DNA of 64,000 nucleotides from Tillus elongatus (lineage: Eukaryota; Arthropoda; Insecta; Coleoptera; Cleridae): contig OZ023268.1 in NCBI GenBank assembly GCA_964006375.1, positions 87,610,358 through 87,674,357 on the forward strand, given 5' to 3'. Positions within the stretch are counted from its first letter, which is position 1, and each line of letters starts with the position of its first letter. Of this stretch, positions 1 to 64,000 are shown in pieces. The notes beneath the pieces were generated by a model. That model made no database searches and was not told where the DNA came from. It worked only from the letters and a program-made list of their open reading frames with translations. A program made the position numbers and the translations under genes.

Positions 1-739
1 CTATCATATTGGTATTCAGGTTTAACACATCTAGCACATTCAGCATCCTTTGTAAATATTTTACTTATCAGCACTCTGTCGGCCGCGTACCTTATGGAAC
101 CGCTTCTATTTATCTTGATTCCTGCTGTGTTTTTATTTAGCCCATTTATTGTATCTTTTATGGATAAATTGAACAAATATGGCGATAATGGAGATCCTTG
201 CAGTACACCCCTCCTCATTTTAGCCTCAGTTTATATCTAATATTTTCCAATCCAATTATCAAATGTTTTTCTCGGGTCTACGAAAGCAATAAATGTATCT
301 CTATTTATAAGTGTTGGTATATCTTCCCTAGTTCTCCGTCCTTGTCTAAATCCTATATGATCTTCATCCAAACAACTTTTACTTCTACTTCTTATTCTAT
401 TTTTATTACGATTGGCAGAATTTTCTCTACATGACTGTACAGTTAATACCCTTGCTGGCTGCGTTTTTACGTATTTACTTTTTTTGGAATAATGATGCTT
501 TTACTCTTCATCAAACTCACTGGACAGTTCTCCCGATTTTTAACATTTCTTAAGCGGTTGAAAAAGTTTTTTTTTTTCATTTTTTCCCACAGACTTTTTT
601 TAAAGTTTCGCGTTAATTCGTCTACACCAGAATTTTTTCCTGGTCTAATTGCTTTGACTGGCTCAAATTCTTCTCTTAAAATAGACAGGCACAGGTAATC
701 TGGATTTATCATCCTCCATTGCATGCGAGAAACCCACAC
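1..739 (-). pseudogene. Non-LTR retrotransposon reverse transcriptase remnant
   Basis: Read on the minus strand, several frames together give a recognisable LINE RT. From high to low coordinate: a stretch with VKAIRPGKNSGVDELT and KSIIIPKK (467-739), then NRIRSRSKSCLDEDHIGFRQG (about 340-440, with E-D-H before GFRQGR), FVDPRKTFDN near 260-290, RGVLQGSPLSPYLFNL near 150-210, and IRYAADRVLIS near 60-100, where the catalytic YADD box has decayed to YAAD. Frameshifts and stops separate the pieces and the C-terminal part runs off the window edge. Clade not resolved. It is dead as a polymerase because the active-site box is damaged. Confidence 0.8.
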
Positions 740-744
740 CCAAC

Positions 745-1250
745 GTCCCGAGAAAGTTAACGAGCTGGTATCGTTGGTATCATGTGATTGGACCTATTTT
801 CATTGAAACCCCTAACGGAGAAAGATATTTGGAAACGCCAAGAGACCAAGTCATTTCAGCCTTAGTAGAGTTATTTCCCAATGCACTTGATTGCAATCGC
901 CCAAATGAAATTATATGGTTGCAACAAAACGGTGCATCACCTACTATGCTCTTCCTATGCGGCAGTATTTAAGTGAAACCTTTCCACAAAAGTGGATAGA
1001 AAGAAGAGGTTTCATACATTTGACTGCGACATCACCAGATCTTACACCTCTAGACCTTTTCTTGTGTGGACATCTGAAAAACCGTGTGTACAAAACGCAA
1101 CCTTTGGATCTGGACGATTTAAAGGAAATGATGACCAGGGAAATTAGGAACATCACAACGGAGGTTTTAAATAGTCAGAGACGAGTTTTACATTGAAATA
1201 ATTCGCTGTCAGCGAGAAAATGGGGACCAATTTGAACGTTTAAATGTTTA
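745..1250 (+). pseudogene. Tc1/mariner transposase, C-terminal fragment
   Basis: Two frames join near 930-960. The first (from about 784) reads IGPIFIE...NGERYLE...IIWLQQNGASP; the second (to 1196) reads VRQYLSETF-like sequence, QKWIERRGF, SPDLTPLDLFLCGHLK and a helical tail. These are the second and third catalytic blocks of the IS630/Tc1/mariner DDE domain. The usual QQDGAPPH box is QQNGASP, so the second catalytic Asp is Asn. The N-terminal DNA-binding half is absent. A frameshift plus the lost Asp make it non-functional. It directly follows the LINE remnant. Confidence 0.85.
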
Positions 1251-1660
1251 AGACATGCTCAATTTTAAATTAAAGAAGAAAAAATGTTTCTTTTCCAAAA
1301 TTTTGAATTTCAGAATAAACGGTTCAAGTTTTATTGTCAGTTATTAAATTTCCAGCCTGTGTAGCGTTCTATGACTTTTAGACGCAAATTTTTGGTACCA
1401 CCAAACAGAGAAAAATATATTCTTTGAATTTCCCGCGAAAAATAATGAAAGGTGATAATCACAAATTAATAGTACAAGGTTTGAAAAACAAAACACGTGG
1501 CCGAGTGTTTTCATAAAAAAAACATTTCTATTCGAATTATTAATGTTATTCCATGACTGTGGTCCACACTGTACCTATTAATGTCAGTATTGCTGGTGTC
1601 ATCCAGAGTTTGCTGTTCTAGTTTAGAATTCCTCAGGCCAAGTCAGGTCTAGAATTGGCC
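1251..1660. other. Unassigned AT-rich spacer
   Basis: No coding pattern, RNA gene or clear repeat boundary recognised between the mariner fragment and the first AB-family copy. Confidence 0.4.
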
Positions 1661-2167
1661 TAGAATATTCGTAAAAAAAATTCACCAATGAGGAGATCAC
1701 GAATTTTTAGTTTTCAAAAAGTTTCATTTAATAGGCGCAAACTCTGACCCCTGGAACTCATATTCGGGGTCGGCTTCCATTTTAGATAAGTTCATTAGCC
1801 AGGAAAATCGGACCAGTTTTTCGGGGAACATTTTGGGTTTTCTTTTGTAAAAGTGTATCTCCGAAAATAACAAAGCAATGACAGCCAAATTTGGTACGCA
1901 GGTTTATATTATAAGAATGCGAACATATACCAAAATTTACATCTCTTAAGTTAAAGGGTAGTAAAGTTATAGTATTTAAGGAACACATTTTTTGTACCAC
2001 TGGGGGTCAAGGAGGCACAGGGCTAAAATATTTGTGTGCTACACAAAATCTCTTAAATATTACAGATACATATTATTTTTATTGGCTCATATATAATTTT
2101 CGTAAAAATAGTTGCGTAGATCATATCTATGAAAATTTGCTACCATAACGCCCCTGCTGCGTCCAGA
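1661..2167 (+). repeat. AB-family repeat, A...B copy without (TA)n
   Basis: Starts with the A-end sequence (AAAAATTCACCAATGAGGAG near 1675-1694), continues through the A block (GAACTCATATTCGGGGTC) and body text shared with other copies (CAGGAAAATCGGACCAG, CCGAAAATAACAAAG), and finishes with the B end GAAAATTTGCTACC followed by CCTGCTGCGTCCAG at about 2130-2166. The (TA)n tract found in most relatives is missing, so this looks like a deletion variant. It is non-coding; the small reading frames in it recur only because the repeat recurs. Confidence 0.75.
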
Positions 2168-2743
2168 CGTTTTGTTTCTTCACGAAAATCTTTCTTCTTT
2201 GGTTAGTACCTTATTGGTTTGTTAACTTTTCCACTACCATTCCACCTTTTAGTTTGTGAATACATTTACCGTTTAACATTTTATATTGATTAGAGCTGCC
2301 GTGGGAACATTATATTCTGAAAGGCAGGCTACATTTATCCAAATTGCTTTAGGAGTGTACTGATTGTCGCGTCGATAGGATGACATTGGCTTGTTCACCA
2401 GGCGCCAAAAGCAGTGTTTAAGCGCTCATCTGTTGACTACCGATACATTTCAGCGGTTGAAGACTGATGAACGCACTGTTGACCTCAAGCACTATTTTGT
2501 GGCGTTTGTCCGCCATTCTGCTTTAACAAGTTGGTAACAGTTGAGTTATTGCAGAAACTCAGCGGGACTGGTGGACGCATACGTTTATACCACTATGGGC
2601 AACTGTTGACGCCTGGTGAACTTAGCCACTGATAGGCAGCCCCGGACGGAACTGTTGTCGCCATAGTTAACTTTAAGTATATATTTTAATGATTTGTAAC
2701 CTAAAAACTCCCAAATTTTCTCTAAATGACTCAAAGCAAAAAA
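2168..2743. other. Spacer with a short inverted repeat, possible MITE
   Basis: GTTCACCAGGCG near 2394-2405 is matched by its reverse complement CGCCTGGTGAAC near 2610-2621, framing about 230 bp. The sequence in between contains further imperfect symmetric matches around TGTTGAC. No coding content recognised. Confidence 0.3.
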
Positions 2744-3175
<432 letters not shown>

Positions 3176-3498
3176 CATTTTAAAAATTTGGTGTTTAAAC
3201 ATAAAAATATTCTGAAATCTAAGTCAAAAGGAGATAATTTGGTTACCATACAATGATATAGAAATGCCAGGGATGTGCAGAAGGTATTGGTTATAGGGAA
3301 AAATTATGGACAGTTAATTAGATTTAAAATTTGGAAAACCAACATTGAAGCTGTGTCACTGTCAAGAAAATTTCGAGCAGTATTTCATTTATTTTTGTAT
3401 TATATTCGATTCCAAATCGCATCAATTGCAGACACAAGTTTAATACTTTTTGTAAGATGCATTGTAAAATTTATACACCAATAAAACTAAACTAACTA

Positions 3499-3665
3499 AT
3501 ATATATATATATATATATATAAACATATAAAAATTGAAACTGACCCCGGATATGGGTTCTAGGGGTCCTAGTTTGCGCTCATTTGAAAACATTTTTGCAA
3601 AGTCTCACCATCGATACATCTCTATTAGTGAATTTTTTTAAATAAAAATTCACTAAAATAATAGT
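3499..3665 (-). repeat. AB-family A end with short (TA)n
   Basis: A short TA run is followed by AAACATATAAAAATTGAAAC and GACCCCGGATATGGGTTC, then CTCACCATCGATACATCTC, and finally the hairpin pair TAGTGAATTTTTTT...AAATTCACTA. This is the A block in minus orientation, of the subfamily marked by CACCATCGATAC. Confidence 0.75.
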
Positions 3666-3807
3666 GCTGCTAATAGAATCATAACTTTCACATAGCTGTG
3701 ATTATCCACCCTCATCAAAAAGACACTCTCATAAAATGAATTTAAGGTCCATGACTTGACAATAAAGCAAATATTCGTATTCCCGTACCTTTAAACTTCT
3801 GAAAAGT

Positions 3808-4520
3808 TTATTACTCGAGTTTTAACGAAAAAAATGTCAATTTTCACCAAATCGCCCGTCATTTATCCTCTGCCTCCTGAAGCCATCTTAGCCAAAAACA
3901 ATTCAAATCGTTCCTATGTTGGGTGCTAACTGGATACCAAATTTGAAGATGATATTTCAATTCCTTCGAAAGTTATTGCGCCTACAAACAGACAGACGTA
4001 CAGGCCGACAGATCGACCGACCGACTGACACAAAAAATGTCCTTCCAGAATCAAGTGTTCTATATGTTTGAAGACTTTTTAGGCCGTTTTAGCAACAAAA
4101 AAGCGAAATTTCTGTCACCGATGCTCCACCCCACACATTCAACCCCTAATTTAATTTCAACACAGAATACCAGATGTGTAACGAAATTGAAAGTTTTCTA
4201 ATGAATAAACCCTAAAACGTTATATTACTCGAGCTTTAACGGAAAAATGTCAATTTTCACCAAGTCACCCCGCATTTATCCCCCACCCCTAGAGCGATTT
4301 TACCCAAAAACAATCCGAACGGTTAGTTTTTCGGTTGCTAATTGTATACCAAATTTAAAGACGATATCTCAATTCGTTCTAAAGTTATCCTGGCTACAGA
4401 CAGACATCAGACAAAAAAAATTTTGTTCCGAAATCATGTTTTCTATATGTTTTGCTACTTTTTACTACGTTTAAGCGAAAAAAAATTTGAAACTGTTGTC
4501 GCTGATGCCATACTTCCACA
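3808..4520. repeat. Tandem duplication, two diverged copies about 414 bp apart
   Basis: TTACTCGAG plus TTTTAACG and TGTCAATTTTCACCAA occur at about 3811-3850 and again at 4225-4265. Both copies continue through CCAAAAACAAT, TACCAAATTT, an ACAGACAGAC-like stretch, TGTTCTATATGTTT-like sequence and a closing GATGCC/TCC. Divergence is substantial, so the duplication is old. No coding role seen. Confidence 0.65.
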
Positions 4521-5072
4521 CGTATTGACGATGTTTAAGTAACAATGAAAATGTTTTTCTATTCTTTGTAAGAATGCAAGAAGCCTATTGATTTTATTTA
4601 TCTAACGTAGAATCTCACCTTACCTTGTAACAAAGTTGGTAGTTTTTTTTCCAGGACTTTCACCCGCCTTTTATGTCAACATTGTCTGAGGGTCGTTTTT
4701 ATTCTGAAGCTTCATGTAATAAAGTACGTACGTAATGAAGTAGGGAACAAGAGTACATTGGTCGCAAGCTGGAAACGTTTCTGTAAGGCAGTGAGCAATT
4801 CGCAGCTATAATGGACTCGGTGGGTTGTTCACACTGACTATATAAATTAGATTGTATGCCAAAAAAACATTAGGTAATAAAAATAAATTCCGTTCGTTCA
4901 GCAACCTAAGGTATTAAACAGTTTTTCATGACAACAAATAGATAATACCAAATACTATATAATGATAATACTGGACACTCCGGCTGATTTCGTGTTATTT
5001 TCGAGAACGTGTAACACTAGCAATTGCTGGTGTTTAAATGTGTATGATTAAGTTTGAGCTGTGTTTTTTACA
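4521..5072. other. Unassigned AT-rich stretch
   Basis: No gene, RNA or mobile element recognised. Lies between the tandem duplication and the THAP fragment. Confidence 0.4.
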
Positions 5073-5288
5073 ATGAATGTTAGTGGTTGGGTGTGTGCAA
5101 TCTATAATTGTTCGAATTATAACGTGCTAAATCTATCAAAGACATTTCATAGGTTTCCAAAGGATGGTGAAACGTGAATATGATTTGAAGCAGAAGACAA
5201 ATTCAGAATCACTTTTATGCCAATATGTACAGTTCGCAGAAGATAATTTATTGTGTAATATTTACCATCGTGTACCTATTTATAGATA
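5073..5288 (+). pseudogene. THAP-type zinc-finger fragment
   Basis: An ATG at 5073 opens a 34-residue frame reading ...GWVCAIYNCSNYN...KTFHRFPKDGET before TGA at 5175. The C-x4-C pair and the following FHRFPKD are the hallmark start of a THAP (C2CH) DNA-binding domain. A one-base shift at 5173 lets a second open stretch continue to about 5288 (REYDLKQKT... to HRVPIYR), so a frameshift is likely. The WIxA region and the later Cys and His of the domain are not visible. It may be a relic of a P-element-like transposase or of a host THAP gene; neither is shown. Confidence 0.5.
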
Positions 5289-6755
5289 AACTTCGTAAAC
5301 GGATGGTTGGCTATCATAACTTGTCTTCCAGTGCATAAAAAAATATGAAGGCATAAAAAGTTTTGCATTAATAATAAATGGTATAAGAAAACTGTTTTTT
5401 CTATTTTCTTCTGGGTCCTTTTTTATTTCAGTATGGCATAAATTGTCACATTTTTTCACATTTACAATTATTTTACTTGGTAAAGGCTTTTAATTATCTT
5501 CCCAAGACAAGTTTTCAAAGAGAAGTAGAAATAGCAGATTCAGCCCTATAATAGATTTATTCACGGAAGTAAGAGTTAGTCTCACCTTTCATCTGCACAA
5601 TTTCTTAATTATGTACTAAGTATATCAGTTACATATTTTAAAATATTAGATTAATAAGACAGTTTTCATGTAGAGATATAGCAAATTGAGTACTGTGCTA
5701 CCATTTATACCTAGAACAATTATTTATAGGTAAGTACAGATTGTAACTTATATCATCAGAAACAGCTTTCAGTATATTTCTATATCTACCCTTGAAATAG
5801 TAGTTTAACGACGGTTTTAATGTAGTACTTTAAATTATGATTATGGGTAAGAGAAATTTGCAGAATTATTCATGCTGAAATAATTTAGGTTTCAAGCTGA
5901 TTGTTGATACAAATTCTATTTATAACTATAATCAGAAAATGTTCACTGTTTTGTCATGTACAAGTTTTTATATTCATTTATAATAAACCAATTGTCTAAA
6001 TTAAGAATATGCAGGTAAATATACAATTCAAATTACTCGCACAGTTGTCGGTACTTCACGCGAGGTGGCGCTAGTGTACTTGTCACAAATTTCACCAATG
6101 CTAAAGCATAGGAGTGTCCCGTGTTGTCATTATATAGTATTTAATAATACTTTCAAGCGAAGCAAAGACTCAAAATCGTATTTAGAAGAGGCATCAGCTG
6201 CCCCTTCAGCCTTATTATTGTTCTTGTATGAAGGAATTGAACAAATATAACTATAATGGACATCCTTGTCGTAAACCTTTCCTTATTTTAGCATAGCATA
6301 GCAACTTTCATATCCGTTAATATACCGGATGGGCCAAATTCGATGGCGTATTAAAAGTATATAGTGAACCAAAATAGATATGAATTTTGAAATTTGGGTT
6401 ATGATCAAAAATGGTCACGATCTTCATATTAGAAATATTTTTGACACTGCGACGTTGCCAGATCGATCCTTACCAGATACTAACTTTTGTTGGTATCAAA
6501 CAGCCTATATATTGTGACACTTTGCGATTCCTCGAAACATTTTACAAATTTTTATATGATGCATATTTCGCTTCTCTCAGACCGTTAAGGAGATAACAAT
6601 TATTACTTTGCAACTTTGGCAACCTGCATCCATTAATGAAAAAAATATTCTTTCCGCAACAAGCATAGGTGGAGGTCTGGTTGGTTTTGGTTGCTGTTTG
6701 TCAATAGGTTAATATATCATGATACGTCATGCAAATATAATTATTACGTGCAGTA
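5289..6755. other. Largely unassigned AT-rich stretch with one transposon-like terminus
   Basis: No coding pattern recognised. Near 6322 the sequence TACCGGATGGGCCAAATTCG resembles the TA-flanked terminus of a mariner-type MITE, but no matching inverted end was found nearby. Confidence 0.35.
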
Positions 6756-7880
<1,125 letters not shown>

Positions 7881-9497
7881 CAATTCTTCTACCAGAAAAA
7901 GAAGATAAATGAGAAAATGCTACAAGGAATTATGAATAATCTTTAGACAATACTAAAACAATGCATGGAGACTTGGAGAGAGCGAGCAATCATAACGTGT
8001 TATTTTAAGAAACTAGTTAAGTTAGTAAATAACGTGGTACACTAAATACTGTGTATAAGTTTTGTTTAATTTTAAGCAACAGAAATACATTACAACTCCA
8101 ATCCTGTAAATTTTCCCTCTTATTACTTAGTAAGACTCCTGGTGAATTGAAAATGATAAATGTTATTGTACTCCTTTAATAAAGCATCAAGCAAGTACGT
8201 AAATAATTTCTGGGATTCAGAAAAAATAAGACGTTTGCCTAGTGGATCCAGTTGTGTAGGTTAGCGAGAAAATCTCAAGAGCCTAAAAATGACATACGAG
8301 GAGAACCGTCAAATGCTTGAGATAACTCTAAGAAAGGGAGCCTTGTATTTATGGAGCGGAAATAAAGATGAACTCCAGTATCTATATATTTATAAACTTG
8401 AAACGAACATTTGTTATGTTTTCTCTTTCTTACCCAGAAATATGGAAAAATCTGACTTCTAAATTGTTTATCTTATCAAAATATTTAACATATTCTACCT
8501 TGCCGGCAAACACCTACGATTAATATCAACAGCAGGCGACAAATATGCGAAGCAAATTCCATTATTCGCGAATAATTCATGGGAATTTATCGCATGTTTT
8601 TGCAGACGAGAGGGTGCATATTTTCATCTTAAATGATCGATAATACAGCCATCTGTGCGTAAGAATTTAGATATATCCGAGCATCTTTTCAGTATTATCT
8701 TCAATTTTCCCATCGCACATGATAAAAGGTTTTCCTGCAGTTCTTATTTGGATGATATAAGAAAATAACTTTGTTGTCGTGAAGTATAACAACGAGGGGG
8801 ATAAAGAAAACGTTACACAGTTTCTCTGAAAGTTTATTGAAGTATATTTGGAGACGTTTCAGCCAAGCTTGATCTTCAGTCACTCAATTAGTTATGTGTA
8901 ATAAAATTGTGACATAACATTGGCACACTATAAATTTTGGTATTAAAAAAAATTTAAGTTTTGACGCAGCAAGTGCGTTATGATACAAAAATGTTGTCTA
9001 TTAAAAATAGTTGATTGAATAGTGGAAAAAAGTTATATCTAGCCCTATGACTAAAACTGTGATAAATGAATGAAGAACATACTTATATTAGTTTTATGGA
9101 GACGTCTACTCAAGATAAAGAACTGTTTGACAATAGTAAAACAATTATCTTATTTAACTGACGCTTTAAGAATTCTTTTGTACAATCGCCAAAGGAAGGT
9201 GATTATAAAGCATTGACTAACTAATTTATAGCATTAACTACGTAGGACATAGACGGGTGTAATCTTGTTTTCGTATCTTTATTCTTGTAGCTATAGCCAA
9301 ATTTTTAGTGATTCAAATTCAACATTTTATAGATTTTAGTTTGCCTTTGTCTAATTTTTTTTAAATAAAAAGGTGTTTGTGATCTTGCAAAAAAATAATG
9401 TCGAGCAAGAATAGAAATACAAAAATCATGTTGGTTAAATTATTATTCGGTTTACGTAAAACTTGGGTAACGAAACAGTAAAGATTTTGAAATTATA
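7881..9497. other. Mostly unassigned AT-rich stretch with two small repeat relics
   Basis: Near 8960-8990 the words TTTTGACGCAGCAAGTGCG and TTATGATA mark an isolated AB-family B end. Around 8820-8880 the minus strand reads GACTGAAGATC...GCTGAAACGTC, which resembles the tail motif of Penelope-like elements. No gene seen. Confidence 0.4.
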
Positions 9498-9709
9498 TTA
9501 ACCCTCCAATACTCGCGTATTGTCGTAACATCAGTACTCGCGTGGCGTCCAACAGACTCCGTCACCCTTACAACGAAAAATAATTTTCGGAAGGTTGTTG
9601 TGGTTTTAATTTATGCACAAACGGTATCTATTTCAAATATTTATTTTATGAAAGCTAACACCAAATAACGTAAAACTTTGTATTCTTGGTAGAATAAAAC
9701 TGCTCAAAA

Positions 9710-10635
9710 TTATTGATTCTTTTGGGCACAAATACAACAAATATATTCTGCATTCTCTAAGCAAATGAAATCACTACGCTCTATACATGTGTGCTTGGTC
9801 ATACGATTGTCTTTTTCTCGCAGATGTAACACATTTTTCTAACCTTTACAGTCTCTTCTTTCCAAAGATATCTTGTCTGTTCAGTCTGAAGGCTACTTGT
9901 GCTAGCACTTGCTGTAACAGTCATTTTCTCCTATCATTTTAGCAGTCCCTTTCCTCAGATTTCTTGGTAAAGATACTATTTTGGACATTCTTTGTATATG
10001 GTCTTTGGTTAGCTCTAAGACTAAGGCTTTTATAACATGTCTCCTTTTTTTAATCCCTGGTTTTGGTTCCCCTTATAAATGACTTGAGCGTTGATACCTG
10101 CTAAGTTCAACATTGTATAAAAAACTATCACTCGCCAACGATTTGTGTTTCTGGACACTGAGTAGGTGGCACATAATTTGTCGCCACCAGATTTCGTCTC
10201 ATTATAAAAGCTTATTATTTCCGGTTTCAGTTTTATATTTGTTGTGGAGTCTATAGTAATGCATGCTAGAGAGAAGCAGGACGTTTTTTCCTCTTTGTGG
10301 AATATAAGAAATCATTGCATAATTTTCTGTGAGAGCGAATTTCGACGTGAATTCATCTTGACCATGTATGCTTCTTAGAGTTTCAACATAGGTTAGCTTG
10401 CGATTTTTCACAAGGTCAGTCACCAACTCAACTGGTGAACCAGTTATCTCCTCTGATATTCATCCCAGAGCCAAAGAGAGGTGCACAGAGTCATTTTACT
10501 ACAGAGTTTGCACTATTGTCAGATTCGTAAGAGCCGTCAGACTGCTTTCCTACGTATATTTCAAGATTGTTTATATAATACATTCTTGCGTCCACGACTG
10601 ATAAGATCTTTATGCCATATTTACATGGTTTGCTT

Positions 10636-10728
<93 letters not shown>

Positions 10729-11130
10729 ATGAAATGGGCACTTTCCCCTGAATGCTGGCAGCATTTCGTCAATTGTAACATACTCTCCAACACAATAATT
10801 ATTCTGGCAATGCGTGACAAACATCTCGAAAATTTCTCTGATACCTGCAAGCTTGTCGACAGCTTTCCTTTTATTTCGAGTTTCCTTGTTATCAAAACGC
10901 AAACTCTGTAGAAGAAGATGAAAGCTCTTTCATGACACATTTAGTCAATCGAAATAATAGTTCCATGCCAGAATAATCAGTGGCCCAAAGATTGCTGGTG
11001 TTTATTCTGTTATTCCTATGAAAGCCTGACCTATAAAAGCTTTCATTTGAACTAGGTCCGTAGCTTTTCAATCCCTTTCCCTGCTGTGCATTTCTTATCT
11101 ATTATCAATTATTATAATTATCATTAGTAT
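9710..11130 (-). pseudogene. piggyBac transposase, frameshifted and split by (TA)n
   Basis: From N to C on the minus strand: KATDLVQMKAFIG, then RNNRINTSNLWATDYSGME (frame change near 11020), LRFDNKETRN (about 10885), YVTIDEMLPAFRGKCPF (first catalytic Asp in TIDE, about 10740-10790), IPSKPCKYGIKIL and VVDARM (second Asp, about 10590), NRKLTYVETL, YIPQRGKNVLLLS, NETKSGGDKLCATYS (third Asp, about 10170) and RNTNRWRVIVFYTML. The C-terminal cysteine-rich domain (CYIC...HTCIERSDFICLE...CCICAQ) ends at TAA 9710-9712. All three catalytic Asp codons survive, but several frameshifts and a stop interrupt the frame and the acidic N-terminus was not found. Confidence 0.9.
10638..10726. repeat. (TA)n expanded inside piggyBac coding sequence
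   Basis: An 89-nt TA tract lies exactly between the codons for CPFHQ and IPSKP, where uninterrupted piggyBac genes would have a Tyr-Ile codon pair (TAT ATA). The added length is not a multiple of three, and the reading frame changes across it. Confidence 0.95.
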
Positions 11131-11149
11131 AACTGGCGATTATTTTCAG

Positions 11150-11430
11150 TACCTCGTGGCTGAAGAATGCACTGCAACAATCCGAAACGGTCTTTGCATT
11201 CTTTGCTGCACCCTGCACATTTTTTATTATACAGGAGGGAGAGATGCCTCATGCAGACCTCATTCACGACACCGTAGTGCCGTGGGATATCGAGGTACTG
11301 TGAGACTTGTACTCTTAGTACACCTACTCACTAAAACTCCCTCCCTGGGAGTACCGGACCTTAGTCCCTACCTCCGTCGGAAAGATTACGCACCCTTCGC
11401 AGCACACAAATGAGTTTGTGTAATTCTTTT
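11150..11430. other. Unassigned GC-richer insert inside piggyBac
   Basis: This block is clearly less AT-rich than its surroundings and does not translate to piggyBac sequence. It begins with GTGGCTGAAGAATGC and contains CCGAAACGGTC, similar to Penelope/LINE tail motifs, but no element could be named. An 85-residue open frame runs through it on the plus strand without recognisable domains. Confidence 0.3.
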
Positions 11431-11616
11431 GTGTGAATTATGACAACATGTACTGTTACTTTCCTTTCAGAGAATTGTATTATATTATAATTTTACTTCT
11501 ATATATTAAGTACCACATTATCACTATTCTTTGTATAACCTTAATGTTATTTTAGGAAATACGTATAACGATCAGCTTTTGAATGTGCTGTGTATATACG
11601 TTTCTGTTGCATCTCA

Positions 11617-11665
11617 ATTTTATCCAGCAGTTTCTGATGAAGCTATTGTAATAGCGAAACTATAG
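11617..11665 (+). ncRNA. Hammerhead-like motif, degenerate
   Basis: CTGATGA at about 11631-11637 is followed by one extra A, a perfect GCTATT-GT-AATAGC hairpin, GAAAC, a short loop and GTC. AGTTT before the core can pair with AGACT after GTC, giving stem I. The extra base between the core and stem II departs from the hammerhead consensus. The downstream AATAAAGTTTTTT suggests the tail of an inserted retroelement. Confidence 0.35.
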
Positions 11666-11929
11666 TCAGACTAAATAAAGTTTTTTATTGAAAATGTAAC
11701 CATGTGTGTTACTCAACCAATTGTTATAGATTGTCATCAAGTATCGGCTTAATCAATTCAAACTTTCCAATGGGTAAACAAGAAATGAGGCTGGTAGGTG
11801 TGACTAATCTTCTACCTAGCTGAGGAAGGTACATGGGTGGACAAACTTTCTACCTGCCTCGCTTGGGAAGTTACCATAACCTGGGTACCTGGACGTTTGT
11901 AAGACGCCACGCGAAAGACAGGGGGTTAA

Positions 11930-12844
11930 AAGGATTAAATGTTAGCTTTGTAACACTTACTTAAGCAAGTCGTCCGCTGGTTGATTTAGGGTAGATACAA
12001 ATAACTTTTGATGGTGTTCCTTGAATGCTTGCCTGTTTGGGCTGTGATCTGAAAAGATCACACAAGATATATAGTACTTTGGTGTTACTACAAATCCCAA
12101 ACGGCAAGCATTCGTACAATGACCCATTATCCAGTTGAATACTAGGCAAATGTTTTTTTTGGGCAATCATAGCTTTATAAATATTAAGTCTCACAGGTGA
12201 CAGGTCAAATTTAGTTAGGATTTTAGCTTCCCAGAAATGATTTTTGTTAAAAGTTCACACGTTAGTAGTTGACATTTGATATGGAATGATCTTGCGCACC
12301 ATCCAACGAAAACTGACAGATGAGCTCGTGACATACCAGAGAAACTAAATTTGACCTCAGTAAAAATTTGATAGTTTTCTAGATATTTGGATTTTTCTAA
12401 AAATATTAGTAAACTTGACTAAGGACAGCATTTCAAGTACCCGAACGACATATAGTCAAATTTTGACTTTTTTTTCTTCTAAATATTACGGAAGGATCCT
12501 ATTATCCATTGTAATCACAATTATTTTTGTGATTGCTATAATTATAGCCAAAACTACCTACAAATTGCAATTTTTTGTTTTCCCAAAATGTTATTGCTGA
12601 CTTTGACATAAAAAATGTAATAAAATATCATGCAACTACACTTAAAAACTCCGCTATATTATGCAGATTCAAAAATAGTGCAAATTAAATACTTTTCCTG
12701 TAAAAGCTTTCTAAATAAAATTATTCTAGATGTTATTAACTTTAGTGAAATATTTTTTAAATTCATAGGAGTATTCAAATTGGAAATAAAACATTGGAAT
12801 TTCTTTCCCTCAGGGCTCGTCCGTGCTTTGCCCCCCCGATAGCA
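11930..12844. other. Unassigned stretch, possible weak minus-strand open frame
   Basis: A 69-residue minus-strand frame (12166-11957) ends ...LNQPADDLLK next to AAGTAAGTG, which could be a splice donor, but no domain is recognised and no convincing acceptor is seen. The rest is AT-rich without identifiable features up to the 3' side of the non-LTR element. Confidence 0.25.
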
Positions 12845-12882
12845 CTGCAACCTTTGGCTTATTGTGCATGCCCTTAGTCTTT

Positions 12883-13185
12883 TTACTCCACCCATTCCAA
12901 AATCACTGTGCCTTGAACTAGTCTGCACAGCGATTGGTAGGGTGAAGTTTTATAATGCTCTGTCTCCGGTCTAGACTGACCGTAGATCAGTTGTATTTTG
13001 CGGTCCAGAGCTTTACACTCGCACAAGATGTGCTGGGCTGATTCCTCCCCCTCGCCGCAGAGTTGGCATGCGAGGTCCCCCTCGAACTGCCCTATTTTAT
13101 GCAGGTGTTTCTTGACGGCCATGTGGCCCGTCAAGAGACCTGTTATGTTTCTGAGCTGTCTTATGCTAAGATTTAGCAGCTCCAC
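12883..13185 (-). pseudogene. C-terminal zinc-knuckle region of the non-LTR element
   Basis: The frame reads QLRNITGLLTGHMAVKKHLHKIG, then CQLCGEGEESAQHILCECKAL. The C-x2-C...H-x4-C pattern after an LTGH motif is the usual C-terminal tail downstream of RNase H in several insect non-LTR families. It sits 31 bp past the RNase H frame, in a different frame. Confidence 0.8.
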
Positions 13186-13215
13186 AGCTCTATTTGAACT
13201 GGGTTCATCAATTAT

Positions 13216-13650
13216 TTACTTCCCATGTCTGAGCCCTGGACAGTCTGCCCAGTGCACCTTGTGTTGGTTTCTGACCCAGGACTTAATGGCTCCCCTGGCA
13301 ATGCTCTTTGTCACGCCCAGAGCCGGTTCTAGTCCTATAAATGGTTCTGCTGACCCTCTCTTCGCGAGACTGTCAGCTTCTTCATTGCCTTTGACCCCCG
13401 AGTGGCCCGGCACCCAGATGAGGGTGACCTCATTCTGCCCAGCCAGGTGGTTCGTCTCGTCTTGGCACTCACTCACCAGCCAGGAATTTACCCGTGGGCT
13501 ACTTAGGGCGTTACGGGCTGCCTGGCTGTCTGTGGCTATGAGGATCCGCTTGTTGGTGTAGTCCTACCTCTTGTTCTACCGCACACAGTGCAGGATGGCG
13601 TACATTTCGGCCTGAAAGGCCGTTGCATGGGCTCCGAGGGAAAGACTATG
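13216..13650 (-). pseudogene. RNase H domain of the non-LTR element
   Basis: A minus-strand frame around 13480-13560 reads RILIATDSQAARNAL, the DSxAA block of RNase H, and after a shift the frame to 13216 reads VTLIWVPGHSGVKGNEEADSLAK, the VPGHSGxxGNExAD block with the last catalytic residues. The two blocks are in different frames, so the domain is broken. Confidence 0.85.
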
Positions 13651-13921
13651 ACTTACCCTCGGTCCTTCCGAATAAACACCTGCCCCCGTCCCACGCTTTC
13701 TGCCGGATCCGTCCGTGAGCCAGGTGAGCGCGTTCTGTAGTATGCCCGGCGTCTCCTCCCGTCATGCGTCGCGGTCGGGGATTTCCACTGTAAAGTTGTT
13801 TTCCCTGCAAATTCGCGGCCTCGCGAAGTCTGACCTCATTTCAAGCATGGGCTCCTTCACGATCTCTTGAATTGGCAGTGGCCCCTGAAGCCTGGGTTGA
13901 TCTTCAGTCTACCATTGCAGG

Positions 13922-15588
13922 CTATTCTATATAGGTAGGGTGGGGGTTGGGGGGCAGATCTAGCAACACCTCCATGGCGGCTGTTGGGGTTGAAAACATG
14001 GCCCCTGTGATGCCTAGGCAAGTCATCCTTTGGATCTTGTCTAGTTTTTGTTTGGCACTGGATTGTGTCACGTTAGGCCACCAGACCAGTGCCGCGTGAA
14101 CAGCCAATCGGCCATACTAGGTCTTAGTCCCCACGTTTTTCCATATAGCCGCCTAGTGACGGCTAAGGTCATGACTGCCTTCCGCAGTATTTTTTCAACG
14201 TGACCATTCCAGGTTAGCTTAGAGTCCAATACGACCCCAAGATATTTTACCTCCCTGGCCATTGGAATGTTCCTACTATATAGCGTGATAGTTCTGTGGC
14301 TCTCCCACTTCCTCCTCGTAAACGATATGACGGTTGCTTTCTCGGGGCTCACCTCGAGCCCTTGACCAACCGTCCACCGTTACACCACTGTCAGTGCTGT
14401 CTGCATGCGTTCTCACACTGACTATAACCTTTCCTCGGACTATGATGACAATGTCGTCCGCATAGCCCTCTATCTCATATCCCTCTCCCAAAAGCCTCCC
14501 CAGCAGGCCGTCCGCGACTATGCACCAGAGCAAGGGAGACAGAACGCTCCCCTGCGAACATCCCGCCGCGACCGCCGCCAGCAGAGTCCCTCCCGCGAGT
14601 GAGGTGAAAACCGCCCTGTCCCTGAGCATGGAACCGATCCACCTGCAGCGGGTCTCCTCTATTCCATGCTCCCTGACATTTGCCAGAACCGATCCAAATG
14701 AGATGTTGCTGAAGGCCCCCTCTATGTATAGGAAGGCCCACAGCGCCACCTGCCTGTTCTCTAGCGTATTCTGCAGTTTTAGCATCAGACTCCTGCTCTG
14801 TATGCATATTGTCCGCAGTGTAGGGATATGCTTCCAGTACACCGCCCCTATTGTGCCGGTCGAACAGTTTTTCCACTGTGTTTAGCAAGAAGATGACACT
14901 TATTGGCCTCAGGGACTTTGCCTGGTCTGTTGGACGCCCAGGTTTAGGAATAAGTACAACCCTGGCCAGTCTACATGCCCTCGGAATGTACCCCTGAACC
15001 AGGCTGGCCCTAATAATGAGGGTAAGCGCCGGCGCCAGTATATCTATGCCCTGTTGGAACATGATGGGCATTATTCCATCAAATCCCGGGGATTTGTATG
15101 GTTTAAAGCTGTTAATGGCCTATCTGATTTTGCTCCAAGTAACTACCTCTTTAGCGACTGTCCAGTGTACTTTAGATGCCTATAGGCCTATAAGGCGCCT
15201 CTATTTCTGAGTATTCCCAGTCCGGAGGTGATTGGTTTATTATGTTACAGCCGGGGAAGTGCGTCTGGAGTAAAATTTCCATAGTTTTCTCCCCAGAGCT
15301 TGTAAAGCCTCCCGTGGATATTCTAAGGGAGCCTATGTTGGTCTGAGTGCCCTTGGACAGGATCTTGTGTAGTCGAGTACTCTCGGACGTGTTCTTCACC
15401 TCCTCGCAGTGCCTCCTCCACGACTCCTTCTTGACGTCTCTCAGTCTTTTGTTATAGGTCGTGAGGGCCTGTCTGAATTCATCCCATGCTCCGGACCTTT
15501 CGGCCGCGTTAAACAGCTTACTACCCTGCGTCCTCCTTTGCCTGAGGTCCTCCTTCCACCACGGGATGTTCCTGGTGGACGCCCTCAT
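13922..15588 (-). pseudogene. Reverse transcriptase of the non-LTR element
   Basis: Blocks in order on the minus strand: KESWRRHCEEVKN linker (about 15400), ILAPALTLIIRASLVQGYIPRACRLARVVLIPKPG (about 14930-15040), LRPISVIFLLNTVEKL, then in another frame ALWAFLYIEGAFSNISF, CSQGSVLSPLLWCIVADGLL, YEIEGYADDIVIIVRG (active-site YADD, about 14440-14470), and REVKYLGVVLDSKLTWNGHV (about 14220-14260). The YADD box survives, but four or more frameshifts separate the blocks. Confidence 0.88.
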
Positions 15589-15590
15589 TT

Positions 15591-16040
15591 TCAGGGGTTG
15601 GCGTTATAGACCGAGGTGATTGCGTTGCGCACTTGGGCTGCCGCAATCTCGAGGTCTATTGAATTGTCTATGGTACTCTTAACCCCCCGCAGTATCACTG
15701 CTAGGTCTGCCCTGTAGGCGCCCCAGTCCGCCTTGCGGGGGTCCCGGTACCATTCCGTTTGTCTTTCGACTTTGGCGATTTCAAACCGTATGTATATGTG
15801 GTCTGAGCTACTCACTTCCCCAGACACAGCCCAGTTCTTAACAAAGTCACCCAGAAACTGGGTGGAAACTTCTTCACGTCGTGTTGTGACGAAGGTCGGT
15901 TTATTACCTGTATTCAATATGTCTAAATTAAATCTGCTGTCCCCAGGCAGATAGGCTGACCCGACAGTAATGTCCCTCGGCCCATCCGCTCCTCCACATC
16001 GGGTTTTGATCGTTGCAAGGTCCCTGGAACACAAATTCAT
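15591..16040 (-). pseudogene. C-terminal part of the apurinic-type endonuclease of the non-LTR element
   Basis: The frame reads DITVGSAYLPGDS, then FNLDILNTGNKPTFVTTRREEV, and VSGEVSSSDHIYIRFEI. The SSDH motif is the catalytic Asp-His end of the APE-like nuclease. The segment that normally lies between YLPGDS and the NTGNKPTF block, including the GDFN box, is deleted, and the N-terminus is missing. Confidence 0.8.
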
Positions 16041-16099
16041 TAAAGGCAGAAACTATATCCTTTGGCCCACGACTCATCGACCCCAACATTGTAGTTAGT

Positions 16100-17120
16100 A
16101 AGGTTTAATAAAAAAATACAGCAAGTGCACAAACTGACCACCTTCTGCTGCAATACATGCATGACATCTTCTCAAAAATGTACGCTTTATTCGTCGCGCT
16201 TGTCTGGTATGAGTAATTATTTGTGCTGCTTCATCAATTCGACGAATAAATCCGGTGTCAATAATCGGCATTCCCTAACAATTCTGACCGTTCTATGTAA
16301 GACTCGATGAATTTTCTCAACAATTAGAACCGTCCCTATATTGGGGTAGAAATGGGCCAGGGCTGACAATTTTCTGATATGTTAGTTAGCTGTATCCAGT
16401 CTCTGTTTTTCAACAATTTGTGTTATTTGGAGCTGGCGTGACAGCATACTACTTGGTTCCGCAGCTAGGTGGCGGCACGTCCACTACTTACTGAGTATGA
16501 CCGTTCTATGTTGAGTGACAAGGTTTTGATATAAGTTGTCACCGTTAAAAATCCAAGGATTAGCGGCCACTCAGTTGGGCCTCTTCTATCAATCCGTTGG
16601 TTCAAATATTGTCGCACGCGAACATCAAAATGTGAAGGTGCACCATCTTGTTGGAAAATTAATTTTGTTGTCTGAAAGGTGGTTATCATTTTATAAATTA
16701 ATCGTAGGTACAATCTGATCATCTAACCAATGTACATAATTCTCCATTCAGGTCGCCTTCAATTAACGAAAAGCAGTGCCTTAGTTATGGGGATTATCAG
16801 GTGAGAGTTTGAATGAGTCACCTTTGGAAACAAGCCGTTTGTAATTCAGTTCGTTTGATGACAATTTTCGACCTGTGCAGACGAGAAACAACATCTTAAT
16901 GCCCCACAGTTAATGGCTCTTTCATAATCTACTTGATTTCCAGTCATTTCTGCTGTTGAAACGAAATTTTTAAAACGATTAGCATTTTGATCACTTTTGA
17001 TGCCGCGCTGTATATTCATCGTTGATTCTGCGTCTATCCTTGTAACTGATCGTTCTTGCCTAAAGCTTTGGTTTCAATATGAGCCCCCCGTTACGAAAAT
17101 CGGTTGACGAATAAAAAAAG
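16100..17120 (-). pseudogene. Tc1/mariner transposase relic, interrupted
   Basis: On the minus strand the frame 16722-16465 contains TTKLIFQQDGAPSHFDVRVRQYLNQRIDRRGPTEWP, the second catalytic block with its Asp intact. Sequence beyond the insertion at 16299-16497 continues as HRTVRIVRECRLLTPDLFVELM (below 16298), the C-terminal region. The SPDLTPLDFFLWG block is damaged. Upstream sequence to about 17100 is weakly transposase-like with stops. The element follows the truncated 5' end of the non-LTR element, so it may have caused or exploited that truncation. Confidence 0.75.
16299..16497. mobile_element. Short insertion related to the 45.8 kb hammerhead element
   Basis: A perfect 14-bp direct repeat TGACCGTTCTATGT (16285-16298 and 16498-16511) flanks this 199-bp insert inside the mariner relic. 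Its sequence (GGGTAGAAATGGGCCAGGGC, ATACTACTTGGTTC, GGTGGCGGCACGTCCAC) matches the 45777-46487 element. Near its left end CAACAATTAGAACCGT matches the hammerhead stem I region in the opposite orientation, so this copy is also a head-to-head chimera, but it has no complete ribozyme core. The target duplication indicates retroposition. Confidence 0.75.
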
Positions 17121-17560
17121 TTATACACAAAAACAGAAAAAAAAGTTTTTGTAATCATCCTGTAAATAAAAATAATAAACAGAAAATTCAAACACCACCC
17201 TGTAGCTTGGGTCCTATTTCAACATGTTTTTAGTTGAAATTTAAGAAATAAAATTTGTTTTTCAAACCGGAGCTTCTTGACGGTATCTAAAATTTTCAAT
17301 GTTTTATTCAACACACTATATAAAACTTATGTGAATTACCTGATATTTTACAAAACAACGGGCTAATAATGAAAGGTTCGTGCTTGCAAACGCTTTCAAC
17401 AGAGTTCAATTTGATAGCAGCAATCGAATGATACATCAAATTTAAGAAGGATAAAATTTTTGCGAGCGACGTTTTAAGTGTTGAGTAGTTTAGTTAATTT
17501 TGAAATACGACACTGACCACGTAAAACACACGCAGTATTAACCTTTACTTTTTGTTTCAG
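17121..17560. other. Unassigned stretch, probable intron of the ankyrin gene
   Basis: No element recognised. Its end, TTTACTTTTTGTTTCAG at 17544-17560, is a good polypyrimidine tract and splice acceptor for the following exon. Confidence 0.45.
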
Positions 17561-17639
17561 CTCTTTTTGCGGCAGTAGATCACGGGCATTTGGAAAAAGC
17601 CAGGACGATTTTGGAATCCACCGACGTAGATGTCAATAG
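17561..17639 (+). CDS. Internal exon of a host ankyrin-repeat protein gene
   Basis: A 79-nt open stretch lies between a strong acceptor (TTTTTGTTTCAG) and a near-consensus donor (AATAG|GTAAGTG). With 2-nt overhangs on each side it reads (A)LFAAVDHGHLEKARTIL and then ESTDVDVN(R/S). The pattern A-x-x-G-H-x-x-x-A-x-x-(I/L)-L followed by D-V-N is that of an ankyrin repeat starting mid-repeat. It has no stops, balanced codon use and no transposon similarity, unlike everything around it. I suspect the ANKFN1/wide awake family from the wording of the repeat, but this is from memory and weak. Neighbouring exons are outside the window or beyond recognition, so 17-18 kb is probably large introns filled with transposons. 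Confidence 0.72.
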
Positions 17640-18524
17640 GTAAGTGTCGAAACTTACAAAATGTAAGATACATTTTTATTGAGGCAACGTGACCAATTCA
17701 CACTGCCTGTTTCTCTTAGTACCCGATTCGTCAAGTAGCGTAGCAGTATAGAATTTGCACTTAACAGGCTGTAGAATTTCTCTTAATACTCCCACAGGGT
17801 TGTCTGGGAAATTCTTATTGCTATTCTACGCCAACTGTACTTATTTTTCTAGCATACTGCAATGCTGTGAACGAAAAGGTTTCGTTCAGAAAAGTTAAAG
17901 AAAAATGCTCGCTGGAAGCTTTCAGGTATTTTTACGTAATACGTTAACTGTTTGTTGAGTTATTAAATCACGTAGATAGTTCTTGCGTTATTCCATGAAA
18001 ACTTACAGCGACACCTTCTCTGTCGATTTTTTAAAATGATTACTCTCGGATTGTAAACAAACTCCAATTATGCAACGGAATTGTTTTTATAAGCACTTAC
18101 TTCTGCCAGACTGCTATGTGGGGTAGTTTGAGTTATAAACAACTAACCTTGTTTTTGTACGTATTTTACGAAATACTGTAATATGGAATTTATTTTCTAA
18201 TCTCCTGGTGTTACAAAATATTGCTCAAAAATTCTTTACCGAACCGTTATAACAAAACCAAACAAAGAGACCCGCGCGCATTAATTTGGTTTTTTAGGGC
18301 GCCACATGTTTTGTTATCTTTAGTTGCATTAAAATCCCTAAGATGACTTAGGCCTTTAAAAAGCCAAAAGTTAGTTAGTTCTTAGGGCAGTATATGGCTG
18401 CGGCAGGTTGCCATTCACACATTTTTCTGTGATTTTAACAAATATTTCCGGGAGATATAAGTCTGAACAATACTTAGTGGGGTAATGCGAACATATATAA
18501 ATATGAATTATTTGTTTTTTCAGA
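17640..18524. other. Unassigned stretch, probable intron
   Basis: Begins with the donor of the ankyrin exon. No other coding or repeat structure recognised before the hAT target duplication. Confidence 0.4.
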
Positions 18525-18889
18525 TCACTATGCAGGGTTGGCAAAAAACATGTTTTTTTTATATTTTATACAAAACAAACTGTTTTTTTCAAGTTGAAAC
18601 AGTTTTTTGTTGTTTTAAATGCGTTTTTTATACATGGAATAAAAAAACATGTTTAAAAAAACTAAGGATAAAAACGAAACGTCATTTGAAGTTGGGTATA
18701 TGCGCTAATAAGTTTACCAAACGACAATGGTAAAATAAAGAAGACGACTTGTTCTCAGTGTCAGTGCTCTATTTTCTCTATTTTATTTCTGTTGTGTTAA
18801 GGTTAGGTACATAATTAAATGGTGGTAAGTGGGAATCCCGCATATATTCCATATTCGATCGATTACCAGTGACAAAATAACAAATAATA

Positions 18890-20980
18890 ATGTCTGGACG
18901 AAGCAAGAACCCAGTTTGGTCTAACTTTTTAGAAACAACGGCATTAAACACACAAACAAAAAGGGTGATATGTAAAAAGTGTAACTTCGAAATGACAGCT
19001 TTGGTGGCTCGGATGAAAAAACATGTAAACAATTGTAAGCAGAAGCAGATATAAGATCCAGTCACTGATGACTCAAATGATAAGAGTAGTGATGGTGATT
19101 CTGTGGCCACGGCAACTACAGCAAGTGGATCATTGCCTGCAAGTAGTTTGGTAGCTACATGTAAGTGTAACCAGTGAATTTTGTTAAGATTTACCAGAAT
19201 GCTGTAAAACTAAAACCTACAGTTTGGTGTGGGCCAACTTCAACTGTTAACTGCATGTTTTTATCCTGTTCAAATTCAGTGATTTTCAATTTGTTCGGTT
19301 AAATTCTTGAATCCGAATTTGATTATAATTTAATATTGCCATTCTCTTTTTTAGCTTCCGGTTCTTCTCTTAAGATTTGTGAAAAAACAGTTTTAAAAAC
19401 AAACAGAGTTTATTCGTTTATCATTAAAACAACACAGACTGATAAGGCGATGTTTGACACACAAATCGCAAAGTTTGTTTATGCTACGAACTCTTTTTTT
19501 TTTTAATATTATTGGCTGCGGCATCTCAGGCCATTAGCACATTCTTTCCCATCATTCAATATTTTTTACAAATTTTCCAGACAAAGTCAACTTGGCTCGC
19601 CCGGGAATCGAACCCGGGACCTCTCGCTTTACAGGCTGGCACCTAGCCACCTGCGCCACGAGGGCGTCTATGCTACGAACTCATCATTCAGACTTGTGGA
19701 ATTTAAAAAACTCATTATTGCATCCGGGGTATGTGCCTCCTAGCCGAAAGATTATAGCCAATGAATATTGGACAAAGTATATGAACAAGAGTCTGCAAAA
19801 ATCAACTCAAATTTGAGGGGGAAGATAGTATGGATGGAGCAATATTCATAATGAGTCCATAATTTGTGTATCTGTGATGGATGTAGTGGATGAGAAAGTA
19901 TATTTATGCGATACAATTGATACAAAAGATAATAGTCACACTTCAGAGTATTTGTTAAGGTTAGCTATCGATTCAGTAAAAGGATGTCACAAATACAACT
20001 GTACTGTGAGAAGCTTTGTAACTGACAACGCTGCCAATATGACAAAGATGAGATCACTATTATCAACTTGCGAAGAGCTAGGATCACCTAATATCTTAAC
20101 TTATGGGTGTTCAGCACACATCATGAACCTACTTGCCCATGACATCGAGATTCCTAATATAAAAAGTCATGTCACAAATATTATGAAATATTTTCAAAAT
20201 ACTCACTTTGCTGCTGCTTAATATAAGCAAGCTGCCGCTTAATATAAGCAAGCTGGTGGTCAGGATGTCAGATGGAACACCCTGGCTGACTGTCTCGAAT
20301 CGTATCTCGAAAACTGGCATATACTGTCAGAAGTATGTACCAAGAATAGGTTATCAATTGACATTAATGTAATGAAGTTAGTGAACGATATGAATTTAAA
20401 ATTAATGCTAGTGATTATCTTGAAAAGTTAAAGCTAATTTCTGTGGCATTACAAAGTTCAAAGAAACAATTGTACTATTAATGAAGCAACTGAAATTTGG
20501 CTGACTCTAATTCAGGACTTTTAAGCTTATTCTGCAGCTGATATAACCCGAGTTGGAAAACGTTTTCAAATGGCAACGTCTCCTAGTCATTTTCTTGCCA
20601 ATTTATTAGATCACCGTTTTTGTGGGAGGCAATTAACCAACAAACAAACTGATGAAGCTATGGAATATGCAAATACCTTTCATCCTAATATGGTGGCAAT
20701 AATAATGTCATTTCAAGCAAGAGCAGAACCCTTTAAGGAGTACCTTTTCTCCCCAGATGCTATTAAAAATGTAAAACCCATCACCTGGTGGCTGTCTATA
20801 GAAAGGAAAATAAGTGAAGAGATGCTTGATGTAACAAAACAGATTCATACAGCAGTTGCTTCAAGTGCGAGAATCGAAAGACTCTTCTCGTCATTTGGGC
20901 TTGTACACAACAAGCTTAGAAATGGGTTGGGCGTAGAGAAGTCAGCAAAGTTAGTAACATTGTTCACTTGCTTGAATTAA
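18890..20980 (+). pseudogene. hAT transposase with BED finger, broken
   Basis: ATG at 18890 starts a BED zinc finger (VWSNFLE...RVICKKCNFEM...MKKHVNNCK), followed by an in-frame TAA. A possible intron runs from GTAAGTG at 19161 to TTTTTTAG at 19354, after which the text continues SSGSSLKICEKTVLK...AKFVYATNS. After the SINE it reads MDVVDEKVYLCDTID...VTDNAANM (about 19877-20040; catalytic-core Asp in TDNA), YGCSAHIMNLLAHD, and, after several frameshifts near 20220-20560, the C-terminal dimerisation region ASSARIERLFSSFGLVHNKLRNGL (about 20850-20935), ending near 20980. It is inactive because of stops, frameshifts and the SINE. Confidence 0.9.
19494..19668 (-). mobile_element. tRNA-derived SINE with 14-bp target duplication
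   Basis: The minus strand reads as a tRNA-like head: GCCCTCGTGGCGCAGGTGG (A box), then GGTTCGATTCCCGGGCGAG (B box), then a unique body ending in a short A-rich tail (poly-T at 19494-19505 on plus). A perfect duplication TATGCTACGAACTC flanks it (19480-19493 and 19669-19682) and belongs to the hAT transposase coding sequence. Size about 175 bp. The parent tRNA species was not determined. Confidence 0.93.
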
Positions 20981-21124
20981 TCGAATTAATATTCTAAATA
21001 GGTTTTTTCTCTTTTCTCTGTGTTGGATACTTTGTTTTGTTTTGAAGAAAAAACATTTTTGTGGTTTTTGTTTTTACTGCGTTGGGTTACTTTGTTTTGA
21101 AAATGAATTTTATCAATGATTTTT

Positions 21125-21253
21125 AGTATTTAGTGAATTTTCATTAAGAAAATTGACTAATAGAGACGTATCGATGGTGAGACTTTCGGAAAGTTTCTTC
21201 AAATGAGCGTGAATTAGGGCCCCTGGAACCCATTTCCAAGGTCAGTTAAAAAG

Positions 21254-21334
<81 letters not shown>

Positions 21335-21456
21335 TCAAATAGACCTTGGTTTCGAGTTCTAGGGGCCCAAATTCGCGCTCATTTGAAAAAAAAAATTGCA
21401 GTCTCACCATCGATACCTCTCTATTAGCGAATTTTTAAAAATAAATATTCGCTAAT
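21125..21456. repeat. AB-family palindrome: A end, (TA)n, inverted A end
   Basis: The left arm (21125-21255) and right arm (21332-21456) are inverted copies of the A block: ATCGATGGTGAGACT on the left matches AGTCTCACCATCGAT on the right; CAAATGAGCGTGAATT matches AATTCGCGCTCATTTG. The centre is about 75 nt of pure (TA)n (21256-21331). The outer edges carry the hairpin motif TAGTGAATTTTC. It lies in the 3' non-coding part of the hAT, so it inserted after it. Confidence 0.85.
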
Positions 21457-21858
21457 ATGTTATATGTTACATGTTACACATACACGGTTTTGTTTTTGTT
21501 TGTTAACACACAATTATCTTTACAATTTATTTTATTTAAGTTACTATCAATAATGCTCAAACTCAAATAAAATGTCTTGCTCATTGCTTCTTGTGTTAAT
21601 TTACTGCTGTATTTACCATATTTTTAGAATAAAATTAAAGCAATTTATTGAAAAGAAAGTTATATATTAATAAATTATTATTTATAGAAAACTAAAAAAC
21701 TCATGCGAAAAAAAACAGTTATTTAAAACAAACCGTTTTAAAACATGTGTTTAAAATTGTTTAAAAAATATGTCTTAAACACTGGGCATTGTTTTAAACA
21801 TGTTTAAAAACAGGTGTTTAAAACAAATGTTTTTAAACATGCCAACCCGGTCACTATG

Positions 21859-22350
21859 TATTTCAATATATAAATTAATCATTCTGACAGGCACTGAATT
21901 ACAAAAATTATTTGTTTTTATTCTATATATGTGCACGCACACAAACAAACATTTGTCTTGGGTTGAAAAAATCCAAGAGTGAATTGCAATGTGTCATTTT
22001 GAATGGCACTACCATTATTTTTCCAACCATACCCAGCGGCTTGAATTTGGATTTGTAGTTTTCGAGAAAGTGGAGCTCGAACATATCTGCCAAGTTCGTA
22101 ATTACAATGGGGTAAAGTAAACATCGCGCACCAATGAGACAAAATACATCCATATGCCACTTCTTCGATAATTCGAAATAAAATTATGATATCCGTCTTT
22201 TTCAGACTGCATGTCTATAAGATCTAGTTGACCCCTTTTGTTTAACTGTATTAAGATGGCGTCAAAACTAGTACCCTTTTCTGAAGCTTCTCTTTGAGTT
22301 GACCTTGTAAACATATTTAGTTTGCCGTTTAAATTAATTTATGGTCTTAT
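21859..22350. other. Unassigned AT-rich stretch
   Basis: No recognised gene or repeat. Short open frames on both strands show no domain. Confidence 0.35.
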
Positions 22351-22494
22351 GCCCAGTGTCGTCACAAAGCTCGATTAAATATTTAACGGGCAGTTAGTTA
22401 ATCATTGCTTCAGACGAAGTGCTATTGGTTGAATTAATCATTGATTAACTAACCGGCCGTTAAATATTTAACTGAGCTTTGTGAAACTGTGCAT
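22351..22494. mobile_element. Small palindromic MITE
   Basis: ATGCCCAGTGTCGTCACAAA at the left is the imperfect inverse of TTTGTGAAACTGTGCAT at the right. Inside, CTCGATTAAATATTTAAC and GTTAGTTAATCATTG are mirrored by CAATGATTAACTAAC... and GTTAAATATTTAACTGAG (written in separate parts). The arms are about 60 bp around a centre of about 20 bp. No coding capacity. Superfamily not determined. Confidence 0.65.
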
Positions 22495-22552
22495 TAGGGG
22501 TGAAAGTGTAAAATTGCTAAAAGTAATGAATTCTAATTCGAATATAACAAAA

Positions 22553-23469
22553 ATGCCACGTTTAACCGAAAGGGAAAGAATAGAGATATTAATTATGATT
22601 GGATATGGCGACAGGCTTAGAAGTCATCGGTAGGCATGCCAGTTATTTAATCAAAAGCATCCTGATAGATCGCCAATTCCAAGATCTACAGTAAGAAATT
22701 CACAGAAACGGGATCCCTAAAAGATTTTCCTCGGCAACGTCGTCCTCGTGTAAGTGAATAAGTCATTTGATATATTGATTGATTCTGAAGAAAATCATCC
22801 CATTCTATAAGGCAACTAGCCCTAAATAACAACATGGACCAATATTTAGTGGTAAAATTATTCAAATAGGAGAAGTATCATCCCTAGAGGGTGCAATTGA
22901 TACACACTTTTTGCCTGAATGGGACAATAAATAGTCACAACTCAAGATATTGGTCGCCGGAAAATTCTTATTGGACTCAAGACTCTCACAGTCAGTGTCA
23001 CGGCAAAGTGAATGTATGGATGGGAAGAAGCAGACGGCGTTTCATAGGGTATTACTTTTTTCAAGGAGATCTTACAGCAGCACGTTACCTAAATTTATTA
23101 TGATTGGATTTGGTGCCTGCTCTGGCAGTAATTTTTCCAAATAATCATGAGGCAAATGTGCCGCATCAAGATATTTCAACAAGACGGAGCGCTTCCTCAC
23201 TTTGGTGTAGACGTTCTTTAATATCTAGATGACACATGTTCTGAAAGATGGATAGGGCGTCGAGGGGCATTTGACTGGACATCGCGTTTTCCAGACTTGA
23301 CTCCCTTGAATTTGTTTCTGTGGGATAATTTAAAATGCAAAGCTTATTTCAACAGACTAAATAATTTAGAGGAGCTACAGCAAAGCATGCGCGTTGAAGT
23401 GGAGCAAATTAGTCCTGACATTTTTTAGCGCAGTGTACAAAGTGTTTACACTCGTATTGGTAAATGGTA
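22553..23469 (+). pseudogene. Tc1/mariner transposase, near full span but degenerate
   Basis: From the N-terminus: MPRLTERERIEILIMIGYGD (DNA-binding helix-turn-helix start), HPDRSPIPRSTV, LALNNNMDQ; then FCLNGTINSHNSRYWSPENS (about 22910-22970), GKVNVWMG...YYFFQGDLTAARYLNLL, IFQQDGALPHFGV (second Asp intact, about 23175), ERWIGRRGAFDW and FPDLTPLNLFLWD (third catalytic position Asn instead of Asp). It ends with LEELQQSMRVEVEQISPDIF and a stop. The first-Asp region (SDE) is lost in a deletion near 22870. Many stops and shifts. Confidence 0.85.
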
Positions 23470-23703
23470 AATTGGAACATTTGCGCATTTTTTTTTCCTT
23501 GGTACAATAACTTTTCTATTAAACTTACGTTTCCAATTTTTAAGTAAATAATGCTATTTTTCAGAAAAAAATGTAATGTATCAATTTTTTTCGTCATCAT
23601 TTAAGTAGTAAGCAGGTCCATGGAAAAGCAGCAAAAAATATGGTTGTCATTTAAAACCTTATGATGACGTCACCATTCAGAAATAGGTGACGTCATAAAT
23701 GTA

Positions 23704-24260
<557 letters not shown>

Positions 24261-24669
24261 AAATAAATAATTTACGATATGACCTGAAATTACCTCTGAA
24301 TGGGTGCCTATAATGTTAGACGAGGTCAGACAGATGTATCAGCGTTAAGCTGTTATTGCAAACAAATGCTGCAAATCAAACTTCAAACGAACAGGCTACA
24401 AAAATATGTCACAATAAACCATCAGCGGGGTTGCCATTTGCCAAAACTCTCATCTGACTCTGAAGATATCAAAAAATATATAGTAATCAATAAAAATGTT
24501 TAATGAAAGTGATTCAATTTGTTTAAAGGCAATATAGAGCTAAGTTTTATTATGTATAAATATTAAGCTTCCCATTCTTCACGATATTTAAAAGCCACCA
24601 CTTTCTCCTAGTTTAATCTGACAACACCAGTTAGCTATTTGTCATTTGTTATTTTGCCGACCGACAGCA
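24261..24669. other. Unassigned AT-rich stretch
   Basis: No recognisable gene or repeat; a 67-residue plus-strand frame at 24300-24503 has no domain. Confidence 0.35.
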
Positions 24670-24770
24670 GGTACGGAGTGGAATTCGAGTTTATATTCTT
24701 CTTCTTCTTTGTTCACAGGCGTCATAAACAAAGAAGAAGATTACCTCGAAATCGACTCCACTAATACCTT
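24670..24770. repeat. Inverted repeat of about 35-40 bp arms
   Basis: GGAGTGGAATTCGAG plus TATTCTTCTTCTTCTTTG on the left is mirrored by CAAAGAAGAAGATTACCTCG and AAATCGACTCC on the right, around a 13-nt centre CACAGGCGTCATA. It can form a long hairpin. Function unknown. Confidence 0.7.
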
Positions 24771-24994
24771 AAAATAAGGTACTTATTGTTTCGTTTAATT
24801 TTTATTTGCTCTTTATGTGGTGAACGGAAAATTTGTGGTAAGTGAAACAACATAATATCATGCAGTAGTTTAAAGTATACCTATAAACACTGTAAATGAT
24901 TAAAATTTTAATTTCCAAATTTTGTATTGTTTATATTTATTTATTTCAGTTTCAAAAAGTACGGATGCAGCAATAGGAAATAAGTGTTGAAAAA

Positions 24995-25616
24995 AGTTTA
25001 GGTTCAGCAAGTGCGTTATGATAGTGAATTTTCGTAAAAATCTTTCAGATGGTGAGAATTCAATTTCCCATTAAACTAGAATCTTCAGTTTTGATACAGA
25101 CTAAAACATATATGAAAGCAGCGTGGGTACTAAATTTAAAAAATAACACAATGAGCTTGTTTGCAGCAACTGGCTCACTTCAGTTGACTAAAACTGATCA
25201 TCCAAGCGACTAATAAGGAAAAATATCTGCCACGTTTATAATTTGACAGGTACATTCCTTTTATAAATAAAGCAAATAAATCCAAGGAATTAAAAGGAAA
25301 AGTACCTGCCCTATTTATAATTTGGCAGGTAGAGCCCCTTTGTGAAACTTTTTTTTTCTGGAAAACTTTTGTGACTTTAATGCAATTTGTAACACAATTT
25401 TTTTAAAGAGACTGACAGTACTTACATATATCTCTACCAACTTATAATTTTCTAGCTCCATAGAAAGTGGAAATTTCTTTAAAAAGTCGCTGGGACCTCT
25501 AAAACCGGTCTCCCAGGTCCATTTAAATTTAAAGAATTAGTTTTAATGATATTACTAATAAGTGTACAATTCTTATGAAAATTCACTACTATAATGCCTT
25601 TGCTGCGTCCTGAACA
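24995..25616. repeat. AB-family segment bounded by two B ends
   Basis: The left end reads AGGTTCAGCAAGTGCG and TTATGATAGTGAATTTTCG (about 25001-25040). The right end reads GAAAATTCACTACTATAATG and CCTTTGCTGCGTCC (about 25577-25612). The interior contains CTGCCAAATT-like and CTTTTATAAAT words also present near 40.9 and 55.7 kb. Longer than the usual 300-bp B...B segment. Confidence 0.6.
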
Positions 25617-26035
<419 letters not shown>

Positions 26036-26654
26036 TACAACTCCAATCGTTTTTAGTCTATTGTTATTATTAACAGTCAATAGTTTCTTCCTAAAATTTG
26101 CTCTTACCGAACACACGTGGCTTCCATTGACTTCAGCTTCTGGCGCTGTTACAGTCTTTACTCTTAGCATGACGCTTTGCTTACTCTTACTGCTGAACTA
26201 TTTTACATACGTATTTACATCTTTATGAATCATTTGCAAAGCTCACTAGTCTCTTCTATCGAGAATGAAAATTGTAGAAGCATCCTCTTACTAGGCATCG
26301 TGTGTCCATTTGCTATGATTGTACCTTTAATTTACACTGTTAGTCAATGCTCGCTCTCTATGCAACTTTTATTCATGTGACCTAAGAAATTGCTTGAAAT
26401 TTCCATTTTTTACGTGCCTTACGTGGTCTTCTGCTACATTCATCACCTTTATAATGTGAGGCAACTTACCATTACATTTCCTGTTCCCTAGTTTAATTAT
26501 CATAACGAGCAGATTTCGTCTTTGTAAATAGCTATTAGTCAATGATACATTCTGCAGATAACGTACCATTTCTGCCTAACATACACGGTTTGGACCGTCC
26601 CGTTTGTTTTGTCGTTTCTATTGTTAGTCAATGCTCGCTATTCAATTTCTTTTT
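26036..26654. other. Unassigned stretch with a partial internal duplication
   Basis: GTTAGTCAATGCTCGCT occurs at about 26340 and again at about 26625. No domain recognised in the short frames on either strand. Confidence 0.35.
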
Positions 26655-26776
26655 AGTGATTTTTTGTAGAAAAAATTCAGTATGAGGGAGATCCCAACTT
26701 TTGAATTTTGAAAAAAAATTGTAAATGAGCGCGAACTAGGACCCCCCATATCCGGGGTCAGTTTCAGTTTTTATAT

Positions 26777-26841
<65 letters not shown>

Positions 26842-27062
26842 GTGTGTGTATCACACCGATAACTAATGGTCCAATTTTGATAAAATTTGGTAAAGAAGCT
26901 ATGATAACCAAATTTGGTGGGTAGGTATAGGATATAAAAAGTAAACTATACACCAAAATTTATATTTCTATGTTACAAAAAAAAAGTTATAATAAAATAT
27001 TTTGTGCCAGATCATTTCTATGAAAATTAACTACCATAACGCACTTGCTGCGTCCATGCTTT
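26655..27062 (+). repeat. AB-family repeat, compact A...B copy with (TA)n
   Basis: This 408-bp copy shows the whole plan: A-end hairpin (TAGTGATTTTTTGTAG and AAAAAATTCAGT), A block ending CATATCCGGGGTCAGTTTC, (TA)n at 26780-26838 followed by a short TG run, GTATCACACCGATAACTAATG, a short body, then GAAAATTAACTACCATAACG and CACTTGCTGCGTCC at the end. It is the best type copy in the window for defining both ends. Confidence 0.85.
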
Positions 27063-27680
27063 TTTAGATCTTTTGTTGGTAATTGTAAAGAAAAAAATTC
27101 ACTTGTCTAGGCGTTTTTCTTGAAAAAATTCAATAACGTATTTATGAATTATGTTGCAAACTTTATCATCACACTGTATGTAATAACTGAAAATCGTCAA
27201 TTAGCGCCATCTTTCCAACTTTATATAGCCGCTGGTGTCCACAAATATAAGTATCGGTAAAACTTTGGAAGTTACCAGTAGTTATGAAAAGTACGTGACC
27301 AATTTTCTCGACTTTTTCGCATGCCTTGCTCATATCTAAATTCCTGATGTAACACGATCGAAATTGCATCCTAGACACGTGTTACATTTCATCTGGACAC
27401 AAGACACGTGCACGACTACGGAAGTTATTTTATTAGTTACAATTAAATTTGCGACACCTACGATAACATACTTATAAAACAACGTTTATTTTGCCAGTAG
27501 ATAACTTGCCAGTTTTACAATGAGTTTAAACATTTTTTATTGCTATTATACAGCAGACTGAAATTATTATTCGGAAAACTTTACATCTCAGAATATTTGT
27601 TTGGTATTCTAAAAGTGCTTTGTGAGTTTTGATCGTCCCGTCTTTATAGTCATCGCCTTCATTGCAGATGCAGACCAGTT
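27063..27680. other. Unassigned stretch
   Basis: No gene or repeat recognised; a 69-residue minus-strand frame (27378-27169) has no visible domain. Confidence 0.35.
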
Positions 27681-31035
<3,355 letters not shown>

Positions 31036-32112
31036 TATATTTTAGCAAATTTTCGTAGAAAAAATGCGTTATTAAGAAGACCGGGACTCATGAATTTTAA
31101 AATGAACCCCTTAAACCCATATACGGGGTCAGTTTCAGTTTTTGCCTGTTTACGCATATACAGGGTGGCGCATTTTTAGGGTAAAGCTCAACATATCCGT
31201 TATTATACAAGATATGAGGAAAAAGTATATACGTTAATTATAGGGTGTCTCGAGCTGTATCTTATTAACCTATTTTGACAATTACAGGACCGCCCATAAG
31301 TCGTTGGTGATACACGCTTTATTTTTCTAATAGAACATTCCTCATGTTATTGCATTGCATTTTTGTATTTTCCATCAAATTATAATGCATGTTTGTAAGA
31401 AAAAAAAATGATATCGTTCATTGTTTTTGAGTTATTTCAATTGTTTTGCAACTTTTCACGTTTTTGGCACATATTTCAAAGGCATATCACAAATTGTGAT
31501 ATGGCGTTTTTATGAATAGTTAGCGGAGCCCTATGGAAATGACGCATTCAGAGAGCGTTTTCTTTGTATTACTCGTCGAAAAAATCGTGCTGCTGTATAC
31601 AGGGACTCTCAAATAGTGGCTGAATTTGAAAAGTTTTCGCAGAAAGGTTTTTAGTATTTCCGCACAAATAATTTTTTGTAAGATTTTTGTGATATATTGG
31701 TAATGAATAATAAATGTTTAGTAAGTTATTGTAAAAAAAAATTGTCGAATGTTTGTGAAAAATATAATTTAGTGTAACATTACTGAAGGCAATTTATGTA
31801 CAAGAAATTATCATATATTTTTTTCCAATTTTGGTTCTTAAGCTGTTTGTGAATAATTATATCTTATCAGGTGCGTAAATAGCTTAAAGGGGTTCATTGG
31901 CCAGGAAAATTGGACCAGTTTTTCTGGAACTTTTAAAGTTATTTTCAGAAAATGTTTGTACTTTTTTAAACAACAAAGCTATTTTAATGAAATATGGTAC
32001 ATTGTTAGTGTTATATAGGTTATAATATCAACCAAATGTCCTTCTTGTAAAAACAAGACATATTTTCCATGAAAATTATTTTTATGAAAATTCGCTACCG
32101 TAACGTATTTGC
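31036..32112 (+). repeat. AB-family copy with mariner-MITE-like insertion, ending in a B end
   Basis: A degenerate A end (TAGCAAATTTTCGTAG and AAAAAATGCGTTATTAAG) and CATATACGGGGTCAGTTTC are followed by TATACAGGGTGGCGCATTT, which looks like a mariner-type terminus with TA, and by GACCGCCCATAAGTCGTTGG. Around 31500-31650 an unassigned open stretch reads RRKNRAAVYRDSQIVAEFEK. The copy ends with GAAAATTCGCTACCGTAACG and TATTTGCTGCGTCCC at about 32089-32112. Confidence 0.65.
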
Positions 32113-32531
32113 TGCGTCCCGAACTTTTTTAAAGACTAATGAGAGCCATACAGTAACTGTGGGACTGCCTTAACTATAACTCTACCGTAAACCAGTAAAT
32201 AGGCGCCATAACACTCGGCAATGCGACGAGCTCTTTACAACAATTTAATCAGATGAAGTGGGAAGTACACTTGGAGAACCCAAATCACCACAACACATTT
32301 AAAAAAGACCTGATTATCGTTTCACTAACCAAGTTAGCGTGATCAGAGGATGAAAAATTCTTAGGTAAAGGGACCGAACTGAGATGGGAAAATATACGCA
32401 GGCAAATTCTGCAGTGTATTGTATTTTTATCGCGGGACGAGGTCTGCACTGTTCCTACTAACTTATCTAAAATGTGTCCATCTCTAGTAATTTTGGAAAG
32501 GTTCAACGACACCTAAATTAAGTTTAAAGGC

Positions 32532-33480
32532 TTGTCCGTCAAACAGAAAAGTTTTTCAGTAACAAATTCACTTGAATTTATTAACAAGATTAAAGAGGTT
32601 AAATTGACTGAAGGCGAGGTTCTAATTTCAATCGATGTAACCTCATTGTTTCCTAGCGTTCCCACAGGGCAAACTTTAAAGTACTTAGAGCAGTTGTTAA
32701 AAATGAATAACATACATGAAAATGTTTGCAAAGAATATTTAACTTTAACAAGCCTTTGTATCAAACAAAATATTTTTCAGTTCAACAATGAATTTTTTGA
32801 ACAAACCCAAGGTACGGCAATGGACAATCCGCTATCGCCATTTATTGCAGACCTTTTCATGAGCAGATTTGAAACAGATCTTGAAAGTGAAAATAGTTAT
32901 TTTCCTAGAGTATGGTTTCGTTTACGCAGTGTTTAACACAAACATTTGCAGAATAGAAGATTTTTTTGCCAGATTAAACAATAAATTTGATTCTATAAAA
33001 CTTACTCACGAATTAGAAATTAATAATAAATTACCCTTTCCGGGTGTATTAGTTATCAAGAATAAAGACACTTTAGAATTCGATATCTATAGAAAGGAAA
33101 CCACCACTATAAGCTACATTCCGAACGACTCACATCATACGTACGCACAAAAAAAAGGCCAGTCTGAATTTTTTAGTAAATCGGTTAATTAATTTTCCTT
33201 TAAACAAAAGTAGATATACCAAAGAATTAAATTATATTAAGAACGTGGCCGAATAAAACGGATACACTGCTTGCCTAGTGGAAAAATTAATCAACAAACA
33301 GAAAACAAAGAAAATGTTGACGGAATCAACAACGTTTAAAAGAGAATAATCTGAAATAAACTTTGTATGCTTACCATTTGAACCTCGAATCACGAGGGGT
33401 CTAGATAGCATTTTTTAAAAAGTCAACTTGCAGCTAACGTTTTCGACAAAAAATACCTTAAAAAACTTGCTAGGTAACCC
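32532..33480 (+). pseudogene. Penelope-like reverse transcriptase, active site deleted
   Basis: The first frame (32532-32936) reads EVLISIDVTSLFPSVPTGQT, LCIKQNIFQFNNEFFEQTQG and TAMDNPLSPFIADLFMSRFE, characteristic Penelope RT blocks. At 32910-32940 WFR is followed by a junction where the YVDD box should be; it is missing and the frame shifts. The second frame (to 33192) reads FNTNICRIEDFFARLNNKFD, NNKLPFPGVLVI and KDTLEFDIYRK. Further 3' sequence to about 33480 is weakly similar, with shifts (NYIKNVAE, PFEPRITRGLD). The GIY-YIG endonuclease that should follow is essentially absent. Confidence 0.9.
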
Positions 33481-33759
33481 AAAAGATAAGGATAGCACGG
33501 ACAAAATATCGGGAGATAACATAATAATACAGATAGTTCCGACAAAGCAAACTATGTTAATTTAGGTGTCGTTGAACCTTTTCAAAATTACTGGAGATGG
33601 ACACATTTTAGATAAGTTAGTAGGAACAGTGCAGACCTCGTCCCGCGATAAAAATACAATACACTGCAGAATTTGCCTGCGTTTATTTTCCCATCTCAGT
33701 TCGGTCCCTTTACCTAAGATCCGGTATCTAAGGTGATGTTAGTTTTTAAAATAGTTAGA

Positions 33760-33830
33760 ATGTTTCATCCTCTGATGACGCTAACTTGGTTAGTGAAACA
33801 ATCGTCAGGTCTTTTTTTAAATGTCTTGTG
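33760..33830 (+). ncRNA. Hammerhead-like motif in the Penelope-like terminal repeat
   Basis: CTCTGATGA near 33775 is followed by one extra C, a GCTAAC-TTG-GTTAGT hairpin, GAAAC, a four-base loop AATC and GTC. CCT before the core can pair with AGG after GTC. As in the 11.6 kb motif, one extra base separates the CTGATGA core from stem II. The complementary copy lies in the left arm near 32300-32345 (minus). Hammerhead ribozymes have been reported in Penelope-like terminal repeats. Confidence 0.45.
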
Positions 33831-33895
33831 GTGACTTGGGTTCTCCAAGTGTATCTCAGTGCTCATCACAGGTTCCAATCTTCACTTAGTCAGAT

Positions 33896-34310
33896 CAAGT
33901 GGGGTATTTTGAAAGAATATGATGTGGATGATTGTCTAATTCTAATCGTATTAAATCGCTATGTAATGGCAGTAGTGCATACGTGACAACTAATGGAATG
34001 CTCAGTGACTATTATTAGTATCGAACAGGGTTTCAAACAAGGATGTGTGGTGTCTGCGTGGTTATTCAACATAGTCATAGACAAATATATAAGAGAAGTT
34101 TGCTCGTAGACAGAAAGCATAGAAATGAATGCTTCTGAGGTAAATGTGTAACTGTACGCTGGTGATGCAGTACTCATTAATGAATCTGAAGGAGAAATGC
34201 AGTGGGTGTTACGAGATAGTGATGACAGGAACAAATAAAATGAATATACGCGTCAACGCAGAAAAGAATAAAATTATGGTGTTTGATAAAGAGGGGGGGG
34301 GGGGATAAAT
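33896..34310 (+). pseudogene. Non-LTR reverse transcriptase fragment
   Basis: Frames reading WGILKEYDVDDCL, IKSLCNGSSAYVTTNGMLSD, IEQGFKQGCVVSAWLFNIVI and LYAGDAVLINESEGEMQWVL correspond to RT blocks from the QG-x-SP region to the active site, where YADD has become YAGD. It ends with a sequence like MNIRVNAEKNKIMVFDK. Two or more frameshifts. It abuts the right arm of the Penelope-like element. Confidence 0.82.
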
Positions 34311-34753
34311 AATTGCAGTCCCTTGATATGAATTATGGAAATAGCATCATAGGCTTCTTGATTTCGGTGACGAAGGTCAACTAGGTTATCTGGTGGTTGG
34401 AGTACCCAGACGATTGCAAATCATATCCCACACAAGTTCGATTGGTGACAAGTCTGAGAGCGAGAAGGCCATGTAAGCAGGGTCACGTTATTTTCTTTTA
34501 AGAATCTTGTGGAACCATTGCTGTATGAGGACATGCATTGTCTTGTTGGCAAACCGGCTTTCCGAATACCAATACAGAGGCCACTTTTAAATTTACTTAA
34601 ATAATTGTAAATGCTCGGTACGCGGCGCGTAGACTTAATAAATTGAGCACAAATCGCTACGAACTGAACGCGATTTTCAAGAGGATATTTTTTAATAAAC
34701 CGAGATTGAGAAACTGTATGCTTGTAAAATGTTTTTGTCCATATTGTTGTCAT
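34305..34753 (-). pseudogene. Tc1-like transposase, C-terminal fragment
   Basis: The frame 34753-34421 reads RQCMSSYSNGSTRFLKENNV then TLLTWPSRSQTCHQSNLCGI, matching the Tc1 blocks usually written as QDNARPH...LPWPxxSPDLxPIEHxW in weathered form. In the next frame it continues VWDMICNRLGTP and PPDNLVDLRHRNQEAYDAI, the typical C-terminus. This is a different Tc1/mariner branch from the DD41D-like copies. Catalytic residues are lost. Confidence 0.75.
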
Positions 34754-35019
34754 CTCTAGCCGGAGACAAAACAGAGCAATATAGAAAATTTCATTGCAAT
34801 TTATAGACTCTTACTGGATGCTCGGATTTTTTGGAAAGCCAATATGAAAATCAAGTATAAGCAGACTTGGAAAAATAAAATATTTAGTTATTCTACAAGG
34901 ATGTGTTAATTTAAGTCTTAAATCACAGTTCTATTCGTATTTTTTTATTACTTTCCCAATTTAAATTTTTTGATATTCAAGGCAAACAATGCTCGTCTGG
35001 TTTGCGATTTATTGGTACA
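34754..35019. other. Unassigned AT-rich stretch
   Basis: No feature recognised. Confidence 0.35.
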
Positions 35020-35292
35020 TTAAAAAAAGACAATTTCACGCTTTGTCGTAAACTCCACGAAGGAGAAAGTATTTATCGAAAATATACGTGGGCAATTCAG
35101 TCGCTTGTTTTCACACGGTATTTGTCTATAAGTTGCTCCAGTAACACGTTCAAAATTACGTTCTAAACACGTATAACCTTCATCGCAACATCTTAAACGT
35201 GCCCGTTTAATTTTTTCTCCTATTCTGTAAGCGATTTTCTTTCTTTTCCAATATACACAGGCATTTGTTAAAGCAACGGCGTCAAATTCCAA
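35020..35292 (-). CDS. Unrecognised 90-residue cysteine-containing open frame
   Basis: The minus-strand frame reads FDAVALTNACVYWKRKKIAY, then KRARLRCCDEGYTCLERNFE, then ATYRQIPCENKRLNCPRIFS. It has six Cys, with a CC-x3-GY-x-C cluster that recalls the CCxGY signature of EMI/NIM-type extracellular modules, but the match is too short to claim. No signal peptide at the ATG. It could be a host exon (start not necessarily the ATG), a transposon-encoded piece, or chance. It is not part of any repeat copied elsewhere in this window. Confidence 0.3.
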   Translation of the reverse strand: MEFDAVALTNACVYWKRKKIAYRIGEKIKRARLRCCDEGYTCLERNFERVTGATYRQIPCENKRLNCPRIFSINTFSFVEFTTKREIVFF

Positions 35293-35516
35293 TAATTTTA
35301 TGGATTATAAGACATTTGATTCCCCATTGAATGCTGCTTTTATACTTTCTTAACTCTATTCTTTTTGAAATGTAAAATTATGTTTTGCCTAGTCTTTTTA
35401 TCTCCTACATTTTTTTGTATGCTCAACTCACGCTTCTCTCGACGTTAAAATAATAAAGAAATTAGATAAAGAAATGAAACCGAAGCTAAAATGATACTAA
35501 AATTTCTAAAATTTGT
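35293..35516. other. Unassigned AT-rich stretch
   Basis: Nothing recognised. Confidence 0.3.
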
Positions 35517-36330
<814 letters not shown>

Positions 36331-36612
36331 CTGGACGCAGCAAGTGCGTTATGGTAGTGAATTTTCATAAAAAAATGTTTTTAACAGCAAGAAAGCAGGC
36401 ATCAATCTATATAGTAGAAACAATGTGCCATGTTTAATCAAAATAACTTTATTGTTTGAAAATGTACAAACATTTCCCAAAGTAAACTTAAATTGTTCCA
36501 GAAAAAACTGGTTTCCTGGTCAACCTTATAGGTTAATAGCAAATTGAGCTATTCAAATTTGAAGCATTTAATGAAAATTCGCTACCATAACGCACTTTCT
36601 GCGTCCCGAATT
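36331..36612. repeat. AB-family B...B segment, about 280 bp
   Basis: CTGGACGCAGCAAGTGCG with TTATGGTAGTGAATTTTC at the left; GAAAATTCGCTACCATAACG with CACTTTCTGCGTCCC at the right. The interior (AAAGCAGGCATCA, CAAAATAACTTTATTG, CTTATAGGTTAATAGC) is shared with segments at 38.2, 42.7, 43.8, 47.5 and 58.4 kb. Alone it looks like a MITE with about 35-bp inverted ends. Confidence 0.85.
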
Positions 36613-37590
<978 letters not shown>

Positions 37591-37906
37591 AATTGGGGTT
37601 TTCCTCAAAACGTCAAAGTCGCGATTTAAAACGTCAAAATTGGCAACATTTAGGCAAGGAACTTGAATCTAATACGGGCTATGGAAAGAAAATGTCCCAA
37701 GAACAATGTTTTACAAACCCTGAGGTCTTAGTTTCAATCATCATTGTCCTTCATTTTACTACAATGTTTCCAGAAAATTCATTTCAAATATACCCTTTCT
37801 CTGATAGTCTTAGCTATAGATTTTATCGTTTAATGGTATATAATTTTTGTCGAATTTGCCTAAAAAATCAATAAAGCTCAATATATCCGTTATTATACAA
37901 GATATG

Positions 37907-37992
<86 letters not shown>

Positions 37993-38480
37993 TAATTATA
38001 GGGTGTCTTGAGCTACATCTTAAAAAATTATTAGTACAATCACAGGATGGCCCATAAGTCGTTGGTGGTACAATTTTTCTTTTCTTTTTAGTCGAACACG
38101 CCCTATGTTATTCCATTTATGCATTTTCCATCGAAATATAATGCATGTTTGTAGGAAAAGAAATTCTGAATGTAGCAAATGCGTTATGGTAGCGAATTTT
38201 AATTAAATGCTTCATATTTGAAAAGCTCAATTTGCTATTAACCTATAAGGTTGACCAAGAAACGGTTTTTTTTTCGGGAACACCTTAAGTTTACTTTCGG
38301 AAATTTTTGTACGTTTTCAAACAATAAAGTTATTTTGATTAAACTTGGCACATTGTTTTTACTATATAGGTTATACTGGTAACCAAATTTGATGCCTGCT
38401 TTCTTAAAAAAACATATTTGCTATTAAAAACATTTTTATGAAAATTCATTACCATAAAGCACTTGCTGCGTCCAGTTTTT
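37591..38480 (+). repeat. AB-family repeat, body with a second (TA)n locus and B...B end
   Basis: Body from AATTGGGGTTTTCCTC and AAACGTCAAAGTCGC through GGAAAGAAAATGTCCCAAG and ACCCTTTCTCTGATAG to CAATATATCCGTTATTATAC, then (TA)n at 37908-37989 in place of the short AT run of other copies, then the B...B segment 38166-38478 ending CACTTGCTGCGTCCAG. This shows two separate TA-expansion points in the family. Confidence 0.78.
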
Positions 38481-38572
38481 TTTTACATTAACTCGACCTG
38501 AGTGTCCCTGTTTTTCGAAGGAATTATGATTGGTAAATATACTCCGTGGTTCGCCATTGCGTTCGGAGGTCA

Positions 38573-38695
38573 TCTAATAGCACACGGTGTCTCCAGATCA
38601 GGCTAGGTCACCCATCCCAAGTACTGAGGGGAGGGTGCCCGACGTTGCTTAATTTCGTTGAATCGGACCGATATCTTCAACACGGTGTGGTCGTG
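38573..38695 (-). pseudogene. 5S rRNA pseudogene or 5S-derived SINE head
   Basis: The minus strand reads ACGACCACACCGTGTTGAAG, ATCGGTCCGATTCAACGAAA, TTAAGCAACGTCGGGCACC, AGTACTTGGGATGGGTGACC and ACACCGTGTGCTATTAGATG, following a eukaryotic 5S rRNA nearly end to end. The internal promoter A box (AATTAAGCAACG, 38643-38654) and C box (GGATGGGTGACC, 38606-38617) are recognisable. Several positions are off consensus (CCCTCCCC and GATCTGGA regions), so it is not a normal 5S gene. Only one unit is seen. No poly-A tail or target duplication was identified, so a SINE3 origin is possible but unproved. Confidence 0.82.
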
Positions 38696-38756
38696 ACTAA
38701 CATAAAATTATATGTAAAAAAACAAGCTTTTATTTAGGTGTACTAAATTGAAAAGG

Positions 38757-38930
38757 TCTCGACTTAGCAAGTGCGTTGCGGTATCGAATTTTCATTGAAA
38801 TGTTTTTAATTTTTGCTAACTAAAAGATATCAAACGTAATAGATAGTACAATCTTTATAGTAGAAACATAGGTACCAAATTTCAACAAAATAACTTTATT
38901 ATTTGAAGACACCATTATTATTTTCCACAG
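38757..38930 (+). repeat. AB-family B end and inner fragment
   Basis: CTCGACTTAGCAAGTGCG and TTGCGGTATCGAATTTTC form a weathered B end, followed by CAACAAAATAACTTTATT inner text. The opposite B end is missing. Confidence 0.6.
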
Positions 38931-39094
38931 CAGCGCGTTAAGCCACAACGAAACTATATGAGTGTGTCGGAATGACACGTTGACTGTTAAAATGCCAAAT
39001 AAAAAAAAGATGTTGTCATCACAACCAATGGCCACCAGGTAAATCGACATATGTATCAAAAGTAAGGTTAAAATTCCACAAATACTGTAATGGT

Positions 39095-39800
39095 TACTTT
39101 TTTTTTGATAAACTGTACCGTGCTATCGATGAGGGTGAGTCTTGTTTGAGTCTATTTTTGAACTTGAGCAAGGCTTTCGACCTTGACGATCATGATTTGC
39201 TTGTGTCTAAGCTTGAGTCCATCGAAGTCAGAGGAATGCCTCTTGATTGGTTAATAAAGTTATTTGAGCGGGAGGAAACACTTTGTCTCCCTCGGTGGTA
39301 TAAATTCAGATGTATTGGTGGTAAAAAGGACGTCCCGTAGGGCTCTGTGTTGGGCCCTTTACTCTATTTACCCTATGTTTCGGATCTATCGTTTAATGGC
39401 TGTATATTGTTTGCCGATGATACATCAGTGTTAGTCACTAGAAGAGATCTTTCGTCATTATCGGAGAAGACAAGCGTTGATTTCGAGGAACTGAATCAAT
39501 ATTTTATAGAAAATCTACTTGCTCTCAACACAGATAAATCGGTGTGCTTTAGCTATGACATTTCGGCTGCGGGACGTTCTTCGGGGGATCCTGCGGTTTC
39601 TCTTATAGGTTCTCAAAGAATGTATACTACTCAAGCAAAGTTCTTGCGAGTTACATTGGACTACAGACTAGGGTGGTCGGCTCACTTTGATGGATTGTGT
39701 TGACAGCTTTCGACGGCTTGTTAAACAATCACAACAGTTGAGAGGTACTGCTGACCTTGTGGTGATAAAGTTATTCTTCGTATTTGCTTGTAAGTTTGAT
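39095..39800 (+). pseudogene. Non-LTR reverse transcriptase fragment
   Basis: Frames 39146-39340 and 39347-39703 read NLSKAFDLDDHDLLVSKLES, VRGMPLDWLIKL, then a stop, GSVLGPLLYLPYVSDL, GCILFADDTSVLVT (active site FADD) and AKFLRVTLDYRLGWSAH. After a shift LRGTADLVVIKLFFVFA follows. This is the RT palm and thumb region of a Jockey/CR1-group LINE. It is broken by one stop between the two frames and further decay downstream. Confidence 0.85.
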
Positions 39801-40429
39801 CAAATACGTATTTTTAATTCATTCATTGTTGTTGCCATAACTTGGTGAAATCGTTCCATACTAAATACAGACGTAGAGACTTTTTCTCTGGCTCCACAGA
39901 TGCTTGTTATCATCTCTGTAAATTAAAAATATGATCACACAGGAAAGTAAAAGAACTATGAATACAGGGCAACTAAAGAGAAGACAGAAAACACATGAAG
40001 AGGGGAATATTGCATCAAGCCTACTATCACGTCCGGAAAAACATTTATGAAAATGCCTATTTTTACTACAACTTTTTTGCCAGTTTTTTTAATGAAATAA
40101 GCCCATACCTTTCTCTTGGAAATAACTTGGACGTTTGACATTCTTGAAGCAAAAGCCGTTAATATTTGGTCATCTTTATCCTTTATACATACATACATAC
40201 ATACATACATACATACATACATACATACATACATACATACATACTTATATATCCTCTTTCTCCAACTGTTTTAAGTAACACCACTACTTCTCTAGTTCCT
40301 GGGCCAGATCTAAATCTTCATTCAGGCAACTCTCAGTTTTGCTGCTAAAATTATGTAAAAAAATATTTTAAATAAATCCCTGTAATTATTGAAGATATTT
40401 TTAAAGTTGAAAATGTATTGCTTTAACAA
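39801..40429. other. Unassigned stretch with a tetranucleotide repeat
   Basis: Contains (CATA)n at 40186-40245 and nothing else recognised. Confidence 0.4.
40186..40245. repeat. (CATA)n microsatellite
   Basis: About 14 perfect CATA units. Confidence 0.95.
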
Positions 40430-40680
40430 GACTTTATTTTTTCTGTCTTGAGATCGTTACTCAGGAAAATCGGACCAGTTTTTCTGGGAAAATTTTGGGT
40501 TTCCTTTAGGAACATTTTTGTATCTCCGAAAATAACAAAGCTACGGCAACCAAATTTAATACTCAAGTTTACCCTATCAAATTTACCCTACATGCCAATA
40601 TTCAGACCTTTAAGCCGAAAGCAAAAAAAATTCGGGACGCAGCAAGTGCGTTATAGCAGCGAATTTTCCTAAGAATTGTA
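40430..40680 (+). repeat. AB-family body fragment and B end
   Basis: CAGGAAAATCGGACCAG, TTTCTGGGAAAATTTTGGG and CCGAAAATAACAAAGCTAC lead to CGGGACGCAGCAAGTGCG and TTATAGCAGCGAATTTTCC at 40632-40668. Confidence 0.7.
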
Positions 40681-41940
40681 CACTATTATTATACGGCATA
40701 TTAGTAAAGTTGACACTTTAAACTTACACATACCTTGAAAATCGATTGTAGAGGTCCTAGTACGCGCACATTTGAAGAATTCTTTCGAAAGTGTTACCAT
40801 CGATATCTCTCTATTATCAAAAAAATCTTGTGTTCTAACTCCTTTTGAGAAAAATGCCCAAAACTCAATTTTCTATGAAGCTAAAGGTATAAATTTTGCT
40901 ATATCTGGAGATAGTGTAAGTCTCTTTAAAAGAAACTTTTATTACAAATTTCATTAAAGTTATACAAAAAATTTCCAGAAGGAAACTTAATTCATATTTA
41001 AAAAGTAAAGTATCTGCCAAATTGTAAACGTAGCAGTTATTTTTCCTAATAATCGTCAGTATGATTTCGCTTTAGTCAACCTAATCAAACCAGTTTTTTC
41101 AATATCAACAATAACAAAATGTCCGCTGAAATTTATAATTTCAAACTCAAAGGTGACAAACTTATTCAGGCGTTTTAAACAAAAATGATATCTTATTCAA
41201 AACATATGAAATCTGTGCACTATTGTTTCTCCAAATATCAAAATAAAACATTAAAAAAATACATTCCCGAGCTGGATTCGATAATGCAACCTTCTGCGTA
41301 TAAGACCAGCACGCTTCCACTGAGCTATCTGCGAATACGTTAACTAAAGTTTTGTTTACATGAAACCTGACACAGGCTTCATGCCTGGGGTAGTATATGA
41401 AAAGTATACGTAACAATTAATTACAGAATTAGTATAATTGCGATTGAAATACATTCAAGGGTTGTTTTGGTCTTATATGACGTCTTATGTTTTAAATTTA
41501 AAGATAAAAGATAAAAGAAGCTATTTTAGAATCATTTCGTAATACTTCACTTGATTTCGTTTACATTTCTACCATATTATGCGACCTTTTTAGTCTAAAA
41601 CCACCGCATAATATATCTATGCTGTGCTAAAACTGTATTTGGGGCCGTTCATAAAGCTACAAATATAGTATATTTTAATAATTGATTGAATCCCCCAGTT
41701 AAATAACAATCACTTGGCAGATTTTTAATTTCATGTCGTCTGTCATTTTCCATAATAGCAGCCGAGATTTCACGATTGTTGGTTTGGGTGGTATGTTTTA
41801 TGCCTGGTATTTATTTAGTTTGTTTACCGTTGATGTATGATTTATACCTGTTGTATGAATCAATCTAGGCGTGGCAGTTAACTACTCTGTCTGTCAGGCA
41901 TTTGACCTTAACCACTACGTCGTTTCAACGCATATCTTTG
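40681..41940. other. Unassigned stretch
   Basis: Contains weak AB-like words near 40740-40810 (GCGCACATTTGAAG, TACCATCGATATCTC) and no gene. Short frames lack domains. Confidence 0.35.
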
Positions 41941-42235
41941 GGATTTTATTTTTGATTTGGAAAAAACTCTAAATATTGTGTACCAAATTACTTCAAATTC
42001 ACAAAATAGGTTTATTTGCACCATTTCTAGCCACATGTAATGTCTCATTCCAGTTACTCTGATAGTTACAAAAATATAGCGTTTTCAAAAATATGTTTTT
42101 ATATTTTTGGGGGAAAAAACTTCCGATATAGCTGGTATACGAACTCGTCCGTGGTCTTGATACAATGAAGATCTGTGCCAAGTTTCGTTCAAATCAGTTG
42201 AGTATTTTTTGAGTTATCGCTTGCATACATATGTA
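41941..42235 (-). repeat. Second interspersed repeat family (copy 1 of 3)
   Basis: Words GCAAGTTTCG-like, TGCCAAGTTTCGTTCAAATC, AGTTGAGTATTTTTTGAG and TTATCGCTTGCATACAT are shared with 53141-53425 (plus) and 56040-56290. In the plus orientation it begins GAGCAATAACTCAAAAA. All three abut an AB-family A end or a microsatellite. Non-coding. Confidence 0.65.
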
Positions 42236-42680
42236 TATATAAACATATAAAAATTTTAACGGACCTTGGTTTTGGGTTCTAGGGACCCAAATTCGCGCTC
42301 ATGTGAAGAAATTTCTTTAAAAGATTTTCATCGTGACCTCTCTATTAGCAAATTTCTCTTAATGAAGATTCACTAAAGAATTATGAGCATTTAGAGAAAA
42401 ACAAATAGGGTGAGACTAAATACCAGAGAAAGGCACAAAGCCAAAAGATTTTGCGTGCCGATAACAAAATCTATTGTATATTGCAGACAAAGATTAAATT
42501 TAATAGACGCAAAAAGGTCAGGAAATAGTTGAAAATCTACTTTGCAAATTTTATGGTTTTTCTTCTTAAAACGTCGAAGTCGCGATTTGAAACGTCGAAA
42601 TTGGCAATTTTTAGGCAAAGAACCTGAAACTAATACAGGTTATGTGGAAGAAACGTCATGATAAAAGTATTTAAAAAAAT
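42236..42680 (-). repeat. AB-family A end followed by unordered body fragment
   Basis: AAACATATAAAAATTTTAACG, GGACCTTGGTTTTGGGTTC and GCGCTCATGTGAAG, hairpin TAGCAAATTTCTCTT...GATTCACTAA to about 42385; then plus-oriented body words (AAAACGTCGAAGTCGC, AACTAATACAGGTTATG) to 42680. Confidence 0.65.
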
Positions 42681-43826
42681 TCTGGACGCAGCAAGTACGT
42701 TATGGTAGTGAATTTTCATAAAAATATTTTTAATAGCAATCATGTGTGTGTTTTTTAAGAAAGCAGGCATCAAATTTGGTTAACAGTATAACCTATATAA
42801 TAAAAATAAGGTGCCATGTTTCATCAAAATAACTTTATTGTTTGAAAATGTACAAAAATTTACAAAAGTAAACTTAAAGTGTTCCCGAAAAAACATGTTT
42901 CTTGGTCAACCTTATAGGTTAATAGCAAATTGAGCTATTCAAATATGAAACATTTGATCAAAATTCGCTACCATAACTCACTTGCTGCGCCCAGAATTTC
43001 TTTTCTTACAAACATGCATTATATTTCGATGGAAAATGCAAAAATGCAATAACATAAGACGTGGTTGATAAAAAAAAAGTGAGAATTTGTATCACCAGCG
43101 ACTTATGGGCCACCCCGTGATTGTAGATATATTTTTTTAAGATGTAGCTCAAGACACCCTATAATTAATGTATACAATTTTTTTTCGTATCTTGTATAAT
43201 AACGGATGTATTGAGCTTTATTGATTTTTTACGAAAATTCACAAACATTATATACCATTAAACGATAAACTCTATAGCTAAGACTACTGCCAACCATCAG
43301 AGAAAGGGTCTATTTGAAATCAATTTTCTGCAAATATTTTAGTAAAATGAAGGACAATGACGGTTGAAACTAAGACTTCAGGGTTTGTAAAACATTCTTC
43401 TTGAGAGATTTTCTTTCCATAGCCCGTATTAGATACAAGTTCTTTGCCTAAATATTGCCAATTTTTGACGTTTTAAATCGCAACTTTGACGTTTTGAGGA
43501 AAACCCCAATTAATTTTTATTTAAATGCCTATAACTTTTTTGTCTTTTGACCTACAGAGCTAAGTTTTGGTAGGTAACTTACATATAATGATATAAACCC
43601 GTGTACCAAAATTTGTTGCCCTTACTTTGTTAATTCTGAAGATATAATTTTTTTACAATTTTTTTCGAAAGAAAACACACAATTTTCCGGGAAAACCTGG
43701 GCAGATTTTCCTGGCTAACGAACTTATGCAAGCCATTTGCAAAAGAAAGGTACTCACCAAATTTAATCAAAATCGGATCATTATTTTTTGAGTTATCGGT
43801 GTGATACATACATATATATATATATA
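42681..43826 (-). repeat. AB-family copy, B...B segment and body, first of a tandem pair
   Basis: B end at 42683, inverted B end at about 42995, then body in minus orientation (ATTGATTTTTTACG, CATTAAACGATAAACTCTAT, AACGTCAAAGTTGCG complement, TTATCGGTGTGATACAT) to a short TA run at 43812-43826. The A end is missing; the next copy starts at once. Confidence 0.8.
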
Positions 43827-45460
<1,634 letters not shown>

Positions 45461-45958
45461 AAAGCCTTAAGTTACAGCTTCAACCACTATTGTCCTTTAT
45501 TTTACTAAAAATATTTGCAGAAAATTTATCTGAAATAGACCCTTTCTCTAATGCTTTGGCAGCAGTTTTAGTCCTAGAGTCTATGCTCTATTTTTGGCGA
45601 ATTTTCGTAGAAAAGATTAGTCTTGTAGAAGACCGCGACTTTTGAATTTTGATTTTTTTTTTTAATAGCGCGTACTATCGCCCCTAGAATAATTATCCGG
45701 GTTCAATTTCAGGATTTACGTGTTTACATATATACAGGATGGCGCATTTCTACGGCAAAGCTCAATATATCCGTTAGTCACTCAGTGAGTGGTGGACGTG
45801 CCGCCACCTAGTTGCGAAAGTAGTATGTTGTCACGCGAAATAACACAAAGTGCTAAAAAAATAGAGACTGTATACACTAACTAACAATTTAGTAAATTGT
45901 TAGCCCTGGCCCATTTCTACCCTAATTTAGGGACAAAGTATGTAAGGCTACATGCATT

Positions 45959-46031
45959 CTCGCAACAATTAGAACCGTGGACCGGTTTCGCTCTCATTAG
46001 AGCTCTTCAGTACGGCATACTAATTGCAGCG
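45959..46031 (-). ncRNA. Hammerhead ribozyme, type I, intact core
   Basis: On the minus strand: outer stem I TCGC and CAATTAG, internal loop TATG, inner stem I CCGTA, core CTGAAGA (46003-46009), stem II GCTCT with loop AATG and AGAGC, GAAA (45985-45988), a loop-less stem III CC/GG, cleavage triplet GTC with the cut between 45979 and 45978, then CACGG, TT, CTAATTG, TT, GCGA closing stem I. All invariant core bases are present. The pair next to the cut (A with C) is mismatched. The very short stem III is typical of metazoan type I hammerheads, which are thought to act as dimers. Confidence 0.85.
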
Positions 46032-46097
46032 AAAATACACCTATAAAGTAATACGGCTATAGTAGCCAGCCTTTCTACACTCAGTGAATGGTGGACG

Positions 46098-46160
46098 TAG
46101 TATGCCGTACTGAAGAGCTCTAATGAGAGCGAAACCGGTCTACGGTTCTAATTGTTGCGA
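46098..46160 (+). ncRNA. Hammerhead ribozyme, type I, outer stem I truncated
   Basis: TATG loop, CCGTA, CTGAAGA (46110-46116), GCTCT-AATG-AGAGC, GAAA (46131-46134), CC/GG, GTC with cut after 46140, TACGG (46141-46145), TT, CTAATTG, TT, GCGA. The inner stem I is a perfect 5-bp helix. The 5' half of the outer stem I is missing beyond TAG because the head-to-head junction falls there. Confidence 0.82.
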
Positions 46161-46398
46161 GAATGCATCAAGCATTGCATACTTTGTCCCTATATTAGGG
46201 TAGAAATGGGCCAGGGCTAACAGTTTACTAAATTGTTAGTTAGTTGTATACAGTCTCTATTTTTTTTAACACTTTGTGTTATTTCGAGCTGGCGTGACAA
46301 CATACTACTTGGTTCTGCAACTAGGTGGCGGCACGTCCACCATTCACTGAGTGTTGAAAGGCTGGCTACTATAGCCGTATTACTTTATAGGTGTATTT

Positions 46399-46471
46399 TC
46401 GCTGCAATTAGTATGCCGTACTGAAGAGTTCTAATGAGAGCAAAACCGGTCTACAGTTCCAATTGTTGCGA
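46399..46471 (+). ncRNA. Hammerhead ribozyme, mutated core
   Basis: Complete layout (TCGC, CAATTAG, TATG, CCGTA, CTGAAGA at 46421-46427, stem II, GTC with expected cut after 46451, TACAG, CCAATTG, GCGA). The conserved GAAA reads AAAA (46442-46445), so the catalytic G12 position is lost, and TACAG weakens stem I. Expected to be inactive. Confidence 0.8.
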
Positions 46472-47150
46472 GAATGCTTCTAGCATTATATATCCGTTAT
46501 TATTCAAGATACGGCAAAATATTGTATAAGTTAATTACAGTGTGTTTTGAGCTGCATCTTATAACATCAATTTTGAATTTCAATTACTGATTAGGTGTAT
46601 CATTTCAATTGTATATATTTTTTCAGCAAAATTTGGTATAAAAAGTAATTTACAAAAAATCTTTGGAAGTGATTTTTTTTTCAAATTTTCGTAAAAATAA
46701 TTTGTTTAGCCAATTTTGCTGTAATTTTTTTTTGATATTTTCTTAAAATGATTTTTATGTAATTATTGTGTAAGATTACTTACAATATTTTTTAAAAAAT
46801 TGTGTATTTTCATGAAACAAATTTGAAAATGTTCAAGTAAACATTTTTTTTAATCAAAAAGCATTCTGTGAATAATTATATCTGGACTGGTGTAGTTTTT
46901 GTGTAAATTGCTTGGATATACTCGTTGGCCAGAAATTCACACCAGTTTTTGTGGGAAAATTTTTAATTTGCGTTCGGAAATTTGTTGTACTTTTTTAAAC
47001 AAAAATTTAGTTTGATGAAATACGGTACATTGTTGCTGCTATAAAGGTTATAATATCTACTAAATTTGATGTCTTTCTAAAAAAAACATATTTAGGATTA
47101 TAAATTCTATGAAAATTCGCTATAATAACACACTTGCTGCGTTCAGACTT

Positions 47151-47297
47151 TTTTTTTAATTTACACTTTTCATTAATTCAATTTCAAATATTTTGTGCAT
47201 TTCAAGTGCAGTAGTATCGTGAATATCCTGTTTTTCATGAATTAGAAAAGAGTGCGAGAAACTTTCATTTTGCCGTAAGAACCGTTCGTTTGACGTT
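47151..47297. other. Unassigned short spacer
   Basis: Nothing recognised. Confidence 0.3.
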
Positions 47298-47793
47298 TTT
47301 AGTGAATTTTCTTAAAAAAAATTCACTAATGAGGAGATCCCGACTTTTGAATTTTGACAAAATTCCTTCAAATTAGCACTAATTCCCCCGGTCAGTACCA
47401 GTTCTGAGCTGGCCAATAAATGTATGGAATTTCGACAACGAAATTATAATGCATGTTTCTAAGAAAATGAATTCGGGACTCAGCAAGTGCGTTATGGTAG
47501 CGAATTTTTATTGAATGCCTCAAATTTGAATAGCTCAATTTGCTATTAACCTACAAGGTTCGTTGGACAGGAAACTAGTCTTTTCGGGAACATGTTAAGT
47601 TTCTTTTCGAACATTTTTTGTACATTTTCAAACAGTAAAGTTATTTTCATAAAATATGGTACATTGTTTTCACTATATATGTTATGCTGGTAACCAAATT
47701 TGATGTTTGCTTTCTTAAAAAACACATATTTGCGATTTAAAACATTTTTATGAAACATCACTATCATAACGCGCTTGCTGCGTCCAGACTTTG
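47298..47793. repeat. AB-family A end followed by a B...B segment
   Basis: A end with hairpin TTTTAGTGAATTTTCTTAAA...AAATTCACTAATGAGG at 47298-47403; then GGGACTCAGCAAGTGCG at 47473 and GCGCTTGCTGCGTCCAG near 47775 bound a B...B segment of about 315 bp with the usual interior. Confidence 0.78.
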
Positions 47794-49018
47794 TTTTTCG
47801 CTGATACAATTTCGGACATCATACAAAAATACATTTTTTTTTTCCAAACAAACACGGGATGTTGTTTCATGTTATTTATATAATACTTACATGACCTAAG
47901 ACACCACCAATGTTGAAGAATGAACGGGCAGTAGATATTGCATACCTGGAACAGCTGTATAATTGCCACTTATCCTGCATGTCTTGCAATAAACATTGGT
48001 AAGGACTAGTCTGTGTCTAATTTAAGCCAGGCTTGTGCTCCAGCTCAATCTTAACAAGTTCATTACGGTCGCGAACAGCTTAATTTAATTAAAATTAAGA
48101 CTCTGCCTTCTATCCCTCTTCTCTGATGTTGCACCTAATATAACAGGGAACGCTGCCACTCTCGTAGTACCAGCGGAATATTACATCGGCAACGGCATGA
48201 ACTCTTGTTGAAATTACGTCAGTTCCAAGTTCTAAGTGCGGAGATTTGCTGATACATTTATTCCACAGAAAAGAAAGCATAATTTAAACATAGCTTCTTT
48301 TGTTGCAATTACTGGAAGATTGGAATAACTCAATCTTATTGAAAGCACTAGTAATAAACTAGGTCATCCTGTTAGAGCGACCAAAGATCTGAAAAAGGAT
48401 CTGTTTATTAGCGAATTTCATTTAATTTAACCTCCTGTCAATATAGCTAGTATGAGTTCGTTAGCCAACAAAATCGGACAAGGTTTTCCGGGAAAATTTT
48501 AAGTTTTATTTGGAAAAAAAATATTTTCTCCGAAAATTACAAAGATATTTCGATGAAATTTGGGGTAAGACCTAACTATGTGCCAAAATTCAGCTTTCTA
48601 AGTTTACAGGAAATTGAGCTATTCAAATTTGAAGCATTTATTTTCAATATCACCGCGTTTTATTGACAATGGCAAACCTGGCTTATATGAGATCTAGTAT
48701 GTCGTTGCCTGGCAACGTAACATTTGATATTATTGCGCAGGTCTGTTAGACGCTGTAACTGACGTTTATCGTATCGTATGAGATTGTTTATAGGTTTATC
48801 TGTTTGAGTCGACAAATTATTTGTGTTATTTGGGAAATTTTTATATGCAAGTGCAAATTATTCCTTTGTTAATGTTAGTGGCTGGACTAAACAGTGTTTG
48901 TTATGTTTTATCAACACATATAAAGGATCGACGTTTTACAAAAGGGGCTGATATGCAACAGGTTAGTTATTTTCTCTCTGATGCTTTGGCGGTAATTTTA
49001 GTTAAGTTTATGGTTTAA
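47794..49018. other. Unassigned stretch with one AB body fragment
   Basis: 48455-48650 contains AB body words (GAGTTCGTTAGCCAAC, GGTTTTCCGGGAAAATTTT). The rest (48000-48440, 48660-48960) has no recognised repeat or coding pattern and is a little less AT-rich. Confidence 0.4.
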
Positions 49019-49650
49019 CGGTCCATAATTTTTAGCTAATTTTTGTGCAAAAAATTCATCAAAGAGGAGACCGCGACTTTAGAATTTTAAAAAGATTTCT
49101 TCAAATGAGCACAAACTAGGCCCCCTGGAATCATATCCGGGTTTACGTTCACATTTGAACTGCTTACATATATACAGGGTGACGCGTTTCTACGGTAAAG
49201 CTCAATATAATTATTATTATACAAGAGACGAGAAAAAATTGTATAAGTTAATTATAGGGTATCTTGAGTTGCATCTTATAAAATTATTTTGACAATCACC
49301 GGCTGGCCCATAAGTCGTTGGTGATCCCTACAATTTCTCCTCATTAGTGAATTTTTCGTTTTAGGAAAATGAAATTTTGTCAAAACACTTCCTGTGCATA
49401 ATTATATCTTGGTAATTTGAGACAATTGCTTGAATTGGTTCGTTGGCCCGAAAAATCGGACCAGTTTTTTCGGGACAATTGTATATGTTTTCGGAAAATA
49501 TTTATATTTTTTCAAACAATAAAGTTATTTTGATGAAATATGGTAGACGATTTTTACTATAAATATTATACTTCTACCAAAAGACATATTTGGAATTAGA
49601 AACATTTTAATGAAAATTCACTACCATAACGCACTTGCTGCGTTCAGACT
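49019..49650 (+). repeat. AB-family copy without (TA)n, A...B
   Basis: A end (TTTTTGTGCAAAAAATTCATC), A block (ATCATATCCGGGTTTACG), TATACAGGGTGACGCGTTTC, GGCTGGCCCATAAGTCG, then body and the B end GAAAATTCACTACCATAACG with CACTTGCTGCGTTCAG at about 49613-49648. Confidence 0.75.
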
Positions 49651-49840
49651 TTTTAGCGAACTTTTGATTTATAAATTGTAACAAAATTCGCTAATGGAAA
49701 GGTATCGATGGTGAGACTTTGCAAAAATGTTTTCAAATGAGGGCGAATTTCGGCCCCAGAGAACTCGACACCAAGGTCCGTTTGAGTTTTTAATTATTTT
49801 TTTTTTTCACAACACACCACGAGGGCTTACAGCCTAAATA

Positions 49841-52096
49841 CTATCGTACCGTGGGTGTTGATAAGGAGGAAAGAGGCAGCTTGTTAATTCTGGACTTGAA
49901 GGTTTGGAGGTTCGGAGGAGAAGGAAAAACATGTGCCGGCAAGGAATTCCACAACTTGGAAGTCCTCGGGACAAAAGAGCGGGCATAACAAGATGTTATA
50001 TGTCTGGTGACCTGGACAGTAAAAGGGTGCATTCGCTCTGTTCCCCTGGTAGATCTGTTGGGGGCAGCAGGTGGGGGAACTATGGAGGAAAGCTCCTCTG
50101 AGCAGTGCCCGTGCAGATATCTATAAAAGAGAGAGAGGTCACCAACGGCACGTCGGTGGGCAAGTGATGGCAGCCTTTGGGTGAGGGTAGGGTCACCGAT
50201 GAGACGTATAGTTCTCTTTTGAATGGAGTCCAGGATAGCGAGTGTAGAAGCAGCAGCGGCACACCAGATGTGGGAGAAGTATTCGAGGTTTGGCCTTATT
50301 TGTGAAGTATATAAGGTATAGAGATTAGCTGGTGAAAAGTATTTGCGAGCCCGGAAGAGGAAACCTAATTTCTTAGCAGCCGCTTCTGCAATTGATGTGA
50401 CATGTTGGTGCCAATTAAGATTTCGATCCACAGAAATGCCAACAAGAGAAAAGGACTTATTACTTTGAATAACTTGGTTGTTCATTGTGATGGGTCTAGG
50501 GCTGGTGTATCTCTTGTGAGAAAGAAAGCAAGACTTAGTTTTGGTGGGGTTGAATTGTACAAGATTTCTACTTTCCCAGTCTAATATTTTTTGGAGATCC
50601 ACGGAGACAGAACCCTCCATGAGTCTGCGATCCTCATCTAATTGGGCTAAAGAGACAGGCTTAGAATATTGTATATTTGAATGGAGGGTGCTGTCGTCCG
50701 CGTAGCTGTGAACTGGGTTGGATGTGCTCGAGAGGAGGTCATTGATGTGGAGAAGAAACAAAGTAGGGGCTAAAGCTGAACCTTGAGGAACTCCTGCATT
50801 AATTGGATACAGTTTAGAGGAATGGCCATCTACAACAACAGATATGCTCCTGTTGGAGAGGAAATTTGCTGTCCACATACAGAGTTTTGGTGGTAGGCCA
50901 TAGGCCGGAAGTTTATTAAGCAGCGCTGCATGCCAGACCTGGTCGAATGCTTTGGATATGTCTAGAGCAACAATCTGGGATTCACCGTGTTGTTCCATAG
51001 ACTTGTTCCAAGAATGGGTGACAAAGGAAAGGAGGTCGGCAGTCGATCTGTGCTGACGGAATCCATACTGCCTGTCGTGGATTAGACTGTGTTTTTCAAG
51101 AAATTTTAGTAATTCGGTGTTTATATACTTCACCATCACTTTAGAGACGATTGAAAGGAGAGAAATGGGCCTGTAGTTGCTGGGAAGCGCTTTGGATCCT
51201 TTCTTGGGGATGGGTTGTACTCGAGCAGTTTTCCAGTTACTAGGGAATATGCCTTTATTATAAGATATCTGAAACAGACGAGTCAGGACAGGAGCAAGCT
51301 CTGGTGCGCATTTTTTGAGAACAATTGCTGGGATCTGGTCAAGGCCAGAGGCTTTCCTGGTATTAATAGAAGAGAGCATCTTTCGTACCTTTTTAGTTTT
51401 GAAAATGATATCCGTCATTTTATGCGCGACATTGGGGACTGTTGGTGGTTGAACATTTGGAGGTGGGTTGAGAGTAGAATTGCCGGCGAACAACGAAGCA
51501 AAAAGTTCAGCCTTGCCCAGGGCGGTAGAAAAAATTTCATCCCCTGAGACAAGAGGTGGGAACGTGCTTTTGCAGAAATTATTCCCAATAGATTTAGCAA
51601 GAGTCCAGAAGGGTTTGCCGCCGTTGGAGCTTAAGAGGACTTTGTTTTTGATGTGGTTATTAAACGAGTTTTTTGCCTCAGAAAGAATGCGGACATAGCA
51701 GTTTCTTGCGTCGTTAAATGCTTGACGATTTTCTTGACTGGGATTGTGTAGAAGCGTTTTGTGAGCTTTGACCTTTTCAAGTCTGGCCTTGTCACAGGAT
51801 TTAGAGAACCAGGGCTTTTGAGTGGCTGAAAAGGTTTTCTGTGTACGTGGGATAAATAAGTCCATGCCAGCTTGGATAATTTCGGTGACGTTTTGTGAGA
51901 TATCAGAGGGGTCAGGATGAGAGAAGCAGACAGACGCCCATGGAAATGAGGAAAAGTAATCCCGCATTTCGTCCCAGTTTGCGGAGTTGTAGTGCCAAAC
52001 GATACGTGGGTGTGATGACTGTGTGACCTCGGGTTGCATTGCGCAGGAAGCAGTGACCATGCCGTGGTCTGAGCGACCAAGGGGGCGGTGACTCAT
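49841..52096 (-). CDS. Reverse transcriptase frame of the LINE, 751 residues intact
   Basis: Starts within the endonuclease C-terminus (PLGRSDHGMVTASC, SDH catalytic end). RT blocks: KVRKMLSSINTRKASGLDQI, KTARVQPIPKKGSKALPSNY then RPISLLSIVSKVM, HDRQYGFRQHRSTADLL, IVALDISKAFDQVWHAALLN, NAGVPQGSALAPTLFLLHIN, and VHSYADDSTLHS (active site YADD). Thumb and C-terminal region: FSLVGISVDRNLNWHQHV, LGFLFRARKYFSPANLY, and ...FVPRTSKLWNSLPAHVFPS, ending just before the 3' UTR. No internal stop. The ATG is only the first Met in frame; the true translation should enter from the endonuclease, which is in another frame. Confidence 0.93.
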   Translation of the reverse strand: MSHRPLGRSDHGMVTASCAMQPEVTQSSHPRIVWHYNSANWDEMRDYFSSFPWASVCFSHPDPSDISQNVTEIIQAGMDLFIPRTQKTFSATQKPWFSKSCDKARLEKVKAHKTLLHNPSQENRQAFNDARNCYVRILSEAKNSFNNHIKNKVLLSSNGGKPFWTLAKSIGNNFCKSTFPPLVSGDEIFSTALGKAELFASLFAGNSTLNPPPNVQPPTVPNVAHKMTDIIFKTKKVRKMLSSINTRKASGLDQIPAIVLKKCAPELAPVLTRLFQISYNKGIFPSNWKTARVQPIPKKGSKALPSNYRPISLLSIVSKVMVKYINTELLKFLEKHSLIHDRQYGFRQHRSTADLLSFVTHSWNKSMEQHGESQIVALDISKAFDQVWHAALLNKLPAYGLPPKLCMWTANFLSNRSISVVVDGHSSKLYPINAGVPQGSALAPTLFLLHINDLLSSTSNPVHSYADDSTLHSNIQYSKPVSLAQLDEDRRLMEGSVSVDLQKILDWESRNLVQFNPTKTKSCFLSHKRYTSPRPITMNNQVIQSNKSFSLVGISVDRNLNWHQHVTSIAEAAAKKLGFLFRARKYFSPANLYTLYTSQIRPNLEYFSHIWCAAAASTLAILDSIQKRTIRLIGDPTLTQRLPSLAHRRAVGDLSLFYRYLHGHCSEELSSIVPPPAAPNRSTRGTERMHPFTVQVTRHITSCYARSFVPRTSKLWNSLPAHVFPSPPNLQTFKSRINKLPLSSLSTPTVR

Positions 52097-52806
52097 ATCT
52101 TATAGCATTCAGGTTGTGTAGTAAGAAGGAGATCCAAGGGATTTGAGCTGTGTGTTGGGATACGAGGAAAGTAAGTAGGTTGCTGAACCATATTGGCTAA
52201 AGAATTGCTGACTGCAAAAGCCTCCGCTGCTCTCCCTTGTGGATCGGTTTTTGAAGATCCTAGCCATTCCTTATTATGGACATTGAAGTCACCAAGAATA
52301 GTGACATCGGAGGAAGGATATTCAGAAATCAGATAGTCGGTTTTTTCAGAAAGGTAGTCAAAGAGCTGGACAAAGTTGTTGTCAGAAGGTGACCGGTAAA
52401 TGCAACAGATGAATTTAGTTGCAGCCCTGAGAGAAAGTTTTATCCATAGTATGTCTTTTCGTCCAGCTTCTAAATTGGGGAGCCTGGTGCAGGGTAGATT
52501 GCTACGGATGTATGCGCACACGCCTCCATGCAATCTAAAGGAAGTAAGGAGCTCATACCCCGGTAAATTAAGGTGATTAGTGGCTGTTTTGGCACTGATT
52601 TGGGTTTCGTTGAGGAAGAGGAGTTGAGGCCTGTTAGCCTGGAGGAAATGGTGGACGGAGTTCAGGTTAGAATTTAGGCCACATATATTCGAAAAGGATA
52701 TGTTAAATCTCGATGTTGGCGCCCCCTGTACACCCCTCTCCCGGAGATCCGAATGGAGGGGTATTTTGCCTCCGGAATATTTTGTACAAGGAGGAGCCAT
52801 CATCAT
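52093..52806 (-). CDS. APE-type endonuclease frame of the LINE
   Basis: Reads FNISFSNICGLNSNLNSVHH, LLFLNETQISAKT (catalytic Glu in NET), GGVCAYIRSNLPC, RYSP-like CCIYRSPSDNNF, VTILGDFNVHNKEWLGS (GDFN box), and SSNPLDLLLTTQP before TGA at 52093-52095. The RT frame overlaps by 4 bp in a different frame, so a one-base indel near a C-run (about 52080-52090) probably split a single EN-RT polyprotein of roughly 980 residues. Confidence 0.9.
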   Translation of the reverse strand: MMMAPPCTKYSGGKIPLHSDLRERGVQGAPTSRFNISFSNICGLNSNLNSVHHFLQANRPQLLFLNETQISAKTATNHLNLPGYELLTSFRLHGGVCAYIRSNLPCTRLPNLEAGRKDILWIKLSLRAATKFICCIYRSPSDNNFVQLFDYLSEKTDYLISEYPSSDVTILGDFNVHNKEWLGSSKTDPQGRAAEAFAVSNSLANMVQQPTYFPRIPTHSSNPLDLLLTTQPECYKI

Positions 52807-53140
52807 TTTTGTTTATAAGGGAAACCGACTAATACACCAGAACCGGAAACGTCCGTTGGGACTTCACCGGCCTCTTGATGTATGGGGTGGTACCTCCTCG
52901 GGCGTGAAAAAATCCTTTACTATTACGTAAAGGAAAATTCCACTACCACCTGCTATGGATTGGATTGGATCAATGTCTACCCCTTTAAAAATAAGATTAA
53001 TAAAGGGACTATCAATTGTACAATAGTTATGCTTTTCGACATAGTAGTAGGATTATATATATTCGCGCTCATTTGAAAACATTTTTGCAAAGTCTCACCA
53101 TCGATACCTCTCCATTAGCGAAATTTTTTACAATTTTTTA

Positions 53141-53425
53141 CAATGTATGTATGTATCCGAGCAATAACTCAAAAACTACTAAACTGATTTAAACGAAACT
53201 TGGCACATGTCGTCATTTTGGTAAGACCACGGAAGAGTTCAATAATAGCCAGGTCGATCGGAGCAGTTTTTCTAAAAAAAAAATTGAATGTCAATAAGTA
53301 AAAAATATTTTGATGAAATTTAGTAGGTATGATGCTCCGGTAAAGACCTTACTATATACCAAAATTCAACTTGCTAAGTAAATAGAAAAATGAGTTATTC
53401 AAATTTGAAGAATTTTTTTTTTTGT
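53141..53425 (+). repeat. Second interspersed repeat family (copy 2 of 3)
   Basis: GTATGTATCCGAGCAATAAC, CTCAAAAACTACTAAACTG, AACGAAACTTGGCACATG; then TGATGAAATTTAGTAGGT and TACCAAAATTCAAC. Matches 41941-42235 in inverted orientation. Confidence 0.65.
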
Positions 53426-53483
53426 ATCTGCGCAGATCAGGTTCTAAATAGAGCAATTAATTAAATAGAGAGTGGTACATACA

Positions 53484-54935
53484 GACTTGGAGACTACTTC
53501 TCTGGCTTCACTTTCGTTTCCGTAAATGAAGAACGTAGCCAGCGCGTAAGCTAACTGGAGCAAGTGGCCCTTCGGAATTCTATATATTCTATGATGTTCT
53601 TCAACGTTTCTATAACCGATTTCGCTACTTGACAGTATCTTCAGACAGAATAAAATTGAATTAGTACGAAATCGTGACAACTACAGATAAATATATGTTG
53701 CTATGTTATGATGTGTTGATCAAAAAACTCTTTGAAAATAAAATTAAACGAACATGACGGATGACGCCTTCAAAATGTCTACGTGATGTATATCAATATT
53801 TAACATAAAAATAGAACTATCCTATAACAGTAATAACTATAATAACAATTATAACAATAAAATAACTAAATAATAAGGGTCACAAAGCAGGCTCTATACA
53901 ATGAAAATATTGACACACATCAACTCATTATCATATTACGCTTTTTTGAAAAAGAAAATAGTTAGATTTATTTTCTTTGATTTATTTACCTAGGAAGAAG
54001 AAAATACATTGGTAGCTTTTAAATCTTACAACACGACGCGTGATTTGTTATTTTACGCGAAAGAAAAAAGGTGTTTCTTGACAAACGCTGAAGTTTATGA
54101 ATTAGCTTGTACACATTGTAACGCAATTTACATAGGTGAAAATTCTAGAAAGTTTCACACCTGATACAAAGAAGATATTTCTGCATTTAGAAATAACCAA
54201 GCTGAGAAATCTACATTTGCAAAACATATTATTGATACCCAACATAGACCCACAGTAAATAACCGCATAAAACCACACCTTTTTTTAATGACAAACGTAA
54301 ACTAGTCGTTTTTGAAGCTTTAGAAGTAAAAAGCACATACACGACAATAGCTGCCGTGTTTTAAATAAGCAAACTGGTGTAATGGATGCCCTTTTTTTGA
54401 TATTCTTCTTCATAATTAAATAAACCAAACAAAATAAATCTAACTATTTTTTTCTGAATAAAGTTGTAATAAGACAATGCGTTGATGTGTGTCGATATTT
54501 TCGTTGTATAGAGTCTGCCTTACTACTGTTATTGTTTAGTTATTTTATTGTTATAATTGTTTTTATACTTACTACTGTTCTAGGTTAGTTCTACTTTTAT
54601 GTTAAATATTGACATACATCACGCAAACATTTTGAAGGCGTCATCCGTCATTTTTGTTTTAAATTATTTTCATTTTTAAAGAATTTTTTAATGAAAACAC
54701 TATAACATAGCAACAGATATTTATTTGTAGTTGTCATGATTTTGTACTACATCATTCTTCTTCTCTCTGGGGGATGCTGTGAAGCAGCAAAACCAGTTAC
54801 AGAAACGTTGAAGAACATCCTAGAACATCTACAATTCAGACGGTCCATTTGCGCCAGTTAGATTACGCCCTGGCTACGTCCTTTATTTACAGAAACGAAA
54901 ACCAACAGTGAAGCCAGAGACGTAGTCTCCAATTC
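53484..54935. mobile_element. Second Penelope-like element with inverted arms of about 510 bp
   Basis: Left arm 53484-53992 and right arm 54413-54935 are inverted copies: GACGGATGACGCCTTCAAAA (53756) matches TTTTGAAGGCGTCATCCGTC (about 54628); TTGGAGACTACTTCTCTGG matches the complement of CCAGAGACGTAGTCTCCAA. The unique centre encodes a GIY-YIG remnant only; the RT is absent. Arms are diverged by indels, so the copy is older than the 32.3 kb one. Confidence 0.85.
53997..54304 (+). pseudogene. GIY-YIG endonuclease remnant of a Penelope-like element
   Basis: The frame reads NTTRDLLFYAKEKRCFLTNA, EVYELACTHCNAIYIGENSR, stop, YKEDISAFRNNQAEKSTFAK and HIIDTQHRPTVNNRIKPH. The CxxC next to YIG, the R...YKEH-like helix and the ST(F)AKH motif are those of the Penelope endonuclease. 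One in-frame stop lies in the domain (about 54160). Confidence 0.85.
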
Positions 54936-55564
54936 CTCATGTAGTATGCACCAGTTTCGCCAAGGGCAACAACAATCAATGAATTAAATAGTAATACGAG
55001 AAAATGAACAGAAGAGGAATGTCTGAATTATATTTAGAAGCCAACACAATCCACACCTCATCTTCCTTGTAAATTGTATAATTCGTAACTCAAATTTGTA
55101 ACTCAAAGTGATACATTTATTTAGAAAGATGAGAAAGAAAATAAAGAAAAAACATGACTGGAGACCCTTTTCAAGTTTCTTGTAGCAACACCACTGAAGC
55201 TGACACAAATGAAACCATCAAATTTTCACTGTCGACAGATTAATGTTTACTTCGAAAGGAATTTAATTTGGGAGTGCGCCCAATTAAAGTCACGAACCAT
55301 TCGAGCGAGACAAGGAAAAGTGTCATTTATTCGATTGAGAACAGCTGGAATACCCCCGATTGTCTTCCATGGCGTTCCCAATTCCCTGTTTCCGTCACCT
55401 CGTCAGCCACATTTAAATAATCATTAAGGACTGCCGTCCCAATCGATATGTTCGCGTTTTTCGTTATCTCTTCCCCCTGGACACTTCATTCATAATAAAA
55501 TTTATATCACACGGACTCGTGGCGTTCTCATAATTAGCTACGTAGTTTTTAAACTTCATTGTAA
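54936..55564. other. Unassigned stretch with a conserved-looking block at 55209-55530
   Basis: 55209-55427 is open on plus (72 residues, no domain recognised). The block 55209-55530 is less AT-rich, has no repeat copies in this window, and contains a near-perfect hairpin TTTAATTTGGG-AGTGCG-CCCAATTAAA (about 55261-55288). It could be a conserved non-coding element or a host exon; neither is shown. Confidence 0.35.
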
Positions 55565-55925
55565 AAAAATCGGGACGCAGCAAGTGCGTTATATAATAGT
55601 CCTCCTTTTGAGAAAAAAACTTTAAATGGCCAAAATTCAATCTTCTATCTAAAATTTGGTGAAACTAGGTACTGAAAGTCTTTTTAAAAGAAACTTGTAT
55701 TGTTAATTTCATTAAAGTTATAAAAGCTTTCCAGAAGAAAATTTAAATCATGTTTAGAAAAGGAATGTATCTGCCAAATTATAAACGTGGCAGGAATTTT
55801 TCCTTGTTAATCGCCTGGATAATTGCGTTTTAGTCAACCTAATCGAACCGGTTTCTCCAACAAAAAAAAGTGTTTTTAAACAAATTCTATTAGTGAATTT
55901 TCTTAATAAAAATTTGCTAATATTA
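55565..55925 (+). repeat. AB-family-related segment, B end to A-end hairpin
   Basis: CGGGACGCAGCAAGTGCG with TTATATAATAG at 55571; interior (GAAACTAGGTACTGAAAG, CAGGAATTTTTCCTTG) like 40.9 and 25.3 kb; finish at TTAGTGAATTTTCTTAATA and AAAATTTGCTAA near 55890-55922. Confidence 0.6.
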
Positions 55926-56039
55926 ACAATAAAAATGTCTGCTACAATGGTTACTTTATCTACCTTGTGTTATTTTCTTTGCGCCTCTTTTTATATAAGA
56001 ATCCATTATGGTGAACTAAACCTTGATTTTAATTTAGGC

Positions 56040-56290
56040 AAAACTCCAAATTTTGTGAACCAAATTACTGAAAGTTCACAACAGAGGTGTATTTACTTCA
56101 TTTCCAGCTACATGTAAAGTCTCATTCCAGTTAATACTTTCAAAAATATAGCGTATTCCATAATTATTCTGTATATTTAAAAAAAATGTCCGTTATAGAT
56201 CACTTACGAATTCGTCCGCGATTGTAACGGATCGAAGACATGCGCCAAGTTTCGTTCAAATCAGTTGAGTATTTTTTGAGGTATCGCCCA
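56040..56290 (-). repeat. Second interspersed repeat family (copy 3 of 3)
   Basis: CTACATGTAAAGTCTCATTC, AAAAATATAGCG, AAGTTTCGTTCAAATCAG and TTGAGTATTTTTTGAGGTAT match the 41.9 kb copy closely; it runs into the (CATA)n(TA)n tract. Confidence 0.7.
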
Positions 56291-56296
56291 CATACA

Positions 56297-56394
<98 letters not shown>

Positions 56395-56398
56395 TATA
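56291..56398. repeat. (CATA)n(TA)n microsatellite
   Basis: About nine CATA units pass into about 31 TA units, with a CACA interruption near 56387. Confidence 0.95.
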
Positions 56399-56576
56399 GG
56401 GTCATTGATGGTCGATGGTAGGTTAGACGTTTATGGAAAACAGGACATAGGATTAATCTCAAAATTTGGATGCTGCCATAAATAGGCACGACCTTATTTT
56501 CATTTTGGCGGTGTTGCCGCTTCTACTCAAAAATAGTAACAACTTTCTTATTTTTAATGGGACACCCTGTATATTA
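56399..56576. mobile_element. Possible TA-flanked MITE
   Basis: Directly after TATATATA the sequence GGGTCATTGATGGTCG begins; 178 bp later AATGGGACACCCTGTATA ends it. GGGT-C and G-ACCC next to TA at both ends suggest a mariner-type non-autonomous element in a TA tract. The inverted match is only a few bases. Confidence 0.35.
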
Positions 56577-56831
56577 TTTCGCTTTTTTTAGAATTGTAAT
56601 TTCTTTATGATAATTTCTTCTTAATAGTTTCCTATACCCATCTACACTGGTTTTCCAGATAATACTTATTTAATATTTTTCTCATATAAATGGTCCCACT
56701 AACATTTTAATTTAGCTGCTATTTAAAACCATAGAAGGCTTATCACCATATTTTGGAGTGCGGAGATTATCACTCGACATTTCTTAGTTAAAGTAACTGT
56801 CTAATTTATATTTACGCAGTTTTATATTACA

Positions 56832-58128
56832 CAGTCTTATCCACGACAGGCAGTATGGATTCCATCAGCGCAGATCGACTGCCGACCTCCTTTCCTTTGT
56901 CACCCATTCTTGGAACAAGTCTATGGAACAACACGGTGAATCCCAGATTGTTGCTCTAGACATATCCAAAGCGTTCGACCAGGTCTGGCACGCAGCGCTG
57001 CTTAATAAACTACCGGCCTATGGCCTACCACCAAAACTCTGTATGTGGACAGCAAATTTCCTCTCCAACAGGAGCATATCTGTTGTTGTGGATGGCCATT
57101 CCTCTAAACTGTATCCAATTAATGCAGGAGTTCCTCAAGGTTCAGCTTTAGCCCCTACTTTGTTTCTTCTCCACATCAATGACCTCCTCTCGAGCACATT
57201 CAACCCAGTTCACAGCTACGCGGACGACAGCACTCTCCATTCAAATATACAATATTCTAAGCCTGTCTCTTTAGCCCAATTATATGAGGATCGCAGACTC
57301 ATGGAGGGTTCTGTCTCCGTGGATCTCCAAAAAATATTAGACTGGGGAAGTAGAAATCTTGTACAATTCAACCCCACCAAAACTAAGTCTTGCTTTCTTT
57401 CTCACAAGAGTTACACCAGCCCTAGACCCATCACAATGAACAACCAAGTTATTCAAAGTAATGAGTCATTTTCTCTTGTTGGCATTTCTGTGGATCGAAA
57501 TCTTAATTGGCACCAACATGTCACATCAATTGCAGAAGCGGCTGCTAAGAAATTAGGTTTCCTCTGCCGGGATCGCAAATGCTTTTCACCAGCTAATCTC
57601 TATACCTTATTTACCTCACAACTAAAGCCAAACCTCGAATACTGCTCCCACTTCTGGGGTGGCGCTGCCGCTTCTACACTCGCTATCCTGGACTCCATTC
57701 AAAAGAGAGCTATACGTCTCATCGTTGACCCTACCCTCACCCAAAGGCTGCCATCCCTTGCCCACCGACGTGCCGTTGGTGACCTCTCTCTCTCTCTTTT
57801 ATAGATATCAGCACGGGCACTGCTCAGAGGAACTTTCCTCCATAGTTCCCCCACCTGCTGCCCCCAACAGATCTACCAGGGGAACAGAGCGAATGCACCC
57901 TTTTACTGTCCAGGTCGCCAGACTTAGAACATCTTGTTATGCCCGCTCTTTTGTCCCGAGGACTTCCAAGTTGTGGAATTCCTTGCCGGCACATGTTTTC
58001 TTTCTCCTCCGAACCTCCAAACCTTCAAGTCCAGAATTAACAAGCTGCCTCTTTCCTCCTTGTCAACACCCACGGTACGATAGTATTTAGGCTGTAAGCC
58101 CTCGTGGTGTGTTGTTGAGATTTAAAAA
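56832..58128 (+). mobile_element. 5'-truncated copy of the 49.8 kb LINE
   Basis: Starts inside the RT (CACAGTCTTATCCACGACAG, coding for LIHDRQYGF) and continues to the shared 3' end GGCTGTAAGCCCTCGTGG and an A-run near 58120. Frame 56923-57804 (293 residues) keeps SYADDSTLHS. A CT-run two units longer than in the 49.8 kb copy (near 57785-57798) shifts the frame; the remaining C-terminus is read in a second frame to 58090. Start inside the gene is typical of incomplete reverse transcription. Confidence 0.92.
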
Positions 58129-58375
58129 AAAGTTAGGTATTAACGAAAATTTCTGTTTAGATTTACAAGCTTTTTTTACAAACATGGGGAAAGTCAAAAA
58201 TTTAGAGATATTAATTCAAAACGAAGACGGAGCTGTAGAACAAGATGCAAAAGGGAAACTTGATTCTTATGTATACTATCAGTAGTTAAAAAATATAGGG
58301 AAATACTGTGTTTATAATAGCTTAAACAACGTGGAGTATCTCTCCAATGTGACACAAATTCATACTCATTAATAA
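58129..58375. other. Unassigned spacer
   Basis: Nothing recognised. Confidence 0.3.
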
Positions 58376-58889
58376 CGTCTGGATGCAGCAAGTGCTTTAT
58401 GGAAGTGAATTTTGTTAAACATGTTTTTAATAGGAATTACGTCTCTGTACTGCAAGCTGGCATCATTTTGGTTACCGGTATAACCTATATAGTAGATCAA
58501 TGTACCATATTTTATGAAATTAACTTATTGTTTGAAAATGTATACAAAATTTCCGAAAATAAACTTAAAATGTTTGGGAGAAAACTAGTAGCCAACGAAC
58601 CTCAGATTAATAACACATTGTGTTATTGAAATTTGAAGCATTTAATGAAGATTCGCTACCAAAACGCACTTGCTGCGTCTCGATGCATCATATTTCGATT
58701 AAAAATGCAAAAATAGTATAAGGGATGCTCGAAAAAAAATTGAGGTATCACCAACGACTTATGGGCCAGCCGATGATAGTCAAAATGATTGGATGCAGCT
58801 CAAGACTCCCTATAATTAACGTATACAATTTTTTCTCGTATCTTTTATAATTACAATTATATTGAGCTTTACCGTAGAAATGCGTCACC

Positions 58890-58986
<97 letters not shown>

Positions 58987-59895
58987 TAAAAAATCAAACC
59001 AAATCTGCATATGGATTAACGAATTTTTTCTACGGCAATGAACTAAAAATTATAGACCGTGAAACCATAAACTTAACTAACACTACTGCCAAAGCGTCAG
59101 AGAAAGGGTCTATTTGAAATGTATTATCTGGAAATATGTTAGTAAAATGAAGGACAATGACTGTTGAGGCTGTTAAGGGTTTGTAGAACACTCTTCTTGC
59201 GACATTTTTTTTGCATAACCACTATTCGTTACAGGTTCTTTGCCTAAATGTTGTCAATTTTGACGTTTCAAATCGCGATTTTGACGTTTTAAGGAAACCC
59301 CCAATTTATTTTTCTTTAAATGCCTCTAACTTTTTGTCTTTTAACTTAGAGATAAATTTTGGCAGGTAATTTAGCTATAATGCCTTTTGCCCTTACTTTG
59401 TTATTTCCGGAGATATAATTTTTTTCGAAAGAAAGCACAAAATTTTCCGGGAAAACCTGTGCCGATTTTGGGGGAAACCCTTTTTTTGTTCTTTAAAAGC
59501 CTAAAACTTTTTGGGCTTTTAACTTAGAGACCTAAATTCTGGCACATGTTTCACTTTTTGTAATACAAATCCGCGTACCAAATTTGGTTGCCCTTACTTT
59601 GTTAGTCACGGAAATATAAACATTTTCCGAAGAAAACACAAAATTTTCCGAGGAAACCTGGGCCGATTTTCCTGTCTAACAAACTTATCCAAGCCATTTG
59701 CAAAAGGAAGGCACCTACCAAATTTGATCAAAATCGGCCCATTTTATAAATATTGATGAATGTATATATATATATAAACTGACCACAGATATGTGTTCTA
59801 GGGGGTCTAGTTGGCGCTCAGTTGAAAACGTTTTTTTTTTTTCAAAATCTCATTAGTGAATTGTTTTAAGAAATTATTTCTTTTTAAGAAAATCT
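58376..59895 (-). repeat. AB-family copy, full length, minus orientation
   Basis: B...B segment 58378-58683 (CTGGATGCAGCAAGTGC at left, CACTTGCTGCGTCTCG at right), body with (TA)n at 58893-58981 preceded by TACCGTAGAAATGCGTCACC (the mariner-like CAGGGTG word inverted), AAAGGGTCTATTTGAAATG, a partial internal duplication (59224-59470 against 59480-59740), short (TA)n at 59762-59776 and an A end to about 59895. Confidence 0.78.
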
Positions 59896-60167
59896 ACTAA
59901 AAACGTTAATGAGGTCTCGGAGTCTTCATCGAAAATTTTCCAAGTTATTTTCAATTATATGAAATTCAAAAAAAAAAAGTTTCAAGTTCGCAACAGCCAA
60001 TACAATATTTATGGTTTCGATGTCGATAAGCAGAAGTTACGCAAAACGTTTAACAAACCTAAGATATACGGACTTTTAACTGGTTAACATTAATAGTTTA
60101 AAGTACTTAATATGATGTTTGACTAAGTGGTTGTAGTATGTTCTACTTTTTTTAAATTTTATGTCAA

Positions 60168-60241
<74 letters not shown>

Positions 60242-60485
60242 AGTTGTATATAAGTGAACGTTAATTACAAATTACCTTAAACCAGTTTATGTTATGCATA
60301 AATATTTTCTAAAAATTAAAGATTTTAGGGAAGTCATGGCATTTTCGCCACCTAGCGGCAGATTTAGAAAGCGGAAAATAATTTCCGGCATTTTCTCATG
60401 GCCACTTTACATATGCTAATTTTTTTCCGAAAGCTGCAGCTGTGACGGTTTTCGAGATACAGCCGATACATGTCCTTATTTGAAC

Positions 60486-60489
<4 letters not shown>
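59896..60489. other. Unassigned stretch containing (TA)n at 60172-60237
   Basis: Around 60330-60489 the sequence CACCTAGCGGCAGATT...TTTGAACACCCTATA ends at TA like a mariner-type terminus (inverse TATAGGGTGTTCAAA), but its partner end was not found. Confidence 0.4.

Positions 60490-60567
<78 letters not shown>
60490..60567. repeat. (TA)n tract left of the mariner
   Basis: Uninterrupted TA, abutting the mariner terminus at 60568. Confidence 0.96.
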
Positions 60568-60571
<4 letters not shown>

Positions 60572-62252
60572 GGCACATTGAAAACGAAACAGACCGATTT
60601 GCGTCCAGAGAATTTTTTTATGAAACGCTGAAACACGTCAATTTTAATATTGAGGGGACATGTTTTGACATAAAACTCAACTTTGTCACATCAACCCCTT
60701 AAGGGTGGTGATAAAAACCCTTATATTTTAAATAGGGAACATGGGTCGAGTGTTACATCATTTCAAAGCTTTTTCTTTTTTGAATTCAGCACACTATTTT
60801 TTTTTAAAGTTTTATCAACTCGTTTAAAAATTCTTCATAGTTGAAGATGCAAAAACGCATTTCGCTCATTCCGATAAGAAATGTGCTTATAGTCAATGGT
60901 TTGTTGGTTTGTAAACAATAAAATGACTATCAGAACATTTCTTATCGGAATGAGAGAAATGCGGTTTATTATTTCGGTGTATCGGTCGATTTGATACTTG
61001 ATAGTGGGTACTACCGAAAATTAATTTCACAATGGTGTATTCTGTAGAAGAAAGAGTTGAAATAATTACTCTTTTTTTTCAAAAACGATGACTGTGACAT
61101 CCGTACCGCAAATTTGTTTAATAAACGACATCCGAACAGGCATGTTAACAGAAAATACATTTTGGAGTTAGTTGCAAAGTTTCGACAAAATGGTTCAGTA
61201 GCCAACAAAAAACGGGATCGTGAACGTGAATTTCCGGTTAGAAATGAGACTACTGAGATTGAGATTTTAGGACAAATTGCTGCAGACCCAACTTTGAGCA
61301 CGAGAAATTGGCCACTGTTTCAATCATCACAAGGAGTACTATTCAGCGAATATTGAAGCATCATAAATTTCACCCGTATAAAATTAATCTTGTACAACAA
61401 CTGAATGAAGATTATTTTGATCGGCGGCTGGAGTTTTGTGAAGTTATGACTGCACGAATAGCTGATAACGGGAACTTTCTGTTCAATATCTGTTTTTCAG
61501 ACGAGTGTACGTTTTTATTAAACTCTACAGTCAATGGTCATAATTGTCGTTATTGGGCAGATAATAATCCAAGAAATTTTCACGAAGTCCACACTCAAAC
61601 TCCACAGAAATTGAATGTCTGGACTGGCATTTTTGGAGACCGTTTAATCGGACCAATTTTTCTTGATGGCAATTTGAGTGTCGAAACGTATTTGGAGTTA
61701 CTAGAAGATATCGCTTACCCTCTACTAATTGTCATTGTTAAAAATGATGATCGCTATCAAGAAAATCAATTAGTATTTCAACAATATGGAGCTCCTCCGC
61801 ATTTTTCACAACGTGTTAAGGGAGTTTTTGAACAGAGAGTTTCCAGAGCAATGGATTGGGCGAGAGGTGCTATTGAGTGGCCACCTAGATCACCGTATTT
61901 AACTCATTTAGACTTCTTTCTATGGGGCCATTTAAAGAGTAAAATTTACGCAACAAAACCGGAGTCTGTGGAAGAATTACGACGACGCATTGTTAAAGAA
62001 TGCCGTCTAATAACTCCACAAATGCTCCAGAATGTCAGAGCTCGTTTTGAACAAAATTTGTACTTTTGTATGGAAGCTGGTGGTCAACAATTTGAACACT
62101 TACTTAACTGAATAAACATCTTTGAACGTTTGGTTTTGTTATTTGGTTTTTTTAACGAAAAACTGACTAATTAGTGCATTTCTTATCACAATGAATGAAA
62201 TACGTTCTTGCAATTCCAACTGTGAATAATTTTTAAACGAGTTGATAAAACC

Positions 62253-62256
<4 letters not shown>
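60568..62256 (+). mobile_element. Mariner element (DD41D-like), second copy, between (TA)n tracts
   Basis: The left end GGGTGGCACATTGAAAACG and the first 450 bp match the 27969-30232 element. The right end is deleted internally: the text breaks at GAGTTGATAAAA and jumps to CCACCC before (TA)n (62257-62332). So most of the right terminal region is missing while the outermost bases remain. Confidence 0.88.
61032..62111 (+). pseudogene. Mariner transposase, frameshifted, second catalytic Asp lost
   Basis: ATG at 61032 (MVYSVEERVEIITLFFQKR, stop), then in frame two the region NLFNKRHPNRHVNRKYILEL and NKKRDREREFPVRNETTEIE (to 61356), then frame three from 61308: STIQRILKHHKFHPYK, NICFSDECTFLLNSTVNGHN (first Asp), FGDRLIGPIFLDGNLS, LVFQQYGAPPHF (Tyr replaces the second Asp) and WGHLKSKIYATKPESVEELR, ending QQFEHLLN at 62111. 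The third Asp is present in THLDFFLWG. It is close in sequence to the 28.7 kb copy. Confidence 0.9.

Positions 62257-62332
<76 letters not shown>
62257..62332. repeat. (TA)n tract right of the mariner
   Basis: TA repeats with one G near 62324. Confidence 0.96.
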
Positions 62333-63529
62333 GTAGAGTTACTGCAAGACGTAGCCGTTTCTTAGCGGGGTTGTCAGATCTTCAGAAATGTCATGTGGTC
62401 AAACCTTTCATGCATAAACATCCCAAATTTTCACAACTTTGGTAATAAATTATAAATTTTATGAAAGGCAATTTTATCACTTAGTTAAAAAAAATTAAAC
62501 CCTAATTCTATTTAATACCTGAAAATTTAAAATTACCCGTTTTCCTGACTCTTAAGTCATCCCTAGAATGCAAATCACTACCTGACAATGTACGCTGTTG
62601 TCGAGCTCCGCTGTCATTTGTCAGTCTGTGGCAGTGCGATCTGTCAACATTACATTGAAATTTGGTAACCTCAGATTTAAATAATACTTGGCTTAGTGCA
62701 AGGTTTCCAGATTAGATAGGTTGTCTGATAACTTTGAGGGGGAGTGTCGCGGGAGGAGGGCACTAAGTCATGTGTACGCCTGCGTCTTGATGTTTTAAAT
62801 AACATTTATTACAAATTTGTGTAACTTTTTATGTGTTTCCTGAAAGATTTTCGAAAGCTATCAGTTACAGATTTATTCTAATGATTATTTTGCTCAAAAT
62901 AGCAGTTAAATCAAAACTTTTTATTTATACAAGTGAAATGTAAAAACATACTTTGTCAAACGTAGTATAGGATATTAAAATAACTATCTAGGTTAGTGTG
63001 TGTATTTATGTCAATACTTTTTTGATTGTCAAAGTCTAGTAAGCGATTCAGGTAAAATATTTTTGCAAATACTTTAATTGATGTTTTTCGCTAACAAAAG
63101 GCTTAAATATAATGTAAAAACTTATTTGAATTCGGCTTACGTCTGTGCTTTTGTTAACACATTTTCTCAGCATGACACGTAAGATGGCAAACTTTGACAG
63201 AATCATTTCCCCAGGATGATACTTAAAAGCTAAGATGAATGGTGTCCTTTCAAGGGCCACGTTTGATCAAGATAACTTTTGATAATATGTTACAACAATA
63301 AAGAAAAAGAAAATACAAAGTTCAATAATAATACTCTTTATAAATACTCCCACATATATTAAAAATTAAAACTTACAAAATTAAAAACTAGATACATACG
63401 CAACAAAAATTAAGTTGAAAATTACAAACAATTTTTGAATGCACTGTGTCTAGAAAGTTAGTAAACAAAAGAAATGGTGCATATAGTTTTTGTAATAAAA
63501 ATTAATCATTATACTGAAATATCTATAAA
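62333..63529. other. Unassigned stretch
   Basis: No gene, RNA or repeat recognised. 62580-62780 is somewhat less AT-rich; a 70-residue minus-strand frame (63260-63048) has no domain. Confidence 0.35.
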
Positions 63530-63800
63530 AGTCTGGACCTGCCAAGTGTGTTACGGTAGGAAACTCTTATAGATATCTGACAAACAACGAAAAAGCCCAA
63601 TTTATTTTTAAATTGTGTCTTCTAGAATAATAAGCCTCAGCCGATGAAATTAGGTACGCGTGTTCCTATAAAGATATAGTTACATATCAAAATTGAATTT
63701 TCTAGTTTGAGAACAAATTAAGTTATTAATATTTGAAAAAATGTACACCCACTCATAAAAATGTACTGCTATAACCCACTTGCTGCGTCTGAATGTTTAC
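63530..63800. repeat. AB-family B...B segment, diverged
   Basis: CTGGACCTGCCAAGTGTG at 63533 and CCACTTGCTGCGTCTG at about 63778 bound about 265 bp with TACCA/CAAAATTGAATTTTC-like interior. Confidence 0.6.
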
Positions 63801-63904
63801 TATTGGTTATACAGAGTAAAAATAAAGTAACGGAGAAAGTTAATAACTTTGTTAAAAATAATTTTCTGGGAAAAATCTGGAGGAGATAAGTATAACGATT
63901 TTAC

Positions 63905-64000
63905 TAATTTGACGTTATACTACATTATTTTCATCTTCGTTGCGATTAAACGATAAACTCTATAGCTAAGGCTACTGCCAAGCATCAGAGAAAGGGTCTA
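63905..64000 (-). repeat. AB-family body, running off the window
   Basis: GATTAAACGATAAACTCTAT, AGCTAAGGCTACTGCCAAGC and ATCAGAGAAAGGGTCTA are the minus-oriented body words seen at 43.26 and 44.40 kb. The copy continues beyond the window. Confidence 0.7.

Follow-up and report, generated by a model that had tools for sequence, protein, structure and literature searches.

The window, a 64,000-nt stretch of the genome of the beetle Tillus elongatus, contains at 45777-46487 an insertion built from two tracts of one 311-nt unit in opposite orientation. A second insertion of the same family lies at 16300-16497 and was absent from an earlier note on this DNA. Unit positions are numbered from 46098 (position 1), and the two recurrent outer ends are called start site A (~unit 79) and start site B (~unit 256). 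The features of the first insertion, referred to as the window element, are as follows.

45765-45776, plus: left copy of the target site duplication, ATATATCCGTTA; the corresponding site is single in five paralogous repeats
45777-46097, minus: antisense tract, one full 311-nt unit and ~21 nt, from unit 256 back round to 236
45959-46031, minus: type I hammerhead motif with intact core, helix III closed by the palindrome CCGG, A-C mismatch at 1.1/2.1
46097-46098: head-to-head inner junction, unit 236 joined to unit 1, with a 1-nt overlap
46098-46487, plus: sense tract, unit 1 to 311 and 79 nt
46098-46160, plus: type I hammerhead motif with intact core, outer stem I truncated at the inner junction
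46399-46471, plus: type I hammerhead motif, G12 changed to A
46488-46499, plus: right copy of the target site duplication, an exact match to the left copy

The outer end of the antisense tract corresponds to site B, with 2 further nt before the duplication, and that of the sense tract to site A. The 12-bp ATATATCCGTTA duplication at the two sides of 45777-46487 is perfect, as the earlier note had claimed. Its target site is present once in the five paralogous repeats of the window, with identical letters in one and differences in four. The host of the insertion is an AT-rich dispersed repeat (45640-45776 and 46500-46560) with at least five relatives in the window, which are useful as empty sites. 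GC content is 0.415 in the unit, 0.421 in the element, and 0.346 in the window. The longest stop-free run in or overlapping the element is 67 aa, and it is also 67 aa round the 311-nt circle.

Three hammerhead motifs, two on the plus strand and one on the minus strand, were found where the earlier note had placed them. Each follows the order stem I, CTGAAGA, stem II, GAAA, minimal stem III, GTC, stem I, with AAAA in place of GAAA in the third. The state of the cores was also correctly described: intact in the minus copy and in the first plus copy, which has lost part of its outer stem I, and without G12 in the second plus copy. Helix III consists of one A-U pair closed by the palindromic CCGG. 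At position 1.1, by the cut site, the minus copy has C and both plus copies have T, which gives the minus copy its A-C mismatch. The three ribozyme copies have 79 positions in common, of which nine vary; no change occurs in more than one copy (1, 5, and 3 changes), the pattern that decay after the copying of near-identical templates would produce.

No Rfam family (release 15) reaches its curated cut-off anywhere in the window. At a lowered threshold the HH9 covariance model does match all three motifs, every score (18.0 to 26.7 bits) falling under the curated cut-off of 52: 45958-46028 on the minus strand (26.7 bits, E 5e-4), 46105-46146 on the plus strand (24.8 bits, E 2e-3), and 46402-46474 on the plus strand (18.0 bits, E 0.31). 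Thirteen further HH9 matches of 27.6-32.4 bits, also below the cut-off of 52, were obtained in five of the six other genome loci tested. A hammerhead descriptor identified two sites in the window, both of them intact-core copies, compared with 7 sites in 300 Markov-1 windows (0.023 per window). Rfam matches to MIR2593 and mir-2814 were rejected as an effect of the palindrome. Exact hammerhead-pattern scans of viral contigs and of prokaryote contigs gave no matches; nine viral contigs with a hammerhead-like pattern were rejected, each having a single motif with no tandem or inverted unit around it.

The plus-strand cut sites fall at 46140 and 46451, which verifies the proposed spacing of 311 nt. 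That this spacing defines a circularisable monomer is doubtful for this locus, however, as G12 is missing from the 3' plus ribozyme and, in the fold predicted for the locus transcript, the first plus ribozyme pairs with the antisense arm over 63 of 63 nt. Given these two defects and the A-C mismatch in the minus copy, the window element is probably a poor source of circles. In one copy, the hammerhead stems are not the minimum-energy fold (-18.5 kcal/mol for stems I and II only, versus -28.9 kcal/mol). In a predicted consensus structure, sites A and B flank a long stem carrying the hammerhead; 0 of its 77 pairs covary, so that this structure is no independent evidence for the fold.

The second insertion has the following features.

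16286-16299, plus: left 14-bp target site duplication, TGACCGTTCTATGT
16300-16333, minus: antisense tract, starting at site A (~unit 79 to 47)
16334-16497, plus: sense tract, unit 89 to site B (~255)
16498-16511, plus: right target site duplication, 14 bp

When the flanks of 16300-16497 are joined and a single copy of the duplication is kept, a transposase alignment continues over the joint in one frame (E 5e-13, versus 4e-9 unjoined). The transposase relic that carries this copy (15400-17600, minus) is one of three from a single family, the others lying at 28726-29217 (minus) and 61263-62111 (plus); the relic at 61263-62111 has a Tc3-type helix-turn-helix match below the curated cut-off. A possible third retrozyme copy at 2249-2372 was not accepted (nhmmer E 0.049 and 0.21). 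The outer ends of the second copy (~79 and ~255) coincide with those of the window element, and because of this agreement a survey of the genome was undertaken.

Layout and ends of the family across the genome

The survey covered the 1.72-Gb assembly, in 30 contigs. A whole-element search with a 711-nt query scored the best 40 of 5,096 word-sharing candidates, and a single-unit search scored the best 40 of 1,955; the whole-element query favours copies with the window element's junction, and the single-unit query contains no junction. From 55 fetched loci and the two window copies we mapped 59 elements, the loci being best matches and no random sample. Edge elements L025 and L050 were excluded from the counts of ends and duplications, while their inner junctions were kept in the totals of 104 and 44 given below. 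Clusters shorter than 120 nt were dropped before counting, among them one of 24 nt in L021 and one of 96 nt in L047; L047 would gain one end at each site if its 96-nt cluster were kept. The genome search for tandem 311-nt units that the earlier note had proposed was positive: other copies of the unit were found, some of them tandem, up to ~1,430 nt.

Fifty-seven of the 59 elements could be classified, 41 as head-to-head and 16 as single-tract. The window element had previously been described as inserted in rearranged, head-to-head form; the head-to-head form stands, but a private rearrangement does not, since it is shared by those 41 of 57 family members. Of the 98 outer (RNA 3'-type) ends, 85 fall no more than 12 nt from unit 79 or 256 (48 near 79 and 37 near 256), and 13 are elsewhere. 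The same is true of 19 of 104 inner junctions and 5' ends, where chance gives 16%. One end was found at each site in 31 of the 41 head-to-head elements, and the same site twice in none; under free assortment, the probability of no homotypic element in 31 is 5e-10. The 12-nt tolerance was picked after inspection of the data. Tolerances of 5, 8, 20, and 30 nt give 19, 27, 31, and 31 one-of-each elements and 0, 0, 1, and 3 same-site elements of the 41. The single case at 20 nt is L020, a possible same-site insertion whose two ends both map to unit 239 (17 nt from site B); the two others counted at 30 nt are L042 and L072.

The 40 loci of the single-unit search gave 42 elements (1 at an edge), comprising 26 head-to-head and 15 single-tract elements, and 21 elements were one-of-each. 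Among the 28 inner junctions of this sample, 0 of 378 pairs coincide, with 0.9 expected by chance, which argues for independent formation of the inserts and against the copying of a single inverted parent. Over all samples, 28 of 44 inner junctions show an overlap of at least 1 nt, some of which is expected from chance extension of alignments, and 14 contain extra letters. L050 (314-2235) is composed of alternating tracts with two head-to-head joints and runs past the fetched stretch.

Target duplications follow the same division. An exact duplication of at least 9 bp was found at 23 of the 31 one-of-each elements, at none of the 10 other head-to-head elements, and at none of the 16 single-tract elements (Fisher 1.6e-9); in the single-unit sample, duplications were present in 16 of 21 one-of-each elements and in none elsewhere. 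They are 10-16 bp long, mostly 12-13 bp, and all 23 listed differ. Of 340 random placements, searched a little more narrowly, 0.3% had repeats of at least 10 bp. At a tolerance of 5 nt, duplications are found in 15 of 19 one-of-each elements and in 8 of 22 other head-to-head elements, so the ends are fixed only to within several nucleotides. With two mismatches allowed, a score of at least 9, and the edge elements kept (59 elements), the counts become 24/31, 0/12, and 1/16, and random placements pass in 0.9% of 318 trials; thus, even under this relaxed criterion, 7 of 31 one-of-each elements show no clear duplication, and one of the 16 single-tract elements qualifies. The counts leave out an exact 12-bp repeat that lies 12 nt beyond the mapped end of L018. 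In 6 of the 23 duplications, the last letters at the site-A end are TGT and AAG follows at once; this run carries on the unit sequence and may reflect short pairing of the primer to the RNA.

Tract pieces exceed 311 nt in 70 of 111 cases and 622 nt in 36, with a maximum of 1,430 nt, which indicates a circular or multimeric template. The mean difference between the two tracts of an element is 0.065, versus 0.078 between elements; an element's own opposite tract is its closest in 11 of 39 cases, and for L032, L050, and L072 most other elements are closer. This degree of likeness fits a common template blurred by decay, without proving one.

By every feature tested, the element is of the metazoan (non-LTR) retrozyme type, and the identity put forward in the earlier note agrees with its dispersed family, unit, composition, and duplication. 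Like the metazoan non-LTR retrozymes of Cervera and de la Pena 2020 (PMC7229834), it has a type I hammerhead in each unit (with model scores below the Rfam cut-off), a unit of about 300 bp (311 nt, in a range of 150-450 bp), tandem units in multimeric tract pieces of up to 1,430 nt, GC below 45%, target duplications of more than 4 bp (12 and 14 bp in the window and 10-16 bp in 23 elements), and no coding sequence, the longest stop-free run being 67 aa. A helix III of one base pair and a palindromic tetraloop are shared with axolotl HHR_Amex1 and the newt satellite DNA hammerhead, a type that cleaves better as a dimer (PMC7229834); unlike HHR_Amex1, the hammerhead here is predicted, and host and unit sequence differ. 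The retrozymes of PMC7229834 are described as tandem repeats, whereas 41 of 57 inserts here are head-to-head, most of them with two fixed outer ends, one per side; the main text of that paper contains none of the words "inverted," "head-to-head," and "orientation." The retrozyme class is therefore already known, but head-to-head retrozymes with paired start sites appear to be new, as none was found in the open literature, a scope outside which most subscription papers lie.

Penelope-like elements of the same genome

The window contains another head-to-head element at 32266-33889, which we take to be a Penelope-like element (PLE) from a motif and a layout typical of this group. Its parts are as follows.

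32266-32521, minus: inverted pseudo-LTR with PLE start site 1 at its outer end
32522-33556, plus: decayed reverse transcriptase region; ORF 32517-32936, RVT_1 match (E 1.6e-5) below the curated cut-off
33557-33889, plus: direct pseudo-LTR to 33853 (site 1) and a 36-nt tail ending at PLE start site 2

A protein search with the ORF gave two short relatives with uninformative names, and a search of solved structures gave no match. A 14-bp match with one mismatch flanks the element. Fragments of the PLE family are present in four of the fetched loci, and extension gave three more head-to-head insertions, one in L075 and two in L076. Sites 1 and 2, which lie 36 nt apart, are defined by the window copy. 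In each of the four head-to-head PLE insertions for which both outer ends could be mapped, one end falls at or near site 1 and the other at or near site 2; one sense end may run ~14 nt further, into the tail. The tail end of the window PLE recurs in L059 and L073. L075 has an exact 13-bp duplication, one L076 copy has a 10-nt imperfect match set 15 nt off the mapped end, and the other L076 copy has none. Two longer head-to-head copies (L074 and L076) were mapped at one outer end, at site 1, because the window PLE lacks part of their sequence.

The retrozyme resembles PLEs, as described in PMC11167929 and PMC3846280, in its head-to-head layout, its two distinct fixed 3' ends, its target duplications, and its association with a type I hammerhead. 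PMC3846280 describes rotifer Penelope copies with pseudo-LTRs in inverted orientation, one of which carries an optional tail; some copies have duplications of 8-10 bp and others none, compared with 10-16 bp in the retrozyme. The two differ in coding content: PLEs encode a telomerase-like reverse transcriptase, joined in canonical members by a GIY-YIG endonuclease, and the element has no reverse transcriptase frame and no frame longer than 67 aa. Its unit is also unrelated in sequence to the window PLE pseudo-LTR, which was rejected as an ancestor of the 311-nt unit on finding no local similarity above that of shuffles. The start sites are 177 nt apart on the retrozyme unit versus ~36 nt in the PLE, and the hammerhead is canonical in the former and minimal in the latter.

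A hammerhead-like motif was recognized by eye in the PLE pseudo-LTR at 33768-33810 (plus), with an inverted partner near 32300-32345. It reads CTGATGA ... GAAAC-AATC-GTC, has a 3-bp stem I and an extra C at the base of stem II, and precedes PLE sites 1 and 2 by ~47 and 83 nt, respectively. Rfam gave no hammerhead match at this motif or at its inverted partner. The letters TCACTTAG stand directly before both retrozyme site B and PLE site 2 (tail 33882-33889); at 46346-46353 (unit 249-256), the window element has TCACTGAG, and the majority of the family has TCACTTAG. This likeness of the start sites is weak and only suggestive, because 3 of 309 positions on the circle match the PLE 12-mer equally well.

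Proposed double-primed insertion and its alternatives

We conclude, with a probability of roughly 0.75, that the retrozyme inserts by double-primed reverse transcription of a circular or multimeric RNA, with one fixed site for each target 3' end, by means of Penelope-type machinery. This reading draws directly on the existence of the family, the two-site rule, the use of one site per end, the link with duplications, the unique junctions of the less biased single-unit sample, and the layout of four PLE insertions. An endonuclease would cut both target strands 10-16 bp apart, leaving what we infer to be 3' overhangs, and each overhang would prime cDNA on the retrozyme RNA at a fixed internal site, one at ~79 and the other at ~256. 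The two antisense cDNAs would run inward for variable lengths, often for more than one turn of the unit, and be joined on meeting; the product would be an antisense tract and then a sense tract between target duplications, and single-tract copies would be one-sided failures. The template is presumably circular, as opposed to linear and multimeric, and the ribozymes are presumably active.

For animal retrozymes, PMC7229834 names LINEs or PLEs as the mobiliser, with PLEs a strong candidate. Penelope-like machinery is most likely here, because the PLEs of the same genome show a head-to-head layout with two different fixed 3' ends. Purified Anolis PAc protein cleaves both target strands, extends each of them, and initiates synthesis at two sites inside the RNA, one at either limit of the tail (PMC11167929). 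The two fixed, mostly different ends (31 of 41) turn the PLE guess into a precise test, that of a protein starting cDNA near 79 and 256, with one site for each DNA end. Should PLEs obey this rule too, their inverted pseudo-LTRs and optional tails would be accounted for by a two-site, two-end reaction, which would differ from the way in which LINEs carry out target-primed reverse transcription. That the two sites are paired almost exclusively suggests a single complex bound to one RNA at both of them. A more far-reaching proposal, to which we give slightly less than an even chance, is that the reaction is obligately two-ended: a dimeric Penelope-type enzyme would hold one circular RNA at two sites, one per 3' end of a staggered break, as the sole source of the target duplication; single-tract copies would be failed products sealed by other repair; and the rule would be general to PLEs and their retrozyme parasites.

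In twin priming by a LINE endonuclease and reverse transcriptase, a first cDNA is begun at a preferred position and another is primed by the second target strand from within the RNA, so that the 5' part becomes inverted; such inserts are inverted, have short overlaps, and have one fixed and one variable outer end. The inverted inserts, the short overlaps at joints (at least 1 nt in 28 of 44), and the 10-16 bp duplications described above resemble this outcome. A 15-bp duplication at Nematostella retrozymes is read as LINE-like in PMC4918200, and the window contains a LINE whose frames are largely open and include endonuclease and reverse transcriptase domains. Both outer ends are fixed here, however, with 31 of 41 elements one-of-each and 0 of 41 same-site at 12 nt, and the single-tract copies, which are the usual LINE product, are without exact duplications of at least 9 bp (0 of 16). 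We therefore regard LINE-type twin priming as unlikely. Double-primed insertion by an enzyme unrelated to PLEs seems less likely again: it accords with the fact that no protein is directly linked to the retrozyme, but it has to contend with the matching layout of four PLE insertions in the same genome and with a PLE protein that extends both strands from two internal sites (PMC11167929).

A fixed head-to-head master, a fold-back element copied whole, would give ends that are shared by parentage. Outside the single-unit sample, 7 of 120 junction pairs do coincide within 5 nt, with 0.3 expected. L018, L020, L023, L026, L028, and L029 share the window element's inner junction, or one another's, within ~5 nt, and L023, L026, and L028 also match in both tract lengths. 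These shared-junction elements came from the query that contains that junction, and chance together with this selection can explain them, or there may have been inheritance in a small group. The absence of coinciding pairs among the 28 single-unit junctions (0 of 378, 0.9 expected) and the 23 different duplications make a fixed master improbable as an account of the family. Palindromes are hard to assemble, yet later inversion of an ordinary tandem retrozyme or satellite copy, or an assembly error, is highly improbable in view of the one-of-each ends of 31 elements, their different duplications and mostly different junctions, the single-copy target relatives of the first window copy, and the transposase relic interrupted by the second, which aligns across the joined flanks.

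A tandem array with a period of 82 bp and ~11 copies occupies 6930-7868. The window contains two LINE copies of one kind, at 49841-52812 (minus) and 56797-58090 (plus), which are presumably jockey-like. The copy at 49841-52812 has largely open frames of 752 and 239 aa, with endonuclease and reverse transcriptase domains. Its four closest relatives, 64-78% identical, are without names; the named relatives of the LINE reverse transcriptase among the best 120 listed are from moths, butterflies, beetles, and a woodlouse.
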